Shown here: in pieces, positions 1 through 64,000 of the stretch
Position numbering within the stretch: position 1 is the stretch's first letter
Layout of the letters: every line of letters begins with the position of its first letter
Source: Phenylobacterium immobile (ATCC 35973)
GTDB taxonomy: Bacteria > Pseudomonadota > Alphaproteobacteria > Caulobacterales > Caulobacteraceae
Direction: 5' to 3'
Assembly: GCF_001375595.1 (NCBI RefSeq)
Contig: NZ_CVJQ01000001.1
Location: 620,001 to 684,000, forward strand
DNA: 64,000 bases
Program-made: the position numbers and the translations under genes
Notes under the pieces: model-generated
Seen by the model: the letters and a program-made list of their open reading frames with translations, nothing else
What the model was told of the DNA's origin: nothing
The model's database searches: none

Positions 1-102
1 CACCGTCTCGGTGAAGGCGAGGCGCTTTTCGCCGAGAGCCAGCCTCGCCTGGCGCGACGCCGGATCGAGCGGGAAGTGGTGGAGGATGCGTTCGACGTTC
101 AT
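1..102 (-). CDS. glutathione S-transferase family protein (N-terminal part, runs off window)
   Basis: Only the first 34 residues are inside the window, read leftward from the ATG at 102. They begin MNVERILHHFPLDPASRQAR and continue LALGEKRLAF, the usual first beta strand and helix of the thioredoxin-like N-terminal domain of soluble glutathione transferases. The serine at residue 16 lies where the glutathione-activating Ser/Tyr/Cys region is expected. The cation efflux gene ends 46 bases upstream on the same strand, so the two may be cotranscribed. Substrate and subclass cannot be judged from this fragment. Confidence 0.7.
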   Translation of the reverse strand, partial: MNVERILHHFPLDPASRQARLALGEKRLAFTETV

Positions 103-148
103 CGCGTCTTTTTCGTGGACTTCGGCCTGGTTCGACCGCGAACGATCG

Positions 149-1135
149 TCATAAGGCGTCGCGCACCTGCTTGTCCAACCCAGCAGAGCCTTCGCCGAAC
201 ACGCCGCCATGCGCCTCGGCCCGCCCGCGTGGGTCGGCGTGCATGAGGATGTCGGCGCTTGGGAAGCGCGCCAGGACCCGGGCCTCGGCGGCCACCATCA
301 CCTTGTGCGCCGCGTCCAGGGTCAGGTCCGGATCGAGCTCCAGATGCATCTGCATGTGCAGCCAGGGACCTGACGCGCGGGTGCGCAGCTGGTGGACGTC
401 GCTGATCTGCGGGTCCTCCAGGACGGCGGCGACGGCCGCCGCGCGATCGTGCTCGCTGATCTCGTGGTCGAGCAGTTGCTCCGAGGCCTCGCGGAACACG
501 CCGATCGCGCCCCAAAGCAGAAGCCCGGTGACGACCAGGGCGGCGGCGCCATCCAGGGCGTGCATTCCCAGCCAGGCGCCGCCGGCGATGCCGACCAGGG
601 CGGCGAGATTTGACGCCAGGTCGACGGCGTAGTGCGCCCGGTCGCCGGCCACCGCGATCGAGGCTGTGCGCCTCAGGACGTAGGTTTGGGCTGAGACGAC
701 GCCCAGGGTCACGATGGTCGAGATGACCATCACCACGATCGCCCAGCCGCCGGCCGCCACGGGCCGCGGCGTAATCAGGCCGCGGATCGCTTCCTGGCCG
801 ATCAGGGCTGCGGAGGCGAAAACCAGGCCCGCCTGCAAGAGGCTGGCGAAGGCCTCGGCCTTGCCATGTCCAAAGCGATGTTCTGCGTCCGGCGGACTAG
901 CGGCGTATCGCACGGCGTAAAACGTGGCGCACGAGGCCAGGAGATCGAGGCCGGAATCGGTCAACGAGGCCAGCAGCGCCAACGAGCCCGACGCCGCCCA
1001 GGCGCCCGCCTTGATCGCCACCAGCAGACACGCGGCGGACATCGACAAGAGTGTGACCCGACGCGACAGGGCGCGGGCCTCTGTTGGGGAAAGAGACGAC
1101 GGGGAAGATGGGGCGGCGGTCTTGGCCATCCGCAA
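149..1135 (-). CDS. cation diffusion facilitator (FieF-like divalent metal efflux)
   Basis: This is a 328-residue inner-membrane protein of the CDF family, proton-coupled exporters of Zn, Fe, Mn, Co or Cd ions. Several hydrophobic helices lie between residues 28 and 210. The helix-2 metal motif SLALLASLTDSGLDLLAS supplies Asp60 and Asp64, and HRFGHGKAE (residues 86-94) is the typical family signature. A second site lies in the later helix reading DRAHYAVD. The last ~95 residues form the cytoplasmic CDF domain (DVHQLRTRASGPW). Length fits FieF. An alternative start is Met3 at 1129. The metal cannot be assigned from sequence. Confidence 0.88.
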   Translation of the reverse strand: MRMAKTAAPSSPSSLSPTEARALSRRVTLLSMSAACLLVAIKAGAWAASGSLALLASLTDSGLDLLASCATFYAVRYAASPPDAEHRFGHGKAEAFASLLQAGLVFASAALIGQEAIRGLITPRPVAAGGWAIVVMVISTIVTLGVVSAQTYVLRRTASIAVAGDRAHYAVDLASNLAALVGIAGGAWLGMHALDGAAALVVTGLLLWGAIGVFREASEQLLDHEISEHDRAAAVAAVLEDPQISDVHQLRTRASGPWLHMQMHLELDPDLTLDAAHKVMVAAEARVLARFPSADILMHADPRGRAEAHGGVFGEGSAGLDKQVRDAL

Positions 1136-1180
1136 AGTCTAGCCGTGATCGGCCATCCCGCCAGCCCCGCAAAAAATCGA

Positions 1181-2275
1181 CTAGGCGGCGATCCGCGGCG
1201 CCGGGCCGACGTAGGTCGACAGCGGTCGGATCAGCCGACCGGTGGCCTGCTGCTCGCGGGCATGGGCGATGTAGCCGGCCATCCGGCCGACGCCGAAGAC
1301 GCAGGTGAAAGCCGCCGGCGGCAGGCCCAGGGCCTCCAACAGCAGGGCCGTGTAGAATTCAACATTGGTGTCGAGCGGCCGGTTGGGCTTTTTCTCCTTG
1401 AGCACCGCCAGCGCCGCGGCCTCGACGGCCTCGGCGAACGCCAGCCGTCCCGGCGCCATGCCGCCCTGGCTGGCCAGGTTGCGCACAGCGGCCTTCAGGG
1501 CGTCGGCGCGGGGATCGCGCACGCGGTAAATGCGGTGGCCGAAGCCCATCAGGCGGTCGCCGCGGTCAATGGCGGCCTCCAGCCAGGCGCGGGCGTTGGC
1601 GGGCTCGCCGATGTCGTCCAGCATCTCGATCACAGGCCCCGGCGCGCCGCCGTGCAGCGGCCCCTTCAGCGCTGACAGCCCGCCTAGGCCGCAGGAGACC
1701 AGGCCCGCGCGCGTCGCGGCGATCACCCGTGCGGTGAAGGTCGAGGCGTTCAGTCCATGGTCGCTGACGGTGACCAGATAGGTGTCCAGCGCCGCGGCCT
1801 CGGCGGCGCTGGGCTTGCGACCGTGCAGCATCGCCAGGAGGTCGGCGGCGTGGCCGAGGCCGGGCGTCGGGGCCAGGGGGGCCTTGCCGGCCTGGGCGCG
1901 CAACACCGCCGGCAGGAACACCGCCGGCCCCGCCAACAGGCGCAACGCCGTCGCCAGATCGTCGCCGTCGGCCAGTCGCGCGACCAGGGCGCGCACCGCG
2001 TCGAAAGGGCTCAGCGCCAGGAGGGCCTCGTCCAGCGGCGGCATGACCTTGAAGACCTCGGCGCGGGTCGCGGCGAGGGACGCCGTCAGGTCCGCCGGGA
2101 GATCGTCGAAGAAACCGTCAAACAGCAGGTTCGCCAGGTCCTCAAACCGCGCACGGCCCGCGAGCTCGTCCAGGGACCGGCCACGGATCACCAGGCGGCC
2201 AGCCTGGCCATCGACGTCGGAAAGGATGGTTTGGGCGACGACGATGTCTTCGAGACCATCGGAGATGTGGGGCAT
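1181..2275 (-). CDS. citrate/2-methylcitrate synthase family protein
   Basis: The 364-residue product has the citrate synthase fold, which condenses an acyl-CoA with a 2-oxoacid. Catalytic-region motifs are SDHGLNAST (His173), LHGG (His208) and MGFGHRIY (His247). The motif that normally holds the catalytic Asp reads NVEFYTA here, so Glu306 stands in that place. The protein is shorter than the hexameric type II enzyme and lacks its N-terminal extension, resembling the short dimeric forms. It diverges from a second citrate-synthase-like gene fused to a DNA-binding domain, 80 bases away. Whether it makes citrate, methylcitrate or another product is unknown. Confidence 0.82.
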   Translation of the reverse strand: MPHISDGLEDIVVAQTILSDVDGQAGRLVIRGRSLDELAGRARFEDLANLLFDGFFDDLPADLTASLAATRAEVFKVMPPLDEALLALSPFDAVRALVARLADGDDLATALRLLAGPAVFLPAVLRAQAGKAPLAPTPGLGHAADLLAMLHGRKPSAAEAAALDTYLVTVSDHGLNASTFTARVIAATRAGLVSCGLGGLSALKGPLHGGAPGPVIEMLDDIGEPANARAWLEAAIDRGDRLMGFGHRIYRVRDPRADALKAAVRNLASQGGMAPGRLAFAEAVEAAALAVLKEKKPNRPLDTNVEFYTALLLEALGLPPAAFTCVFGVGRMAGYIAHAREQQATGRLIRPLSTYVGPAPRIAA

Positions 2276-2335
2276 GGCGGGGGCCTTTCGTGGATCGTTT
2301 CGCCGTCGTCGTCGTCTCGATTGCGATCGTCAATC

Positions 2336-2352
2336 TTGATCAATATAATCAA
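2336..2352. promoter_or_regulatory. AT-rich inverted repeat in the divergent citrate synthase promoter region
   Basis: TTGAT, 7 bases, ATCAA form an inverted repeat in an AT-rich patch (2331-2357) that stands out from the GC-rich surroundings. It lies just 3 bases before the preferred ATG at 2356, between the divergent citrate-synthase-like genes. It is a plausible operator for the HTH-citrate synthase fusion itself or an extended -10 region. No binding data can be read from the sequence. Confidence 0.4.
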
Positions 2353-2355
2353 TAT

Positions 2356-3513
2356 ATGGACGGCGAGTGGATCGACGCGGCGGGCGCCTGCGAACGGTTG
2401 GGGATCAGGCCGCAGACCCTCTACGCCTACGTCAGCCGCGGCCGCCTCGCCGCTCGCGCAGATCCGATCGATCCGCGTCGAAGCCTCTATCGCGTCGGCG
2501 ATCTTGAGGCGCTCAGCGCGCGCAGGTCGCGCAGCCGCAAGGTCAGTGAGGTGGCGGCCGGCGCGATCGCCTGGGGCGAGCCGGTCCTTGAATCGCAGAT
2601 CACCGCCGTGATCCGCGGCCGGCTCTACTATCGGGGCCGTGACGCCATTCGTTTGGCTGAGACGGAGACCCTGGAGTCGGTCGCGCGCCTTCTGCGCGGC
2701 GGCGATGGCGTCGCCCTTAAACGTGATGACCGTCCCCGGCCGCCGACGGGGGACGCCTTGCGAGGCCGGCTGTTCGCCGCGCTCGCTGCGCGCGCCGCTG
2801 GCGATCCGCCGGCCTTGGGCCGCTCGCCGCATGTCCTGGCCGTGGAAGCCGCGACCCTCCTCGATGTCGTCGCCGACGCGGTCTGCGGCCAAGTCGCCAG
2901 CGGCGCTATCCATATCCGCCTCGCCATGGCCTGGGGGCAGGGGCCGGGCGGGGCGGGCGCGGACCTGATCCGCCGGGCGCTGGTGCTGATCGCCGACCAT
3001 GAGTTGAACGCCTCCGCCTTCGCCGCGCGGGTGGCGGCGGCGACCGGCGCTTCGCTGGCGGCCTCGGCCCTTTCCGGCCTGGGGGCGCTCTCCGGGCCGC
3101 GGCACGGCACGGCGGCCGACGCCGTGGGTCTGTTCTGGGATGAGGCCGAACGCCTGGGCCCGCCGGCCGCCGTCGCCAACCGCCTGGCGGAGGGCCGGAC
3201 GATCCCCGGCTTCGGGCATACGCTCTACCCGCACCGCGACCCGCGCGCAGACGCCCTGCTGGACCGGCTCCCACCAGCCCAGCGCGGCCAGGCGCTTGAG
3301 GCGGCGGTCGCCCGGCTAGCCGGGCTCGCCCCGAACGTCGATTTCGCCCTGGCCGCCATCGGCCGCGCCCTGCGCCTGCCCACCGATGCGATCTTCGGCC
3401 TCTTCGCCGTCGCCCGCACCGCCGGCTGGATCGCCCACGCGATCGAACAGGGCCAAGGCGACACCTTGATCCGCCCCCGCGCCCGCTACGTTGGCCCAAC
3501 CCCTGAGGTTTGA
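2356..3513 (+). CDS. citrate synthase-like protein with N-terminal helix-turn-helix domain
   Basis: The 385-residue product combines a MerR/excisionase-like helix-turn-helix (about residues 5-52: AAGACERLGIRPQTLYAYVS...RGRL) with a citrate synthase fold (about 75-385). Catalytic positions are present: DHELNAS (His215), RHG (His250), GFGHTLYPHRDPRAD (His288) and NVDF (Asp329). I prefer the ATG at 2356 because the HTH then starts at once; an upstream ATG at 2290 would add 22 residues overlapping the promoter region. Divergent orientation from the other citrate-synthase-like gene suggests local regulation, possibly with a CoA-ester ligand sensed by the enzyme domain. That last point is inference. 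Confidence 0.82.
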   Translation: MDGEWIDAAGACERLGIRPQTLYAYVSRGRLAARADPIDPRRSLYRVGDLEALSARRSRSRKVSEVAAGAIAWGEPVLESQITAVIRGRLYYRGRDAIRLAETETLESVARLLRGGDGVALKRDDRPRPPTGDALRGRLFAALAARAAGDPPALGRSPHVLAVEAATLLDVVADAVCGQVASGAIHIRLAMAWGQGPGGAGADLIRRALVLIADHELNASAFAARVAAATGASLAASALSGLGALSGPRHGTAADAVGLFWDEAERLGPPAAVANRLAEGRTIPGFGHTLYPHRDPRADALLDRLPPAQRGQALEAAVARLAGLAPNVDFALAAIGRALRLPTDAIFGLFAVARTAGWIAHAIEQGQGDTLIRPRARYVGPTPEV

Positions 3514-3595
3514 CGCCGAAGAATGGGGCCATCTGCGTCCATCATCTTTTCACCTTCCGGGCGCAGTGGAGGGTCTGCGCCACAAGGAGGCCTCC

Positions 3596-4396
3596 GTGCC
3601 GGACTGGATCTACGCCCTCATCCTGGGCGTCGTCGAAGGACTGACAGAGTTCATCCCGGTCTCATCGACCGGTCACCTCCTGCTGGCTAAGCAGGCGCTG
3701 GGCCTGCCCGGCGGCTTCTGGGACACCTTTTGCGTGCTGATCCAGCTGGGCGCGATCCTGGCGGTGGCGGCGCTCTACTTCACCCGCCTCTGGGCCGTGG
3801 CGACCGGCCTGGGCTCCAGCCCCGCGGCGCGGCGCTTCACCTTCAGCGTGCTGGCGGCGTTCCTGCCTGCCGCCGTTCTGGGCCTGGCGTTGCACGACGT
3901 GATCAAGGCGGTGCTGTTCGAGAGCCCGATCGTGATCTGCATCTCCCTGATCGTCGGCGGCGTCATCCTGATCGGCATCGACCGGTTCGCCCCGGCCCCC
4001 AAGCAGACCGAGGCCATGGACCTGCCCTGGAAGACCGCCTTCGGCATCGGTCTCTTCCAGTGCCTGGCGATGATCCCCGGCGTCTCGCGCTCCGGCGCGA
4101 CCATCGTCGGCTCCATGCTGCTGGGCGTCGAGAAGCGCGCCGCGGCGGAGTTCTCGTTCTTCCTGGCGATCCCCACCATGGCCGGCGCCTTCGCCGTCGA
4201 CGCCTGGCGGAGCCGCGACCAGATCGACCTGGACCACGCCTGGATCATCGCTGTCGGCTTCGTGGTGTCCTTCGCCGTGGCGCTGGTGGTCATCAAGGCC
4301 ATGCTCGCCTTCGTCAGCCGCCGCGGCTACGCGCCCTTCGGCTGGTGGCGCATCCTCGTCGGCGCCGCCGGCTTGGCGATCCTCAGCCTGCGCTGA
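3596..4396 (+). CDS. uppP: undecaprenyl-diphosphatase
   Basis: UppP (BacA) is the integral-membrane phosphatase that recycles undecaprenyl diphosphate to the monophosphate carrier used for peptidoglycan and other cell-wall polymers. The 266-residue product opens with the family signature GVVEGLTEFIPVSSTGHLLL (Glu14, Glu18, Ser23, His27) and has the second conserved patch PGVSRSGATI. It contains roughly eight hydrophobic helices. I place the start at the GTG at 3596, 5 bases after a strong AAGGAGG (3584-3590), instead of an upstream frame opening at 3491 that would overlap the preceding gene. It follows the HTH-citrate synthase gene by 82 bases. Confidence 0.93.
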   Translation: MPDWIYALILGVVEGLTEFIPVSSTGHLLLAKQALGLPGGFWDTFCVLIQLGAILAVAALYFTRLWAVATGLGSSPAARRFTFSVLAAFLPAAVLGLALHDVIKAVLFESPIVICISLIVGGVILIGIDRFAPAPKQTEAMDLPWKTAFGIGLFQCLAMIPGVSRSGATIVGSMLLGVEKRAAAEFSFFLAIPTMAGAFAVDAWRSRDQIDLDHAWIIAVGFVVSFAVALVVIKAMLAFVSRRGYAPFGWWRILVGAAGLAILSLR

Positions 4397-4430
4397 GACC
4401 GAACCTCTCATCGACGACCAAATCCGTGCC

Positions 4431-4452
4431 CCTTCTCCCTTGAGAGAGAAGG
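4431..4452. repeat. imperfect CCTTCTC...GAGAAGG intergenic hairpin
   Basis: CCTTCTC pairs with GAGAAGG across an 8-base centre between the convergent uppP and NDUFA9-like genes. The same half-sites occur as a perfect hairpin at 43143-43165, also between convergent genes. It may act as a terminator-associated dispersed repeat. Confidence 0.5.
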
Positions 4453-4483
4453 ACTTTGGAGATCAACCCGTGCGCGGCTCCGC

Positions 4484-5452
4484 CTAGAGCGCGGCCATCT
4501 CGCGGTCTTCCTGGTCGGCGTACTGGCCGCCCTTGCGGTACCGGTAGAGGTACGTCGGCAGGACCGCCTGCAGGGTCGCCGCCGTGATCCCCAGTTCCGG
4601 CAGGCCGGGATAGGCGCCGCTCACCACATTGTCGGTCCGCAGCAGTTCGACCTGGTCAGAGGTGAGCGGCGGGGCGATGACGCTGGCCACCATATCGCCG
4701 ACCGCGCCGATCACCTTGGCCGCGGCGAAGGGCAGGGGCAGGAGCAGCCGGCGCCGATCGGTCTCGGCCAGCATCAGCTCCAGCAGTTCCTTGAAGGTCA
4801 GGGTCTGGCGGCCGCCCAGCTCATAGACGCCGCGCGCCGCTGAATCGCCGGCGAGCGCCGTGATCGCCTGGGCCACGTCGCCGACAAACACCGGCTGGAA
4901 CCTGGTGTGGCCGCCGCCCACCAGCGGCAGGACCGGGCTGATCGCGGCCATGGCGGCGAACTTGTTGAAGAACTTGTCGTCGACGCCGAACACGACCGAG
5001 GGCCGTACGATCACGGCGTCGGGGTAGACGGCCAGCACCGCAGCTTCGCCCGCGGCCTTGCTCCGCGCATAGTGCGAGGGTGATTGGGCGTCCGCGCCAA
5101 GGGCCGACATCTGGATCAGCTTCTCGACGCCCATGGCCTTGGCGACCTCGGCGATCGTGTGCGTCCCGTCGGTGTGAACGTCGTCGAATGTCTGCCGGCC
5201 GGCTTCATAGAGGACGCCGACCAGGTTGATGGCGATGCTCGCCCCTTCCAGTGCGCGGCGCACCGAAGCTTCGTTGCGGATGTTGGCCTGCACAACGTCG
5301 ATCTGGCCGACGTCGCCGCGCAGTCGCATGGCGTAGGCGAGGTTCGGCTGGCGCACGGCCACGCGGATGCGGAAGCCGGCCTTGGCCAGTCCGCGAACCA
5401 CCTGCGCGCCGATGAAGCCGGAGCCGCCGAAGACCGTGACGAGGTTCTGCAT
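4484..5452 (-). CDS. complex I NDUFA9-subunit-family NAD(P)-binding protein
   Basis: The 322-residue product is an atypical short-chain dehydrogenase with an N-terminal Rossmann fold: MQNLVTVFGGSGFIGAQVVR (GGSGFIG, residues 9-15). The YxxxK pair is seen in HYARSKAAGE, followed by the VRPSVVFG strand typical of extended SDRs. Alphaproteobacterial homologues resemble the NDUFA9/39-kDa accessory subunit of respiratory complex I, although bacterial function is not settled. The open frame extends upstream to 5593, but the fold starts at the Met encoded at 5452, so that start is used. It is convergent with uppP and divergent from tRNA-Leu. Confidence 0.83.
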   Translation of the reverse strand: MQNLVTVFGGSGFIGAQVVRGLAKAGFRIRVAVRQPNLAYAMRLRGDVGQIDVVQANIRNEASVRRALEGASIAINLVGVLYEAGRQTFDDVHTDGTHTIAEVAKAMGVEKLIQMSALGADAQSPSHYARSKAAGEAAVLAVYPDAVIVRPSVVFGVDDKFFNKFAAMAAISPVLPLVGGGHTRFQPVFVGDVAQAITALAGDSAARGVYELGGRQTLTFKELLELMLAETDRRRLLLPLPFAAAKVIGAVGDMVASVIAPPLTSDQVELLRTDNVVSGAYPGLPELGITAATLQAVLPTYLYRYRKGGQYADQEDREMAAL

Positions 5453-5627
5453 CTGCCGAAGGGCCCCAACTTGGAGGGAAGTTCTGGAGGGAGAGACGTG
5501 CCGGCCCTGCCGATAGACGATGCCGCCGGACGCCGCAACGCTCCGTGGTCGTTGTGCGCAAAGCATCCCATTGACCGACCGATCTGCGCGCACTAGAGAC
5601 AGCGCCTCGCGCGATCCGACGGGTCGG

Positions 5628-5714
<87 letters not shown>

Positions 5715-5835
5715 CCCGTCGGCGCGCGATTCTCCGCATATCCGATGGCCGACCACAGGCGCGCAAGCGCGGGCCTTACCGCGCCTCGCCATCCGCCTTA
5801 TATCGGGCGCGACAAAGCCGGAGCCTGAGCCCTCG

Positions 5836-6453
5836 ATGACCGCCTTCCTGCATAAGGGCGACCTGCCGGCCGACGCGCTCGTCGGCGCGACCGCCGTCGC
5901 CATCGATTCCGAGACCATGGGCTTGAGGCTCGGCCGCGATCCGTTGTGCGTCGTGCAACTCTCCGCCGGCGACGGCGACGCCCACATCGTCCAGTTGGAC
6001 CGGTCGACCTATGACGCGCCGAACCTCAAGCGCCTGCTGACCGATCCGAACGTGACCAAGCTGTTCCATTTCGGCCGCTTCGACATCGCCATGTTCTATC
6101 TGCATCTCGGCGTCGTCACCGCGCCGGTCTACTGCACCAAGATCGCGTCCAAGCTAGCGCGCACCTACACCGACCGCCATGGCCTCAAGGACGTGACCCG
6201 CGAGTTGGTCGGGACCGACCTGTCGAAGGCTCAGCAAAGCTCCGACTGGGGCGCTGAAAAGCTCTCCGACGATCAGGTCGCCTACGCCGCCTCCGACGTC
6301 CTGCACCTGCACGCCCTGCGCACCCGGCTCGACGCCATGCTGGTGCGCGAAGATCGGATGGAGATGGCCAAGGCCTGTTTCGACTTCCTGCCGCACCGGG
6401 CGATCCTCGACGTGCGCGGATGGGAAGACATCGACATCTTCGCCCATAGCTGA
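5836..6453 (+). CDS. rnd: ribonuclease D (short form)
   Basis: The 205-residue protein is a DEDDy-type 3'-5' exoribonuclease used in tRNA and structured-RNA 3' processing. The catalytic residues are visible: Asp24 and Glu26 in AIDSETMG, Asp83 in FHFGRFDIAMF, and Tyr150/Asp154 in QVAYAASDVLHLH. It consists only of the exonuclease domain and lacks the C-terminal HRDC domains of E. coli RNase D, as is usual in alphaproteobacteria. It lies just upstream of lptC, six bases from it, and probably shares its transcript. Confidence 0.9.
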   Translation: MTAFLHKGDLPADALVGATAVAIDSETMGLRLGRDPLCVVQLSAGDGDAHIVQLDRSTYDAPNLKRLLTDPNVTKLFHFGRFDIAMFYLHLGVVTAPVYCTKIASKLARTYTDRHGLKDVTRELVGTDLSKAQQSSDWGAEKLSDDQVAYAASDVLHLHALRTRLDAMLVREDRMEMAKACFDFLPHRAILDVRGWEDIDIFAHS

Positions 6454-6459
6454 GCCTGA

Positions 6460-7080
6460 ATGACGGCGCCCGCCTTTTCGACAGACCACGCGCGGCGGCG
6501 AAGCGACATCGTCCGCTGGCGCCGGCGTTCGCGGACGATCCGGCTGCTGCGCCTGGTCCTGCCGGCGGCGATCGGCGGCGTCTTCCTCAGCCTGGGCGGC
6601 ATGGTCGGCTATAACGCGGTCGTCAGCCGCGCCGCGGAACCCGAGGAGGGCGCCGCGCCGATCCGCCTGGTCAATCCGCGCTTCGCCGGCCGCGACGACA
6701 AGGGCCGCGCCTTCATCCTCACCGCAGCCAGCGCCGTGCGCGACAAGGACGACTACCAGCGCGTGCTGCTGGAAGGTCCGGCCCTGGTGCTGGACGAGAC
6801 CGGCCCCGACGCCCTGCGCCTGGGCAGCGCCACCGGCGTCTATCACGAGGGCGATCGCAAGCTGGAGCTGAACGGCGGCGTGCGCATCGCCGGCGCCCGG
6901 GCGGCCTTCGCCACGGCGGCCTCGCTGTTCGACACGAAGACCGGCGAACTGGTCGGTTCAGGCCCCATTCACGGCCAGGGGTCCCTTGGAGAAATCAGTG
7001 CGAAGTCCTATGGCGTGTATGGCAAAGGCGACCGCATCATTTTCAAGGGCGGGGTGCATACCCGCATGGAACAGCAATAG
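6460..7080 (+). CDS. lptC: LptC, LPS export periplasmic/inner-membrane protein
   Basis: The 206-residue product has a basic N-terminus, a single membrane anchor (about residues 28-51) and a periplasmic beta-jellyroll region with LptC-family features (RLVNPRFAGRDDKGRAF... GGVHTRM). LptC takes lipopolysaccharide from the LptB2FG extractor and passes it to LptA. The assignment rests on size, anchor topology and its position directly before lptA and lptB; primary sequence conservation in this family is weak. It begins 6 bases after rnd and ends 13 bases before the lptA ATG, so an rnd-lptC-lptA-lptB transcript is likely. Confidence 0.85.
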   Translation: MTAPAFSTDHARRRSDIVRWRRRSRTIRLLRLVLPAAIGGVFLSLGGMVGYNAVVSRAAEPEEGAAPIRLVNPRFAGRDDKGRAFILTAASAVRDKDDYQRVLLEGPALVLDETGPDALRLGSATGVYHEGDRKLELNGGVRIAGARAAFATAASLFDTKTGELVGSGPIHGQGSLGEISAKSYGVYGKGDRIIFKGGVHTRMEQQ

Positions 7081-7093
7081 GCGGCCTGACGGC

Positions 7094-7645
7094 ATGAAGA
7101 CGCTTCTAAACCTCGCGGCGCTGACCCTGTTCGCGGCCGCCGCTCCAGGGCTGGCGATGGCGCAGATCGCGCCCAGCTCCAACGCGCCGGTCGACATCAC
7201 GGCCGACGAGCTCGAGGTGGTGAACGGCGACTGCTCGGCCATCTGGCGCGGCAACGCCGAGGCCCTGCAGGATACGTCGCGCCTGCGCGCCGACGTGCTG
7301 CGCATCTACAACAAGAAGGGCCCGGCCAAGGCCGGCGGCCAGGCCAGCTGCGGCGCCATGGACCGCATGGAAGCCGAGGGTTCGGTCTACTACGTCAGCC
7401 CCCAGCAGCGGGTCCGCAGCAACGCCGCCACCTACCAGGCGGCGAGCGAGACCATCACCATGACCGGCGACGTGGTCGCGGCCCAGGGCCAGAACGTGCT
7501 CCGCGGGTCGCGGATGACCATCAACACCGAGACCGGCAAGGGCGTCATGCAGTCCGACGTGAAGGGCCGCAACAAGCCCGGTCGGGTCCGCGGCGTCTTC
7601 TATTTCAAGGATCAGTCGCAGCAGACGAAGCCCGCGGCGCAGTAG
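7094..7645 (+). CDS. lptA: LptA, periplasmic LPS-transport bridge protein (OstA family)
   Basis: The 183-residue product starts with a classical signal peptide (MKTLLNLAALTLFAAAAPGLAMA, predicted cleavage after residue 23). The OstA-like beta domain follows: VDITADELEVVNGD... AIWRGNAEALQD, and later ITMTGDVVAAQGQNVLRG. LptA polymerises into the periplasmic bridge that carries lipopolysaccharide from LptC to LptD. The open frame extends upstream to 6986, overlapping lptC, but only the Met at 7094 gives a signal peptide. It sits between lptC and lptB. Confidence 0.9.
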   Translation: MKTLLNLAALTLFAAAAPGLAMAQIAPSSNAPVDITADELEVVNGDCSAIWRGNAEALQDTSRLRADVLRIYNKKGPAKAGGQASCGAMDRMEAEGSVYYVSPQQRVRSNAATYQAASETITMTGDVVAAQGQNVLRGSRMTINTETGKGVMQSDVKGRNKPGRVRGVFYFKDQSQQTKPAAQ

Positions 7646-7658
7646 AACGGATCACCCC

Positions 7659-8462
7659 GTGCCTTCCGACGTGAGTTCGCAACACCTGGACGCCGCCCAT
7701 CCCGACGCCGCCGCGCACAGCGCCACGGCGCCCGACCTGTCGGGCGAGGGCCTGGTCGTCGACAATATCGGCAAGTCGTTCCGCGGCCGCCCCGTGGTGC
7801 GCGGCGTGTCGCTCAGCCTGAAGCGCGGCGAGGTGGCGGGCCTGCTCGGCGCCAACGGCGCCGGCAAGACGACCTGCTTCTACATGATCACCGGCCTGAT
7901 CGCCGCCGACTACGGTTCGATCCGCCTGGACGGCGAGGACATCACCAACCAGCCCATGTACCAGCGCGCCCGCATGGGCCTGGGCTACCTGCCGCAGGAG
8001 ACCTCGATCTTCCGCGGCATGACCGTCGAGCAGAACGTCATGGCCGTGGTCGAGCTGCGCCAGCGCGATCCGGCCAAGGCGCGGGCCACCGTCACCGCCC
8101 TGCTCGAGGAGCTGCACATCGAGCGCCTGCGCCACTCGCCAGCCGTCGCCCTGTCCGGCGGCGAGCGCCGCCGCGTCGAGATCGCCCGGGCGCTGGCGTC
8201 CGAGCCCTCCTTCATGCTGCTGGACGAGCCCTTCGCCGGCATCGATCCGCTCGCCATCGCCGACATCCGCGACGTCATCAGCTACCTGAAGAAGCGCGGC
8301 ATCGGCATCCTGATCACCGACCACAATGTCCGCGAGACCCTGGACATCATCGACCGCGCCTCGATCATCCACGAGGGCCAGCTGCTGCGCGAAGGCACCC
8401 CCGCCGAGATCGTCGACGACCCGGAAGTGCGGCGCGTCTATCTGGGCGACCGCTACAGCTGA
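7659..8462 (+). CDS. lptB: LptB, LPS export ABC transporter ATPase
   Basis: The 267-residue ATPase powers lipopolysaccharide extraction in the LptB2FG complex. Motifs in order are Walker A GANGAGKTT (64-72), Q-loop YLPQE (about 110-114), signature ALSGGERRR (164-172), Walker B FMLLDEPFAGIDP (Glu190) and H-loop LITDHN. It carries an extra ~28-residue N-terminal tail before the first strand. The start is GTG at 7659; the tail may be spurious if a later start is used. It follows lptA by 13 bases. In several relatives rpoN comes next, but here an exoD-like gene does. Confidence 0.94.
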   Translation: MPSDVSSQHLDAAHPDAAAHSATAPDLSGEGLVVDNIGKSFRGRPVVRGVSLSLKRGEVAGLLGANGAGKTTCFYMITGLIAADYGSIRLDGEDITNQPMYQRARMGLGYLPQETSIFRGMTVEQNVMAVVELRQRDPAKARATVTALLEELHIERLRHSPAVALSGGERRRVEIARALASEPSFMLLDEPFAGIDPLAIADIRDVISYLKKRGIGILITDHNVRETLDIIDRASIIHEGQLLREGTPAEIVDDPEVRRVYLGDRYS

Positions 8463-8540
8463 GCCTCCGGCGCAACAACGCGCGGACTTTTGCGTAATGC
8501 CTCTGGTCTCGCCGTCGCGGCGGGCCCAATTGAGGCGCAC

Positions 8541-9218
8541 ATGTCGCAGGTCACCCAGGATAAGCCCGAGACGGCGCAGGACGACGATCGACCTGGCGCG
8601 CCCGGCGACGAAACCAGCCTGCCGCTGTCGCAACTGCTGGTCGATATCCTCGAAGGCTCCGACGAGCGCGTCACCGTCGACCAGCTGATGCACATGTTCG
8701 GCGGCCGCGCGCTGGGCGGCATGCTGCTGATCTTCGGCCTGTTCTGCGCCCTGCCGCTGCCGCCGGGCGCCACCACCATCCTGGGCGCGCCGCTCCTGCT
8801 GCTCGCCCCGCAGATGATGATCGGCAAGGCCGCGCCGTGGCTGCCCCGGCGGGTCCGCACCCACTCCATCGCCACCGCCGACCTGCGCCGCGCCCTGCCG
8901 CGGGCGCTGCCGTGGCTGCGGCGGCTGGAGGCGATCTCCAGGCCCCGCCTGCGGTTCCTTTTCGCCCCCTTCGGCCAGCGGCTGATCGGGATGATCTGCA
9001 CCCTGCTGGCCATCGTCATCATCCTGCCGATCCCGCTCGGCAACCTGGTCCCGGCCCTCGCGGTGACGATCCTGTCGCTGGCGGTGGTCCAGCGCGACGG
9101 CCTGCTGGCCATCGCCGGCTATGGCGCGGTGGGCGCCAGCATGGGCCTTTTGATCTTCGCCTTCCGCCTGATCAGCCAGGCCGTCAGCCACGTGCTCACG
9201 AACTTCGCAGGCGCTTGA
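8541..9218 (+). CDS. ExoD-family membrane protein
   Basis: The 225-residue product belongs to the ExoD family, first linked to exopolysaccharide synthesis in rhizobia; its molecular role is unclear. A hydrophilic N-terminus of ~50 residues precedes SQLLVDILEGSDERVTVDQL and the conserved GRALGGMLLIFGLFCALPLPPGA segment. Further hydrophobic stretches follow (MICTLLAIVIILPIPLGNLVPA and a C-terminal pair). I use the ATG at 8541, since an upstream in-frame start at 8490 adds an unlikely tail. It lies between lptB and hpf. Confidence 0.8.
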   Translation: MSQVTQDKPETAQDDDRPGAPGDETSLPLSQLLVDILEGSDERVTVDQLMHMFGGRALGGMLLIFGLFCALPLPPGATTILGAPLLLLAPQMMIGKAAPWLPRRVRTHSIATADLRRALPRALPWLRRLEAISRPRLRFLFAPFGQRLIGMICTLLAIVIILPIPLGNLVPALAVTILSLAVVQRDGLLAIAGYGAVGASMGLLIFAFRLISQAVSHVLTNFAGA

Positions 9219-9250
9219 CACCAAGTCGCTGAAGGCGCGTTCTTTCTGTC

Positions 9251-9871
9251 ATGCAAGTCCAAGTCACCGGCAAGCATGTCGACGTCGGAGAGGCCCTGCG
9301 TTTGCGGGTCTCGGACGAAATCTCCACAAGCATCGGCAAGTACTTCGATCGCGACGGCCATGGCGCCGACGTGGTCGTCAGTCGCGAAGGCCACGCCTTC
9401 AAGGTCGATTGCGCCGTAACGCTCGCCTCCGGGCAGCAACTCGAGGCCCACGGCCTCGGCGGGGACGCCCACCTCGCCTTTGACGCAGCGCTGGGCAAGC
9501 TGCAGAAACGGATCCAGCGGTATAAAAACCGCCTGAAGGACCACCACGGCCAGGCGCTCGCCAAACAGGCCGAGACCGCGGCCTATTTCGTCATCCAGGC
9601 CCCCAGCGACGACGACGTCGATGAGGATTTCGACGACGCCGAAGGCGTGGATCTCGGCGACGAGCCGGTCGTGATCGCCGAAACCGAGAAGCAGGTCCGC
9701 AACATGACCGTCTCCATGGCGGTCATGGAACTGGACCTGACCGAATCTCAGACAATCGTGTTCCGCAACGCTGCGCACGGCGGATTATCGGTGGTATATC
9801 GCCGCCCCGATGGAAACATCGGGTGGATCGATCCGGAGCGGACTCGGTCGGCAAACGACGCGGCGGCGTGA
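9251..9871 (+). CDS. hpf: ribosome hibernation promoting factor (long form)
   Basis: The 206-residue product is a long HPF/RaiA protein. The N-terminal beta-alpha domain (residues 1-105, MQVQVTGKHVDVGEALR...) binds in the 30S decoding channel. An acidic linker (about 118-140) is followed by the C-terminal dimerisation domain (about 150-200, ESQTIVFRNAAHGGLSVVYRRPDGNIGWIDPE), which lets long HPF tether two 70S ribosomes into 100S particles in stationary phase. It is followed 85 bases later by ptsN, the same neighbour order as the rpoN-hpf-ptsN cluster of many proteobacteria, although rpoN is absent here. Confidence 0.92.
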   Translation: MQVQVTGKHVDVGEALRLRVSDEISTSIGKYFDRDGHGADVVVSREGHAFKVDCAVTLASGQQLEAHGLGGDAHLAFDAALGKLQKRIQRYKNRLKDHHGQALAKQAETAAYFVIQAPSDDDVDEDFDDAEGVDLGDEPVVIAETEKQVRNMTVSMAVMELDLTESQTIVFRNAAHGGLSVVYRRPDGNIGWIDPERTRSANDAAA

Positions 9872-9956
9872 CGGAACCGGCCTTGCCGTAGTCCGTTCAG
9901 GCAACCGTCATATCGGGGGGCTACTAAGGCCTCCCGGAGCACGGACTGTTGAGTTG

Positions 9957-10427
9957 ATGGACATCGGCGAACTGCTGGATCGCAACGCGATCGCCCTGCG
10001 CGTGAGCGCGGAAAACAAGCGCCAGGCCCTGGCGGTGGTCGCCGAGATCGCCGCCCGCAGCCTGGGCGTCGACGCCTCTGAAATCCTCGACGCGCTCAGC
10101 GAGCGCGAACAGGCCGGCTCCACCGGCGTCGGCCATGGCGTCGCCGTGCCCCACGCCCGCCTGCCGGGCCTCGACCGCCTGCGCGGCGTCTTCGTCCGCG
10201 TCGAGCAGCCGGTCGAGTTCGGCGCCGTCGACGACCAGCCGGTCGACCTGATGTTCGCCCTCTTCGCGCCGAAGGACGCCGGCGCCCTGCACCTGCGCGC
10301 GCTCGCCCGCGTCTCGCGCCTGCTGCGCCAGCCCAAGCTGCGCGAGCAGCTGCGCCACGCCCGCACCGCCGACGCCATCCACGCCCTGCTGGTCCGCGAC
10401 GAGGCGCTCCGCCCCACCGCGGCCTGA
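9957..10427 (+). CDS. ptsN: PTS IIA-like nitrogen regulatory protein PtsN
   Basis: The 156-residue EIIA-Ntr protein is the terminal phosphate acceptor of the nitrogen phosphotransferase system and acts by phosphorylation-dependent protein contacts, for example with potassium transport or stringent-response enzymes. The phosphorylatable histidine is His66 in GVGHGVAVPHARL. A start at 9957 (ATG) gives the standard MDIGELLDRNAIALRVSAENK N-terminus; the frame opens earlier at 9810 but overlaps hpf. It is convergent with the GFA-family gene, ending 3 bases from it. Confidence 0.9.
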   Translation: MDIGELLDRNAIALRVSAENKRQALAVVAEIAARSLGVDASEILDALSEREQAGSTGVGHGVAVPHARLPGLDRLRGVFVRVEQPVEFGAVDDQPVDLMFALFAPKDAGALHLRALARVSRLLRQPKLREQLRHARTADAIHALLVRDEALRPTAA

Positions 10428-10430
10428 AAC

Positions 10431-10838
10431 CTAGGCCGGCGCCTGCGGAAACTGCACGGCGCCGGTCTCGTCCAGCCAGGCCTTCACCCAGGGCAGGGCG
10501 CTCTGCGTCCAGATGTGGTCGGCCGGTTCGAACGTCGCCGGCGCATCCATCGAGGCGAGCGTGAACCCCACCAGCCCCGCCGCCGCCCGCCGGCCAAAGA
10601 TCGTCACGCCGCAGGCCGGACAGAACCCGCGCTCGACGGCGTCAGAGCTGTTCCACCAGGTCACCGCGCCCGAGACCTCCACGGCCTCGGCCCGGTACTG
10701 CGCCCGCGCGTTGAACGGCTGGCCCGTCACCTGCTGGCAGATCCGGCAATGGCACAGCCGCACGTTCAGGGGCTGGCCCTCGGCGCGGTAACGCACGGCG
10801 CCGCAGATGCAGCCGCCTTCAAAAATCTGATCGGTCAT
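10431..10838 (-). CDS. GFA (CENP-V/GFA domain) family protein
   Basis: The 135-residue protein carries the zinc-binding Cys pattern of the glutathione-dependent formaldehyde-activating family: GGCICGAVRY (Cys10, Cys12), LCHCRICQ (Cys29, Cys31, Cys34) and FCPACGV (Cys73, Cys76). Only a minority of this family truly handles S-hydroxymethylglutathione, so the substrate is open. It is convergent with ptsN and divergent from leuC, with 61 bases between its start and that of leuC. Confidence 0.88.
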   Translation of the reverse strand: MTDQIFEGGCICGAVRYRAEGQPLNVRLCHCRICQQVTGQPFNARAQYRAEAVEVSGAVTWWNSSDAVERGFCPACGVTIFGRRAAAGLVGFTLASMDAPATFEPADHIWTQSALPWVKAWLDETGAVQFPQAPA

Positions 10839-10899
10839 GATGCGAACCTTAAGGTCTGAGGCGTCCGGGCACTAGACGCGACAAGGGTCACGCTCCTAG

Positions 10900-12336
10900 A
10901 TGCGCTCCATGCCCGGCAAGACACTCTATGACAAAATCTGGGACGCCCACGTCGTCGACGAAACGCCCGACGGCGAGGCGATCCTCTACATCGACCTGCA
11001 CCTGATCCACGAGGTGACGACGCCCCAGGCCTTCGCAGGCCTGCGCGAGGCCGGCCGCCCCGTGCGCCGTCCGGACCGCACCCTGGCGGTGGCCGACCAC
11101 AACGTCCCCACCGAGGGCCAGAGCCTCGGCGTCGACGCCGTCGCCGACGATGAGGCCCGCCTCCAGCTGCAGACGCTGGGCCGCAACGTCGCCGAATACG
11201 GCATTGAATATTTCCCCATGGGCGATATCCGCAACGGCATCGTCCACGTGGTTGGCCCCGAGCAGGGCCGCACCCAGCCCGGCATGACCATCGTCTGCGG
11301 CGACAGCCACACCTCCACCCACGGCGCCTTCGGGGCGCTGGCCCACGGCATCGGCACCTCGGAGGTCGAGCATGTGCTCGCCACCCAGACGCTCCGCCAA
11401 AAGAAGGCCAGGAACTTCCGCGTCCTGATCGAGGGCACGCCCGGCCCCGGCGTCGGCGCCAAGGACTATGCGCTGGCCGTCATCGGCGCCATCGGCACCG
11501 CCGGCGGCACCGGCTCGGTCATCGAATACGCCGGCGACGCGATCCGCGCGCTCTCCATGGAAGGGCGCATGACGCTCTGCAACCTGACCATCGAAGGCGG
11601 CGCCCGCGCCGGCCTGGTCGCCCCGGACGAAACCACCTTCCAGTACCTCATGGGCCGCCCCGCCACGCCGAAGGGCGCGGCCTGGGAGATGGCGCTCGCC
11701 TACTGGAAGACCTTCTTCTCCGACGACGACGCCGTCTTCGACCGCGAGATCCGCATCGACGCCAGCCAGATCGCCCCCCTCGTCACCTGGGGCACCTCGC
11801 CGGAAGACGTCATCGCCATCACCGACATCGTCCCTGACCCGGCCAGCTTCGCCACGCCGGACAAGCGCGCCGCCGCCGCCCGCAGCCTGGAATACATGGG
11901 CCTCACCGCCGGCCAGCCGATCAGCGACGCCAGGATCGACGTGGTCTTCATCGGCTCGTGCACCAACAGCCGCATCGAGGATCTGCGCGCCGCCGCCGAC
12001 ATCGCCGCCAAGGCCCTGGCCCGCGGCATGCGCGTCGCGCCGGGCGTCCGCGCCATGGTCGTCCCCGGCTCGGGCCTCATCAAGGCCCAGGCCGAGGACG
12101 AGGGCCTCGACGTCATCTTCCGCGACGCCGGCTTCGACTGGCGCGAGCCCGGCTGCTCCATGTGCCTGGCCATGAACCCGGACAAGGTGCCCCCCGGCCA
12201 GCGCTGCGCCTCCACCTCCAACCGCAACTTCGAGGGCCGCCAGGGCCGCGGCGGCCGCACCCACCTGGTCAGCCCCGCCATGGCCGCCGCCGCCGCCATC
12301 GCCGGCCACCTGGCCGACGTCAGGGAGTACCTCTGA
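10900..12336 (+). CDS. leuC: 3-isopropylmalate dehydratase large subunit
   Basis: LeuC (478 residues) is the iron-sulfur subunit of isopropylmalate isomerase in leucine synthesis. The 4Fe-4S ligands are Cys354 (FIGSCTNSR), Cys419 and Cys422 (PGCSMC). The N-terminal [15 protein letters not shown] and [20 protein letters not shown] motifs are diagnostic. Met4 at 10909 is an alternative start. leuD follows after 2 bases, so the two subunits are cotranscribed. leuB lies 4.7 kb further on, separated by small genes and a probable defence cassette. Confidence 0.96.
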
Positions 12337-12338
12337 TC

Positions 12339-12950
12339 ATGCAGGCCTTCACCCGCCTGGACGCCAAGATCGCGCCCCTGCCCAACGCCAACATCGACAC
12401 CGACCAGATCATCCCGGCCCAGTTTCTCAAGACCGTGGAGCGCAAGGGCCTTGGCAAGGGCCTGTTCTTCTCCATGCGCTTCGACGACCAGGGCCAGCCG
12501 CGCCCCGAGTTCGTGCTGAACAAGCCGGACTATGCGAACGCCCAGGTCCTCGTCGCCGGCGACAACTTCGGCTGTGGCTCCAGCCGCGAGCACGCCCCCT
12601 GGGCGCTCATGGACTACGGCATCCGCTGCGTCATCTCGACCAGCTTCGCCGACATCTTCTACAACAACTGCTTCCAGAACGGCCTCCTGCCCGTCGTCCT
12701 CACCGCCGAGCAGGTCCAGGACCTGATGGAGGAGGCCAAGGGCGGCAACCACCTGGTCACCGTCGACCTCGAGTCCCAGACCGTCGTCTCGCCCAGCGGC
12801 CGCACGTTCACCTTCGCCATCGACGCCAGCCGCAAGGAAAAGATGCTGAAAGGCCTCGACGCCATCGGCGAGACCCTCACGGCCGAGAGTTCCATCGACG
12901 TGTTTGAGAGCAAGATGGCGCTGGGGCAGCCCTGGCTGGAACAAGCCTGA
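12339..12950 (+). CDS. leuD: 3-isopropylmalate dehydratase small subunit
   Basis: LeuD (203 residues) supplies the swivelling substrate-recognition domain of isopropylmalate isomerase. Diagnostic stretches are [17 protein letters not shown] near residue 20 and [17 protein letters not shown] near residue 75. The ATG at 12339 is 2 bases after the leuC stop. An open frame continues far upstream inside leuC, but only this start gives the family N-terminus. A GC-rich hairpin at 12964-13005 follows the stop. Confidence 0.95.
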
Positions 12951-12963
12951 CCACCGCCTCCAG

Positions 12964-13005
12964 GGCCCCCTCCCGCCCCGTTCACGGAGGGGTGTGGGAG
13001 GGGCC
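12964..13005. terminator. GC-rich hairpin downstream of leuD
   Basis: GGCCCCCTCCC pairs with GGGAGGGGCC (one bulged C), with an inner CCCC/GGGG pairing. There is no T-run, so it may be a Rho-independent-like stop, an RNA stabiliser or a dispersed repeat behind leuCD. Confidence 0.45.
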
Positions 13006-13068
13006 AGCACCAGCCCTATCCAACCAAGTTACCTCGAGCCCCGGCCGCTCCCAAGCTTAACGTCTGAC

Positions 13069-13245
13069 ATGCCTTCCGTTGCGCCTTTCATCGTCGCGCT
13101 CGTCGTTGTGACCGCCTATTGGGTCGTCCGCCTAGCCTATGTGCTCAAAACCGGCGGTCAGATCTCGTTCCGAGAGAAGGTGCGCCTCTTCGGCGCCGTC
13201 GGCGTCGTGTTGAGCATCCCCGTCTATCTGGTGTTCCTCGCCTGA
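13069..13245 (+). CDS. small two-helix membrane protein, unknown function
   Basis: The 58-residue product has two hydrophobic segments (about residues 4-24, APFIVALVVVTAYWVVRLAY, and 40-58, LFGAVGVVLSIPVYLVFLA) joined by a short basic loop (KTGGQISFREKVR). No enzymatic motif is present. The preferred ATG at 13069 starts the first helix; the frame extends upstream into leuD but with poor sequence. GC-rich codon use matches the host. It probably belongs to the resident leuCD-leuB neighbourhood, not to the cassette that follows. Function unknown. Confidence 0.55.
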   Translation: MPSVAPFIVALVVVTAYWVVRLAYVLKTGGQISFREKVRLFGAVGVVLSIPVYLVFLA

Positions 13246-13386
13246 GGACGGGGCATGCAGCCAACGCCACACCCCAGTTAGCCGCGCAGCGGCTATCCGG
13301 GCCCCAGGGCCGCCGCACGGCGCCACCACGGCCCATCAGCCGCCCCCAGCGTTCTTGCCGTGTTCCCCCCACACAAGGCGCGCTAA

Positions 13387-13752
13387 GTGCGCCCCATGGG
13401 AGCCAAAGACCCCGACCGCGTCGTCTCCCCGCCCAGCCCCATGACGGCGCCGACCCTGGCTGAAATGCACGTGAGGCGCTGGGAGCTTCGGGCCGACTGC
13501 AACCGCTGCAAGGTGCAGCTCCGCGTCAGCCTCCCGGCCATGATCCGCGCCCAAGGCCCCGACGCGATCTGGTGGGGCCAGCATCCCACCTGCCCCGGCT
13601 ACGAGTGCCCCGGCGGCAAGCTGACCTACTACGCCAGGGCGATTTCTTCAGGCTCTTGGGTCTCGATGACGTCCGTCCCAGATGAACGGACGATTGCGTT
13701 CTGGCGCTCGAGCCGGCGCGCCAGGGGCAGGGCCCGCGGTAGAGTGAGGTAG
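13387..13752 (+). CDS. small conserved-looking protein with paired cysteines, unknown function
   Basis: The product is 121 residues from GTG at 13387, or 118 from ATG at 13396. It has a CNRC pair near residue 38 and a CPGYECPGG pair near residue 69, a spacing that could bind zinc, surrounding WELRADCNRCKVQLRVSLPAMI and DAIWWGQHPTC. The C-terminus is a basic tail (RRARGRARGRVR). The last ~100 bases are less GC-rich than the start, so the gene's end may mark the left border of the lower-GC cassette. I do not recognise the family with certainty. Confidence 0.55.
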   Translation: MRPMGAKDPDRVVSPPSPMTAPTLAEMHVRRWELRADCNRCKVQLRVSLPAMIRAQGPDAIWWGQHPTCPGYECPGGKLTYYARAISSGSWVSMTSVPDERTIAFWRSSRRARGRARGRVR

Positions 13753-13831
13753 GCGTGATTTGAGTGTGCAGAAGCGTAGTTCGGCTTACGACTCATTGCA
13801 GTTGTCCGGACCATCCCTTTCGCGAGCCATA

Positions 13832-13859
13832 TTGAGGTGGCAGGGATTAGTCCTATACG
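13832..13859 (+). promoter_or_regulatory. candidate promoter of the ABC-3C cassette
   Basis: TTGAGG at 13832-13837 and TATACG at 13854-13859 are separated by 16 bases and lie 33 bases before the cassette's first ATG. This resembles a sigma-70 type -35/-10 pair. It is a pattern match only. Confidence 0.4.
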
Positions 13860-13892
13860 CTCCACCTGATAGACGTCAGGGGATCGCGCGAA

Positions 13893-14789
13893 GTGGATGA
13901 ATTGGAGCGTCTCTGGTACGGTGCGATCTTCCGCATCAACTTCCTCGAGAAGCGCGGCACTGAGTTTCAAGATTGGTTCGTCAAGCTTGCCGGCTACGCA
14001 TGGGGCGACGACTTCGAAGAAGTTCGTCCATACGGCAATGTAGGCGACTGGAAATGTGATGGCTGGCGGATTAGCACGGGCAGTGTTTTCCAGTGTTACG
14101 CGCCTCGCGACATGACCGCATCGGAAGCGTTGCAAAAGGTCAACGCCGACTTTGCGGGTGCCGTAAAGCACTGGCCGAAGATGCAGGTGTGGCACTTCGT
14201 CCACAACGACGGGGACGGACTGCCCCCTCAGGTGACGAACCTGTTTCAGACGCTGCGGACGGCCAACCCCGCGGTCAACCTCACTCCATGGTCCGAGCCA
14301 GAGTTGCTAGCGCTCGTGCCGCTGTTAAGCCGCACCCACGCAGCCGCGTTATTCGGCCCCGCGCCAACGGCGATGATCTTTGAGCGATTGAGCTACAGTG
14401 ATCTTCAGCCAGTCATCGACGCTATCGCCCTCGGGCAGCCGGACATCGGAATAGAACCGAGAGCTCCGTCTCCGACTAAGCTTGAGCATAACCGTCTGTC
14501 CGTTGAGGCCGCCGACCTACTCCGCGCCGGTCGGCGCAAGGAACGGCTCGTTGAGTCATTTATCGACAGCCAACTCAATCCTCAGCAAGGGGAACGGATC
14601 GCGCAAACATTCCGTGAAAAATACGCGGAATTGAAGGCGCTGAGCCTCCCGCCCGACATAATCTTTGGCTATTTGCATCGGCTCGTTGGGACGTCCGGCA
14701 CTCCGCAGCAGCAGGCCGCTGGACTGGCCGTGCTCTCCTACCTGTTCGAACGCTGCGACATTTTCGACGACGCGCCAACAATCCAATGA
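13893..14789 (+). CDS. ABC-3C system first component: nuclease-like N-terminus plus ABC-3C C-terminal domain
   Basis: The 298-residue product begins the three-gene cassette. Residues ~15-105 look like a restriction-endonuclease-like fold: Glu24 in GTEFQDWF, then GNVGDWKCDGW (48-58, Asp52 and Asp56) and VFQCYAP (65-71). The Mrr family shows GxGDxGxDG...QxK here, so Tyr69 sits where the catalytic lysine is expected. The C-terminal half is helical and fits the domain that links effectors to their ATPase in ABC-three-component systems. It overlaps the next gene by ATGA at 14786-14789. GC is much lower than in flanking genes. Expected role is a conflict-system effector; activity is inferred. Confidence 0.72.
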   Translation: MDELERLWYGAIFRINFLEKRGTEFQDWFVKLAGYAWGDDFEEVRPYGNVGDWKCDGWRISTGSVFQCYAPRDMTASEALQKVNADFAGAVKHWPKMQVWHFVHNDGDGLPPQVTNLFQTLRTANPAVNLTPWSEPELLALVPLLSRTHAAALFGPAPTAMIFERLSYSDLQPVIDAIALGQPDIGIEPRAPSPTKLEHNRLSVEAADLLRAGRRKERLVESFIDSQLNPQQGERIAQTFREKYAELKALSLPPDIIFGYLHRLVGTSGTPQQQAAGLAVLSYLFERCDIFDDAPTIQ

Positions 14790-15031
14790 TCCTTCCTGCG
14801 AAGCATCTTTCGGCGGAACGCGCCCTCCTTTCGGTCGGTGGACACCTGCTCGAACAGCTGGCCGCGCCCCAAACGGTGTCCAGTCTCTGGGACGCCGTGA
14901 GAGCACAACGAGAGACCGATGACCCTCGCGCGCCGATCAGCTACGACTGGTTCATCCTTGCCCTAGACCTCTTGTTCATGATGGGTGCGGTCTCGCTCAA
15001 TCGGGGCGTGGTTCGAAGATCGACGCAATGA
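14786..15031 (+). CDS. ABC-3C system middle component (small helical protein)
   Basis: The 81-residue product (MILPAKHLSAERALLSVGGH...) lies between the nuclease-like gene and the SMC-like ATPase and overlaps both by four bases (ATGA at 14786-14789 and 15028-15031). The pattern SAERALLSVGGHLLEQL ... PISYDWFILALDLLFMMGAVSL resembles the small middle-component proteins (MC6 type, from memory) that appear only in ABC-3C loci. It is predicted to fold as a winged-helix-like adaptor. The exact subtype needs a profile search. Confidence 0.7.
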   Translation: MILPAKHLSAERALLSVGGHLLEQLAAPQTVSSLWDAVRAQRETDDPRAPISYDWFILALDLLFMMGAVSLNRGVVRRSTQ

Positions 15032-16815
15032 TCACCGGCGTTCGAAGCCCAACGATCCCAAGCTTTAAAAATCTCCGGTTTGGGCCCGGGCTCAACATCG
15101 TGCTTGTCAATCGGACCACGGCCGCTGGCGCAAGCGGGAAGCGGAACGGTGCAGGCAAGTCCAGCCTGTTGGACGTGATCCACTTCGTCCTGGGTGGTTC
15201 GAAGGAGTCAAGCTCACCGCTATCTGCGGCGGAACTCGCCGATGCCTCTTTTGCCCTCGACCTTGTTCTCGGCGATCACTCGATCAGCGCCACCCGATCG
15301 CTAGCCACGCCCGGGACGATTGATCTCGCCGGGGACTTCAAGCGTTGGCCAATTCAACCTGACGTTGCTGAGGATGGCACTGTTACAATCTCTGATGACG
15401 GCTGGAAGGACTTGCTAGGTCGGATGAGCTTCGGCTTGCCGCCAGTCTCGCAAGAGCGCGCGGCTTGGCTTAGCTTCAGATCATGCTTCCCGTACTTCGC
15501 CCGTCGGCAGCGTAACGACGGCTATATAGACTGGCGTAAGAACGTCGGCAGCCAACGAGCAGTTGGCTGGCAAGTGCCACTGGCGTTTCTGCTCGGACTG
15601 GATCGTGAAGGTATTGTCGAGCTACACAAGGTCAAGGACGCCGAGCGAGAGAAGGCCAATCTCACTCGGCTGCTGAAGTCGAACCTCATCCAAGAAAGCC
15701 TCGGAACACCCAGCAGGCTGCGCACTAGAGCTGCGCGGATCGCCCGCCAGATCGAAAAACTGGAAGAAGATCTGGAAGGATTTCAAATCGTCTCTGCATA
15801 CGACGAGTTAGTCTCAGAGGCTAACCGCCTCCAAGCAGAGATCGAAGATCTCACAAATGCGAATTTTCTGGATCAGGAGATCATCTCGAATCTCGAACGC
15901 GCACTAGCCGACGAGCGAGCGCCGGAGCTTACCGATCTCCAGCGGGTTTACGCCGAGGCGGGCGTCGTATTACCCGGCATCAGCTTGGCAAAGTACGAAA
16001 AGGTCGAAGAATTTCACCGAGCGATCCTGAGAAACAGGCACCTCCACCTCCAGGCGGAACTGGATGATGCGAGGGCGCGGTCTATTCAGAGGCGCCAAAC
16101 GATCGCCGTCGCCCAGCGCCGTCGGAATGAACTGCTGACGACTATTAACAGCGGTGGGGCCCTATCGCATTACCGCCAGATGGACGCTCAGCTTATACAG
16201 CTGCGCTCCAAACATCAGCAGCTCACAGCTCAGCTTGAGCTCCACAGCAAGATCGACCTTTTGCGCTCCGATCTGAAGGTCAAGCGGGCTGAGGCCGAGC
16301 GCAAAATCACCCACGATCTGGCAGAACGCGCACCGGCGGTGGACCGTGCAATCACTATCTTCGATGAGATTTCCGGCAACCTTTACGACCAGCCCGCGAG
16401 CTTGGAGATCAAGGCCACCGCCGACGGGCTAGGCGTATTCATCCATCGGCCGGACATTGCCAGCGATGGCGTTGGTAAGATGCAGATCTTCACCTTTGAC
16501 CTAATGCTCGCGACCGTCTGTTCAGAGCGGGGTGAATGGCCCGGCTTCCTCATCCATGACAGCCACATCTTCGATGGGGTTGACGGCCGCCAAGTCGCGA
16601 CTGCGCTTCACACGGCGCATGATCGCCTGGCGGCCGTGGGCGGGCAGTACATCATCACGATAAATTCTGACGATCTCGAGAAAGCCGAACGAGAGGGCCA
16701 AACGTCCTTCCGCAACTTCGTTGTGAAGCCTGAACTCGACGACTCTGAAAGGGGCGGGCTATTCGGTTTCAAGTTCGCGACTGATGTGGATGCGGAGGAC
16801 GGAACCGACGAATGA
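15028..16815 (+). CDS. ABC-3C system ATPase, DUF2326-type SMC-like protein
   Basis: The 595-residue protein has a split ABC ATPase head. The N-terminal lobe carries the P-loop NGAGKSSLLDVIHFVLGG (from residue 40), preceded by an unusual Gly/Ala/Ser insert after VLVNR. A coiled-coil-rich middle spans about 200-435 (ARIARQIEKLEEDLEGF; EAERKITHDLAE). The C-terminal lobe has a signature-like DGVGKMQIFTFDLML (480-494) and Walker B FLIHDSHIFDGVDGRQ (Asp511), the hallmark of the DUF2326 group. Such ATPases power the ABC-3C systems. It starts inside the previous stop codon (ATGA) and is the last gene of the cassette. Confidence 0.82.
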   Translation: MITGVRSPTIPSFKNLRFGPGLNIVLVNRTTAAGASGKRNGAGKSSLLDVIHFVLGGSKESSSPLSAAELADASFALDLVLGDHSISATRSLATPGTIDLAGDFKRWPIQPDVAEDGTVTISDDGWKDLLGRMSFGLPPVSQERAAWLSFRSCFPYFARRQRNDGYIDWRKNVGSQRAVGWQVPLAFLLGLDREGIVELHKVKDAEREKANLTRLLKSNLIQESLGTPSRLRTRAARIARQIEKLEEDLEGFQIVSAYDELVSEANRLQAEIEDLTNANFLDQEIISNLERALADERAPELTDLQRVYAEAGVVLPGISLAKYEKVEEFHRAILRNRHLHLQAELDDARARSIQRRQTIAVAQRRRNELLTTINSGGALSHYRQMDAQLIQLRSKHQQLTAQLELHSKIDLLRSDLKVKRAEAERKITHDLAERAPAVDRAITIFDEISGNLYDQPASLEIKATADGLGVFIHRPDIASDGVGKMQIFTFDLMLATVCSERGEWPGFLIHDSHIFDGVDGRQVATALHTAHDRLAAVGGQYIITINSDDLEKAEREGQTSFRNFVVKPELDDSERGGLFGFKFATDVDAEDGTDE

Positions 16816-16865
16816 GTCGTCGGCGGCGCATTCAATGTTCGCCCGCCAACTGTAGCCGGGAGGTC

Positions 16866-16881
16866 CATGCCGCGCGGCATG
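16866..16881. repeat. perfect 16-base palindrome after the ABC-3C cassette
   Basis: CATGCCGC followed directly by GCGGCATG forms a perfect palindrome 50 bases after the ATPase stop and about 80 bases before the SOS box. It could be a regulator site or part of the cassette's right border. No function can be assigned. Confidence 0.4.
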
Positions 16882-16958
16882 ACAGTGTCCGCATTGGCCC
16901 ATTGCAGATCCGACAAACCCCCTCAGCGCGCATGCCAACTTGCTGCGACGGACATTTT

Positions 16959-16973
16959 GTTCTATATTTGTTC
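16959..16973 (+). promoter_or_regulatory. SOS (LexA) box, GTTC-N7-GTTC
   Basis: GTTC, TATATTT, GTTC exactly matches the alphaproteobacterial LexA operator. It ends 3 bases before the ATG at 16977, so it overlaps any -10 element and would tightly repress a leaderless or near-leaderless transcript. Confidence 0.8.
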
Positions 16974-16976
16974 CAA

Positions 16977-17582
16977 ATGGCGACACCTCCCCCCTCCGAA
17001 ATGTCCCTCCGTCACGGCGCCGTTCTTGCGCGCCTGACGGAGCTCGGCTTGGCGTTGGCGGAGCGGGTCCAGGCGGAGGCCATGGCGGCGACGGGGGCGG
17101 AGGATCTGGATCGGATGAGCCAGGCCTTCCATCGGGTGTCGCGCTCGGTGCGGATGTCGGTGGCGCTGGAGGCGAAGTTCGCACGGGCGGAGCGTGATGA
17201 GGCGCGGGTTCATGAGGCGGAGAAGGCGGTGGAGCGGCCGCCGCGACCCAAGATCGTGTCCGTGCCCTATGAGGGGGCCTGGCCGGACTGGGATGACCCC
17301 TCGCCGAACCCCGTCGCCCGGACGTGGCGCGAGCGGGAAGCGGACGATTGGGACGAGAAGACCGAAATCGCCAAGGCCAAGGCCTTCGCCGCGCGCCTGG
17401 ACACCGAGAAGCAGTTGCTCGCGGCGGATGAGGTTCCGCCCCACCTGATCGAGGCGCTCGCCGCCGCGAGGGTGGCGCAGGCCTTGGCGCAGGACCTGGC
17501 GCAGGGGCCCGTTCGGCGAGAGGCCGTCCGCGCCGCGAAGGCGGCCGAGGGGCTGAACGCCGCGTCGCCCAACACCTCATGA
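16977..17582 (+). CDS. SOS-box-controlled coiled-coil protein, unknown function
   Basis: The 201-residue product is highly charged and alpha-helical: LTELGLALAERVQAEAMAA, FHRVSRSVRMSVALEAKF, ERDEARVHEAEKAVE, then a Trp/Pro-rich middle (YEGAWPDWDDPSPNP), a second helical region from ~120 and an Ala-rich helical tail. No catalytic motif or membrane segment is seen. The perfect LexA box 3 bases upstream predicts DNA-damage induction. ATG at 16977 fits the same box-to-start spacing as mmcB at 63714; ATG at 17001 is an alternative. GC-rich codon use is host-like, unlike the cassette before it. It precedes leuB by 112 bases. I do not recognise the family. Confidence 0.7.
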   Translation: MATPPPSEMSLRHGAVLARLTELGLALAERVQAEAMAATGAEDLDRMSQAFHRVSRSVRMSVALEAKFARAERDEARVHEAEKAVERPPRPKIVSVPYEGAWPDWDDPSPNPVARTWREREADDWDEKTEIAKAKAFAARLDTEKQLLAADEVPPHLIEALAAARVAQALAQDLAQGPVRREAVRAAKAAEGLNAASPNTS

Positions 17583-17694
17583 GGCGAGTTTGCGGCCCAG
17601 GGTTGCTGCCCAGGGTTTGCGGGGCTGGTTTGCGGGCATGGCCGTCTTCCCTTAGGAAGCTGACGCAAACCTCCACCCCCTTCGGGAGCCCCCC

Positions 17695-18747
17695 ATGACC
17701 GACCTGTTCCTCCTGCCCGGCGACGGCATCGGCCCCGAGGTGATCGCTGAGGTGAAGCGCGTGGCCGCAGCCTTGACGCCGGACCTGACGCTGGACGAGG
17801 GGCTGTTCGGCGGCATCGCCTATGACACCGAGGGCGCGCCGATCTCGGACGCTACGCTTAGCGCCGCCATGGCCTCGAAGGCGGTGCTCATGGGCGCCGT
17901 CGGCGGCCCGCAATGGGCGTCCGCGCCGCGCGACAAGCGGCCGGAGGCGGCGTTGCTGCGCCTGCGCTCGGAGATGAAGGTCTATGCGAACCTTAGGCCA
18001 GCCCTGTGCTTCGGCCCGCTGGCCGACGCCTCGTCGCTGAAGCGCGAGGTGGTCGAGGGCCTGGACCTGATGATCGTGCGCGAGCTGACCGGCGGGGTCT
18101 ATTTCGGCCAGCCGCGCGGCATCGAGACGCTCGCCAATGGCCAGCAGCGCGGCTTCGACACCCAGGTCTATACGACCAGCGAGATCGAGCGCGTCGCCCG
18201 CGTCGCCTTCGAGCTGGCCCGCGGCCGCCGCAACAAGGTGGCCAGCGCTGAGAAGTCCAACGTCATGGAGTCCGGCCTGCTCTGGCGCGAGGTGGTCGAG
18301 GCCCTGCACAAGCGCGACTACGCCGATGTCGAGCTGACCCACATCCTGGCCGACAACGCCGCCATGCAGATCGTGCGCAATCCCCAGCAGTTCGACGTCA
18401 TGGTCATGGACAACCTGTTCGGCGACATCCTCTCCGACATCTCCGCCCAGCTGACCGGCTCGCTCGGCATGTTGCCCTCGGCGGCGCTCGGCGATCCCGG
18501 CAAGCCCGGCCTCTATGAGCCGATCCACGGCTCGGCGCCGGATATCGCGGGCCAGGGCCTGGCCAATCCGCTGGCGGCGATCCTGTCCTTCGAGATGGCG
18601 CTGCGCTGGTCGCTCGACCGCGCCGCCGACGCCGACCGGCTGAAGGCCGCCGTCGAGAAGGCCCTCGAGGGCGGCGCGCGCACCCGCGACCTCGGCGGTG
18701 AGATGGGCACCACCCAGATGACCGACGCGGTGCTGGCCGCGCTGTAA
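17695..18747 (+). CDS. leuB: 3-isopropylmalate dehydrogenase
   Basis: LeuB (350 residues) oxidatively decarboxylates 3-isopropylmalate with NAD in leucine synthesis. Family features are [15 protein letters not shown] at the N-terminus, the substrate-binding [13 protein letters not shown] segment, and [27 protein letters not shown] followed by [13 protein letters not shown] for metal and cofactor binding. It is full length. The start follows GGAGCCCCCC. It is separated from leuCD by 4.7 kb holding two small genes, the ABC-3C cassette and the SOS-controlled gene. Confidence 0.96.
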
Positions 18748-18759
18748 ATAATCTAGGTC

Positions 18760-18788
18760 GTCATTACCGGGACAAGCCCGGCTATGAC
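18760..18788. repeat. GTCAT...ATGAC dispersed palindrome
   Basis: GTCAT, TA, CCGGG, ACAAG, CCCGG, CT, ATGAC forms a 29-base inverted repeat between leuB and asd. Similar GTCATxxCCGGG palindromes are, from memory, common intergenic repeats in alphaproteobacteria. It may also terminate leuB transcription. Confidence 0.6.
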
Positions 18789-18869
18789 GGTCAAATTCGG
18801 GGTTCCATTTGCATCCCGTGCGTCGAGAGCGTACGGGAACGCTCCCTTATCTAGGCTAGGAGATCTCCA

Positions 18870-19901
18870 ATGGGTTACCGGGTCGCCGTCGTCGGCGCCA
18901 CGGGCAACGTGGGCCGTGAAATGCTGAACATCCTCGAGGAAGTGAACTTCCCCGTGGAGAAAATTCACGCGATCGCCTCGCGCAAATCCATTGGCGTGCA
19001 AGTCTCCTTCGGCGAGAAGATCGTGCCTTGCGAAGACGTCGAGAAGTTCGACTTCTCCACCGTCGACCTCGTGCTGATGAGCGTCTCCGGGGCCTTCTCC
19101 AAGGAGTGGTCGCCCAAGATCGGCGCCGCCGGCCCCATCGTCATCGACAACTCCTCGGCGTTCCGCATGGACCCCGACGTGCCGCTGATCGTGCCGGAGG
19201 TGAACCCTGACGCCGTCAGCTATGCGGGCCGCAAGAACATCATCGCCAACCCCAACTGCTCCACCGCCCAGCTGGTCGTGGCGCTGAAGCCGCTGCACGA
19301 CCGCGCCAAGATCAAGCGCGTGGTGGTCTCGACCTACCAGTCGGTCTCCGGCGCGGGCAAGGAAGGCATGGACGAGCTGTTCGACCAGACGAAGAACGTC
19401 TTCGTCCTGGGCGCCACCCCGCCCAAGAAGTTCCCCAAGCAGATCGCGTTCAACGTCATCCCCTTCATCGGCGCCTTCAAGGACGACGGCTACACCGACG
19501 AAGAGCACAAGATGTGGAACGAGACCCACAAGATCATCGACGCCGACATCAAGCTTACCGTCACCTGCGTGCGGGTGCCGGTGATGGTCGGTCACTCCGA
19601 GGCCGTGAACATCGAGTTCCACGAGGCCCTGGACGAGGACGAGGCGCGCGACCTCCTGCGGGAATCGCCGGGCCTGGTGGTGATCGATAAGCGCGACGAG
19701 ACCGGCTACATCACGCCGAAAGAAGCCCAGGGCGAGTTCCCGGTGTTCGTCTCGCGGATCCGCAACGATCCGACCGTCGAGCACGGCCTGAACCTGTGGG
19801 TCGTCGCCGACAACCTGCGCAAGGGCGCGGCCCTCAACGCCGTCCAGATCGCCGAGCTCCTGCACGAGCGCGGCCTGATCAAGACCAAGGCCCCGGCCTG
19901 A
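18870..19901 (+). CDS. asd: aspartate-semialdehyde dehydrogenase
   Basis: Asd (343 residues) reduces aspartyl phosphate to the semialdehyde, the branch point for lysine, diaminopimelate, threonine and methionine. The NADP-binding loop is VVGATGNVGREM (Gly9, Gly12, Gly15), the active-site cysteine is Cys130 in IANPNCSTAQL, and the substrate patch TYQSVSGAGKEGMDEL follows. A good AGGAGAT precedes the ATG. The stop codon's last base begins the structured repeat at 19901-19947, and a second hairpin follows before rarD. Confidence 0.96.
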   Translation: MGYRVAVVGATGNVGREMLNILEEVNFPVEKIHAIASRKSIGVQVSFGEKIVPCEDVEKFDFSTVDLVLMSVSGAFSKEWSPKIGAAGPIVIDNSSAFRMDPDVPLIVPEVNPDAVSYAGRKNIIANPNCSTAQLVVALKPLHDRAKIKRVVVSTYQSVSGAGKEGMDELFDQTKNVFVLGATPPKKFPKQIAFNVIPFIGAFKDDGYTDEEHKMWNETHKIIDADIKLTVTCVRVPVMVGHSEAVNIEFHEALDEDEARDLLRESPGLVVIDKRDETGYITPKEAQGEFPVFVSRIRNDPTVEHGLNLWVVADNLRKGAALNAVQIAELLHERGLIKTKAPA

Positions 19902-19947
19902 GCGCGGTCCGCAAAAGTGGAAGCCGGTTTTGCGATCAGACCGCGCT
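19901..19947. repeat. nested-hairpin intergenic repeat, copy 1 (after asd)
   Basis: Outer stem AGCGCGGTC/GACCGCGCT and inner stem GCAAAA/TTTTGC enclose the 11-base loop GTGGAAGCCGG, with 5 unpaired bases (GATCA) on the 3' side. The reverse complement of the same loop lies in the element at 57075-57126, whose stems differ in sequence but pair perfectly. Confidence 0.75.
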
Positions 19948-19962
19948 CAACTTTAGAATCCC

Positions 19963-20006
19963 GAAACGGGAATATTCAGACGCTCGCGTCTGCATATTCC
20001 CGTTTC
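19963..20006. repeat. 44-base long hairpin just before rarD
   Basis: GAAACGGGAATAT pairs with ATATTCCCGTTTC (13 bp). After one mismatch, CAGACG pairs with CGTCTG around the loop CTCG. It ends 7 bases before the rarD ATG, so it could terminate asd transcripts or block the rarD ribosome site. Confidence 0.7.
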
Positions 20007-20013
20007 TAGGGCC

Positions 20014-20922
20014 ATGACGTCGCCGACCACGTCTGGCTCATCGCGCCAGGCGCTGGTCGCGGCGGTCATCACCTACACCATGTGGGGTCTGATCCCGCTG
20101 GCCTTCCAGCTGGCGGGACGCCTGGGCGCCGGCGCCTGGGAGATCCTGGTCCACCGCGTGGTCTGGGGCCTGCCCGCCGCCCTGGTCATGGTGCTGATGG
20201 CCAAGCAGGGGCCGGAGCTGAAGGCGGCGTTGCGCCAGCCGCGGACCATGGCTTTGCTGGTGCTGTCGGCGACCCTAATTTCACTGAACTGGATCGGCTT
20301 CATCTGGTCGGTCAACAACGGCCACGTGCTGGAGACCAGCCTCGGCTACTACATCCTGCCGATGCTCAACATGGCGGCCGGCGCGATCCTGTTCCGCGAG
20401 CGTTTGGGCCGGCTGCAGTACGCCGCCGTGGCCCTGGCCGCCGTCGGCGTCACCCTGCAGACCGTGGCGCTCGGCCACCTGCCGCTGATGTCGCTGTTCC
20501 TGGCCTTCTCGTTCCTGGTCTATGGAATCGTGCGCAAGCGCGTCGCCGTCGACGGCCAGACGGGCCTGGCGATCGAGTGCCTGATCCTCATCGTCTTCGC
20601 CCTGCCCTACGCCATCTGGCTGGAGGCGAGCGGGGAGGGCCACTTCCTGCATTCGCCGGCGCTCGCCGGCCTGCTGCTGATCTGCGGGCCACTGACCGCC
20701 CTGCCGCTGGCGCTGTTCGCCTGGGCGGCGCGCCGGTTGCCGCTGTCGATGATGGGCTTCCTGCAGTTCATCGCGCCCTGCATCACCTTCGTGATCGGCA
20801 TCGCCCAGGGCGAGGCGTTCAGCGCCCTGCGCGGCGTGTCCTTCATCTTCATCTGGACCGGCGCCGCGGTCTTCGCCTACGGCGCCTGGCGGGCCAGCCG
20901 CCGGGCTCACAGCGCCGCGTAG
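20014..20922 (+). CDS. rarD: RarD-type EamA family permease
   Basis: The 302-residue product is an inner-membrane transporter of the drug/metabolite superfamily with about ten hydrophobic helices and two EamA repeats. The RarD hallmark opening YTMWGLIPLAFQLAGRLGAGAWEILVHRVVW is clear, followed by WIGFIWSVNNGHVLETSLGYYI. The name derives from a chloramphenicol-sensitivity phenotype; the natural substrate is unknown. A long hairpin ends 7 bases before the ATG and leaves no obvious Shine-Dalgarno. The 3' end overlaps the convergent hydrolase gene by 16 bases. Confidence 0.9.
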   Translation: MTSPTTSGSSRQALVAAVITYTMWGLIPLAFQLAGRLGAGAWEILVHRVVWGLPAALVMVLMAKQGPELKAALRQPRTMALLVLSATLISLNWIGFIWSVNNGHVLETSLGYYILPMLNMAAGAILFRERLGRLQYAAVALAAVGVTLQTVALGHLPLMSLFLAFSFLVYGIVRKRVAVDGQTGLAIECLILIVFALPYAIWLEASGEGHFLHSPALAGLLLICGPLTALPLALFAWAARRLPLSMMGFLQFIAPCITFVIGIAQGEAFSALRGVSFIFIWTGAAVFAYGAWRASRRAHSAA

Positions 20923-22031
20923 AGCGCCTCGATCAGCCGCTTGGGCCTGGCGTCGCCCAGCAGTTCGGCGGTCTGGCGGTTCATCACATAGCCGCAGGCC
21001 AGCTTGATCTCTGGATCGGCGAACACGCAGCTGCCGCCCCATCCCGAATGCCCGAAGCTCTGGTTCCCCGGCCCCCAGGGGTGCACCGCCTCATTGCGCA
21101 TGAAGCCCGCGCCCCAGCTCATCTCGAACGGCAGCACCAGGTCCTGCCCGCGGATGCGGCTGCGCGCCGCCTCGTCCCGCGCGTGCGGCGACAGCACCTG
21201 CACCCCGTCCAGCCAGCCATCGCCCGCCACCGCCCCGAACAGCCGCGCCAGCGCGATCGCCGTGGCGTGCCCGTTGGCCGAGGGGATCTCCATCTTCCGC
21301 CACGCCCGCGCGTTCTTCGACGCCGGCTGCGACCACGGCGTCAGGAACGCCGCCTTGGTGGCCGGATTGATCTCGCCGAACCGCGGCAGGGCCCGTGGCT
21401 TGTCCATCTCGGCGACCCGGTCGAACTCGGCGTCCGGCAGCCCGATCCAGATGTCGAGGCCCAGCGGCTCGCACAGGTCCTGCCGCAGCGCCGTCCCCAG
21501 GGTCCGTCCATCCACCCGCCGGAAGATCTCGCCCGCCAGATAGCCGAAGGTGATCGGGTGATAGCCGCTGGCCGTGCCCGGCGGCCACAGGGGCGCCATG
21601 GCCGCCAGCTTGGCGCAGATGGCGTCCCAGTCGAAGTACTCGGCCGGGTCCATCTCCTCGGGAAAGCCCGACAGCCCGCCCTGGTGCGACATCACCTGGC
21701 CGACGGTCAGCGCCTCCTTGCCCATCTGGCCAAACTCCGGCCAGACCTCGGCGACGCGCTGCTCATAGGACAGCCGGCCCTGGTCGACGAGCCGCGCCAC
21801 CATCAGCGCCGCCAGCGCCTTGGTCGACGAGAACAGCGTCGTCAGCGTCCGCTCGCCGAACGGCTCGGTCTGGGCGCGATCAGCATGGCCGCCCAAGAGG
21901 TCGATGACGACCTCGCCCTCCAGCACCGCCGAGAACCGCGCGCCCAGCTCCTCGCCCGAGTCGAAAGACTGGGCGAAGGCCTCGCGCACGGCGTGGAACC
22001 GCGGGTCGGCGTGTCCGTGGATCTCGGCCAT
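20907..22031 (-). CDS. serine hydrolase of the beta-lactamase (class C)/EstB fold
   Basis: The 374-residue protein has the penicillin-recognising-enzyme motifs: FSSTK (nucleophile Ser68, Lys71), GYHPITFGYLAGE (Tyr157 in the YxN-like position) and a C-terminal FGHSGWGGS in place of KTG. No signal peptide is seen, so it is probably cytoplasmic, as are EstB-type esterases. It may hydrolyse esters or amides; the substrate is unknown. It lies downstream of ahcY... in the opposite sense of order: ahcY ends at 22036, only 4 bases before this gene's start, so ahcY and the hydrolase are likely one leftward transcript. Confidence 0.82.
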   Translation of the reverse strand: MAEIHGHADPRFHAVREAFAQSFDSGEELGARFSAVLEGEVVIDLLGGHADRAQTEPFGERTLTTLFSSTKALAALMVARLVDQGRLSYEQRVAEVWPEFGQMGKEALTVGQVMSHQGGLSGFPEEMDPAEYFDWDAICAKLAAMAPLWPPGTASGYHPITFGYLAGEIFRRVDGRTLGTALRQDLCEPLGLDIWIGLPDAEFDRVAEMDKPRALPRFGEINPATKAAFLTPWSQPASKNARAWRKMEIPSANGHATAIALARLFGAVAGDGWLDGVQVLSPHARDEAARSRIRGQDLVLPFEMSWGAGFMRNEAVHPWGPGNQSFGHSGWGGSCVFADPEIKLACGYVMNRQTAELLGDARPKRLIEALYAAL

Positions 22032-22035
22032 GGTC

Positions 22036-23427
22036 CTAGTAGCGGTAGTGCTCGGGCTTGAACGGGCCCTCGACGGTCACGCCGATATAGTCAGCCTGGT
22101 CCTTCGACAGCTTGGTAAGCTTCGCGCCCAGCTTGCCCAGGTGCAGCATGGCGACCTTTTCATCGAGGTGCTTGGGCAGGGTGTAGACCTTGGTCTCGTA
22201 CTGGGCGCCGTTCACCCACAGCTCGATCTGCGCCAGGGTCTGGTTGGTGAAGGAGGCGCTCATCACGAAGCTTGGGTGGCCCGTGGCGTTGCCCAGGTTC
22301 ACCAGGCGGCCTTCCGACAGCAGGATGATCTTCTTGCCGTCGGGGAATTCGACGTGGTGGACCTGATCCTTGATCTTGTCCCACTTGAAGTTCTTCAGGC
22401 CCGCGACCTGGATCTCGGAATCGAAGTGGCCGATGTTGGCGACGATGGCGTTGTTCTTCATCCGCCGCATGTGGTCGACGGTCAGCACGTCCTTGTTGCC
22501 CGTCGCCGTGACGAAGATGTCAGCCTTGTCGGCGACGTCGTCCATGGTCTGGACCTCATAGCCCTCCATGGCCGCCTGCAGGGCGCAGATCGGGTCGATC
22601 TCGGTGACGATGACGCGCGCGCCGCCGTTGCGCAGCGAGGCCGCCGAGCCCTTGCCCACGTCGCCATAGCCCAGGACCACGGCGACCTTGCCGGCCAGCA
22701 TCACGTCGGTGCCGCGACGGATGGCGTCGACCAGGCTCTCGCGGCAGCCGTAGAGATTGTCGAACTTCGACTTGGTGACGCTGTCGTTGACGTTGATCGC
22801 CGGGAACGGCAGCTCGCCGCGCTCGGCCATCTGGTAGAGGCGGTGAACGCCCGTGGTGGTCTCTTCCGACACGCCCTTGCAGGCGTCGCGGATCGCCGAA
22901 TAGAAGCCGGGCTTCTCCTTGAGGTAGCGCTTCATAACGGTGAAGAGCGCTTCTTCTTCCTCGTTGGTCGGCTTGTTGAGGATCGTCGGATCCTTCTCGG
23001 CCTTGGGACCCAGCACGCAAAGCAGCGTCGCGTCGCCGCCGTCGTCGAGGATCAGGTTCGGATAGCCGCCGTCCGACCATTCGAAGATCTTGTGGGCGTA
23101 TTCCCAGTACTCGATCAGGGTCTCGCCCTTGATGGCGAAGACCGGGGTGCCCTTCACCGCGATGGCGGCGGCGGCGTGGTCCTGGGTCGAAAAGATGTTG
23201 CACGAGGCCCAGCGCACATCGGCGCCGAGGGCCTGGAGGGTCTCGATCAGGACACCGGTCTGGATCGTCATGTGCAAGGAGCCCGCGATCCGGGCGCCCT
23301 TCAGCGGCTGGTCCTTGGCGAACTCGGCGCGCACCGCCATCAGGCCGGGCATCTCGGTCTCGGCGATATCCAGTTCCTTGCGGCCCCAGTCGGCGAGCGA
23401 GAGATCCTTCACGATATAGTCGGTCAT
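22036..23427 (-). CDS. ahcY: adenosylhomocysteinase
   Basis: AhcY (463 residues) hydrolyses S-adenosylhomocysteine to adenosine and homocysteine with bound NAD, completing the methyl cycle. Conserved motifs are [20 protein letters not shown] at the start, the NAD-binding [15 protein letters not shown], and a C-terminal [21 protein letters not shown]. The ~40-residue insert typical of the proteobacterial long form is present (about 145-185). The upstream region holds a near-palindrome with ATAAAGA half-sites at 23517-23538, a likely operator. The hydrolase gene follows after 4 bases. Confidence 0.96.
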
Positions 23428-23516
23428 GTCTTGTCCTTGCGGCGAGGGCGCCCGGCGGACAGCACGGGCGAGCTTTGAGGCGGTCTATACCGGCGGCGCG
23501 CCCACGGCGCAACCGA

Positions 23517-23538
23517 GACATAAAGACTTCCTTATATC
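23517..23538. promoter_or_regulatory. 22-base near-palindrome upstream of ahcY (candidate operator)
   Basis: On the ahcY strand the site reads GATATAAGGA, AG, TCTTTATGTC; 18 of 22 positions are self-complementary. Related ATAAAGA inverted repeats are predicted operators of S-adenosylhomocysteine-sensing regulators (SahR-like) in proteobacteria. It lies ~90 bases upstream of the ATG and overlaps the stop of the CYTH-CHAD gene. Confidence 0.5.
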
Positions 23539-25024
23539 ATCCCGGAAGACGGGCGCGGCGGACGGCTTTCAGCCCCTTGGCCGCCTGGGCGAGCAGCACG
23601 CCCTCATCCTGGGCCTGGGTCTCGATCAATCGTAGCGCAGCCTCGGCCGCCGCCGGTGATGGCGCGAGGGACTGCACCAACCTCCGTGCGGCCGAGATGT
23701 CATTCAGCGAACCCAGGGCCGCCTGCATCGCCTTCAACGCCTCGATCAAGCCCTTGGTTTTGCGCTTCGGATAGAGCGCGGCCGCGCCCTCCGCCGCATA
23801 GCGGAGCTTCTTGGCGGCGATCCGGGCGCGATGCCGATCGTCCGGCGCCAGCTTGGCCAGGCCCTTCGATTTCTTCAGCAGGCGCCTTCGGCCTTTCGCC
23901 AGGATCTTGGCGGCGAAGGCCTGGGCTGGGCGGTCGCGCATTCCGGCGCGGGCTGAATCCTCCAGCCAGGCGCCGGTCTCGAGCCATCGGGCGAAATCGA
24001 TGACGAGGGTCCTGAAGCGCGGACCGCTGACCGCGTCCAGCAACTGGGCGGCGGCGGCTTGCCGGGCGGCGAGGACGAGCTCGGTAAGCTCCGCCAGGGC
24101 GGCGTCACCTGGCCTGGCCGGCTCGACTGTTTCAGTCAGGAAGACGTCGAGGTCACGGAGACGGTCGCAGGACTTAGCCAGCCATTTGAGCTCGCCATCC
24201 AGCCTAATGTCCTCGCCATCGCCCAGGATCGCGGCGTAGGCGTCGAGCGCGCTCCGCAGAGTGCGGACCGCGACGCGCAGCTGATGGACGGGTCGGGCCG
24301 CCAGCGGCGTGACACGGAATTGGTTGGCGGCGGAGGCCAGGCGGCCCAGATTACGCCCGGCGATCGCCTGAAAGGCGGTCAGGGCGCTTGCGCCGGCGTC
24401 CAGCCGCACGACGGGCGGCGTGACGTCGTCCTCTCCAGCCGCGAGCGCCTGGCCGCGCGCGGCCTTGGTGTCGAAGGACAGGTAAAGCGGGGCGGCTTCG
24501 CCGACGGCCTGGGCGAGCGCAAAGAGCGCCGCCCGGGGACCCGCCTTCAATTCGAGCTCCAGCTCGTGGATTGGCCGCGTCACCCGGCCAGCGCGCAGCT
24601 CTCCTTCGTCGAGGGCCAGTTCGATTGTGGCGCCGGCGAAGCTCAAGGTCCGCTGACGGCGGGTGACGGCCACGCTGAACAGCGGCCGCAAGGTGGGGTC
24701 GGCGGCCTGCTTCAGGAGCCGACGCAGCACCGGCATGCGCGGATCGGGGGCGAAGGTCGGGGTCTCGACCTCATATTCCTGCCTCGCGACGCCAAAGCCG
24801 CGCTTCAGGGTCTGGACGTGGCGGCCCGTGCCATCGCGCACGCGCAGTGAGACGCCGGCCTGCTGCAGGACCCGATCGGCGGTGTCGAAATATACGGAGA
24901 CGAGCTCGCGGGTCACCTCTTCGCCGGCCGGCGCGGCCGCCAGGATCGTCTCGACGTCCGCGGGATCGAGCAGGAGCTTCAGTTCGACTTCTTCGGGCTC
25001 TGACGGTGGCGCACGCTTGCTCAT
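23537..25024 (-). CDS. CYTH and CHAD domain protein (inorganic triphosphatase-like)
   Basis: The 495-residue protein joins an N-terminal CYTH tunnel domain (about 10-200; EVELKL at 12-17, later [20 protein letters not shown] and ELELEL) to a C-terminal helical CHAD domain (about 215-490; [31 protein letters not shown]). CYTH domains of this class hydrolyse inorganic triphosphate; CHAD domains bind polyphosphate through basic helices. The architecture equals E. coli YgiF. It is divergent from bioB, with 60 bases between starts, and ends at the ahcY operator region. Confidence 0.9.
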
Positions 25025-25084
25025 GTGGTTGCGGTTCGCGCACGGGCCGCGCTATGGCATGCTGATCCGTCGCCGGAGGGTTCC

Positions 25085-26089
25085 ATGAACGCGCCTGTCC
25101 TCAATGCCGCCATCCGCCTGGATCCCGCTGAACCGCGCCACGACTGGACCTTGGACGAGGTCGAGGCGCTGTTCGACATACCGTTCACCGAACTGGTCTT
25201 CCGCGCCGCGGAAATTCATCGGCGCTGGTTCGATCCGACGGAAGTGCAACTTTCGCAACTGCTTTCGGTGAAGACCGGCGGTTGCGCCGAGAACTGCGGC
25301 TACTGCAGCCAATCGGCGGCCTTCGAAACCGGAGTGCCGGCGTCGAAGCTGATGGAGGTGCAGAACGTCATCGTCCAGGCCATGGAGGCCAAGGCTGGCG
25401 GCGCGCAGCGCTTCTGCATGGGCGCCGCCTGGCGCGACCTGAAGGACCGCGATCTGCCGAAGGTCTCGGCCATGATCGCCGGGGTGAAGGCGCTGGGTCT
25501 CGAGACCTGCGCGACGCTGGGCATGCTGACGCCGCACCAGGCGACCGCCCTGAAGGACGCCGGCCTCGACTACTACAACCACAACCTCGACACCGGCCCG
25601 GACTACTACGACAAGGTCGTCACCACCCGGACCTACCAGGACCGTCTGGACACCCTGGAGGCCGTGCGCGACGCCGGCATTAGCACCTGCTGCGGCGGCA
25701 TCGTCGGCATGGGCGAGACGCGCCGCGACCGCGCCGGCCTGCTGCACCAGCTGGCGACCCTACCGGCCCACCCCGACAGCCTGCCGATCAATGACCTGAT
25801 CCCCATCCCCGGCACGCCGCTGGGCGACGCCCCGCCGGTCGACGGCCTGGAGTTTGTCCGGATGATCGCGGTCGCCCGCCTGGTCTGCCCGAAGTCGGTC
25901 GTGCGTCTGTCGGCCGGTCGCGAGACCATGAGCCGCGAACTGCAGGCGCTCGCCTTCATGGCCGGGGCCAATTCGATCTTCGTCGGCTCGAAACTGCTGA
26001 CCGCGGGCAACCCGGAAAAGTCGACGGATGAGCTGCTGCTGGCCGACCTCGGGATGCGGCCGATGACCATGGCCTCGGCGACGCTCTAG
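25085..26089 (+). CDS. bioB: biotin synthase
   Basis: BioB (334 residues) is the radical-SAM enzyme that inserts sulfur into dethiobiotin. The 4Fe-4S cluster motif CAENCGYC gives Cys67, Cys71 and Cys74. Further family landmarks are [23 protein letters not shown] and [11 protein letters not shown]. The start at 25085 follows GGAGGGTTCC; an upstream frame from 25025 is unlikely. The last four bases overlap the convergent GNAT gene. The other biotin genes follow: bioA leftward, bioF and bioD rightward. Confidence 0.97.
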
Positions 26090-26571
26090 AGCGGCCGGAC
26101 CATGTAGCGGGCGTCCGGGCCGTAGCTGGCGAGCTTCACGGCCAGGGCGTCGCTCTGTTCAACGCGAAATCCCATGCCCCGCCAGAAGGCCTGGGAGTCG
26201 TTCACCGAGACCAAGCTAAGCGTCGCGGCCCCCAGGCTGTGCGCCGCGCGCGCGAGCGCCTCGACCACCGTGCGGGTGTGGCCGCCGCCGCGAGCCGCCG
26301 GCGCGAGCGCCAGGTCGTGCAGGTAGACGTTCTCGCGGTCGGCCGGCAGGCCGCCCAGGAGGCTGTTCAGCGGCGGGATTTGACCCAGCTGCCAGGGGTA
26401 GGCGATCAGATAGCCCTCGACCGCGCCCTCCAGCTCCAGCGCGAAGCAAAGGTCGGGGCTAAGCGCGAGACGCTCGGCGAAACAGGCGAGACTCTCGAAA
26501 TGGTCAGGAAAGGACGCCGCGGCGACCCGGACCACGCCGGCGAGGTCGGCATCGCGCATGGCGCGCCACAT
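26086..26571 (-). CDS. GNAT family N-acetyltransferase
   Basis: The 161-residue product shows the GNAT acetyl-CoA fold: the [27 protein letters not shown] region is the pyrophosphate-binding motif A (ARGGGHT in place of the usual R/QxxGxG/A), followed by [18 protein letters not shown] as motif B. Its start abuts the bioA stop by one base (26571), so it is cotranscribed with bioA. The acceptor substrate is unknown. The gene end overlaps bioB on the opposite strand. Confidence 0.85.
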
Positions 26572-27830
26572 CAGCCCGTCACCACGCGACAGATCGCGCT
26601 GGTCAGCTGGTCGAGCTCGGCGTTGGTGATGGTGAAGGCCGGCGTGAGATAGACCACCTTGCCCATGGGGCGGATCCAGACGCCCTCCTGGGCGAAGCGA
26701 TCGCAGAGCGCGCCAGCGTCGACCGCCTGGGCGAATTCGACCACGCCGATCGCACCCTTCACCCGCACATCGACCACCCCCGGCGCGGCGCGACAGGGGG
26801 TGAGCCCGTCCGCCAGCCGGGTCTCGATCCGGGCGACCTGGGCGCGCCAGGCGCCGGTCTCGAAGATATCCAGCGAGGCGTTGGCCGCGGCGCAGGCCAG
26901 AGGATTTCCCATATAGGTAGGTCCGTGCATCAGGGCCGCGCTGGCGTCGTCCGACCAGAAGGCCTCGAACACCTTGTCGTTGGCGATGGCCGCCGACAGG
27001 GGCAGGGCGCCGCCGGTCAGCGACTTGGAGAGCGTGATGATGTCGGGCGTCACGCCGGAACCTTCGCAGGCGAAGAGGTCGCCGGTGCGGCCGAAGCCCA
27101 CGAAGATCTCATCGAAGATCAGGAGCTGGCCGTGCCAGTCGCAGAGCCGGCGGAGGCGGCGCAGGACGTCGTCGTCGTGGAACAGCATGCCGCCGGCGCC
27201 CTGGACGCGAGGCTCGACGATCAGGGCGGCGATCTCGCCGCCGCGCTCGGCCAAGAAGGCGTCCAGCTCGGCCTCGGACTCATCGTCGACGGGCAGGGGC
27301 ACGACGTGCTGGGCGGGCAGGACGCCGGCGAACAGGGCGTGCATCCCCTCTTCCGGATCGCAAACCGTCATGGTGGCCAGGGTGTCGCCGTGATAGCCGC
27401 CGAGGAAGGCCGCGAAGCGCGTGCGGCCCACCGCGCCGCGGTTGATCCAATATTGCAGCGCCATCTTCATGGCGATCTCGACGGAGACCGAGCCGCTTTC
27501 GGCGAAGAAGACGTGGTTCAGGTCGCCCGGCAGCAGGTCGGCCAGCCGTTTGGCCAGACGATAGGCCGGTTCGTGCGCCAGGCCTCCGAACATGACGTGC
27601 GGCGCGCGCGCCAACTGGTCCTCGACGGCGCCGCGGATGTGCGGGTGGTTGTAGCCGTGGCAGGCCGTCCACCAGGACGCGATCCCGTCCACCAGTTCGC
27701 GGCCGTCCTCGAGGATCAGCCGGCGGCCTTCGGTGCGGGCGACGGCGAGCGGCGGGCGGGCGGTCTTCATCTGGCTGTAGGGCCGCCAGACATGCGGCGC
27801 GCCTTCGATCAGCCATTTGGGCTGGGTCAT
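26571..27830 (-). CDS. bioA: adenosylmethionine-8-amino-7-oxononanoate aminotransferase
   Basis: BioA (419 residues) is a PLP-dependent class III aminotransferase that makes 7,8-diaminopelargonic acid using S-adenosylmethionine as amino donor. Diagnostic features are HVWRPYSQMK, the SAM-type SWWTACHGYNHPHI, and the PLP lysine Lys269 in TLSKSLTGGALP. I set the start at the ATG complementary to 27828-27830, which gives the family N-terminus; the frame runs to 28010 inside bioF. The GNAT gene follows directly. bioF diverges from it after about 34 bases. Confidence 0.95.
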   Translation of the reverse strand: MTQPKWLIEGAPHVWRPYSQMKTARPPLAVARTEGRRLILEDGRELVDGIASWWTACHGYNHPHIRGAVEDQLARAPHVMFGGLAHEPAYRLAKRLADLLPGDLNHVFFAESGSVSVEIAMKMALQYWINRGAVGRTRFAAFLGGYHGDTLATMTVCDPEEGMHALFAGVLPAQHVVPLPVDDESEAELDAFLAERGGEIAALIVEPRVQGAGGMLFHDDDVLRRLRRLCDWHGQLLIFDEIFVGFGRTGDLFACEGSGVTPDIITLSKSLTGGALPLSAAIANDKVFEAFWSDDASAALMHGPTYMGNPLACAAANASLDIFETGAWRAQVARIETRLADGLTPCRAAPGVVDVRVKGAIGVVEFAQAVDAGALCDRFAQEGVWIRPMGKVVYLTPAFTITNAELDQLTSAICRVVTG

Positions 27831-27864
27831 GACTTTCCTTGGCCCTTGGGGCATTGATCTGCCG

Positions 27865-29016
27865 GTGATCGACACCCTGACTGCATTCGCGCAAGCGAAA
27901 ATCGACGAGCTGGAGGCCAGAAGCCTGCTGCGGCGGCTGAAGCCGGGCCGGCGGTTCGACGATATCTTCATCGAGCGCGACAGCCAGACGCTGATCTCGT
28001 TCTCCTGCAACGACTACCTGAACCTGTCGCACCATCCCAAGGTCAAGGCCGCCGCCATCGCCGCGGTGGAGGCCTATGGCGCAGGCTCCGGGGCCTCGCG
28101 GCTGGTGACCGGCGACCATCCGATCTTCGCTCCCCTGGAAGCCCGCCTTGCGGCGCTGAAGGGCGCCGACGCCGCCTGCGTCTTCGGGTCCGGCTATCTC
28201 GCCAACACCGGCATCATCCCGACGATCATCGGGCCGGACGACCTGATCCTGGTGGATGCGCTCGCGCACGCCTGCATCTGGAGCGGCGCAAAGCTATCCG
28301 GGGCCAAGGCGCTGGCCTTCCGCCACAACGACGCCGAGCACCTGGCCGAACTCCTGACCGAACATCGGGGGTCAGCGACGCGAGCGCTGGTGGCGACCGA
28401 TGGCGTGTTCTCGATGGACGGCGACATCGCCCCGCTGGACGAGATCAGCGCGGTGGCCCGGGCCCACGACGCCTGGCTGCTGGTGGACGACGCCCATGGC
28501 CTGGGGGTCGTCGGCGACGGCGCCGGCGTGGGCCGGCTGTTTCCCCAGGCGCGCATCGACCTGGCGATGGGCACCTTCTCCAAGGCGATCGGCGGCTACG
28601 GCGCCTATGTCTGCGCGACCCAGCCGGTGATCGACCTCATCAAGTCCCGCGCCCGAACCTTCGTCTACACGACCGGCCTGCCGCCCGCGAGCGCGGCCGC
28701 GGCGCTGGCCGCCCTGGAGATCATCGAGAGCGACCCCGATCTGGTCGCCCGGCCGCTGGCCAAGGCGCGGCGGTTCACCAGCGCGCTCAACCTGCCGGAG
28801 GCGACGAGCGCCATCGTGCCGATCCTGCTGGGCGAGTCCGCGACCGCCCTGGCCGCCGCCCGCGACCTGGAATCGCAAGGGCTTCTGGCCGTGGCGATCC
28901 GCCCGCCGACCGTGCCCGCCGGCACCGCCCGCCTGCGCCTCGCCTTCAGCGCCGGTCATCCGGACGAGGCGATCGACCGGCTGGCGGAGGCGGTGCGGCC
29001 TTGGGTTTCGCGGTGA
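27865..29016 (+). CDS. bioF: 8-amino-7-oxononanoate synthase
   Basis: BioF (383 residues from GTG 27865) is a PLP alpha-oxoamine synthase condensing pimeloyl thioester with alanine. Features are FSCNDYLNLSHHP, GSGASRLVTGDHP, DDAHGLGVVG and the PLP lysine in GTFSKAIGGYGAY (Lys240 from this start). Starts at ATG 27817 or 27829 are possible, but 27829 would place the bioA and bioF start codons inside the same CATG. The homologous N-terminus begins near VIDTLTAFAQAKIDEL, which favours GTG 27865. It overlaps bioD by GTGA. Confidence 0.93.
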   Translation: MIDTLTAFAQAKIDELEARSLLRRLKPGRRFDDIFIERDSQTLISFSCNDYLNLSHHPKVKAAAIAAVEAYGAGSGASRLVTGDHPIFAPLEARLAALKGADAACVFGSGYLANTGIIPTIIGPDDLILVDALAHACIWSGAKLSGAKALAFRHNDAEHLAELLTEHRGSATRALVATDGVFSMDGDIAPLDEISAVARAHDAWLLVDDAHGLGVVGDGAGVGRLFPQARIDLAMGTFSKAIGGYGAYVCATQPVIDLIKSRARTFVYTTGLPPASAAAALAALEIIESDPDLVARPLAKARRFTSALNLPEATSAIVPILLGESATALAAARDLESQGLLAVAIRPPTVPAGTARLRLAFSAGHPDEAIDRLAEAVRPWVSR

Positions 29017-29678
29017 AGATTTTCGTCGCAGGCGCTCACACCGACGTGGGCAAGACATGGTTCTCCTGCGCCTTGATCCGCACGGCGATCCGCCAGGGCT
29101 TGAGCGTCAGCGCCTTCAAACCGGTTGTCAGCGGTCTGGACCCCGAAGACCACGCTGGCAGCGATCCCGGCCGACTGCTGGCCGCGCTCGGGCGACCGGG
29201 GGAGGACATTGCGACCATCTCGCCCTGGCGGTTCGCCGCCCCGCTGGCCCCACCGATGGCCGCGGCGCTGGAGGGACAGACCCTGCCCTTGGCGCCCATG
29301 GTCGAGGCCTGCCGCGACGCTCTGGCGGAGCCGGTCGATCTGGCCCTGGTCGAAGGTGTCGGCGGGCTGATGTCACCGATCGCCGACGATGGTCTGGGGC
29401 TGGACCTGATGATGGCGCTGGCCGCGCCGAGTTTCCTCGTGACGGGGAGCTACCTGGGTGCGATCAGCCATGCCCTGACCGCGCTGGAGGTGATGCGGGC
29501 GCGTGGGTTGCCCGTCGCGGCCGTGGTCGCGAGCGAGAGCGGCGGGCCTGACCATCCCGACTTTATCGAGACAGTGGCGGCCATCGCCCGGTTCGCCGCC
29601 GATACGCCGGTCCTGGCTATGGCGCGAGGCTCAGAAGACGCCAGCGAGGCCCTGGCGATCCTGTGGGCGAAACCCTAG
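29013..29678 (+). CDS. bioD: dethiobiotin synthetase
   Basis: BioD (221 residues) forms the ureido ring of dethiobiotin using ATP and CO2. The P-loop is [12 protein letters not shown] (Gly7-Thr15), followed by the substrate motif KPVVSG and [10 protein letters not shown]. The start is the GTG of the GTGA overlap with the bioF stop (29013-29016), implying translational coupling. A TTG at 29001 would add four residues. With bioB, bioA and bioF in the same 4.6-kb stretch, the late biotin pathway is complete here. Confidence 0.95.
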
Positions 29679-29711
29679 GTAACGGTCCCGCAGCCAAGCT
29701 TTGGAGAGCCC

Positions 29712-30634
<923 letters not shown>

Positions 30635-30638
<4 letters not shown>

Positions 30639-31417
30639 GCCAGATGAGCGCCTCCATGAACTGGTACGCCGTGCGGGCGATCTATCGCTTTGAGATGGCG
30701 CGGACCTTCCGCACCCTGGTGCAGTCGATCGCGACGCCGGTGATCACCACCTCGCTCTATTTCATCGTCTTCGGCGCGGCGATCGGCAGCCGGATCGCCT
30801 CGGTCGATGGCATCAGCTACGGCGCCTTCATCGTGCCCGGCCTGATCATGCTGTCGATCCTGACCGAGAGCGTGTCGAACGGGTCCTTCGGCATCTACAT
30901 GCCGAAATTCTCAGGCACGATCTATGAGCTGTTGTCGGCGCCGGTTTCGGCCACCGAGGCGTTGCTCGGCTATGTGGGCGCGGCGGCGTCGAAATCGATC
31001 CTCCTGGGATTGATCATCCTGGCGACGGCGCGACTCTTTGTGCCCTTCGAGATCGCGCACCCGTTCTGGGCGGCGGGCTTTCTCGTCCTGACCTCGGTAG
31101 CCTTCGCGCTCTTCGGCTTCATCATCGGAATTTGGGCGGACGGCTGGGAGAAGCTGTCGATCATTCCGATGATGATTCTGACGCCTCTGACCTTCCTCGG
31201 CGGCAGCTTCTATTCAATCACCATGCTGCCGCCGTTCTGGCGCACGGTGGCCTTGGCTAACCCGGTGGTCTACCTGGTGAGCGGTTTCCGCTGGAGCTTC
31301 TACGGCGTCTCAGACGTAGGCGTGGGGTTGAGCCTGGGCATCACGCTCGGCTTCCTGGCGGCCTGCATCGTCGCCGTCCGGCTGATCTTCAGGACCGGTT
31401 GGCGGCTGAAGTCCTAG
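30635..31417 (+). CDS. ABC-2 type transporter permease
   Basis: The 260-residue integral membrane protein has about six hydrophobic segments and an ABC-2 permease pattern: [31 protein letters not shown], then [18 protein letters not shown], and near the end [33 protein letters not shown]. It is the membrane partner of the overlapping ATPase. Whether it exports lipid, polysaccharide or drugs cannot be read here. A hairpin lies just after its stop, between it and the convergent DUF1150 gene. Confidence 0.92.
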
Positions 31418-31419
31418 CA

Positions 31420-31449
31420 GCCGCCGCCCTTCCGCGGAAAGACGGCGGC
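31420..31449. terminator. GC-rich hairpin between convergent ABC permease and DUF1150 genes
   Basis: GCCGCCG pairs with CGGCGGC, with an inner TTCC/GGAA helix. It lies 3 bases after the permease stop and 17 bases beyond the DUF1150 stop, so it may end both transcripts. Confidence 0.5.
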
Positions 31450-31465
31450 GCGTTCGAGGTGAGCG

Positions 31466-31723
31466 CTAGTGAACCGAGACGGGCGCCAGTTCATGGGCGA
31501 GGGCTGCGGCCATGGCCGAGGCCCGGTCGCCGAGCACGGCCAGGCGTTCGCCGTCGGCGCGATGCACCGCGTAGAGCGTCTGGTCAGGATTGAGGTCAAA
31601 CCCCTCGATTTGGGTCGACGGCACGCTGGCGATGATCTCGGCGGCCGAGACAGGCCGCACATAGACAAGGTTGGGCGCGCCCAGGGCGGCGAAAGCTTCT
31701 GTCGTCAAAACGGGCGTCATCAT
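31466..31723 (-). CDS. DUF1150 family protein
   Basis: The 85-residue product (MMTPVLTTEAFAALGAPNLVYVRPVSAAEI...) matches the small DUF1150 family of alphaproteobacteria, whose genes often sit next to small heat-shock proteins, as here: the Hsp20 gene ends 41 bases upstream on the same strand. Function is unknown; stress association is inferred from context. A GGAGGTGG precedes the tandem ATGs at 31723 and 31720, which is why I reject the earlier ATG at 31735. Confidence 0.8.
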   Translation of the reverse strand: MMTPVLTTEAFAALGAPNLVYVRPVSAAEIIASVPSTQIEGFDLNPDQTLYAVHRADGERLAVLGDRASAMAAALAHELAPVSVH

Positions 31724-31764
31724 GACCACCTCCATAAACTCAACGCATCGGGACTGAGGTTTGT

Positions 31765-32190
31765 TCAGCGCGCGGACTGGATCGGGATCCGCTTCACCAC
31801 CCGTTCCGGCTGTGGCCGAGACAGATCGATGTGAAGAAGTCCGTGCTCCAGGGTCGCGTTCCCGACCACCATGCCGTCAGCCAGGACGAAATTGCGGATG
31901 AACCCGCGCGCGGCGATGCCGCGATGCAGAAAAGCATCCTCGCCCGCCGCCGCGGTCGACGGCTCGCGCCGGCCGGCCACTGTCAGCTGTCGATCTTCGA
32001 CGGTCACATCCAACTGCGCCGGCGAGAAGCCGGCCACGGCCAGGGTGATCCGCAGAGATCCGTCGCCACGGTCTTCGACATTGTAGGGCGGGTAGCCTTC
32101 AGCGGCGGCCTTGGCGGCGCGCTCGATCAGGCTGCGGGTATGTTCGAAGCCCAAGAGATAGGGGCTGTCGAAGAGGATCGATCGATTCAT
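31765..32190 (-). CDS. Hsp20/IbpA-family small heat-shock protein
   Basis: The 141-residue chaperone has the class A alphaproteobacterial N-terminus MNRSILFDSPYLLGFEHTRSLIERAAKAA, then an alpha-crystallin domain (about 35-125) with NVEDRGDGSLRITLAVAGF and the beta-strand FIRNFVLADGMVVGNATLEHGLLHIDL. Small heat-shock proteins hold unfolded clients for refolding by DnaK/ClpB. The start at 32190 is preferred over the frame opening at 32244. Its upstream region holds paired stems that could sequester the ribosome site (see findings). DUF1150 follows in the same orientation. Confidence 0.92.
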   Translation of the reverse strand: MNRSILFDSPYLLGFEHTRSLIERAAKAAAEGYPPYNVEDRGDGSLRITLAVAGFSPAQLDVTVEDRQLTVAGRREPSTAAAGEDAFLHRGIAARGFIRNFVLADGMVVGNATLEHGLLHIDLSRPQPERVVKRIPIQSAR

Positions 32191-32336
32191 CCTTAGGAGT
32201 CCTTGCTTCAAGCGACTCTCCGGACCGCCACCCACAAGAGGCATGGCGGACCGGGTAAGGATTATTTGGGAACTGGGACGGGCGGTTGCAACCAGCCTCT
32301 CCCACAGCCCGGCGCTAGAGGGGCGTCCAAAATGGA

Positions 32337-32366
32337 GAAGGCCCGCAGCGGTGGCTGCGGGCCTTC
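32337..32366 (-). terminator. intrinsic terminator after tRNA-Ala
   Basis: GAAGGCCCGCAG pairs perfectly with CTGCGGGCCTTC around a 6-base loop, immediately 3' of the leftward tRNA-Ala, and a TTTT follows a few bases further in the direction of transcription. Confidence 0.8.
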
Positions 32367-32367
32367 A

Positions 32368-32443
32368 TGGTGGAGCTAAGCGGAGTCGAACCGCTGACCT
32401 CTTGAATGCCATTCAAGCGCTCTACCAGCTGAGCTATAGCCCC
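32368..32443 (-). tRNA. tRNA-Ala (anticodon GGC)
   Basis: Read leftward, the gene starts GGGGCTATAGCTCAGCTGGT. The anticodon arm is CTTGA-ATGGCAT-TCAAG (anticodon GGC), the T-arm GCGGTTCGACTCCGC, and the encoded CCA ends at 32368. The acceptor stem has the G3-U70 wobble pair that identifies alanine tRNAs. Confidence 0.97.
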
Positions 32444-32537
32444 AGATATTTCTAGGCATTCCCGTCTGGTACGCCCCTCAGGTGTGGCTGGGGGGCCGGG
32501 AAGGCGCGGAACCTATTCAAAGCGGATGCGGCGATCA

Positions 32538-32567
32538 AGCCCGCCGGACGGAAAAATCCGACGGGCT
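32538..32567 (-). terminator. terminator-like hairpin after the TIGR02300 gene
   Basis: AGCCCG...CGGA pairs with TCCG...CGGGCT (one mismatch) around an 8-base loop, just beyond the stop of the leftward TIGR02300 gene and before the tRNA-Ala 5' end. Confidence 0.6.
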
Positions 32568-32581
32568 CGTCTTATCGGCGC

Positions 32582-33052
32582 CTAACGGTCGTCGTCGCCC
32601 TCTTCCGGCAGACCGTCGATCTCGGTTTCGTCGAAGCCGTCGTCCTCATCTTCTTCGATGAAGGGCATGTCGGCTTCGTCCTCGACTTCTTCGTCGTCCT
32701 CGCTGAACTCGGTCAGGTCGTCGCCGCCAGCTGCGGCTGGCTCGACGCCGTCCTCGTCCTCGTCGTCGGTGACCAGCGGCGGCTCGTCGACCACCTCGTC
32801 GAGTTCCGGCGTAGCGACCTCTTCTTCTTCGTCCTCGTCCTCGTCGCGGGCCTTGACCTGATCGACCGCATCCTCGGCCTCATCGGGCTCAGGCGTGATC
32901 GCACGGGCGCGGACCCGGCGGTTGCGGACCGCTTCGTCAGGATCGAAGTCGGTTTCGCATTTTGGGCAATGGGCGGGACGGCGGCCCAGGTCGTAGAATT
33001 TGGCCTGGCAATTCGGACAGATCTGTTTCGAACCAAGTTCGGGATTGGCCAA
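32582..33052 (-). CDS. TIGR02300 family protein (FYDLN-acid zinc-ribbon protein)
   Basis: The 156-residue product begins [20 protein letters not shown], with a Cys4 zinc-ribbon (Cys12, Cys15, Cys29, Cys32; [14 protein letters not shown]), then a long low-complexity acidic tail rich in Asp and Glu (from about residue 55 to the end). This is the alphaproteobacterial FYDLN-acid family; function unknown. The start is TTG at 33052, with AAGAGGT upstream; there is no ATG giving the conserved N-terminus, and automatic calls may extend to 33460 wrongly. It diverges from aroA across 162 bases in which I see no further gene. Confidence 0.85.
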
Positions 33053-33214
33053 CGGTCGGACCTCTTGGAAGGGACGTTGTCTTTGGGAGCGGCGTTCGCC
33101 GAGAGCGAGCCCGCGGAAGCGCGGTCCCTTGCCACGCGCCAGACCGGCTGTCAAAAGCATTCCCCCGCTGGCGGGAGGCTGGCGGCAGGCGGGATTTGCA
33201 AGGCGCGTTCGACC

Positions 33215-34600
33215 ATGGCGGCGGGGCTCATGACCACAGCGGAAGAGGTGTTCGGCCTTACCGCGACCCGAAGCGGCGCGCTGCGCGGCCGTGTGCGCGC
33301 GCCTGGCGACAAGTCCATTTCGCACCGCGCCCTTATCCTGGGCGCGCTGGCGACCGGCGCCACCGAGATCAGGGGCCTGCTGGAAGGCGATGACGTGCGC
33401 CGTACGGCGGCGGCCATGGCCGCCTTCGGGGCCGGCGTCGAGCGCCTGGGCGAAGGCCACTGGCGTATCGAGGGTCAGGGCGGCCTGACCGAGCCGGACG
33501 ATGTGGTGGATTGCGGCAATTCCGGTACAGGCGTCCGCCTGATCATGGGCGCGGCGGCCGGTTACGACATGGTCAGCCTGTTCACGGGGGATAGGTCCCT
33601 GCGGGGGCGGCCGATGATGCGGATCCTGAAGCCGCTGGGCCTGATGGGCGCGTCATGGCGATCGCGGGCAGGCGGCCGACTGCCGCTGGCGTTGCAGGGC
33701 GGAGCCCTGAAGACCATCGCCTATCAGCCGCCGGAGCCCTCGGCCCAGGTGAAGTCGGCGGTGCTGCTGGCCGGCCTGAACGCAGACAACGGCATTGAGG
33801 TCTTCGAGGCCGAGGCCACCCGCGACCATACCGAGCGGATGCTGCGCGGCTTCGGCGCGAGCCTGGACGTCGTCGAAGAAGGCGCGGGCCGCCGCATCAT
33901 CCTGCCGCCGGGTCAGAAGCTGACGGGCGTTCCGGTGCATGTGCCGGGCGATCCCTCCTCGGCGGCCTTTCCGTTGGTGGCGGCGCTGATCATTCCGGGG
34001 TCTGAGGTCACGGTCGAAGGCCTGCTTCTGAATCCCTCGCGGATCGGCCTCCTCGACACCCTGGGTGAGATGGGCGCGGACCTGTCGGTCAGCAACATCC
34101 GCGACGAGGGCGGCGAGACCACCGGCGATGTCACTGCCCGATACTCCGCTCTCGTGGGCGTCGAGGTGCCGCCCGGCCGAGCCCCGTCGATGATCGACGA
34201 ATACCCGATCCTGGCCGTGGCGGCGGCTTTCGCCTCAGGCCGCACGGTGATGCGCGGCATCGGCGAACTGCGGGTCAAGGAAAGTGACCGCATCGCGCTG
34301 ACGGCGGCGGGCCTGGCCGCCTGTGGCGTCACCGTCGAAGAAGAGCCTGCGGGCCTGATCGTCGAGGGCTGCGGGCACAACGGCAAGGTCGCCGGCGGGG
34401 CGTCGGTCACCACCCATGGCGACCACCGCATTGCCATGTCGCACCTGGTCCTGGGCATGGCCGCCCAGGCGCCGATCAGCGTCGACGAGCCGGGCATGAT
34501 CGCCACCAGCTTCCCGACCTTTGTCGCCATGATGCGCGGCCTGGGCGCCGACCTTGCAGGCGAGACCGGCCCGGCGACCGGCGAAGACGGCGACGCGTGA
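33215..34600 (+). CDS. aroA: 3-phosphoshikimate 1-carboxyvinyltransferase (EPSP synthase)
   Basis: AroA (461 residues from 33215, or 456 from ATG 33230) joins phosphoenolpyruvate to shikimate 3-phosphate in aromatic amino-acid synthesis. Motifs are [17 protein letters not shown] (30-46), [50 protein letters not shown] and RVKESDR. The sequence resembles class II enzymes, such as the Agrobacterium type, more than E. coli AroA; the position after NS is Gly, as in sensitive enzymes. cmk begins 7 bases after the stop, so aroA-cmk form one transcript. Confidence 0.95.
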
Positions 34601-34607
34601 CGGTCTG

Positions 34608-35273
34608 ATGGGCCGGCGTGAAAAAGGGCCCTTCGTCGTGGCTGTCGACGGCCCGGCGGCGTCGGGCAAGGGCACGGTGGCCTCGAGCCTCGCCCGCGAT
34701 CTCGGCCTGCCCTATCTGGACACCGGCCTGCTCTACCGCGCCGTCGGCGTCCTGATGCAGCGCGCGGGGCAGGACTTCAACGATGTGCCGGCCGCCGCCT
34801 GCCAGGCCCTGATGATCACCGCCGACGTGCTGGACGACCCGGGCCTGCGCACCCGCGCCGCCGGCGAGGCGGCCAGCCGGGTGGCCACCCATCCCCAGGT
34901 CCGCGAGCGGCTGCTCGAGTTCCAGCAGACCTTCGCCAGCCAGGACCAGGGCTCGGTCCTCGACGGCCGGGACATCGGCACGGTGATCGCGCCCCATGCG
35001 CCCGCCAAGCTCTATGTGACGGCGAGTCCCGAGGTGCGTGCTGAGCGTCGCTGGCGCCAGCTGACCGGCCAGGGCGAACAGGTCAGCCTGGAAGACGTCC
35101 TGGCCGACATCCGCAAGCGCGACGAACGCGACGGAGGCCGGGAGGCCGCGCCCATGCGGGCCGCCGCCGACGCTGTCTTGCTGGACACCTCGGAAATGAC
35201 TATAGACCAGGCCGCCGATGCGGCCCGCCGCATCGTCGAGGCGGCGCGCGCCCGCTGGGAAGCCTCCCGATAA
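34608..35273 (+). CDS. cmk: cytidylate kinase
   Basis: Cmk (221 residues) phosphorylates CMP and dCMP. The P-loop is VDGPAASGKGTVA (about 14-25), followed by LPYLDTGLLYRAVG and the catalytic LDGRDIGTVIAPHAPAKLYVTAS and RRWRQL patches. The start at 34608 follows aroA by 7 bases; the frame also opens inside aroA at 34554, which is unlikely. The aroA-cmk-rpsA-ihfB order is a common proteobacterial arrangement. Confidence 0.95.
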   Translation: MGRREKGPFVVAVDGPAASGKGTVASSLARDLGLPYLDTGLLYRAVGVLMQRAGQDFNDVPAAACQALMITADVLDDPGLRTRAAGEAASRVATHPQVRERLLEFQQTFASQDQGSVLDGRDIGTVIAPHAPAKLYVTASPEVRAERRWRQLTGQGEQVSLEDVLADIRKRDERDGGREAAPMRAAADAVLLDTSEMTIDQAADAARRIVEAARARWEASR

Positions 35274-35449
35274 GGGATGGGCGGCCTGGCCCGCAAATCC
35301 AACCGCGCCTTCCCCCTCGTACGGCTGCGGGCGATTTCATTTTGAGTTCGAGCTCCGGCTCGGCCTTCGGTTCAACCCCTAACCCGATGTGGGTTTCAGC
35401 CTGACGGCGCGCCGTCGGGGCCTCACGTCATTCGGAACGAAAGAACACT

Positions 35450-37156
35450 ATGGCTGACGATATGAGCCTCAATCCCTCCCGCGACGATTTCTCCGCCCTG
35501 CTCGACGAGTCCATGGGCGGCCGCGACTTCATGGAGGGTCAGGTTGTCCACGGGATCGTGGTCGCCATCGAAAAGGACTTCGCGATCGTCGACGTCGGTC
35601 TGAAGACCGAAGGCCGGGTTTCGGTGAAGGAATTCGCCGGCGAAGACGGCAAGGTCACGCTCAAGGTCGGCGACAACGTCGAGGTTTTCCTCGAGCGCGT
35701 CGAGAACGCCATGGGCGAAGCGGTCATCAGCCGCGACAAGGCCCGCCGCGAAGAGGCCTGGACGCGTCTTGAAGGCGTCTATGAGAAGAACGAGCCGGTG
35801 ATGGGCGCCATCGTCGGCCGCGTGAAGGGCGGCTTCACCGTCGATCTCGGCGGCGCCTCGGCCTTCCTGCCGGGCAGCCAGGTCGACATCCGCCCCGTGC
35901 GCGACGTCGGCCCGCTGATGGGCAAGGAACAACCCTTCGCGATCCTCAAGATGGACCGCCCGCGCGGCAATATCGTCGTCTCGCGTCGCGCCATCCTGGA
36001 AGAAGCCCGCGCCGAACAGCGCACCGAGCTGGTCAGCCAGCTGCAGGAAGGCGAAGTTCGCGAAGGCGTGGTCAAGAACATCACTGACTACGGCGCGTTC
36101 GTGGACCTGGGCGGCATCGACGGCCTGCTGCACGTCACCGACATGAGCTGGAAGCGCGTCAACCACCCGAGCCAGGTGCTCGCGGTCGGCGACACGGTGA
36201 AGGTCCAGATCGTCAAGATCAACCCGGACACGCAACGCATCAGCCTCGGCATGAAGCAGCTGCAGTCCGATCCGTGGGACGGCGTCGAAGCCAAGTATCC
36301 GGTCGGCGCGAAGTTCACCGGCCGCATCACCAACATCACCGACTACGGCGCCTTCGTGGAGCTGGAAGCCGGCGTCGAGGGCCTGGTGCACGTCTCGGAG
36401 ATGTCCTGGACCAAGAAGAACGTCCACCCCGGCAAGATCGTCTCGACCAGCCAGGAAGTCGACGTCGTGGTGCTGGACGTCGATCCGTCCAAGCGTCGCG
36501 TCTCGCTCGGCCTGAAGCAGGCGACCGCCAATCCGTGGGACGCTTTCGTGGCGGCCAACCCGATCGGCTCGGTCGTTGAAGGCGAAGTCAAGAACGCCAC
36601 CGAGTTCGGCCTGTTCATCGGCCTCGAAAACGACATCGACGGCATGGTCCACCTGTCGGATCTCGACTGGGCGGCGCCGGGCGAAGAAGCCATCGCCCGC
36701 TACACCAAGGGCGAGCAGGTCAAGGCCCGCGTTCTCGACGTCGATGTCGAGAAGGAACGGATCAGCCTGGGCATCAAGCAACTGGCCGGCGACCCGCTGC
36801 AAGGCGACACCTTCCGCAAGGGCCAGACGGTGACGGTCACGGTGACGGAAGTCACCTCGGGCGGCATCGAAGTGCGCTTCGGCGAAGATGAAGCCCCGAT
36901 GACGGCCTTCATCCGCAAGTCGGATCTTTCCCGCGACCGCGCCGACCAGCGCCCGGAACGCTTCGCCGTCGGCGATCGCCTGGACGCCCAGATCACCAAC
37001 GTCGATAAGGCGGCGCGTCGCGTCGGCCTGTCGGTGAAGGCCCTGGAAATGGCCGAGGAAAAGGAAGCCATCGAGCAGTTCGGCTCGTCGGACTCCGGCG
37101 CCTCGCTCGGTGACATCCTGGGTGCGGCCCTGCGCGAAAAGGCCCAGAAAGACTAA
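35450..37156 (+). CDS. rpsA: 30S ribosomal protein S1
   Basis: S1 (568 residues) is the mRNA-binding ribosomal protein needed for initiation on structured or weak ribosome sites. It consists of six S1 (OB-fold) repeats: two N-terminal ones adapted to the 30S subunit and four RNA-binding ones, recognised by recurrent ITDYGAFV and LVHVSEMSW / LLHVTDMSW blocks (for example KNITDYGAFVDLGGIDGLLH near 210 and TNITDYGAFVELEAGVEGLVH near 300). The 176-base leader (35274-35449) carries no gene. A strong terminator follows at 37183. Confidence 0.97.
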   Translation: MADDMSLNPSRDDFSALLDESMGGRDFMEGQVVHGIVVAIEKDFAIVDVGLKTEGRVSVKEFAGEDGKVTLKVGDNVEVFLERVENAMGEAVISRDKARREEAWTRLEGVYEKNEPVMGAIVGRVKGGFTVDLGGASAFLPGSQVDIRPVRDVGPLMGKEQPFAILKMDRPRGNIVVSRRAILEEARAEQRTELVSQLQEGEVREGVVKNITDYGAFVDLGGIDGLLHVTDMSWKRVNHPSQVLAVGDTVKVQIVKINPDTQRISLGMKQLQSDPWDGVEAKYPVGAKFTGRITNITDYGAFVELEAGVEGLVHVSEMSWTKKNVHPGKIVSTSQEVDVVVLDVDPSKRRVSLGLKQATANPWDAFVAANPIGSVVEGEVKNATEFGLFIGLENDIDGMVHLSDLDWAAPGEEAIARYTKGEQVKARVLDVDVEKERISLGIKQLAGDPLQGDTFRKGQTVTVTVTEVTSGGIEVRFGEDEAPMTAFIRKSDLSRDRADQRPERFAVGDRLDAQITNVDKAARRVGLSVKALEMAEEKEAIEQFGSSDSGASLGDILGAALREKAQKD

Positions 37157-37182
37157 TAATTCCGCATCCATAGGCGGCGAAC

Positions 37183-37214
37183 AGCCCCGTCCGGTCCGCC
37201 GGGCGGGGCTTTTT
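37183..37214 (+). terminator. intrinsic terminator after rpsA
   Basis: AGCCCCGTCCGG pairs with CCGGGCGGGGCT (including one G-T wobble) around TCCG and is followed directly by a T-run, 26 bases after the rpsA stop. Confidence 0.9.
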
Positions 37215-37322
37215 CGTGTCCTGCGCTTGAAACCCCCGCGCGAGTCTTCCATGGTCTGGTCCGCTTAAGCCGGCGTTCGATCGATGCAGGCGGCAGCGCG
37301 GGCGGGGGACGTGTAAGCGGGG

Positions 37323-37607
37323 ATGATAAAGTCTGAACTCATCGCCAGGTTGGCGGAGGAAAACCCGCACCTGACGCAGCGGGATATCGAGCGTCTGGTC
37401 GGCGTGGTGCTGGAGCGGATGATCCAGGCGCTTGAAGACGGGGGCCGCGTGGAACTGCGGGGCTTCGGCGCGCTGTCGGTGCGGTCACGCGACGCACGCG
37501 CCGGCCGCAATCCGCGCACCGGCGAGCCCGTCGACGTGCAGGCCAAGCACGTTCCGTTCTTCAAGAGCGGCAAGGAGCTTCGCCAAAGGCTGAACCTCAG
37601 CGAGTGA
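37323..37607 (+). CDS. ihfB: integration host factor subunit beta
   Basis: The 94-residue DNA-bending protein ([21 protein letters not shown]...) has the IHF/HU fold with the [24 protein letters not shown] beta-arm containing the Pro-bearing RNPRTGE hook that intercalates into the minor groove. It pairs with IHF-alpha to organise promoters and replication or recombination sites. It lies downstream of rpsA behind the terminator, as in many proteobacteria. Confidence 0.95.
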
Positions 37608-37671
37608 TCGACCGGGGGCGACATGGCCTGTCGATCGACTATGTTCCAGGCTTGGTTTAAGGAGACGCGCC

Positions 37672-38109
37672 ATGGCTGACGCTGAAAAAACCTCGATCTT
37701 CGCCGAATTCCGCGAGTTCATCGCGCGCGGCAACGTCATCGACCTGGCGGTCGGCGTGATCATCGGCGCGGCCTTCAATGACATCGTCAAGGCGCTGGTC
37801 GACAATGTGGTGATGCCGCCGATCGGCCTGCTGTTGTCGGGCGTCGACGTCTCCAAGCTGATGTGGGTGCTGAAAGCCGATGATGCGGCGACCCCGGACA
37901 GCGAACTGGTGGCGATTCAGTACGGCCTGTTCCTCAACAGCTGCATCAAGTTCATCATCGTCGCCTGGGTGATCTTCCTGGCGGTGAAGGCGGTGAACAT
38001 CATGCGTCGCAAGCAGGCCGAAGATCCTGCGCCGGCCGCGCCGCCCGCGCCGACCACAGAGGAAATCCTGCTGACCGAAATCCGCGACCTCCTGAAGACG
38101 AAGGCCTGA
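37672..38109 (+). CDS. mscL: large-conductance mechanosensitive channel MscL
   Basis: MscL (145 residues) forms a homopentameric inner-membrane channel that opens under membrane tension in osmotic downshock. TM1 (about 20-45) has [21 protein letters not shown], the conserved pore-lining stretch, and TM2 (about 80-105) reads [23 protein letters not shown] short basic C-terminal helix follows. AAGGAG lies upstream of the ATG. It sits between ihfB and trpF. Confidence 0.95.
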
Positions 38110-38136
38110 CACCCTATATTTGCAGGGGTGGCGTGA

Positions 38137-38790
38137 GTGGCGACGATGCCTTTGAAAGCGAAGATCTGCGGCGTCTCGACCCCCGAGGCGATTCAACTCG
38201 CCTTGGCGGGCGGCGCAGGCTGGCTGGGCTTCATGTTTTTCCCGAAGAGTCCGCGCAACCTGGAGCCGGAGGCTGCTGAGCGGCTTGCGCGGGCCGTAAG
38301 GGGCGGGCCGGCGAAGATCGTCGCCGTGATGGTCGATCCAAGTGACGCCGAGGCCGAGCGCATCGCCCAGATCCTCAAGCCCGATCTTGTCCAACTGCAC
38401 GGGCGTGAGACCCCGGCCCGGGCGCGCGAGTTGGGGGTGCGCATGGGCGTGGGCGTCATCAAGGCCGTGCCGATAAGCGCCGCCGCCGATCTTGACGCCG
38501 CGCGGGCCTATGAGACCGTCGTCGAGCATCTGATGTTCGAAGCCAAACCGCCGATAGACGCCGTTTTGCCTGGCGGATCGGGGCGGACAATGGACTGGGG
38601 TCTTCTGTCCGGCCGGCGGTTTGAGCGGCCGTGGTTCCTGGCCGGCGGGCTTGATCCGTGGAACGTCACCGAGGCCGCATCGCTGTCGGGCGCCCCGCTG
38701 GTCGACGTTTCCTCTGGCGTAGAGCGCGGACCCGGCCTAAAGGACCCCGCCCTGATCACGGCGTTCCTGGACGCTGTGCGCCGCGCCTGA
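38137..38790 (+). CDS. trpF: phosphoribosylanthranilate isomerase
   Basis: TrpF (217 residues) isomerises N-(5-phosphoribosyl)anthranilate in tryptophan synthesis. The TIM-barrel shows [13 protein letters not shown] (catalytic Cys), [18 protein letters not shown], and [34 protein letters not shown]. The GTG at 38137 is supported by AGGGGTG ending 6 bases upstream; ATG at 38146 is an alternative. trpB follows after 7 bases, then trpA. Confidence 0.93.
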
Positions 38791-38797
38791 AGAGCTG

Positions 38798-40020
<1,223 letters not shown>

Positions 40021-40024
<4 letters not shown>

Positions 40025-40851
40025 CCACCGCCCGCCTCGACGCCCGTTTCGCCGCACTCAAGGTCGAGAACCGCGCCGCCTTCGTGCCCTACATCATGGC
40101 CGGCGACCCGGATGCGGCCACTGCGCTCGCCATCCTGAAGGGCCTGCCGGAGGCCGGCGCCGACATCATCGAGCTGGGTTTCCCGTTCTCGGATCCGATG
40201 GCCGAAGGCCCGCCGATCCAGAGGGCCGCCCAACGCGCCCTGGGAAGCGGCTTCACCTTGAAGGACACCCTGGCCCTGTCCGCGGCGTTCCGCGAGGTCG
40301 ACCAGACCACGCCGATCATCCTGATGGGCTACACGAACCTGATCGAAAGCTGGGGCTACGAAGCCTTCGCCCGCGCCGCGGCCCAGGCCGGCGTCGACGG
40401 CATGATCATCGTCGACACCCCTCCGGAAGAAGCCGGCCCCCTGGCCGACGCTCTCGACGCGGCGCAGGTCTCCCTGATCCGCCTGGCCACGCCGACCAGC
40501 GACGACGCCCGCCTGGCGGTGATCGCCGCGCGGACCTCGGGTTTTGTCTACTACGTCTCGGTCGCAGGCGTGACCGGCGTCAAGGAAGCCATCACCGCCC
40601 AGGTCGCCCCGAACGTCGAACGTGTGCGCCGTGCGTCGGGCCTGCCGGTGGCCGTGGGCTTCGGCATCCGCACCCCTGAGCGTGCGGCTGAGATCGCCCG
40701 CGTGGCTGACGCCGTCGTGGTGGGATCGGCGCTTGTGGACGAAGTCGCCGAAGCAGTGGACATGAACAAAGACGTGACGAACGCCGTTCTTTCCAAAGTG
40801 CGTTCCTTGGCTCAGGCTGTTCGCGCGGCGCGGTCCGCGGCGACGGTCTAG
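40021..40851 (+). CDS. trpA: tryptophan synthase alpha chain
   Basis: TrpA (276 residues) cleaves indole-3-glycerol phosphate to indole. The TIM-barrel has PYIMAGDPD, the catalytic Glu/Asp region [17 protein letters not shown], and the phosphate-binding VGFGIRTPE loop. The start is a TTG whose TGA is part of the trpB stop (TTGA, 40021-40024), so initiation probably depends on terminating ribosomes from trpB. accD follows after 18 bases. Confidence 0.94.
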
Positions 40852-40869
40852 ATCAGGCGGTCAATACCT

Positions 40870-41787
40870 ATGGCGATGGCTGACCAACGAAACGATAAGG
40901 GCGGCGACAAGCGTCCGCCGCGTGAGCGCACCGGCTGGCTCTCGCGGATCGCCCCTGGCGTCCGCGGCGCCTTCTCAAAGCGCGAAACGCCCGAGAACCT
41001 ATGGGTCAAATGCCCCGACACCGGCGAGATGATCTATCGGCCGGACCTGGAGGGCGCCCTCTGGGTGACGCCGTCCGGCCACCACATGCGAATCGGCACG
41101 CAACTCCGCCTGAAGTTCACCTTCGACGACGGCAAGTATGAGCGCATCGCTTCGCCCTCGGTTACCGAAGACCCGCTGAAATTCCCCGACGACAAGCCCT
41201 ATCCCGACCGCCTGAAAGCCGCCCGCAAGGCGACCGGCGAGCCCGATTCCATCAGCATCGGCTACGGCCTTATTCAGGGCCAGCCGGCCGTGGTCTGCGT
41301 CCAGGACTTCGCCTTCATGGGCGGGTCGCTGGGCATGGCGGCGGGCGAGGCCTTCGTCTGCGCGGCCCAGACCGCTGTGAAGCGCGGCGTACCCTTCATC
41401 ATCTTCACAGCCTCGGGCGGCGCGCGGATGCAGGAAGGCATCCTGTCGCTGATGCAGATGGCGCGCACGACCCTGGCGCTGAACGAGGTCAAGGCGGCCG
41501 GCCTGCCCTACATCGTCGTGCTCAGCGATCCGACGACGGGCGGCGTACTGGCCTCCTACGCCATGCTGGGCGACGTCCATATCGCCGAGCCTAACGCCAC
41601 CATCGGCTTCTCGGGCCGCCGGGTGATCGAGCAGACTATCCGCGAGACCCTGCCGCCGGGCTTCCAGAAATCGGAGTTCCTGATCGAGCGCGGGATGATC
41701 GACAAGGTCGTGCGCCGGCCTGATCTTCCCGCGGTGCTGGGTTCGATCCTCAAGACGCTGACGGCGGGCCGCGCAAAAGCCGCCTGA
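40870..41787 (+). CDS. accD: acetyl-CoA carboxylase carboxyltransferase subunit beta
   Basis: AccD (305 residues) with AccA transfers the carboxyl group to acetyl-CoA for fatty-acid synthesis. The crotonase-like core has FMGGSLGMAAGEAF, FTASGGARMQEGILSLMQM and SDPTTGGVLASYAMLGD. The N-terminal zinc-ribbon of E. coli AccD (two CxxC pairs) is degenerate: LWVKCPDTGEMIYRPDLEG keeps one Cys and the second pair is replaced by TPSGHHMRIG. This is not a frameshift, since the reading frame is intact. folC follows. Confidence 0.94.
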   Translation: MAMADQRNDKGGDKRPPRERTGWLSRIAPGVRGAFSKRETPENLWVKCPDTGEMIYRPDLEGALWVTPSGHHMRIGTQLRLKFTFDDGKYERIASPSVTEDPLKFPDDKPYPDRLKAARKATGEPDSISIGYGLIQGQPAVVCVQDFAFMGGSLGMAAGEAFVCAAQTAVKRGVPFIIFTASGGARMQEGILSLMQMARTTLALNEVKAAGLPYIVVLSDPTTGGVLASYAMLGDVHIAEPNATIGFSGRRVIEQTIRETLPPGFQKSEFLIERGMIDKVVRRPDLPAVLGSILKTLTAGRAKAA

Positions 41788-41815
41788 TTCCAATTTCGGG
41801 GCAGGGGCCGCCCGC

Positions 41816-43132
41816 ATGTACGATCCGATCCGCGCATCCGATGCGGTGATCCAGCGCCTGCGCGCCAATCACCCGTCGCTCATCGATCTGACCACGGGGC
41901 GCACGGAACGCCTGCTGGCGGCGCTCGATCATCCGGAACGCAAGCTTCCGCCGGTGATCCATGTCGCCGGCACCAACGGCAAGGGCTCCACCACCGCCTA
42001 CCTGCGCGCCATCGGCGAAGCAGCGGGCCTCAAAGTCCATGTGCTGACCTCTCCGCACCTCGTGCGGTTCGCCGAGCGCATCCGCATCGCCGGGACGCTG
42101 ATCACCGACGAACGCCTGGAGGCGCTCACCGAAGAGATCGAGGCGGCCAACGCCGGCCAGCCGATCAGCTTCTTCGAGATCACCACGGTCCTGGCGCTCA
42201 AGGCATTTGCGGATACGCCGGCGGATCTCTGCGTCATCGAAGTGGGCCTGGGCGGCCGGTTCGATGCGACCAATGTCTTCGAAGCGCCGGCGGTCAGCGT
42301 CATCACGCCGGTGGACTATGACCACCTGGAGTTCCTTGGCCCCGAGATTGAGAAGATCGCCTGGGAGAAGGCCGGGATCATCAAGGCCGGACGGCCGGTG
42401 GTGTCGGCCCGCCAGATGGTCGAGGTCGCGCAGGTGATCGAGGCCGAGGCTGAGAAGCTCGGCGCGCCGCTGCTGATGATGGGCCGCGACTACGACGCCT
42501 GGGAGGAGCGCGGTCGACTGCTGGTGCAGATGCCGGACCAGCTGTTTGACCTGCCGGCGCCCTCGCTGTTCGGTGGTCACCAGTTCGACAACGCGGGTCT
42601 GGCGGTGGCGACGATCGCCACGCTGCCGGCGCCGAAGCTGGATGAGGCGGCTCTTGACGGTGTTGCGAGGGCGATCTGGCCGGCCCGCTTCCAGCGCCTG
42701 CGAAAGGGTCCGCTGGGCAAGCTCGCTGAGGCGCGGGGATCGGACCTATGGCTTGATGGCGGGCATAATCCGCATGCCGGACGCGCCCTTGCCGAGGCTG
42801 CAGGCCGTCTGGTGGCCCGCGACGGGCGGCCGCTGGGGCTGGTCTCAGCAATGTTCGCCCGAAAAGACGCCCGCGGCTTCTTCGCGCCGTTCGCCGCACT
42901 GAAGCCCACGGTCTATGCGACGACGTTCGACTCGCCCAACGCCGCCCAGCCCGCTGAGATCGTCGAGGCGGCGCGGGCTGCGGGGCTTGATGCGGTGGTG
43001 GTGGAAAGCGTCGAAGCTGGGGTGAAGGCCGCGCTCGCTGCGCCGGGACCTGCGCCCCACGTGCTGGTCTGCGGCGGCCTGCACTTCGCCGGCGAGGTCC
43101 TGGCGCTCAGCCCCGAGACCTGGCCAACCTAG
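41816..43132 (+). CDS. folC: bifunctional folylpolyglutamate/dihydrofolate synthase
   Basis: FolC (438 residues) adds glutamate to dihydropteroate and then to folates. The Mur-ligase-like ATP site is HVAGTNGKGSTTAYL (49-63), followed by LTSPHLVRFAERIRI, the VGLGGRFDATNVF segment and VDYDHLEFLGP. The ligase C-terminal domain has LWLDGGHNPHAG. It is the last gene of the trp-acc-fol block and ends in a hairpin shared with the convergent trxA. Confidence 0.95.
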   Translation: MYDPIRASDAVIQRLRANHPSLIDLTTGRTERLLAALDHPERKLPPVIHVAGTNGKGSTTAYLRAIGEAAGLKVHVLTSPHLVRFAERIRIAGTLITDERLEALTEEIEAANAGQPISFFEITTVLALKAFADTPADLCVIEVGLGGRFDATNVFEAPAVSVITPVDYDHLEFLGPEIEKIAWEKAGIIKAGRPVVSARQMVEVAQVIEAEAEKLGAPLLMMGRDYDAWEERGRLLVQMPDQLFDLPAPSLFGGHQFDNAGLAVATIATLPAPKLDEAALDGVARAIWPARFQRLRKGPLGKLAEARGSDLWLDGGHNPHAGRALAEAAGRLVARDGRPLGLVSAMFARKDARGFFAPFAALKPTVYATTFDSPNAAQPAEIVEAARAAGLDAVVVESVEAGVKAALAAPGPAPHVLVCGGLHFAGEVLALSPETWPT

Positions 43133-43142
43133 GCTTTAACGT

Positions 43143-43165
43143 CCTTCTCCCCACAGGGGAGAAGG
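43143..43165. terminator. perfect CCTTCTCCCC/GGGGAGAAGG hairpin between folC and trxA
   Basis: Ten perfect base pairs close a 3-base ACA loop between convergent genes. No T-run is present; the same CCTTCTC core recurs at 4431, suggesting a dispersed repeat reused as a terminator. Confidence 0.7.
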
Positions 43166-43177
43166 CGTTCGTTCGAC

Positions 43178-43510
43178 TTAGGCCGCGGAGACACCGGCTT
43201 CGGTCAGCCATTCCAGAATCTTACCCTTGGGCATGGCGCCGACCTTCATCGCGGTCATCTGGCCGTCTTTGAACAGCATCATGGTCGGGATGCCGCGGAC
43301 GCCGTAGCGCGACGGGGTCATCTGATTGTCGTCGATGTTCAGCTTGGCGATCGTCACCTGGCCAGCCAGTTCCTCGGAGATCTGCTCGAGAGCCGGGGCG
43401 ATCTGCTTGCAGGGCCCGCACCATTCGGCCCAGAAATCCACCAGCACGGGCTTGCCGGCTTGCAGGACGTCCTGGTCGAAGGACTGGTCGGTGATCTTCA
43501 CGGTGCTCAT
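43178..43510 (-). CDS. trxA: thioredoxin
   Basis: The 110-residue cytoplasmic redox protein has the thioredoxin active site FWAEWCGPCKQIAP (Cys31, Cys34), and cis-Pro in GIPTMMLFKDGQ. It supplies electrons to ribonucleotide reductase, PAPS reductase and methionine sulfoxide reductase. It is downstream of the addBA operon (73 bases), as in related genomes, and convergent with folC. Confidence 0.96.
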   Translation of the reverse strand: MSTVKITDQSFDQDVLQAGKPVLVDFWAEWCGPCKQIAPALEQISEELAGQVTIAKLNIDDNQMTPSRYGVRGIPTMMLFKDGQMTAMKVGAMPKGKILEWLTEAGVSAA

Positions 43511-43583
43511 GCCAAGCTCCTTATCGCGCCGTCCGCGGCGCGGATCAGCTTTGATTGCGATGTAGGCCTGCCGGCCCCGCGTA

Positions 43584-46500
43584 TCAACTGGCTCGGCGCA
43601 GCGCGGCCAGGGTCTCGGCCAGCAAGTTTTCTGGGACCGTCATCAGCTTCGGACCATCGGTCCAGACGATGGCGGCTTCCACCCGTCGATCGGGAAAGAT
43701 CTCCGCCAGGACCGCGGCGTAGATCGCCATCTGCCGCAGATAGGTCGGGTCGGCCGCCTCGATGCGCGGCGGCGAGGGCCGGTTCGTCTTGAAATCGGCG
43801 ACGAGGACGCGGTCAGGCAGGACGACAAGGCGATCGACGCGGCCAGCGATGGTCAGGCCCTCGGGCAAGGCCGCCGCGCCGCCGGCCAGGGCGACCTCAG
43901 CGCGGCTGCCGGGCCCAAACACTTCGGCGAACTGCGGATCGGACAAGACTGCTAGGGCGGCCTGCGCCATCTCCATGCGCTGGTCCTCCGTCAGATCAGC
44001 CTCAACCGCCAGCAGGCGCGCCGCGGCGGCCGGGCGCGCGTCTGCTGGCAGGTCCGGGAGCAGCTGCAAGAGTCGATGGATCAGGTCGCCGCGCCGGAAG
44101 CGGCCGATGCCGCCAGCCGTCGCCAGAGGTGAGGCGGCGCGTGCGGTCAGGCTCTCGTCCAACACCGAGGGCGAAGCGAAGCGGCCACGGCTCTCGGCGT
44201 CTGCGGTGGTGCGCGTCCATGCGGGCGCCTGGTCGGTTCGCGCCGGTCTGGTCGGCGCCGCCGCCATGGGCAGAGGATCGTCACCGAACCGGGCGAAGGC
44301 GCCGGCCTCGCCGCTGACCTGGCGCAGGCGCGGCTCGATCCCGGCGTGGTTGAGCGCGTCGCGGATGGCGCCCCACCAACCTTTAATGTTCTCCGCCTTG
44401 GCCTTGGCGTTGATCCGCCCGCAGAGCACCAGCCGATCGCGGGCGCGGGTCAGGGCGACGTAGAGCAGGCGGAAGGTCTCGGCCTCTTCGCGCGCGGCCC
44501 GCGCCTCCCGGGCGGCTTTGGTCGCTTCGCAATCGAACGCCGCCGCATTGCTCCACAGGAAGCCCAGGTTGTCGTCGTCAATCTCCACGGGCAGAAGGCG
44601 CGAGCCCTGGGCGCCGCGGGCGATGGTCGTCTCAGGCAGGAAGACGATGGGCGCCTCCAAACCCTTGGCGCCGTGGGCGGTCATGACCCGGACCGCGTCG
44701 CCCGCGCCCTCCATCTCGCGCTTCACCAGGATGTCGAGGCCTGAGAGGCCGGCGGCCAGGCTCTCCAGGTCGCGCGCGCCGCGCGATTCCGCGGCCAAGG
44801 TCTGGTTCAGAAACTCCTGGATGGCGTCTTCGGCCTCAGAGCCCAGGCGGTTCAGCAGACGCTGGCGCATGGAGCGGCCGTCGGCGCCGCTCGCTTGCAG
44901 CAGGCGGGCGTAAAATTCGAAGGGTGGGCCGCTGGCCCAGACCAGGAGGTCCGCCAGCAGGGCGTGCGCTGCGCGCCAATCGTCACGGCTGTCCGCCAGG
45001 CGCTCCAGGCGCGACCAGAGGTTCTCCGCGCCGCGCCCGTGGGCCAGGGCGTAAAGCGCTTCATCGTCGAGATTGCAGAACGGCGACTTCAACAGGGCGG
45101 CGAGGTTGAGCTCGTCTCGGGGCGCGAGCGCAAAGCGTGCGGCGGCCATCAGGTCGTCGAAGACGATATGGGCCGAGAGCGCCAGGCGGTCGGCGCCGGC
45201 CACGGGAACGCCCTCATGCTTGAGGGCCCGGAGGATCTCTTCGAACAGAGCCTTGCGACGCCGCACCAGGATCAGGACGTCGCCGGGACGAGCGGGTCGC
45301 CAGACCTTGTCGTCCTTGTCGAACACGCGGTCACCACGACGGATAAGGGCGGCGATCTCTCGGGCGATGCGTTTCGCCAGCCGGCGCGTGGCCGAGCCTT
45401 CCTGCGCCTCGTCAAGGGGCGCGGTCCAGGCGTCGCGCTTGAGGTTCGGCGCCTCGACCTCCAGGTCCCACACGTCGACGCAGCCGGGGTGCTCCAGGCG
45501 CTGGGGCAGGTGCCGGACCGGCTCGCGCTGGATGAAGGCCGACAGACCGGCCGGCGCGAAAACCGCGTCGACGAAGGTCAGAACCTCCGGCGTCGAACGG
45601 TAGGAGGTCAGGAGATCGATCTGCTCGAAGCGCAGGCCTGCGCCGGTCGCGCGGTCGCGGTGGAACTCGAAGTTGCGGCGCAGAAGCTCAGGGCGCGCGC
45701 CTTGGAAGGAATAGATCGACTGCTTGACGTCGCCCACGACGAACAGGTTGCGCGCCAGGCGGCGGTCGGCGCGCACGCCGGCGCCTGCGAAGAACTCCTC
45801 TGTCAGCGCATTGACGATCCGCCACTGGTCGGGGGCGGTGTCTTGCGCCTCATCGACCAGGATGTGGTCGATGCCCCCGTCCAGCTTGAACAGCACCCAG
45901 GCCGCGGCCGGTCGACTGCTCAGCAGTTTGCAAGTACGCTTGATCAGGTCGGCGAAATCCAGGCCGCCGGCGCCGCGCTTCTCCTCATGGTAGGCCGCCA
46001 GATAGGCCGCCGCCAACCGCAGGGCGTCGGCGGTCTCCTCGGCGATCACCGCCGCCCGCATCTGCTCGCGGGCTTCGTAGAGGCGCGCCTGTTCCAGCAA
46101 GAGATAGGTCTGCACCGCCGTATTGCGTTTCACCACGGCGGCGGTGTTCAGCCAGGTCGCCGGCGTGCCCTGGCCACCCGCCGTGAAGAAGATCCCCAGG
46201 GCTTCGTCAAAGCGGTCCTCCGGCGCGATGGCGACGGCGCGCATGCGGCCGGCGTACTTTTGATCGGTCGCGCTCCCGGCGTTGAGGACCTCTGCGCAGG
46301 CCCGCCATTGGGCGCGGTCGAGCCTGGCCATGGTCGCGGAGGCGACCATTTCGGCGGTTTCTCCAGGGCTGAGGCCGACGGTGCGCTGGACCCAGTCGAT
46401 CGCGCCGACAAGGCCGCCTTCGCGCTCGAAGAAGCGATCGAGGTCGCCGCGGCGGGCCTCGAACTCGGCGAACATCGCCTCGAAGCGCTGGAAGTCGAGC

Positions 46501-47078
46501 TTCACGGCGAAGCGGGCGTAGGCGGCGGCCGTCGCGTCTTCGTGGATCAAGGCGTGACGGGCCAGGAGGCCGCGAGCTGCGGCGGCGATCGCCGAGGCGT
46601 CGGTGTCGTCCATGACGCGAAAGCCGGGCGACACCTCCGCCTCCAGCGGAAAGCGCCGGAGGAGCTTTTCGCAGAAGGCGTGGATGGTCTGGATCTTCAG
46701 GCCCCCTGGGGTCTCGAGCGCCTTGGCGAAGAGGCCGCGCGCCCGAGACAGTTCGGCCGGGGCGTAGGCGCGGTCGTCGAGGCTGGCGAGCTGCTCGGCC
46801 AGGGACGCGTCGCTCGCCACCGACCATCCGCCCAGGACGCCGTACAGCCGGCGCTGCATCTCCGAGGCCGCGGCCTTGGTGTAGGTGACGCAGAGGATCG
46901 CCTCGGGTTCGGCGCCGGCGAGCAGCAGGCGGGCGACCCGGTCGATCAGGGTCTTGGTCTTGCCGGAGCCGGCGTTGGCGGTGACGAAGGCCGACAGCTG
47001 GGGGTCGGCCGCGCGACGTTGCGGATTGGCCTCGAGGTCCGCATTAGCGGCGGCGGGCGGGAACAGGTCGACGCTCAT
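43584..47078 (-). CDS. addA: double-strand break repair helicase AddA
   Basis: AddA (1164 residues) is the UvrD-type helicase and nuclease of the alphaproteobacterial AddAB complex, which resects DNA ends for RecA. Walker A is TANAGSGKTKTLIDR (33-47), with later helicase motifs LVDEAQDTAPDQW, YSFQGARPELL and VALTRARDRLVLCG. The C-terminal nuclease has VLVADFKTNR. The start lies at 47078 in an ATGA overlap with the addB stop; the frame extends 10 residues further upstream. It is the distal gene of tsaE-amgK-murU-addB-addA. Confidence 0.95.
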   Translation of the reverse strand: MSVDLFPPAAANADLEANPQRRAADPQLSAFVTANAGSGKTKTLIDRVARLLLAGAEPEAILCVTYTKAAASEMQRRLYGVLGGWSVASDASLAEQLASLDDRAYAPAELSRARGLFAKALETPGGLKIQTIHAFCEKLLRRFPLEAEVSPGFRVMDDTDASAIAAAARGLLARHALIHEDATAAAYARFAVKLDFQRFEAMFAEFEARRGDLDRFFEREGGLVGAIDWVQRTVGLSPGETAEMVASATMARLDRAQWRACAEVLNAGSATDQKYAGRMRAVAIAPEDRFDEALGIFFTAGGQGTPATWLNTAAVVKRNTAVQTYLLLEQARLYEAREQMRAAVIAEETADALRLAAAYLAAYHEEKRGAGGLDFADLIKRTCKLLSSRPAAAWVLFKLDGGIDHILVDEAQDTAPDQWRIVNALTEEFFAGAGVRADRRLARNLFVVGDVKQSIYSFQGARPELLRRNFEFHRDRATGAGLRFEQIDLLTSYRSTPEVLTFVDAVFAPAGLSAFIQREPVRHLPQRLEHPGCVDVWDLEVEAPNLKRDAWTAPLDEAQEGSATRRLAKRIAREIAALIRRGDRVFDKDDKVWRPARPGDVLILVRRRKALFEEILRALKHEGVPVAGADRLALSAHIVFDDLMAAARFALAPRDELNLAALLKSPFCNLDDEALYALAHGRGAENLWSRLERLADSRDDWRAAHALLADLLVWASGPPFEFYARLLQASGADGRSMRQRLLNRLGSEAEDAIQEFLNQTLAAESRGARDLESLAAGLSGLDILVKREMEGAGDAVRVMTAHGAKGLEAPIVFLPETTIARGAQGSRLLPVEIDDDNLGFLWSNAAAFDCEATKAAREARAAREEAETFRLLYVALTRARDRLVLCGRINAKAKAENIKGWWGAIRDALNHAGIEPRLRQVSGEAGAFARFGDDPLPMAAAPTRPARTDQAPAWTRTTADAESRGRFASPSVLDESLTARAASPLATAGGIGRFRRGDLIHRLLQLLPDLPADARPAAAARLLAVEADLTEDQRMEMAQAALAVLSDPQFAEVFGPGSRAEVALAGGAAALPEGLTIAGRVDRLVVLPDRVLVADFKTNRPSPPRIEAADPTYLRQMAIYAAVLAEIFPDRRVEAAIVWTDGPKLMTVPENLLAETLAALRRAS

Positions 47079-50077
47079 TCGTCCTCCGTCTCGCCGCTGG
47101 TCGACCATTCGAAGACCCTGGCCAGGTGATCGTATTCCGACTGGTAGAGGTGGACGAACTGCGGCGCGGTGCGCGAGGCGTAGCCGGTCTTCGGATCCTC
47201 GTAGCGCTCGATCAGGGCGATCAGGCCGGCGAGCGCCGACTCGGCGGCGTCCGCGGTGATCAGCATCTTCTCGCCATCGCCGTCGGGCGTGGCGCGGATT
47301 TCGATGCGGCCTGGCGGATCGCGGCCGCTGATTTCCAGATAGGTCAGCTCCGCGGGCTGCAAGGGTCCGATCTTTGGGAAGCCGCCGCGGGCGAGGATGG
47401 CCGCAGTCAGGGTCAGCTGAGGCGAGAAGCCGGTCTGCACCATCTCCTTCGAGGGGGCCTTGCCGGTCTTGTAGTCGAGCACATGGCCGAGCCCGTCCGG
47501 CGTCGCCTCGATGCGGTCGGCCTTGGCGCTGAGGGTGAAGGGGCCGCCACGGGTGGCGAAAGTGATGGCCCCGGACTGCTCCACATGGATGACGCGGCCG
47601 TCCGCGCGGCGGTCCTCCTCCATGGCGACCACCCAGCGCGCGGCCTGGGCGGCGAGCGCCGCCTCTCGCGCCAGGCCTTCCGGCGGCATGCCTTCGCGGG
47701 CCAGCGCCGTCAGATAGAGACCGGCGAAGACCGCCTCGGCGTCAGGCGGCAGGTTGGTGGGGTGGGCGATGAGGAAGCCTTCGAAGGCCTCGTGGATCGC
47801 CGTGCCACGGACGCGGACATCGACCGCCTCGTCGGGCCGGCGCCAGACTCGAAGCTTGAGGATGTCGCGCGCCCAGACGGCGTAGGGGTCGCGGGTCAGG
47901 GCTTCGACGCGGGTGACGAAAAGGCTGCGAGGGCGGTCCGCGACGGGCGGCGTTGGGACCGGTCGGGGCCAGGGTTGATAGGGCCCGGCGGCGTCCAGGC
48001 TACGCGCCCAGGCGGTGGCGTCCGGACGGCCCGGCAAGGCGACGTCTGCGCCGCGCGCCAGGGTCTCCAGCCGCCAAAGCCAGCGCGACTTGACGCTGGG
48101 CGAGCCCTCGCGCCGCTCGCTATGCAGCAGGACGACCTCCGGCGCGCAGGCGGCCTGGGCGAAGTCGTGGGCGGCCAGGCCGATGCGGCGCTCAGGCGAG
48201 GGCAGGCCGAGCGCTTTGCGCATCGGCCGCGACAGGAAGGGATCGAGCGCCGCGCCGGCCGGCCAGACGCCTTCCTCGAGCCCGGCGAGGATCAGGCGGT
48301 CAGCACGAACCAGCCGGGCCTCGATGGCCCCGAGGATACGGATGCGCGGGTGGGCGCCGGCGCCGGCGCGGACCGTCTCACCGTCGATCAGGCGTTGGAA
48401 GAGGTCGGCGAATTGCCGGGCGCTGACCGGCGGGAAGGCGGCGGCGTCGCGGATCAGGCCCGCCAGCAGGCGCGAGACGGCGTCGCCGGCAGGTCCGGCC
48501 CACAGGGCGCCGGTGTCGCCGACGTCATCGGCGGCCACGCTTTCCATGACTTCGGCGAGGCGGCGCGCCCAAGCGGCGGGGGACAGGGCCTCGGCCAAGA
48601 GCGGAGCCAGGACGGCTTCGAGGCGTTCGGCCAGGGCCGAGGCGCTGTGCAACTCGGCGATACGTTCGGGTTTGGCGTCATCGGCAGGCTGTAGCCGCGC
48701 ACTCAGCGCCGTCCAGTCAACCGGGCGGGCGCCGCGAAGGGCCGCCGGCTCCAGCGTCGACGGATCGCCCAGGCGGCTGAACGGATGCTTCAAGAGGGCC
48801 ATCAGATTGACGGGGGACAGGGGGTCGGCGGCGGCCTTGGCGACCAGGCCCGCCAGAACGCCGCAGGCTTCACCGGCCAGGGCGACCCCGGCGGAGGAAT
48901 CCGGGATCACGCCCCAGCGGGCGAGAATGGCGCTGACCCGGCGGGCGAGGCCCTGGTCGGGGGTCACCAGGGCGGCGGTGCGGTCGGGCCTTTCAAGGGC
49001 TTCGCGGAGCAGAAGGGCGGCGACCGTCGCTGTCTCGGCCTCGTCGCGGGCGCTGACCAGGGACAGGTGGGCCAGGCCCTCGGCGACGACGGCCTCACCG
49101 CCCTGGCTCTTGAGGTCGTCGATCACCCGCAGCCAGTCGGCCGTCTCCTCGGCGGGGCGCAGGGCCTCGTTGATGATCCGCCGGCGCCAGTGGCCCGCCA
49201 TGTCGGCGGCGCGGGACGCAGGCCAGATGGCGACGTCGCCCTTGGCGATCCCCCCCTCTTCCAAAAGGACCTTCAGCGCACCTTGCGGATGCTGGGCGTC
49301 GACCTTGGCCCAGGCCTTCTCGGCAAGATGGCTGTCGAGGCCCGGCAGGACGACGCATCCCTGGGGGGCGGCCGCCACGGCGCGCAGCAGGGCCCGCGTC
49401 GCCGGCGCCGTGCCGGTCGAGCCGGCGGCCACCAGCACGCCCTGAGGCGGAGCGTCGGTCCATTGCTCGGCGAGCTTGCGCAACAGGGTCACGCGCCGCG
49501 CGCTGACGTCGGAGACGCCGAGGGCGTCGAGGCGGGCGGGCCATAGGCGGAGGGCTTCCTCCAGAAACCGGCGGCTGACCTGCCAATGCTCCGCAAGCTC
49601 GCCATCCACCAGCCCGGCCAGCTGGTCGATGATCTCGACTTCCTCAATCGCCAGGCCATCGAGGAGCGCGCCCAGGGCGTCGCCCAGCTCCAGCGCCGCA
49701 GCCGGGGTCGCGACGCCGCCCGGCACATAGGCGTCGAGCGTCTGGACCAGACTCATGAGCTCGAAGCGCCGCTTGAGGGGCTCGATGGCGGGCGCCAGGT
49801 CGAGCGCCAGGTCGCCCGGTTCGAAGGGCGGCTCGCCCTGCTCAAGGTCGCCCAGCGGCCGCATCTGCGGCGGCAGGACGGCGCGCCCCTCGCCGGCGGC
49901 CAGGAAAGCCTCGGTCAGGGCGCGAACCGCCCGGCGGGTCGGCACCAGCACCACAGCCTGCGACAGAGCGTCGGGGCCTAACGGGCTCAGGGCTTCATGC
50001 AGGCCACGGGCGAGATCGTCGACGAAGGGCCGGTGGGCGGGGATATTGAACCAGCACGGGCCGGAGAAGAGGCTCAA
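47075..50077 (-). CDS. addB: double-strand break repair protein AddB
   Basis: AddB (1000 residues) is the second subunit of AddAB. It has an inactivated helicase fold with no clear Walker A (LVPTRRAVRAL) and a C-terminal RecB-type nuclease domain with LGHVLDYKTGKAPS. It processes the opposite strand from AddA. The start overlaps the murU stop by ATGA (50074-50077). Cysteines for an Fe-S cluster, as in Firmicute AddB, are not apparent. Confidence 0.93.
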   Translation of the reverse strand: MSLFSGPCWFNIPAHRPFVDDLARGLHEALSPLGPDALSQAVVLVPTRRAVRALTEAFLAAGEGRAVLPPQMRPLGDLEQGEPPFEPGDLALDLAPAIEPLKRRFELMSLVQTLDAYVPGGVATPAAALELGDALGALLDGLAIEEVEIIDQLAGLVDGELAEHWQVSRRFLEEALRLWPARLDALGVSDVSARRVTLLRKLAEQWTDAPPQGVLVAAGSTGTAPATRALLRAVAAAPQGCVVLPGLDSHLAEKAWAKVDAQHPQGALKVLLEEGGIAKGDVAIWPASRAADMAGHWRRRIINEALRPAEETADWLRVIDDLKSQGGEAVVAEGLAHLSLVSARDEAETATVAALLLREALERPDRTAALVTPDQGLARRVSAILARWGVIPDSSAGVALAGEACGVLAGLVAKAAADPLSPVNLMALLKHPFSRLGDPSTLEPAALRGARPVDWTALSARLQPADDAKPERIAELHSASALAERLEAVLAPLLAEALSPAAWARRLAEVMESVAADDVGDTGALWAGPAGDAVSRLLAGLIRDAAAFPPVSARQFADLFQRLIDGETVRAGAGAHPRIRILGAIEARLVRADRLILAGLEEGVWPAGAALDPFLSRPMRKALGLPSPERRIGLAAHDFAQAACAPEVVLLHSERREGSPSVKSRWLWRLETLARGADVALPGRPDATAWARSLDAAGPYQPWPRPVPTPPVADRPRSLFVTRVEALTRDPYAVWARDILKLRVWRRPDEAVDVRVRGTAIHEAFEGFLIAHPTNLPPDAEAVFAGLYLTALAREGMPPEGLAREAALAAQAARWVVAMEEDRRADGRVIHVEQSGAITFATRGGPFTLSAKADRIEATPDGLGHVLDYKTGKAPSKEMVQTGFSPQLTLTAAILARGGFPKIGPLQPAELTYLEISGRDPPGRIEIRATPDGDGEKMLITADAAESALAGLIALIERYEDPKTGYASRTAPQFVHLYQSEYDHLARVFEWSTSGETEDE

Positions 50078-50811
50078 GGCCGGCTCGCTTCCAGGAGCTT
50101 GGCCTCGGCGGCGTCGCGGGCGGCGGGGTCGCCCACATGCATCCAGAAGGCGTCCATCACCACGCCGTGCAGGCGGCCTTCAGCCTGCAGGCGCCGCCAG
50201 ATGGGCTGGATGGCGAAGGCGCCCGCGGGCGCGCCGTCGAGGATCTGCGGCTTGAGAATGCCGAAGCCGGTGTTGGCGAAGGGCGTGATCGCGTCGGCGC
50301 CGGTCGAATGAGTCAGCCGGTTGGCGTCGTCCTTAAAGAAGCCCGCCGGTCCGTCGAAGCCGATCCCCTGGCCGCGCTCTACAAGCAGCATGAGGAGGTC
50401 CATCGCCTCAGGACGCCAGGCGCGGACCAGGGTCTGCAGCGGCGCCTCGCCCGCCGCCAGCCAGATGGAATCGATATTGGCGACGAAAATTGGATCCTCG
50501 CCAAGGAGGGGCCGGGCCTCGGCCAAGCCGCCCCCGGAATCCAGAAGGCCCGCGCGCTCGTCCGAAATGACGATCTCCAGGTCGCGGCGGCCCGCAAGAT
50601 GGGCCTCCATCTGGTCGGCGAAGTGGTGCACGTTGACCACGGCGCGGCTGACGCCCGCGGCGACCAGTTCGTCCAGAACCCGATCGATCAGGGCGCGGCC
50701 GGCCACCTGGACCAGCGCCTTGGGGCGGTCATCGGTCAGCGGCCGCATGCGGCTGCCGACGCCGGCGGCCAGCACCATAGCCGTGCGGGGGGCCGCGGCG
50801 GCGACGCTCAT
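50074..50811 (-). CDS. murU: nucleotidyltransferase, MurU-like (N-acetylmuramate-1-phosphate uridylyltransferase)
   Basis: The 245-residue protein is a sugar-phosphate nucleotidyltransferase with LAAGVGSRMRPLTDDRPKAL (14-33) and the metal-binding Asp in FVANIDSIW. Paired with the preceding AmgK, it would turn MurNAc-1-phosphate into UDP-MurNAc in the fosfomycin-bypass cell-wall recycling route known from Pseudomonas and alphaproteobacteria. Both ends overlap neighbours by ATGA (50074-50077, 50808-50811). Substrate is inferred from the gene pair. Confidence 0.85.
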   Translation of the reverse strand: MSVAAAAPRTAMVLAAGVGSRMRPLTDDRPKALVQVAGRALIDRVLDELVAAGVSRAVVNVHHFADQMEAHLAGRRDLEIVISDERAGLLDSGGGLAEARPLLGEDPIFVANIDSIWLAAGEAPLQTLVRAWRPEAMDLLMLLVERGQGIGFDGPAGFFKDDANRLTHSTGADAITPFANTGFGILKPQILDGAPAGAFAIQPIWRRLQAEGRLHGVVMDAFWMHVGDPAARDAAEAKLLEASRP

Positions 50812-51896
50812 CGGCGCGCCTCGCGGGGGACGTGGCGATCCAGCCACGCCTTGAGATGGGCCAATGCCGGATCGGCCAAGCAGCGGTCGAGATAACCCCA
50901 CATCCGCGGCATCAATGTCGCATAGCGCGGCTTGCCGTCGCGGGCGGTCAGGCGGGCGAAGACGCCCAGGATTCGCACGATGTTGAGCGCGCCCAGGGCG
51001 TGGAACTCGCGGGTCAGCTCGGCGCGGTCGGCGGCCGGATTGAGCTCGAAATAGTCGGCAAGCACCTGGGCTTCGAGATCGGCGGCGACGTCGCGGCGGG
51101 CGTCATGCAGCAGCATGGAGAGGTCCCAGGCCGGATGGGCGCGCACCGCGTCCTGGAAGTCGATCAGGCCGGCGCGGGCGGCGCCGGCGCGCTCCGGCAG
51201 CCAGATGAGGTTCTCGGCGTGATAGTCGCGATGGCAGAACACGGCGGCGCCGGCTTCACCGCGAGCGCGGATCGGCGCCCAGATCGCTTCCCATTCCGCG
51301 AGCGCGCCTTCGCCAAAAGCGAGCTGCGGCTTCAGCTTGGGCAGCCATTCGGGAAACAGGCCGTCGGCGGTCGCCAGGGCTGTCTGGTCGAAGGCGAGCA
51401 GCGGCCAGCTTGCCCCCTGGGCCTCGAGCACCGCCGGCGGGGTCGTGGCGTGCATGACGACCAGGGCCTCGGTGGCGGATCGATAGAGCGCGGCTTCATC
51501 GGCGCCGGCGGGGATTTCGTGGGCGAACAGGCCGTCGCCCAGGTCTTCGAGGACGGCGAGCCCCTGCTCAGCGTCATGCGCTTCCACCTCAGGCGCCGAC
51601 AGCCCCTGGCTGCGCAACCAGCCCGCCACGGCGACGAAGGCGTCAACGCGGCCGGCGGCCAGACGGGCGAGCGCGTTGTAGCCGGCGGCGCGGCGTTGCT
51701 CTGGCGTCGCGTCCGGCGGGCAGGGCGCGCTCTCGGCGGCGGGGGGTTGATCCATGAAAATGCGGGTGGAGCCATCGGCCAGGCGCAGCCTCTCATAGGC
51801 CCGCGTCGAGGCGTCGCCGGCGAGCGGCGTGCGGTCCGCCTCGCCGAAGCCGTGGACGCTCAGGAAGTCGGCCTTGATGTCGTCGCGCGCGTTCAA
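50808..51896 (-). CDS. amgK: aminoglycoside-phosphotransferase-fold kinase, AmgK-like
   Basis: The 362-residue kinase has the APH fold with catalytic FCHRDYHAENLIW and metal-binding GLIDFQDAVRAHPAWD. With MurU it matches AmgK, an anomeric kinase for MurNAc and GlcNAc. The start is TTG at 51896, inside the TTGA overlap with the tsaE stop, giving MNARDDIKADFLSVHGFGEAD; a longer frame opens at 52049 but overlaps all of tsaE's 3' end with a basic low-quality leader. Order is tsaE-amgK-murU-addB-addA. Confidence 0.87.
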   Translation of the reverse strand: MNARDDIKADFLSVHGFGEADRTPLAGDASTRAYERLRLADGSTRIFMDQPPAAESAPCPPDATPEQRRAAGYNALARLAAGRVDAFVAVAGWLRSQGLSAPEVEAHDAEQGLAVLEDLGDGLFAHEIPAGADEAALYRSATEALVVMHATTPPAVLEAQGASWPLLAFDQTALATADGLFPEWLPKLKPQLAFGEGALAEWEAIWAPIRARGEAGAAVFCHRDYHAENLIWLPERAGAARAGLIDFQDAVRAHPAWDLSMLLHDARRDVAADLEAQVLADYFELNPAADRAELTREFHALGALNIVRILGVFARLTARDGKPRYATLMPRMWGYLDRCLADPALAHLKAWLDRHVPREARR

Positions 51897-52396
51897 AGGG
51901 CGATCCTCTCCAGCAGCCCGCGGAATGCGCCGTGAGCGGTGAGGCGGGCGGTGCGGGCCGCGCCGTCGGGGGTGGCGTTGATCTCTATATCGAGTCGGTC
52001 GAGCGGCAGGTCGCCCTCCAGCCGTTCTGGCCATTCGATGAGGACGCAACCCTCGGCCAGGGCCTCCTCAAGGCCGATTTCATAGGCCTCGTCCGGCGAC
52101 GCCAGGCGGTAGAGATCGAAGTGCGCCAGGGCGAAGCTCTCGGGCTCATAAAACTGCGCCAGGGTGAAGGTTGGACTGGGGACCTCTTCATCGGGCGTCG
52201 TCAGGGCGCGGATGAGGGCGCGGGCCAGGGTGGATTTGCCGGCGCCCAGGGGGCCGCTCAGGCAGACCGCCAGCCCCGGGGCGACGGCCTGGGCCAGCGC
52301 CTGGCCCAGCGCCATGGTCGCCGCCTCGTCGGGCAGGTCGACGAGGTGCGTTTCGTTTGAGCGCGTATCAGCAGGGCTTGGCGGCGCGCGAGTCAT
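51893..52396 (-). CDS. tsaE: tRNA threonylcarbamoyladenosine biosynthesis ATPase TsaE
   Basis: TsaE (167 residues) drives the TsaBDE cycle that forms t6A37 in ANN-decoding tRNAs. The P-loop is CLSGPLGAGKSTLARAL (45-61), followed by VPSPTFTLAQFYE and HFDLYRL. The start at 52396 gives a normal N-terminus; the frame extends to 52573 with an Arg-rich sequence overlapping the divergent thioredoxin-like gene. First gene of the leftward operon. Confidence 0.92.
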   Translation of the reverse strand: MTRAPPSPADTRSNETHLVDLPDEAATMALGQALAQAVAPGLAVCLSGPLGAGKSTLARALIRALTTPDEEVPSPTFTLAQFYEPESFALAHFDLYRLASPDEAYEIGLEEALAEGCVLIEWPERLEGDLPLDRLDIEINATPDGAARTARLTAHGAFRGLLERIAL

Positions 52397-52476
52397 GGCG
52401 GCAACATGCGTCAGGCGGGATGACCGCTTCAACCGCCTTCGCTCCAGCGCGTTCAGGCCTGGAAGAGGATATCGCC

Positions 52477-53109
52477 ATGAAGACCCGCGCCATCGCCATC
52501 GCCGCCTTGATCGCCGTCGTCCTGGTCGCGGGGCTCTGGGCCTTCTGGAACTACGATCTGCGCTGGCGGCCAAAGACGATCACCAAGCACCAGGCCGAGA
52601 TCGTCAAGATCCTGGAGAGCGCCGGCTGGGCCTCGCCGGGTCTCAAGAACGGCAAGATCTACATGGTATCTTTCCGTAGCTGTCCCGATTGCCTGCGGTT
52701 CAAGGCCGAGCAGTTTCCCGACCTCCACGCCAAGGGCGTGGACACCCGGGTGATTGAGGTGGCGCGCCGCGACCGCAATGGGCTGCCGCGGTCCACGCCC
52801 GCCGAAAGGGCGACGGTGGCCGAGGTGTGGCTCACCCGGTCCTGGCCCCTGATGGAACGTTGGGAATCCGTGCCCGTCGACGCCTGGACCGCGCCCGGCA
52901 TCGCGCCGGCCGACGGCGATGCGGCGCGCACGGCGGTGGTCGAGGCCGGCCGCGACATGGTCGATAAGCTGACGCCGCTGCTCAAGGACAATGGCGTGAA
53001 GTTCGCCTATCCGACGCTGGTCTGGTGGAACGCCAAGGGCGAGATGCGCGCCTGCGCCTGTGAAAGGCGCGAGACCTATCGGTTCGTGCGCAAGGAGCTT
53101 GGGCTTTAG
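52477..53109 (+). CDS. membrane-anchored thioredoxin-like protein with CPDC motif
   Basis: The 210-residue protein starts with a hydrophobic anchor or uncleaved signal (residues 4-24) and continues with a region reading KIYMVSFRSCPDCLRFKAEQF, whose CxxC (Cys69, Cys72) resembles DsbC/DsbG or thiol-oxidoreductase sites. A second pair, ACACERR, lies near the C-terminus. The rest is diverged, so fold assignment is moderate. Likely periplasmic. The start at 52477 follows GGAAGAGG; the frame opens earlier at 52357. It diverges from tsaE and precedes zapE. Confidence 0.6.
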   Translation: MKTRAIAIAALIAVVLVAGLWAFWNYDLRWRPKTITKHQAEIVKILESAGWASPGLKNGKIYMVSFRSCPDCLRFKAEQFPDLHAKGVDTRVIEVARRDRNGLPRSTPAERATVAEVWLTRSWPLMERWESVPVDAWTAPGIAPADGDAARTAVVEAGRDMVDKLTPLLKDNGVKFAYPTLVWWNAKGEMRACACERRETYRFVRKELGL

Positions 53110-53157
53110 GCGTCGCGCCATTGATGCCCTGGCCGGCAAGGTTTAGGGCCTGGGCAA

Positions 53158-54279
53158 ATGCCGTCCGCCTTGTTGACCGCCTATGACGCGCGCCTGGCTT
53201 CAGGCGAAATGCGTCCTGACGCCGCCCAGGCCGCCGCTCTGCAAGAACTGGCGCGGCTCGAGGCCGATCTTGTCCAGGCGGGAGACGGCGGCGGTCTCGC
53301 GGGCCTGTTTCGCAAGCCGGTCGCCCAGCGGGGCGTCTACCTCGTGGGGCCGGTGGGCCGCGGCAAGTCCATGCTGATGGACCTGTTCTTCGACACCGCC
53401 CCCGTCGAGAAGAAGCGGCGCACCCACTTCCACGTCTTCATGGGCGAGATCCACCGGTTGATCGACGCCTGGCGACGCGGCGACCCGGCGGCGCGCAAGG
53501 CCAGGTTCGGCAAGCGCCGGCGCAAGGGCGACGATCCCATCCCGCCGGTCGCCGACCTGGTCGCCGATCAAGCCGGGCTTCTCTGCTTCGATGAATTTCA
53601 GGTGACCGACATCGCCGACGCCATGATTCTCGGCCGGCTGTTCGAGGCCCTGTTCGCCCGCGGGGTGACGGTGGTCGCGACCTCCAACCGCGTCCCCGAT
53701 GAGCTCTACAAGGCCGGCATAAACCGCCAGCTTTTCCTGCCCTTCATCGGCCTGCTGAAGGACCGGATGACGGTGGTGAGCGTCGCCGGCCCGCACGACT
53801 ATCGGCTGGATCGCCTGCGCGCCGCAGGATCGTGGTTCTCGCCGATCGACCCGGACAACCGCCGCAGCTTCGAAGCCCTGTGGCGCGACATGCTGGGGCC
53901 GGCCGAAGAGATTGGCGCGACCGTGGAGGTTCTGGGCCGCAAGATCCTCTTGCCGCACGCCGCCGGCGGCCTGGTCAAGGCCAGCTTCGTCAGTCTTTGC
54001 GGCAAGGCGCTGGGCGCCAACGACTACCTGGCCCTGGCCGATCAGTTCCACACCGTGTTCCTGGAGGATGTGCCGGCCCTGACTCCGGATCGGCGCGAGG
54101 AAGCCCGGCGGTTCGTTATCCTGGTCGACGCCCTTTATGAGGCCCACACCCGGTTGATCGTCCTGGCCGCCGCGGAGCCGACCAGGCTCTATCCGGCGGG
54201 CGAGGGCGCCTTCGAGTTCGAGCGAACGGCCTCGCGATTGCAGGAAATGCGCTCAGAAGACTGGCTGCAGGAGACCTGA
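53158..54279 (+). CDS. zapE: cell division protein ZapE (AFG1-like ATPase)
   Basis: ZapE (373 residues) is an AFG1-type P-loop ATPase that modulates Z-ring stability. Walker A is YLVGPVGRGKSMLMDLFFD (61-79), Walker B is LLCFDEFQVTDIADAMIL, and sensor and arginine patches FVATSNRVPDELYKAG-like (VVATSNRVPDELYKAGINR) follow. In alphaproteobacteria zapE often precedes the sdh genes, as here (sdhC starts 141 bases later). Confidence 0.93.
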   Translation: MPSALLTAYDARLASGEMRPDAAQAAALQELARLEADLVQAGDGGGLAGLFRKPVAQRGVYLVGPVGRGKSMLMDLFFDTAPVEKKRRTHFHVFMGEIHRLIDAWRRGDPAARKARFGKRRRKGDDPIPPVADLVADQAGLLCFDEFQVTDIADAMILGRLFEALFARGVTVVATSNRVPDELYKAGINRQLFLPFIGLLKDRMTVVSVAGPHDYRLDRLRAAGSWFSPIDPDNRRSFEALWRDMLGPAEEIGATVEVLGRKILLPHAAGGLVKASFVSLCGKALGANDYLALADQFHTVFLEDVPALTPDRREEARRFVILVDALYEAHTRLIVLAAAEPTRLYPAGEGAFEFERTASRLQEMRSEDWLQET

Positions 54280-54354
54280 ATCCCATTAGATGCGAGCTGT
54301 TCGCAGGTAGAATCAACAGATTCCACCTTTGCGCGCCCAATCCCGCCCCTTGCG

Positions 54355-54381
54355 TTGACAGTCGAGACCTCCGGCTTAAAA
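54355..54381 (+). promoter_or_regulatory. candidate housekeeping promoter of sdhCDAB
   Basis: TTGACAG (54355) and GCTTAAAA (54374-54381) with a 12-base gap resemble the Caulobacter housekeeping consensus (TTGACGS, N10-14, GCTANAWC). It lies 40 bases before the sdhC ATG. Confidence 0.5.
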
Positions 54382-54420
54382 GCGGACCGCTTTAGGTCGG
54401 GTTTGAGGGGCGTCGTCGAA

Positions 54421-54831
54421 ATGCCAGAAGCAGCCAGGGTCGTTCGCGCGCGCCCGCTTTCGCCACATCTTCAGATCTGGCGCTGGCACATCACCATGGC
54501 CTGCTCGATCCTGCACCGAGCCAGCATCTTCGCCATCTACTTTGGCCTTCTGCTGCTGTCGGCCTGGACCCTGTCGCTGGCGGCGGGCCCGCAGGCCTAC
54601 CTCACCTACATTGGCGTCGTCGGTTCGCCGCTAGGCTTGTTGATCCTGTTCGGCGTCTCGGTGATGCTGTTCTTCAACCTCGCCTACAACATCCGCCAGG
54701 CCTTCTGGGACATGGGCAAGGGCTTCGAGCTCAAGATCGCCGACGCGACAAGCTGGGCGTGCATCGCCTTCGCCTTGGTCGCGGCGGTCGTGCTCTGGGC
54801 CGGCCTGATCATCGCGGGAGCCTTCCAATGA
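54421..54831 (+). CDS. sdhC: succinate dehydrogenase cytochrome b556 subunit
   Basis: SdhC (136 residues) is a three-helix membrane anchor of complex II. MPEAARVVRARPLSPHLQIWRWHITM precedes helix 1 with SILHRASIF (His32, heme/quinone side), and two further helices lie at about 62-85 and 110-133. The start at 54421 gives the family N-terminus; an earlier ATG at 54355 falls inside the promoter. It overlaps sdhD by ATGA. Confidence 0.94.
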   Translation: MPEAARVVRARPLSPHLQIWRWHITMACSILHRASIFAIYFGLLLLSAWTLSLAAGPQAYLTYIGVVGSPLGLLILFGVSVMLFFNLAYNIRQAFWDMGKGFELKIADATSWACIAFALVAAVVLWAGLIIAGAFQ

Positions 54832-55232
54832 GCGGCGTCTCTTCGCATAGCCTGCGCACCGCGCGCTCCCGCGCGCTGGGCCTGGGGGCGGCGCATCACG
54901 GCGTCAGCCACTTCATCGTCGAGCGTATTTCCGGCCTGATCTTCACCGTCCTGGCGCTCTGGGGCGTCTGGTCGGCGGTCAGCCTGGCCGGCGCCGGCCC
55001 TGACGCAGCGGCCTACTGGCTGTCGCGGCCGCTGAACGCGGTGCTCCTCAGCCTTCTGCTGGTCGTCGGCCTCGTGCATGTGAAGCACGCCATGCAGGTG
55101 GTCATCGAAGACTACATCCAGAGCTTCCTGCCGAAGGCCACGCTCCTGGTTCTCAACTTCTCGATCTGCGTCCTCGCCGGCGCCTTGGGCGTCTTCGCGA
55201 TCCTCAAGGCCGCCCTCACCGGAGCCTTCTGA
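54828..55232 (+). CDS. sdhD: succinate dehydrogenase membrane anchor subunit
   Basis: SdhD (134 residues) is the second three-helix anchor. The motif [15 protein letters not shown] and [14 protein letters not shown] (heme-region His) mark it. It starts inside the sdhC stop (ATGA, 54828-54831), and its own stop overlaps the sdhA start (TGATG, 55230-55234), so the sdhCDA genes are translationally linked. Confidence 0.94.
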
Positions 55233-57019
55233 TGGCCGCCTATGAGTTTATCGACCACAAGTTCGACGTCGTCGTCGTCGGCGCCGGCGGCTCCGGCCTG
55301 CGCGCGGCGCTCGGCTGCTCGCAGGCGGGCCTGAAGACCGCCTGCATCACCAAGGTCTTCCCGACCCGGTCGCACACAGTCGCGGCCCAAGGCGGCATCT
55401 CGGCCAGCCTGGGCAATATGGGCGAGGATGACTGGCGCTGGCACATGTACGACACCGTCAAGGGGTCGGACTGGCTGGGCGACCAGGACGCCATCGAATA
55501 CCTCTGCCGCAACGCGCCGGCCGCAGTCTATGAGCTGGAGCACTGGGGCGTGCCCTTCTCGCGCACCGAGGAAGGCAAAATCTATCAGCGCGCCTTCGGC
55601 GGCATGACCCGCAACTATGGCGAAGCGCCGATCCAGCGCACCTGCGCCGCGGCCGACCGCACCGGCCACGCCATGCTGCACACCATGTACGGGCAGAGCC
55701 TGGCGAACGACACCGAGTTCTTCATCGAGTATTTCGCCCTCGACCTGATCATGGACGACGGCGTCTGCCGAGGCGTCACCGCCTGGAAGCTGGACGATGG
55801 CACCCTGCACCGTTTCCAGGCCCAGCAGGTGATCCTGGCGACCGGCGGATACGGCCGCGCCTATTTCTCCTGCACCAGCGCCCACACCTGCACCGGCGAC
55901 GGCGGCGGCATGGCCCTGCGCGCCGGCCTGCCCCTGCAGGACATGGAGTTCGTGCAGTTCCATCCGACCGGCATCTATGGCGCCGGCTGCCTGATCACCG
56001 AGGGCGCCCGCGGCGAAGGCGGTTATCTGACCAATTCGGAAGGCGAACGCTTCATGGAGCGCTATGCGCCGACCGTGAAGGACCTGGCGCCGCGCGACAT
56101 GGTCAGCCGCGCCATGACCATCGAGATCCGAGAAGGGCGCGGGGTGGGTCCGAAGAAGGACCACATCCACCTGCACCTCGACCACCTGGATCCGAAGATC
56201 CTGCACCAGCGCCTGCCGGGCATTTCGGAAAGCGCCAAGGTCTTCGCCGGCGTCGACGTGACCAAGGAGCCGATCCCGATCGTGCCGACCGTACACTACA
56301 ACATGGGCGGCATCCCGACGAACTTCTACTCGGAAGTCGTCACCAACCGCGACGGCGACACCAACAGCGTCATCCCCGGCCTCATGGCCGTGGGCGAGGC
56401 GGCGTGCGTGTCGGTCCATGGCGCCAACCGCCTGGGCTCCAACAGCCTGATCGATCTGGTCGTGTTTGGCCGCTCCGCTGCGCTGCGTTGCGCCGAGACG
56501 ATCAAGGCCGGCGCGACCCAGCCCGAGCTGAAGCCGGTGATGACCGACGGCCACCTCGGCCGGTTCGACCGCCTGCGCAACGCCGATGGCGGCACGACGA
56601 CAGCGGCGCTGCGTCTCGAGATGCAGATCGCCATGCAGGAAGACGCTGCGGTGTTCCGCGAAGGCCCCAGCCTGCAGAGCGGCGTTCGTCGCCTGGAGGC
56701 GGTCCACGCCAAGCGCGGCGACCTAAAGGTCTCCGACCGCGGCATGATCTGGAACACCGACCTGATGGAGACGCTGGAGTTCGAAAACCTCGTCGGCCAG
56801 GCGGTGGTCACGGTCGCCGGCGCCGCCAACCGCGAGGAAAGCCGCGGGGCCCACGCCCGCGAGGACTTCGCCGACCGCGACGACAAGACCTGGATGAAGC
56901 ACTCGCTCACCTGGTTCGACGACGCCACCGGCAAGGTGAAGATCGATTACCGCCCGGTGCACGACTACACCCTGACCAATGACATCGCGCCGATCCCGCC
57001 CAAGGCGCGGGTCTACTAG
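55232..57019 (+). CDS. sdhA: succinate dehydrogenase flavoprotein subunit
   Basis: SdhA (595 residues) oxidises succinate to fumarate with covalently bound FAD. The dinucleotide loop is [14 protein letters not shown], the FAD-linking histidine is His48 in [11 protein letters not shown], and the active-site stretch [21 protein letters not shown] and [20 protein letters not shown] are typical. Its stop codon TAG is the first base triplet of the structured element 57017-57062. sdhB follows after 128 bases containing two structured elements. Confidence 0.97.
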
Positions 57020-57062
57020 ACCCTTTCCGGATCAGGCCCCTGATCCGGATAAAAAGGGTCTA
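57017..57062. repeat. nested-hairpin element between sdhA and sdhB (distal stems around CC)
   Basis: TAGACCCTTT pairs with AAAGGGTCTA and, inside it, CCGGATCAGG pairs with CCTGATCCGG, with ATAA unpaired on the 3' side. The first stem starts in the sdhA stop codon. The nested architecture resembles the elements at 19901 and 57075. Confidence 0.8.
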
Positions 57063-57074
57063 TATTCATATGTT

Positions 57075-57126
57075 TAGAGCGTGACGGGCGCTTCAACCGG
57101 CTTCCACTTGAAGCTGTCACGCTCTA
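57075..57126. repeat. nested-hairpin intergenic repeat, copy 2 (before sdhB)
   Basis: Outer stem TAGAGCGTGAC/GTCACGCTCTA (11 bp) and inner stem GCTTCAA/TTGAAGC enclose loop CCGGCTTCCAC, the exact reverse complement of the loop in the 19901-19947 element. It lies 21 bases before sdhB. Confidence 0.8.
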
Positions 57127-57147
57127 GGTTCTTTAGGACAGCATCCG

Positions 57148-57930
57148 ATGGTCGAATTCGCCCTTCCGAAGAACTCCCGCGTGCAGCGCGGCAAGCACCA
57201 CGCCGCGCCCGCCGGCGCGGGCAAGACCAAGTCGTTCCGCGTCTATCGCTATGACCCGGAAGGCGCGGAGAACCCGCGCTGGGACACCTATGACGTTGAC
57301 GTCGACGCCTGCGGCCCGATGGTCCTGGATGTGCTGATCCACATCAAGAACACGATGGACCCGACCCTGGCCTTCCGCCGGTCTTGTCGCGAAGGGGTCT
57401 GCGGCTCCTGCGCCATGAACATCGGCGGCCGCAACACGCTCGCCTGCACGCACGGCTGGGAAGAGGTTCCGGGCAAGGATTGCGCGATCAGCCCCCTGCC
57501 GCACATGCCGGTCGTAAAGGACCTGGTGCCGGACCTGACGCTGTTCTACGCGCAGTACGCTTCCGTCGAGCCCTGGCTGCACACCACGACGCCCGAACCG
57601 CAGAAGGAATGGCGCCAGTCGCCGGAAGACCGCGAGAAGCTCGACGGCCTCTATGAGTGCATCCTCTGCGCCTGCTGCTCGACCTCGTGCCCCAGCTACT
57701 GGTGGAACGGCGAAAAGTACCTGGGCCCGGCCGCGCTGCTGCACGCCTACCGCTGGCTGATCGACAGTCGCGACGAGGCCACCGGCGAGCGTCTCGACGC
57801 CCTGGAAGATCCGTTCAAGCTCTATCGTTGCCACACCATCATGAACTGCGCCCAGGTTTGCCCCAAGGGTCTGAACCCGGCCAAGGCGATCGCCGCGGTC
57901 AAGAACATGATGGTCGAACGCGTCGTCTGA
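57148..57930 (+). CDS. sdhB: succinate dehydrogenase iron-sulfur subunit
   Basis: SdhB (260 residues) carries electrons from FAD to the quinone site through three clusters: 2Fe-2S ([16 protein letters not shown], then LAC), 4Fe-4S ([16 protein letters not shown]) and 3Fe-4S ([18 protein letters not shown]). An N-terminal extension of ~30 residues ([16 protein letters not shown]) is usual in alphaproteobacteria. It is separated from sdhA by two folded elements that could set its expression apart from sdhCDA. A hairpin terminator follows. Confidence 0.97.
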
Positions 57931-57980
57931 TGGTGTCACGGCCAAGGTCTGGCCGGCTCTAGCGGCCAGGGTCTGGCCAG

Positions 57981-58009
57981 CGGCGCCGTCTTAAAATAAG
58001 ACGACGCCG
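57981..58009 (+). terminator. hairpin after sdhB
   Basis: CGGCG and CGTCTTA pair with TAAGACG and CGCCG (one mismatch) around an AAA loop, 51 bases after the sdhB stop. It probably ends the sdhCDAB transcript. Confidence 0.65.
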
Positions 58010-58041
58010 GAACGCGCCGGCGACAGGCTGCGGCTATTTGG

Positions 58042-59283
58042 ATGGTAGAGAAGCAGATGAGCGTTTCGTCTAAGGTGGTGATCCTGGGCGCCGGCCACGC
58101 TGGCGGCACGCTGGCGGCCCTGCTTCGCCAATATAAGCACGAAGGCGACATCGTGATGATCGGCGATGAGCCGATCGCCCCCTATCAACGCCCGCCGCTC
58201 TCGAAGGCCTGGCTGAAGGGTGAGGCCGACGCTGAGTCGCTGGCCCTGCGCCCAGTCCATTACTACGGCGACAACAACATCACCTTCATGCCTTCGACCA
58301 AGGCGGTTTCGCTGAATCGCGGCGCGAAGACTGTGACGCTCGATAATGGCGAAGTCGTCTCCTATGACATCCTGGTCATCGCCACGGGCGCGCGCGCCAT
58401 GGCCCTGCCGGTGCCGGGCGCGGACCTGAAGGGCGTGTTGTCGCTGCGCACGGCAGCTGACGCCGAAGAACTGAAGAACGCCCTGAAACCCGGCAAGCGG
58501 ATGGCGATTATCGGCGGCGGCTACATCGGCCTGGAAGCGGCGGCCTCGGCGCGTGCGCTCGGCGCCGAAGCCGTCGTGGTGGAACGCGAGCCGCGCCTCC
58601 TGGCTCGCTCGGCCTATCACGTGTTGTCGGACTTCCTGAAAGCCTACCATGAAGCCCGTGGCGTCACCTTCGAACTGGCGGCCAGCGCCGCGGCCTTCGA
58701 AGGCGAGGATGGCAAGGTCACTGGCGTGAAGCTGACCGACGGGCGCGTGATCCCCTGCGACATCGCGCTGGTGGGCATCGGTGCGGCGCCGAACGACGAA
58801 TTGGCTCGGGAGTCGGGCATCGAATGCGAACGCGGGATCGTCGTCGATCTGGACGCGCGCACCTCCGACCCTTCGGTCTTCTCAATCGGCGACGTGACCC
58901 ATCGGCCGATGCCGCTTTACGATCGCATGTTCCGACCGGAAAGCGTGCCGAGCGCGCTGGAGCAAGCCAAACAGGCGGCTTGCGCTATCGTTGGGCGGCC
59001 CCGCCCGCCGGGCGAAGCGCCGTGGAACTGGTCGGATCAGTACGATCTGAAATTGCAGATCGCAGGCGTACCGTTCGAGGTCGACAGCGTGCTGGTGCGC
59101 GGCGAGCCCTCGTCGGGCGCCTTCGCGGTCTTTCACCTGAAGGGCGACCTCATCCAGGCGGTGGAGGCGATCAACGCGCCGGCCGAATTCCTGATGGGCC
59201 GCAACCTGATCCTGAGCCGCAAGCCGGTCGATCCGGCCAAGCTTGCGGATTTGTCCGTTTCGATGAAAGAAGTCGCCGCCTGA
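58042..59283 (+). CDS. FAD-dependent ferredoxin reductase (rhodocoxin/putidaredoxin reductase type)
   Basis: The 413-residue flavoprotein has an FAD-binding GxGxxG (VVILGAGHAGGTLAALLRQ), an NAD-binding MAIIGGGYIGLEAAASARAL, and the FAD motif SIGDVTHRPMP. This class passes electrons from NAD(P)H to a 2Fe-2S ferredoxin, which in turn feeds P450s or other oxygenases. A ferredoxin gene follows after 18 bases. Met6 at 58057 is an alternative start. No P450 is in this window. Confidence 0.9.
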   Translation: MVEKQMSVSSKVVILGAGHAGGTLAALLRQYKHEGDIVMIGDEPIAPYQRPPLSKAWLKGEADAESLALRPVHYYGDNNITFMPSTKAVSLNRGAKTVTLDNGEVVSYDILVIATGARAMALPVPGADLKGVLSLRTAADAEELKNALKPGKRMAIIGGGYIGLEAAASARALGAEAVVVEREPRLLARSAYHVLSDFLKAYHEARGVTFELAASAAAFEGEDGKVTGVKLTDGRVIPCDIALVGIGAAPNDELARESGIECERGIVVDLDARTSDPSVFSIGDVTHRPMPLYDRMFRPESVPSALEQAKQAACAIVGRPRPPGEAPWNWSDQYDLKLQIAGVPFEVDSVLVRGEPSSGAFAVFHLKGDLIQAVEAINAPAEFLMGRNLILSRKPVDPAKLADLSVSMKEVAA

Positions 59284-59301
59284 ACGGCGCCGAGGGGAAC
59301 A

Positions 59302-59622
59302 ATGGCTAACATCACCTACGTCCAATTCGACGGGACTGAGCAAACCGTCGACGTCAAGAACGGCCTCTCCGTGATGGAAGGCGCGATCAAGAACGACATC
59401 GAAGGCATCGACGCCGATTGCGGCGGCGCCTGCGCCTGCGCGACCTGCCACGTCTATGTCGACGAAGCCTGGCTGGAAAAGCTCGGCCGGCCGAACCCGA
59501 TGGAGGGCTCGATGCTGGACTTCGCCGAGAACCGCGAAGCCAACAGCCGCCTGTCGTGCCAGATCAAGGTCAACGACGAGCTGGACGGCCTGATCGTCCG
59601 GCTCCCGGAAAGCCAGCGCTAG
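59302..59622 (+). CDS. 2Fe-2S ferredoxin (adrenodoxin/putidaredoxin type)
   Basis: The 106-residue ferredoxin has the vertebrate-type cluster ligands Cys40, Cys46, Cys49 and Cys86 ([13 protein letters not shown] and SRLSCQIKV), with the spacing C-X5-C-X2-C-X36-C. It is the likely electron partner of the reductase just upstream. A perfect 12-bp hairpin lies between it and the convergent divL. Confidence 0.93.
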
Positions 59623-59629
59623 AGACGGT

Positions 59630-59658
59630 CCTGGCGCGCTGGTCTACAGCGCGCCAGG
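59630..59658. terminator. perfect hairpin between ferredoxin and divL
   Basis: CCTGGCGCGCTG pairs perfectly with CAGCGCGCCAGG around a 5-base loop that contains the divL stop codon. It is between convergent genes and could serve both. Confidence 0.65.
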
Positions 59659-61974
59659 CCTCACGAAGCTCAACTGCGCCTGACCGGGGGCCGCGCCTTG
59701 CGGATCCTCGGGCAGGTGGCAGGTGAAGGTCGCGCCCTGTCCGGGCTCGCTTTCGAGCGCCACCCATCCGCCATGCAGCTCGGTCAGGGCCTTGACCAGA
59801 GCCAGGCTCAAGCCTGGACCGCCGTGCTCACGCCCGACGAAACGGTCGAAAATGTGCGCCTGGACGTGGAAGGCGATGCCGCGTCCGGTGTCGGCCACCT
59901 TCAGCTGAACTTCGCCCAGCGCCTTGCGCGCTGAGAGCGTGATCCGCCCTCCCGCTGGCGTCTGGGTGAGGGCGTTCTCCACCAGATGTCCCAGAATCTG
60001 CGACAGCCGCCGACCGTCGCCGCGGATGAGGCCGGGGCTTTCTGACGCGTCAACATGCAGGGTCACCTGCGCGGCGAGCGCTTCGGCGCTGCATGTCGCG
60101 GCGACCTCGTCCAGAAGGGCGGATACGTCGACATCTCCCAGATCGAGCGCCAGCTCATCGGCGTCGATCAAGGCCATGTCGAGGACATCGCTGATGGAGC
60201 GGGCCAGTTGAACCGCGGCGGCGCGTACGGCGGCGGCGTGCACCCGGCCGCGTTCGGACAGGTTGTCCTCGGCCCGGCCCAGAAGCTCGGCGTAGCCGAT
60301 GATGGTGGTGAGCGGGGTGCGCAGTTCGTAGGACACGTTGCCGACGAAGTCGCGCTTCAGCCGCTCGGCTTCGGCCAGCGCCCCTTCGCGGGCGGCGAGC
60401 GCGGCTTCCAGACTGCGGGCGTCGGTCACATCGACGAAGCCGATCAGGGTCGCGCCGTCGGGGAGGGGGCGAGACTGAAAGGCGGCGATCCGCGAATCGG
60501 CGGTCCGCACTTCGCCGCTCACCGCCGCCCGCGCGCCCGGATCGGGGTCGGCGACACGGCCCTTCAGGTCCCGCCAGAAGCCGCGGTCGTGCAGGCGCGG
60601 GATGCACAGCTCGACGACGCCTTCGAAGTCGCCGGCTTGGTCAAGGGCCTGGGGCTCGATGCCCCAGAAGCGGGCGAAGGCCTCGTTGTGCAAACGTAGC
60701 CGGCCATCGGCGCCGAAGACGGCGACGGCGTCGTTGAGCTTGTCCAGGGTCGCCTGCTGAACCTGGATCTGACCGTTGTACTGGGCCTTCAGCTTTAGCT
60801 CGTCGGTGATGTCGGAGAAAAGCACCAGAAGGCCGCCCAATGGATGCGGCTGGCGGACGACGCGCAGGGTGCGCCCGTCAGGGAGGCTCCAAAGGTCGTC
60901 CGGCCGGACAGCGAGCGCGCCGTACTGAGCCAGTTCCTCGGCCTTCCAGCGGCCGTAGTCGGCGCTTTCCGGCAAGCGCCGGCGCTGACGCAGACGGTCC
61001 AGAACCTCGCCGTGGGTCGGTCGTTCGGCGAGCCAGGCGGGCTCAAGGTCCCAGAGACTGGCGAAGGCGGTGTTGTGGAAGGCCAACCGCCGGTCGGCGG
61101 CGAAAATCGCCACGGCGTCGGCGATGTGGTTCAGCGTTTCGTCGTGAGCTTCGATGTTGCGCTTCAACTGCTCGCGCAGATCCTCAAGCTCGGTGACCTC
61201 ATGGGTCCAGACGCCGACGCCGCCGCCGTCCAGCGGACGGGCGGCGATGCGCAGGGCGCGCCGGCGGCCATCGACGGTCGACCAGCGCAACGTTTCGCGC
61301 ATGGCGCCGCTGCGAGCGGCCTCGCGCACCAGAGCGTCCGCGCCGCGGTCGAAGGCGAGACCGCGGGCCTGGGCGTCGTCCAGGCCGGTTGCGCCGGCCG
61401 CGGCGAGCCAGGCGCGGTTGGCCCAGAGCGGGGTGGCGTCGGCCGCGGCGATCCAGGCCGGCGTCGGCTGGGCGTCGGCCAGGTCCGCCAGGCGCGCCGC
61501 CGCCGGCAAGGCCTGGTCGCGTTGCGCCGCACTGAGGCGTAGCCAGGCCACGGCGCCAGCGGCGCGGCCCTCGACCCGCACCAGGCCTTGCGCCCCTTGC
61601 GCTTCGAAAGCACAGGGTTCGCCCCGTTCGAACAGGGCCGCGAGTTTGCGGGCATGGGCGGGGTCCGCCGCCGCCAGACGGGTAACGACGGACTGTGGTT
61701 CGATGCGCGTTTCGCCTAGGGCCTCGGCGGCGCGAGCCAGACCGCCCGCGCCGGCCGCCAGCCGGGCGCGGCCGTCCTGAACGGCGATGACGGCGGCGTC
61801 GAAGGGCTCAAGGGCGCCCAGCCCGCTCTCATTGCGGGCCTCCGCCAGACGAGCGGCCAGGGCTGCAGTCCGGGTCGTGGCGGCGCGTGACTGGGCGAGC
61901 GCCCATAGCATGGCGGCGAGCGCCAGACTCACGGCGCCGGCGGCCACGGCGAGGATGGGCTCTGCGGCTGTCAT
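59644..61974 (-). CDS. divL: DivL-type cell-fate sensor kinase
   Basis: The 776-residue protein starts with a membrane segment (about residues 5-27), several PAS domains (roughly 160-270, 275-395, 400-520; the last reads ADGRLRLHNEAFARFWGIEPQ), and a HisKA/HATPase module. The H-box reads FVGNVSYELRTPLTTIIGY, with Tyr549 where His is expected. In C. crescentus DivL has Tyr550 and binds phosphorylated-free DivK to control CckA, CtrA and asymmetric division. The ATPase region keeps a N-box NALTQTP and G-motifs. Start at 61974 is chosen because upstream codons lie in the neighbouring gene's 5' region. Confidence 0.9.
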   Translation of the reverse strand: MTAAEPILAVAAGAVSLALAAMLWALAQSRAATTRTAALAARLAEARNESGLGALEPFDAAVIAVQDGRARLAAGAGGLARAAEALGETRIEPQSVVTRLAAADPAHARKLAALFERGEPCAFEAQGAQGLVRVEGRAAGAVAWLRLSAAQRDQALPAAARLADLADAQPTPAWIAAADATPLWANRAWLAAAGATGLDDAQARGLAFDRGADALVREAARSGAMRETLRWSTVDGRRRALRIAARPLDGGGVGVWTHEVTELEDLREQLKRNIEAHDETLNHIADAVAIFAADRRLAFHNTAFASLWDLEPAWLAERPTHGEVLDRLRQRRRLPESADYGRWKAEELAQYGALAVRPDDLWSLPDGRTLRVVRQPHPLGGLLVLFSDITDELKLKAQYNGQIQVQQATLDKLNDAVAVFGADGRLRLHNEAFARFWGIEPQALDQAGDFEGVVELCIPRLHDRGFWRDLKGRVADPDPGARAAVSGEVRTADSRIAAFQSRPLPDGATLIGFVDVTDARSLEAALAAREGALAEAERLKRDFVGNVSYELRTPLTTIIGYAELLGRAEDNLSERGRVHAAAVRAAAVQLARSISDVLDMALIDADELALDLGDVDVSALLDEVAATCSAEALAAQVTLHVDASESPGLIRGDGRRLSQILGHLVENALTQTPAGGRITLSARKALGEVQLKVADTGRGIAFHVQAHIFDRFVGREHGGPGLSLALVKALTELHGGWVALESEPGQGATFTCHLPEDPQGAAPGQAQLSFVRPGAL

Positions 61975-62065
61975 CCAGGTTCCGGAGGGCTCTGACGAAT
62001 CACCTCTGCAAGGTAGGGATGTTGCGTCTTCGCCGCACGTGCGCTCGGCCCTATGCTGGGCGAAG

Positions 62066-62632
62066 ATGAGCGCCATCCTTTTTCCCATCGCCGCCAACGC
62101 CGAGCAGGCGCTGAGCCAACCTCTGGGCCGCGCCGCCCGCGAGCGCGACGCCGCGCGCTCCGTCGGCGGCGATGTGGTCTTCACCACCGAGGCCGTCGGA
62201 CCGGCTTTCCTCGATGAGGCCGCCGCGCTTGCAGCCTATGTCGGCCGTATCGCCGATCCGGGGCGGCGGATTTCGCCAGCCGGTGAAGACCTCTATCTGC
62301 GGCTGGCCGAGCAGATCGATGGGCGACCGCGCCGACCGGTCGAGCCGATTTTCGCCGAGGGCCGCCGTTGGCCGGCGCCGGAGGAGGCGCCGCGTACGGT
62401 TTGGCGGTTGCGGATCTCCTACTGGCGCATCGGCTCCGCGGAGCGGCCGTTAGATGCGCCTCAGGCCCGCAAGGCCCGCCGCGCGCGCGACGGCGCGGCG
62501 ATCGCCGCCGACACCCTGAAGGCCATCGCCAGCCAGCCTTTGCGACCGGTGAAGCCGCAGCAGGGCCTGGACATCGGCCTTTTCGAGGTGCGCCTGCCTG
62601 AGGCCCCGCACATCATCGTGCCCGATGAGTGA
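62066..62632 (+). CDS. conserved-looking hypothetical protein, unknown function
   Basis: The 188-residue basic, Arg/Ala-rich protein (MSAILFPIAANAEQALSQPLGRAARER...) has no clear motif. It contains a hydrophilic middle (RRPVEPIFAEGRRWPAPEEAPRTVWRLRISYWRI) and a C-terminal KPQQGLDIGLFEVRLPEAPH. ATG 62066 begins 91 bases from the divL start, divergent from it. Its 3' end overlaps the metallopeptidase gene by 8 bases. Possibly RNA- or nucleoid-interacting by its charge, but this is speculation. Confidence 0.65.
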   Translation: MSAILFPIAANAEQALSQPLGRAARERDAARSVGGDVVFTTEAVGPAFLDEAAALAAYVGRIADPGRRISPAGEDLYLRLAEQIDGRPRRPVEPIFAEGRRWPAPEEAPRTVWRLRISYWRIGSAERPLDAPQARKARRARDGAAIAADTLKAIASQPLRPVKPQQGLDIGLFEVRLPEAPHIIVPDE

Positions 62633-63035
62633 GATTGGCTTGGCGCCGTCGCTGGACGACATCGCCCGGATCGCCGAGATCGCGTTCGAGTCGCTGCCGC
62701 CGGAATTCCGCCGGCTCACAGGCGAGGTGATTTTCCGCGTCGACGATTTCGCCGAACAGACCGTGCTCGACGACCTGGAGATCGAAGACCCCTTCGATCT
62801 GACGGGGCTCTACCAGGGCGTTGACCTCGCGGCCCGCGGCGGCCTTGGGCCGGCGGCCGAGCCCTCGCGCGTGTTTCTCTATCGCCGGCCGATCCTCGAT
62901 GAGTGGGCCGCACATGGTGAGATTACGCTGGAGGAACTGGTCGCCCATGTGTTGGTGCACGAGATCGGGCACCACTTCGGCCTGTCCGACGCAGCGATGC
63001 ACGCGATTGAGGCGTCAGCCGGCGATGGGGCGTGA
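62625..63035 (+). CDS. zincin-like metallopeptidase family protein
   Basis: The 136-residue product has HEIGHHFGLSDAAMH (His112, Glu113, His116, then Asp122), the minigluzincin zinc motif HExxH plus third ligand. It belongs to the small acidic metallopeptidase family (formerly DUF1025). The substrate is unknown. It overlaps the preceding gene by 8 bases, implying coupled translation, and is followed by the lipocalin. Confidence 0.88.
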   Translation: MSEIGLAPSLDDIARIAEIAFESLPPEFRRLTGEVIFRVDDFAEQTVLDDLEIEDPFDLTGLYQGVDLAARGGLGPAAEPSRVFLYRRPILDEWAAHGEITLEELVAHVLVHEIGHHFGLSDAAMHAIEASAGDGA

Positions 63036-63146
63036 GGCGCGCCGCCCGCGGGTCGCATCGGGGCCTGATTTATCGCGTCCTTATGCCTCGCCAGCGGCTG
63101 TGCGCCGGGGTTTCGTCGTAAAGCGTTTGCGGGTATCGGGCGGGGA

Positions 63147-63674
63147 ATGTTCTCGAAGTTTCTGACCGGCGCCCTGGCCGGCTTCTCTCTCTTGGCGGCC
63201 GCACAGAGCGCCTCGGCCATGTCTTTGCGGCCCGTTCCGCGCCTTGAGCTCAGTCAGATGATGGGCCGCTGGTACGAGGTGGCCCGCACTCCCAACGCCC
63301 TGCAGCGCAATTGCCAGGCCGGCGCCTCTGAATGGACCCCGGCCCAGGGCGGTTTCGCCGTCGTCCAATCGTGCCGCAAGGGCGCGGCTAACGGGCCGCT
63401 CGCCCAATGGAAGGCCAAGGCGACTGTCGCCGATCCATCCTCCAACGCCCGGTTCAAGATGGTCTTCTTTGGCGGGATGGTCAGCCAGGACTATGTGGTG
63501 CTTGAGCACAAGGACGAGCAGGGCTGGCTGATCCTGGCGACCGCCAACGGCAAGTATCTATGGCTGATGTCCCAGCGCCCGACGCTGGCGAGCGCGGTGC
63601 GCGCCCAGGCCATCCAGCGCATTCGCCAATTGGGCTTTGATCCCGCCCGCCTGGAGTTTCCTCCGGCCAGCTAA
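63147..63674 (+). CDS. lipocalin family protein (Blc-like)
   Basis: The 175-residue product has a signal peptide (MFSKFLTGALAGFSLLAAAQ..., cleavage after Ala24), no lipobox Cys, then the lipocalin G-x-W motif MMGRWYEVARTPNALQRNC (39-57) and later FFGGMVSQDYVVLEHKDEQGWLIL. It is expected to bind a small lipid or lipophilic ligand in the periplasm or outer membrane; ligand unknown. It precedes the SOS-controlled mmcB. Confidence 0.88.
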   Translation: MFSKFLTGALAGFSLLAAAQSASAMSLRPVPRLELSQMMGRWYEVARTPNALQRNCQAGASEWTPAQGGFAVVQSCRKGAANGPLAQWKAKATVADPSSNARFKMVFFGGMVSQDYVVLEHKDEQGWLILATANGKYLWLMSQRPTLASAVRAQAIQRIRQLGFDPARLEFPPAS

Positions 63675-63695
63675 GTCTGGGCGCTCTTGCCTCGC

Positions 63696-63710
63696 GAACG
63701 AAGCCGGAAC
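63696..63710. promoter_or_regulatory. SOS (LexA) box in inverted orientation, GAAC-N7-GAAC, at mmcB
   Basis: GAAC, GAAGCCG, GAAC is the reverse complement of GTTC-N7-GTTC and ends 3 bases before the ATG at 63714, identical in spacing to the box at 16959-16973. mmcB is SOS-regulated in C. crescentus, which supports the site. Confidence 0.75.
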
Positions 63711-63713
63711 AGA

Positions 63714-64000
63714 ATGGCCGCGGTGGACGTCTCCCTGACCCTCGTGACGCCGGCGCGGCCGGAGATCACCCAGACCGTGACTCGCGGCGCAGCGCGCTTG
63801 ATGACGGCGCTGAGCTATGCGCCGCTGCTGGAGGTGTGCCTGCCGAACGGGCGGCGCGCCGACATCATGGCGCTGGGGCCAAGAGGTCAGATCTTGATCA
63901 TTGAGGTGAAGTCCGGGATCGCCGACTTCCGCACCGATCGGAAATGGCGCGAGTACCAGCCCTACTGCGACGCCTTCGCTTTCGCGGTAGCGCCGGAGTT
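63714..64000 (+). CDS. mmcB: MmcB-family DNA repair protein (N-terminal part, runs off window)
   Basis: The visible 95 residues (MAAVDVSLTLVTPARPEITQ...) include a PD-(D/E)xK-like core: GRRADIMALGPRGQILIIEVKSGIADFRTD, with Asp and Glu-x-Lys positions of a nuclease-like fold. MmcB contributes to mitomycin C resistance in C. crescentus and is damage induced; the LexA box here fits that. ATG 63714 is 3 bases after the box. The C-terminus is outside the window. Confidence 0.8.
   Translation, partial: MAAVDVSLTLVTPARPEITQTVTRGAARLMTALSYAPLLEVCLPNGRRADIMALGPRGQILIIEVKSGIADFRTDRKWREYQPYCDAFAFAVAPE

Follow-up and report, generated by a model that had tools for sequence, protein, structure and literature searches.

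In the 64,000-nucleotide stretch of DNA analysed here (the window), a citrate-synthase-like protein carrying an N-terminal DNA-binding domain is encoded divergently from a citrate synthase. We consider it likely that this fusion is a one-component transcription regulator with a sensor derived from citrate synthase, which would read an operator and control its own gene and the divergent enzyme. Comparison across genomes makes it very likely that fusion and operator pair as regulator and site. The control of the pair by the fusion had been suggested by an earlier reading made from the letters alone (the sequence-only reading), and the comparison agrees with it in that the fusion is very probably the operator's reader. 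With less assurance, we favour the broader view of a Pseudomonadota-wide family of transcription factors, in which a citrate synthase would have been turned into a sensor reading oxaloacetate or (methyl)citrate via its preserved active site, and in which one old operator would switch genes from the substrate network of this sensor, namely citB, prpB-prpC, family III CoA-transferases and DUF2332. If this is true, bacteria can read the first Krebs cycle step directly into transcription, with a sensor built from the enzyme that catalyses it. It would also become clear why Caulobacter keeps, next to a backup citrate synthase that works, a paralogue lacking this function. These results also link DUF2332 to a proposed regulator. 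The DNA site is well defined, and the question of the ligand is one that work on a laboratory strain can answer.

The sequence-only reading described two divergent citrate-synthase-like genes, one with an N-terminal DNA-binding domain, and both are where it placed them. The citB-type gene (1181–2275, reverse strand) encodes 364 residues and the citC-type gene (2356–3513, forward strand) encodes the fusion, of 385 residues. We place the start of the fusion at ATG 2356; a longer form from GTG 2290 is unlikely because its reading frame would run through the operator. The leftward protein matches the Pfam family Citrate_synt (PF00285) with 307 bits over nearly its full length, reaches 440.7 bits with NCBIfam NF009005 (cut-off 332) and shares 36% identity with B. 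subtilis CitA in an alignment of 361 columns. It is, by these sequence comparisons, a type II citrate synthase of the PRK12350/NF009005 subfamily. Its predicted catalytic residues H208, H247 and E306 and the predicted substrate-binding residues R256, R331 and R350 are kept in all 37 aligned leftward partners. The Glu of its NVEFYTA motif, to which the sequence-only reading had drawn attention as a replacement of Asp, is real and ordinary: it is found in 37/37 partners, and the alignments place NVEF also in the CitA proteins of B. subtilis and M. tuberculosis, which rules it out as the sign of a dead enzyme. The model of this partner is less sure than that of the fusion (mean pLDDT 81.7). Pfam recognises three genes for citrate synthases in the host genome, namely a gltA-type gene and the divergent pair. 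There, a role of the leftward enzyme as methylcitrate synthase is unlikely, because the best PrpB match (285.9) lies below the curated cut-off (354.4).

The fusion matches Citrate_synt with 192 bits, but it does not reach the cut-off of the curated NCBIfam citrate synthase family (best score 146.8 bits versus 421.3) or that of NF009005 (145.6 bits versus 332). By its placement in Pfam and NCBIfam, its body is a divergent citrate synthase. At the N-terminus, HTH_17 matches residues 11–53 with 26.2 bits, just below its cut-off of 27. AlphaFold2 (mean pLDDT 89.6, pTM 0.79) models residues 5–58 of the fusion (2368–2529, forward strand) in the winged order strand-helix-helix-strand-strand-helix, and the motif QTLYAYVSRGR is found there. 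The sequence-only reading had called this domain a MerR-like helix-turn-helix. The winged order of the model supports this at the level of the superfamily, but not for any closer kinship, since the MerR family of Pfam gives 15.2 bits for a cut-off of 28.2; one homologue of the fusion (L098) does pass MerR_1, with 23.1 for a cut-off of 21.6. Regulators of the MerR family have a coiled-coil dimerisation helix after the helix-turn-helix. The predicted model, which is of one chain, has no long helix there: helices at 47–58 and 63–71 and a low-confidence stretch at 64–76 precede the citrate synthase domain. The latter, which alignment, model and fold search delimit as the predicted sensor domain, spans residues 78–385 (2587–3510, forward strand). 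A Foldseek search with this body returned citrate synthases as top matches, M. tuberculosis CitA being the first (E 5.8e-14).

The active-site residues of the body are kept, and its large domain and a loop of its small domain are shortened. His215, Asn218, His250, His288, Arg297, Asp329, Arg354 and Arg373 are found in all of 53 aligned fusions (that of the window and 52 chosen from the best 80 named loci). The four residues listed in the sequence-only reading (His215, His250, His288 and Asp329) were thus numbered correctly and are invariant in this set. A second alignment, with more distant loci, has 58 rows and includes the fusion of the window twice, once whole and once trimmed. In it, His215, Arg297 and Arg373 are found in 58/58 rows, the other active-site positions in 55–57, and Y23, S27 and R28 of the helix-turn-helix again in 58/58; Gln replaces His288 in the aligned fusions of L184 and L144. 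We take the active-site residues to correspond to the oxaloacetate/citrate-binding and catalytic residues of pig citrate synthase. Four residues past the catalytic His, 52 of the 53 fusions have Pro and 37/37 partners have Lys or Arg, the basic residue being presumably the contact with the CoA phosphate in the pig enzyme. The stretch from His288 to Asp329 has 41 residues in 53/53 fusions and 55–59 in the partners. These two differences speak against the CoA ester that the sequence-only reading had put forward as the signal.

The citrate synthase parts of fusion and partner are about 40% identical over 219 aligned columns. In a tree of 43 rows, for which the tool warned of long branches, 25 fusions form one group and 15 partners another, each with support 100/100, and the partners join B. 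subtilis CitA (86/91). The separate groups rule out a recent inverted duplication of the partner as the origin of the fusion.

How widespread is this arrangement? Protein matches at E <= 1e-20 come from 24 of 40 relatives, a set whose weak end includes plain citrate synthases and also fragments. Profile searches of even samples matched 33 of 289 genomes of the class (E cut-off 1e-45), one of which (G187) from profile position 72 only and without the helix-turn-helix, and 50 of 398 genomes of the phylum (E cut-off 1e-60), where they cover families outside the class. The best 80 named loci include Phenylobacterium, Caulobacter, Hyphomonas, Bosea, Mesorhizobium, Microvirga and Caballeronia. A divergent citrate synthase lies upstream of the fusion (tblastn, E <= 1e-8) in 74 of these 80 loci and in 21 of 30 class loci, with one locus in each set lacking upstream DNA, and the gap between the two start codons is 74–111 bp in 66 of 68 measured pairs. 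Conversely, citB has matches at E <= 1e-75 in 27 class genomes. Every one of the 22 strong matches (E <= 1e-110, a line drawn after the gap was seen) comes from a genome that has the fusion; by coordinates, 21 adjoin it, and G258 has both genes at contig ends. The five weaker ones (E 1e-96 to 1e-77) are all in genomes without the fusion. Eleven of the 33 class genomes with a fusion match have no citB match at E <= 1e-75. The sequence-only reading treated the pair as one unit, and this comparison across genomes supports it.

Between the two genes lies a conserved putative operator, GTCAATCTTGATCAATATAATCAATAT (2329–2355), with the core ATCTTGAT-N7-ATCAATAT (2333–2355) and the half-sites TTGAT (2336–2340) and ATCAA (2348–2352). 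The TTGAT-N7-ATCAA at 2336–2352 had been noticed in the sequence-only reading; it is the core of an element of 26–27 bp, GTCAATmTTGAT-N7-ATCAATaT. With up to two mismatches, ATNTTGAT-N7-ATCAATNT matches a single place on both strands of the window, where 0.02 are expected by chance. The 24-mer TCAATCTTGATCAATATAATCAAT has a single site at <=3 mismatches across the 3.33 Mb of the host genome, so that no regulon beyond the pair is visible there. A consensus scan restricted to the window found one candidate sigma-70-like promoter of the fusion gene, TTGCGA-17-TATAAT (2321–2349, forward strand), for a mean of 0.0 in shuffles. Its predicted -10 sits within the operator, and a transcript from it would begin at about the ATG. 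Seen from the divergent citrate synthase gene, the operator lies 54–80 bp upstream of its start codon.

Across 95 loci with a divergent pair (duplicate-free by shared 300-mer), ATNTTGAT-N7-ATCAATNT is found within two mismatches in 91, which turns the shared promoter patch of the sequence-only reading into a putative operator conserved by comparison. The match is exact in 59 loci and has one mismatch in 27, two in 5, three in 2 and four in 2. As controls, 20 single-base shuffles of each locus gave no match with fewer than three mismatches, and a stretch of equal length within the gene stayed at five or more. The N7 spacing is kept in nearly all loci. The inner positions of the 55 non-redundant sites are conserved by choice too, because these sites were picked by pattern match, but the outer T, C and A lie outside the anchoring pattern and are kept in 54–55 of the 55. 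Information is below 0.5 bit upstream of the operator's G, and at five bases or more beyond the 3' end it is nearly zero. The operator overlaps or abuts the start codon or precedes it by up to about 20 bp, and this variable distance implies that it is conserved as DNA and not as protein code.

With the pattern fixed beforehand, we scanned 30 phylum loci (of 51 matches). Five of them are DNA already used (including L178, which is L088) and 25 are new. The operator is present at <=1 mismatch in 23 of the 25, the misses being L184 and L197, and in all 17 new loci with a divergent citrate synthase; five of the six new loci from outside the class have it. A strict version of the operator has 31 sites in the 289 class genomes. 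All nine sites with at most one mismatch are directly upstream of a fusion, versus 2 of the 22 sites with two mismatches, and none of the nine is in the 256 class genomes without a fusion match. This strict pattern recovers the site in only 11 of the 33 fusion genomes.

The loci where the neighbour changes are informative in this respect. Of the loci scanned first, 13 are assessable and have no divergent citrate synthase; nine of these have the operator within two mismatches (L058, L107, L117, L118, L119, L124, L130, L133 and L144). The divergent gene beside the operator encodes a family III CoA-transferase (CoA_transf_3) in L117, L130, L200, L202 and L203, a DUF2332 protein in L119, L124 and G206 (which is L118), a methyltransferase in L133, a DinB protein in L107, and a 2-hydroxyacid dehydrogenase in L198 (by Pfam) and L199 (only by a similar start of the sequence). 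In L236 (genome G686) the divergent genes open with prpB, with prpC downstream on the same strand; their scores are 527 bits versus 353 for prpB (methylisocitrate lyase) and 724 versus 550 for prpC. In L197 (genome G620) genes for a transporter and for a small protein precede the fusion on its strand. There is no operator at the start of this fusion; two copies are found 2.7–2.9 kb upstream instead, adjoining a 2-hydroxyacid-dehydrogenase-like gene. Judging from these loci, with L197 as an exception, the operator follows the fusion and not the divergent neighbour.

Five loci have the fusion and no operator (L060, L098, L112, L143 and L184). L060 is an extra copy of the fusion among thiolase-, acyl-CoA-dehydrogenase- and P450-like genes, as read from their sequences. 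The other four have a cation-efflux gene upstream of the fusion (by Pfam in L112 and L184, by sequence reading in L098 and L143) and no citB beside it, and the operator is also gone; the genome of L143 (G316) has no citB match at 1e-75 anywhere. L058 runs counter to this pattern of loss, with an exact operator beside a broken fusion frame and mere remnants of citB.

The sequence-only reading had also called the couple self-contained. This is not supported outside the host genome, as there are nine genomes of the same genus where the operator also precedes a DUF2332 gene unlinked to the pair; in the host genome we found no DUF2332 gene. A scan of 23 genomes at <=2 mismatches gave second sites, with one mismatch each, in two genomes of the same genus, both preceding a DUF2332 gene that is distant from the pair, and the reversed pattern had no match. 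We then scanned 48 DUF2332 loci whole (all 18 matches from the relatives and 30 of 45 from the class). The operator is present at <=3 mismatches in 12, and the reversed pattern in one. Nine of the 12 sites are the unlinked ones of the same genus (0, 1, 1, 1, 1, 1, 2, 2 and 3 mismatches), and the other three adjoin the fusion, all in one other genus. The loci with a site make up 12 of 19 in fusion genomes versus 0 of 29 in genomes without a fusion match, a comparison for which we give no p-value because the genomes are not independent. The DUF2332 genes of G011, G040, G043, G048, G162 and G182 have no site despite the fusion in the genome, and the G002 locus lacks its upstream DNA. We found no paper on DUF2332 in the open-licence literature. 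The 23-genome scan has 25 sites with at most one mismatch: 21 at fusion loci (including the distant pair of G620), two at DUF2332, one in a transporter gene and one unexplained. The transporter site (G316, one mismatch), away from the fusion and internal to an ABC-transporter ATPase-like gene, was taken as chance. The unexplained one is in G304 (C4, one mismatch).

In the simplest model, the winged helix-turn-helix of the fusion would bind the 26–27 bp operator before its own gene, and the citrate-synthase-derived body would act as sensor and oligomerisation domain, responding to a C4–C7 carboxylate such as oxaloacetate, citrate or methylcitrate. This would result in autorepression and in the metabolite-controlled expression of a backup citrate synthase. 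We lean towards repression with autoregulation because the operator covers the predicted -10 and lies 54–80 bp before the divergent start codon. As for the ligand, a carboxylate seems slightly preferable to a CoA ester, because the contacts to oxaloacetate and citrate are kept, the basic residue on the CoA side is replaced and the loop is short. A caveat is that 3o8j, a 2-methylcitrate synthase, aligns a Thr with the Pro of the fusion. As neighbours, citrate synthase, the methylcitrate operon and CoA-transferase are compatible with both kinds of ligand.

The invariance of the catalytic residues is as compatible with an active enzyme as with a sensor. The fusion might then both repress its own operator and work as a (methyl)citrate synthase whose substrate requirements are unusual, much as BirA is a biotin ligase that represses its own, and we hold this to be rather unlikely without dismissing it. 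The conservation of these residues in 53/53 fusions, and nearly so in more distant loci, would be expected of it, and the Thr of 3o8j means that loss of the base alone does not equal loss of activity. Yet, the stretch from His288 to Asp329 is 14–18 residues shorter than in the partners, the L143 fusion has lost His250, His288 and Asp329 in the alignment and kept the helix-turn-helix motif, and CitC gave no growth to an E. coli gltA deletion in the available part of PMC7083601.

Two further alternatives to a regulator reading its own operator are improbable. One might speculate that the operator belongs to another regulator and that the helix-turn-helix of the fusion binds elsewhere or is idle, as the operator of L058 is kept beside a broken fusion frame and the half-sites TTGAT and ATCAA look like FNR/FixK boxes. 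But this is at odds with the nine near-exact sites of the class, all of them at a fusion although the scan also covered 256 genomes with no fusion match, and with the operator staying with the fusion while the other neighbour changes. FNR/FixK boxes have half-sites spaced by N4, and the N7 conserved here rules them out. The other alternative, to which we give marginally less credit still, is that the fusion controls CitB by protein contact in a mixed citrate synthase oligomer, DNA binding setting only the dose. Both proteins are citrate-synthase-like in sequence, the fusion also by fold search, and all 22 strong citB-type matches are in fusion genomes. Contact with CitB would nevertheless leave aside the 11 of 33 class genomes with a fusion and no citB match, in several of which the operator adjoins unrelated genes, and the low identity between the two citrate synthase parts.

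The regulator that we propose would belong to a known kind, that of enzyme-derived regulators, but to a family of which we found no description in the open-licence literature. The minor citrate synthase of B. subtilis, CitA, has a divergently transcribed regulator, CitR, of the LysR type. The pair resembles this system in associating a type II citrate synthase with NVEF and a divergent regulator, but CitR has no citrate synthase part. The trigger enzymes BirA and PutA join an enzyme domain to a DNA-binding domain and regulate their own genes. The fusion shares this architecture, but BirA and PutA are other enzymes, and citrate synthase function was absent in the one probable homologue of the fusion that was tested. 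With type II citrate synthases and 2-methylcitrate synthase (PrpC) the fusion shares fold and active-site residues; it differs from them by the added helix-turn-helix, the shorter large domain and small-domain loop, and its separate tree group (100/100). Going by titles and the beginnings of abstracts, we found no description of a helix-turn-helix–citrate synthase fusion in the open-licence literature.

Caulobacter crescentus CitB and CitC (CCNA_03757 and CCNA_03758) are very probably the same pair, CitC being the fusion, because the proteins of C. vibrioides OR37 have identities to B. subtilis CitA (37.1% for the leftward homologue and 30.2% for the fusion) close to the printed 37% for CitB and 32% for CitC (PMC7083601). 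The available part of that paper reports that CitB is functional, as it restored an E. coli gltA mutant, that a C. crescentus strain from which citB and citC were both missing did not accept the loss of citA, and that CitC, which did not rescue, is treated as a paralogue without citrate synthase function (PMC7083601). By this match of identities, the roles implied by the sequence-only reading, with its catalytically complete fusion, are not supported. The words helix-turn-helix, divergent and operon are absent from that part of the text (PMC7083601), and in the accessible part of another paper the CCNA_03757 promoter was used only as negative control for IscR binding (PMC11475020).

As to the DNA-binding mode, BldC is described, in the part of the source available, as a MerR-like protein with a single winged helix-turn-helix that binds AT-rich repeats about one turn apart (PMC5859096). 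The likeness lies in the small winged domain and in the operator of the window, which has TCAA at steps of 10 and 9 bp; the difference is that BldC has no sensor domain. Simple direct repeats of the BldC kind fit only in part, as distant sites lack the TCAA in the middle. The most constant part of the operator across genomes is made of the two inverted half-sites and the outer TCAAT.

The operator, the predicted site with a TTGAT-N7-ATCAA core beside the gene of the HTH-citrate synthase fusion, is also found upstream of DUF2332 genes in nine same-genus genomes (loci L227, L228, L241-L243, L245-L248, L250 and L255). To our knowledge this family has no known function; DUF2332 is probably a member of the fusion's predicted regulon. 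The operators at L042, L056, L073, L079, L081, L087 and L108 carry, in place of their left part, the reverse complement of that part (ATCAAGATTGATCAA), as though the half-site at this end could face either way.

Fusion genes at L143 (genome G316), L098, L112 and L184 stand without an adjoining citB, the divergent citrate synthase gene, and without the operator. All keep an intact HTH motif, and catalytic residues have been lost from the fusion at L143 (three) and L184 (one). These loci constitute a natural experiment on the purpose of the fusion's putative citrate-synthase-derived sensor. Genomes G022 (L029) and G004 (L060/L030) each carry a second copy of the fusion, equally devoid of the operator and surrounded by genes that, on our reading of their sequences, are thiolase- and TetR-like, joined near the L060 copy by acyl-CoA dehydrogenase- and P450-like ones.

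At L058, remnants of citB (3734-3838) adjoin a fusion with a broken frame, despite which the exact operator is retained. This arrangement may be an artefact of assembly, its source being a metagenome.

In the window, the ORF at 5520-5828, which overlaps a tRNA-Leu gene (anticodon cag, 5628-5714), is probably not a real gene. Away from the fusion, a near-palindromic operator-like site with one mismatch lies at G304:C4:345489-345514 (genome and contig labels).
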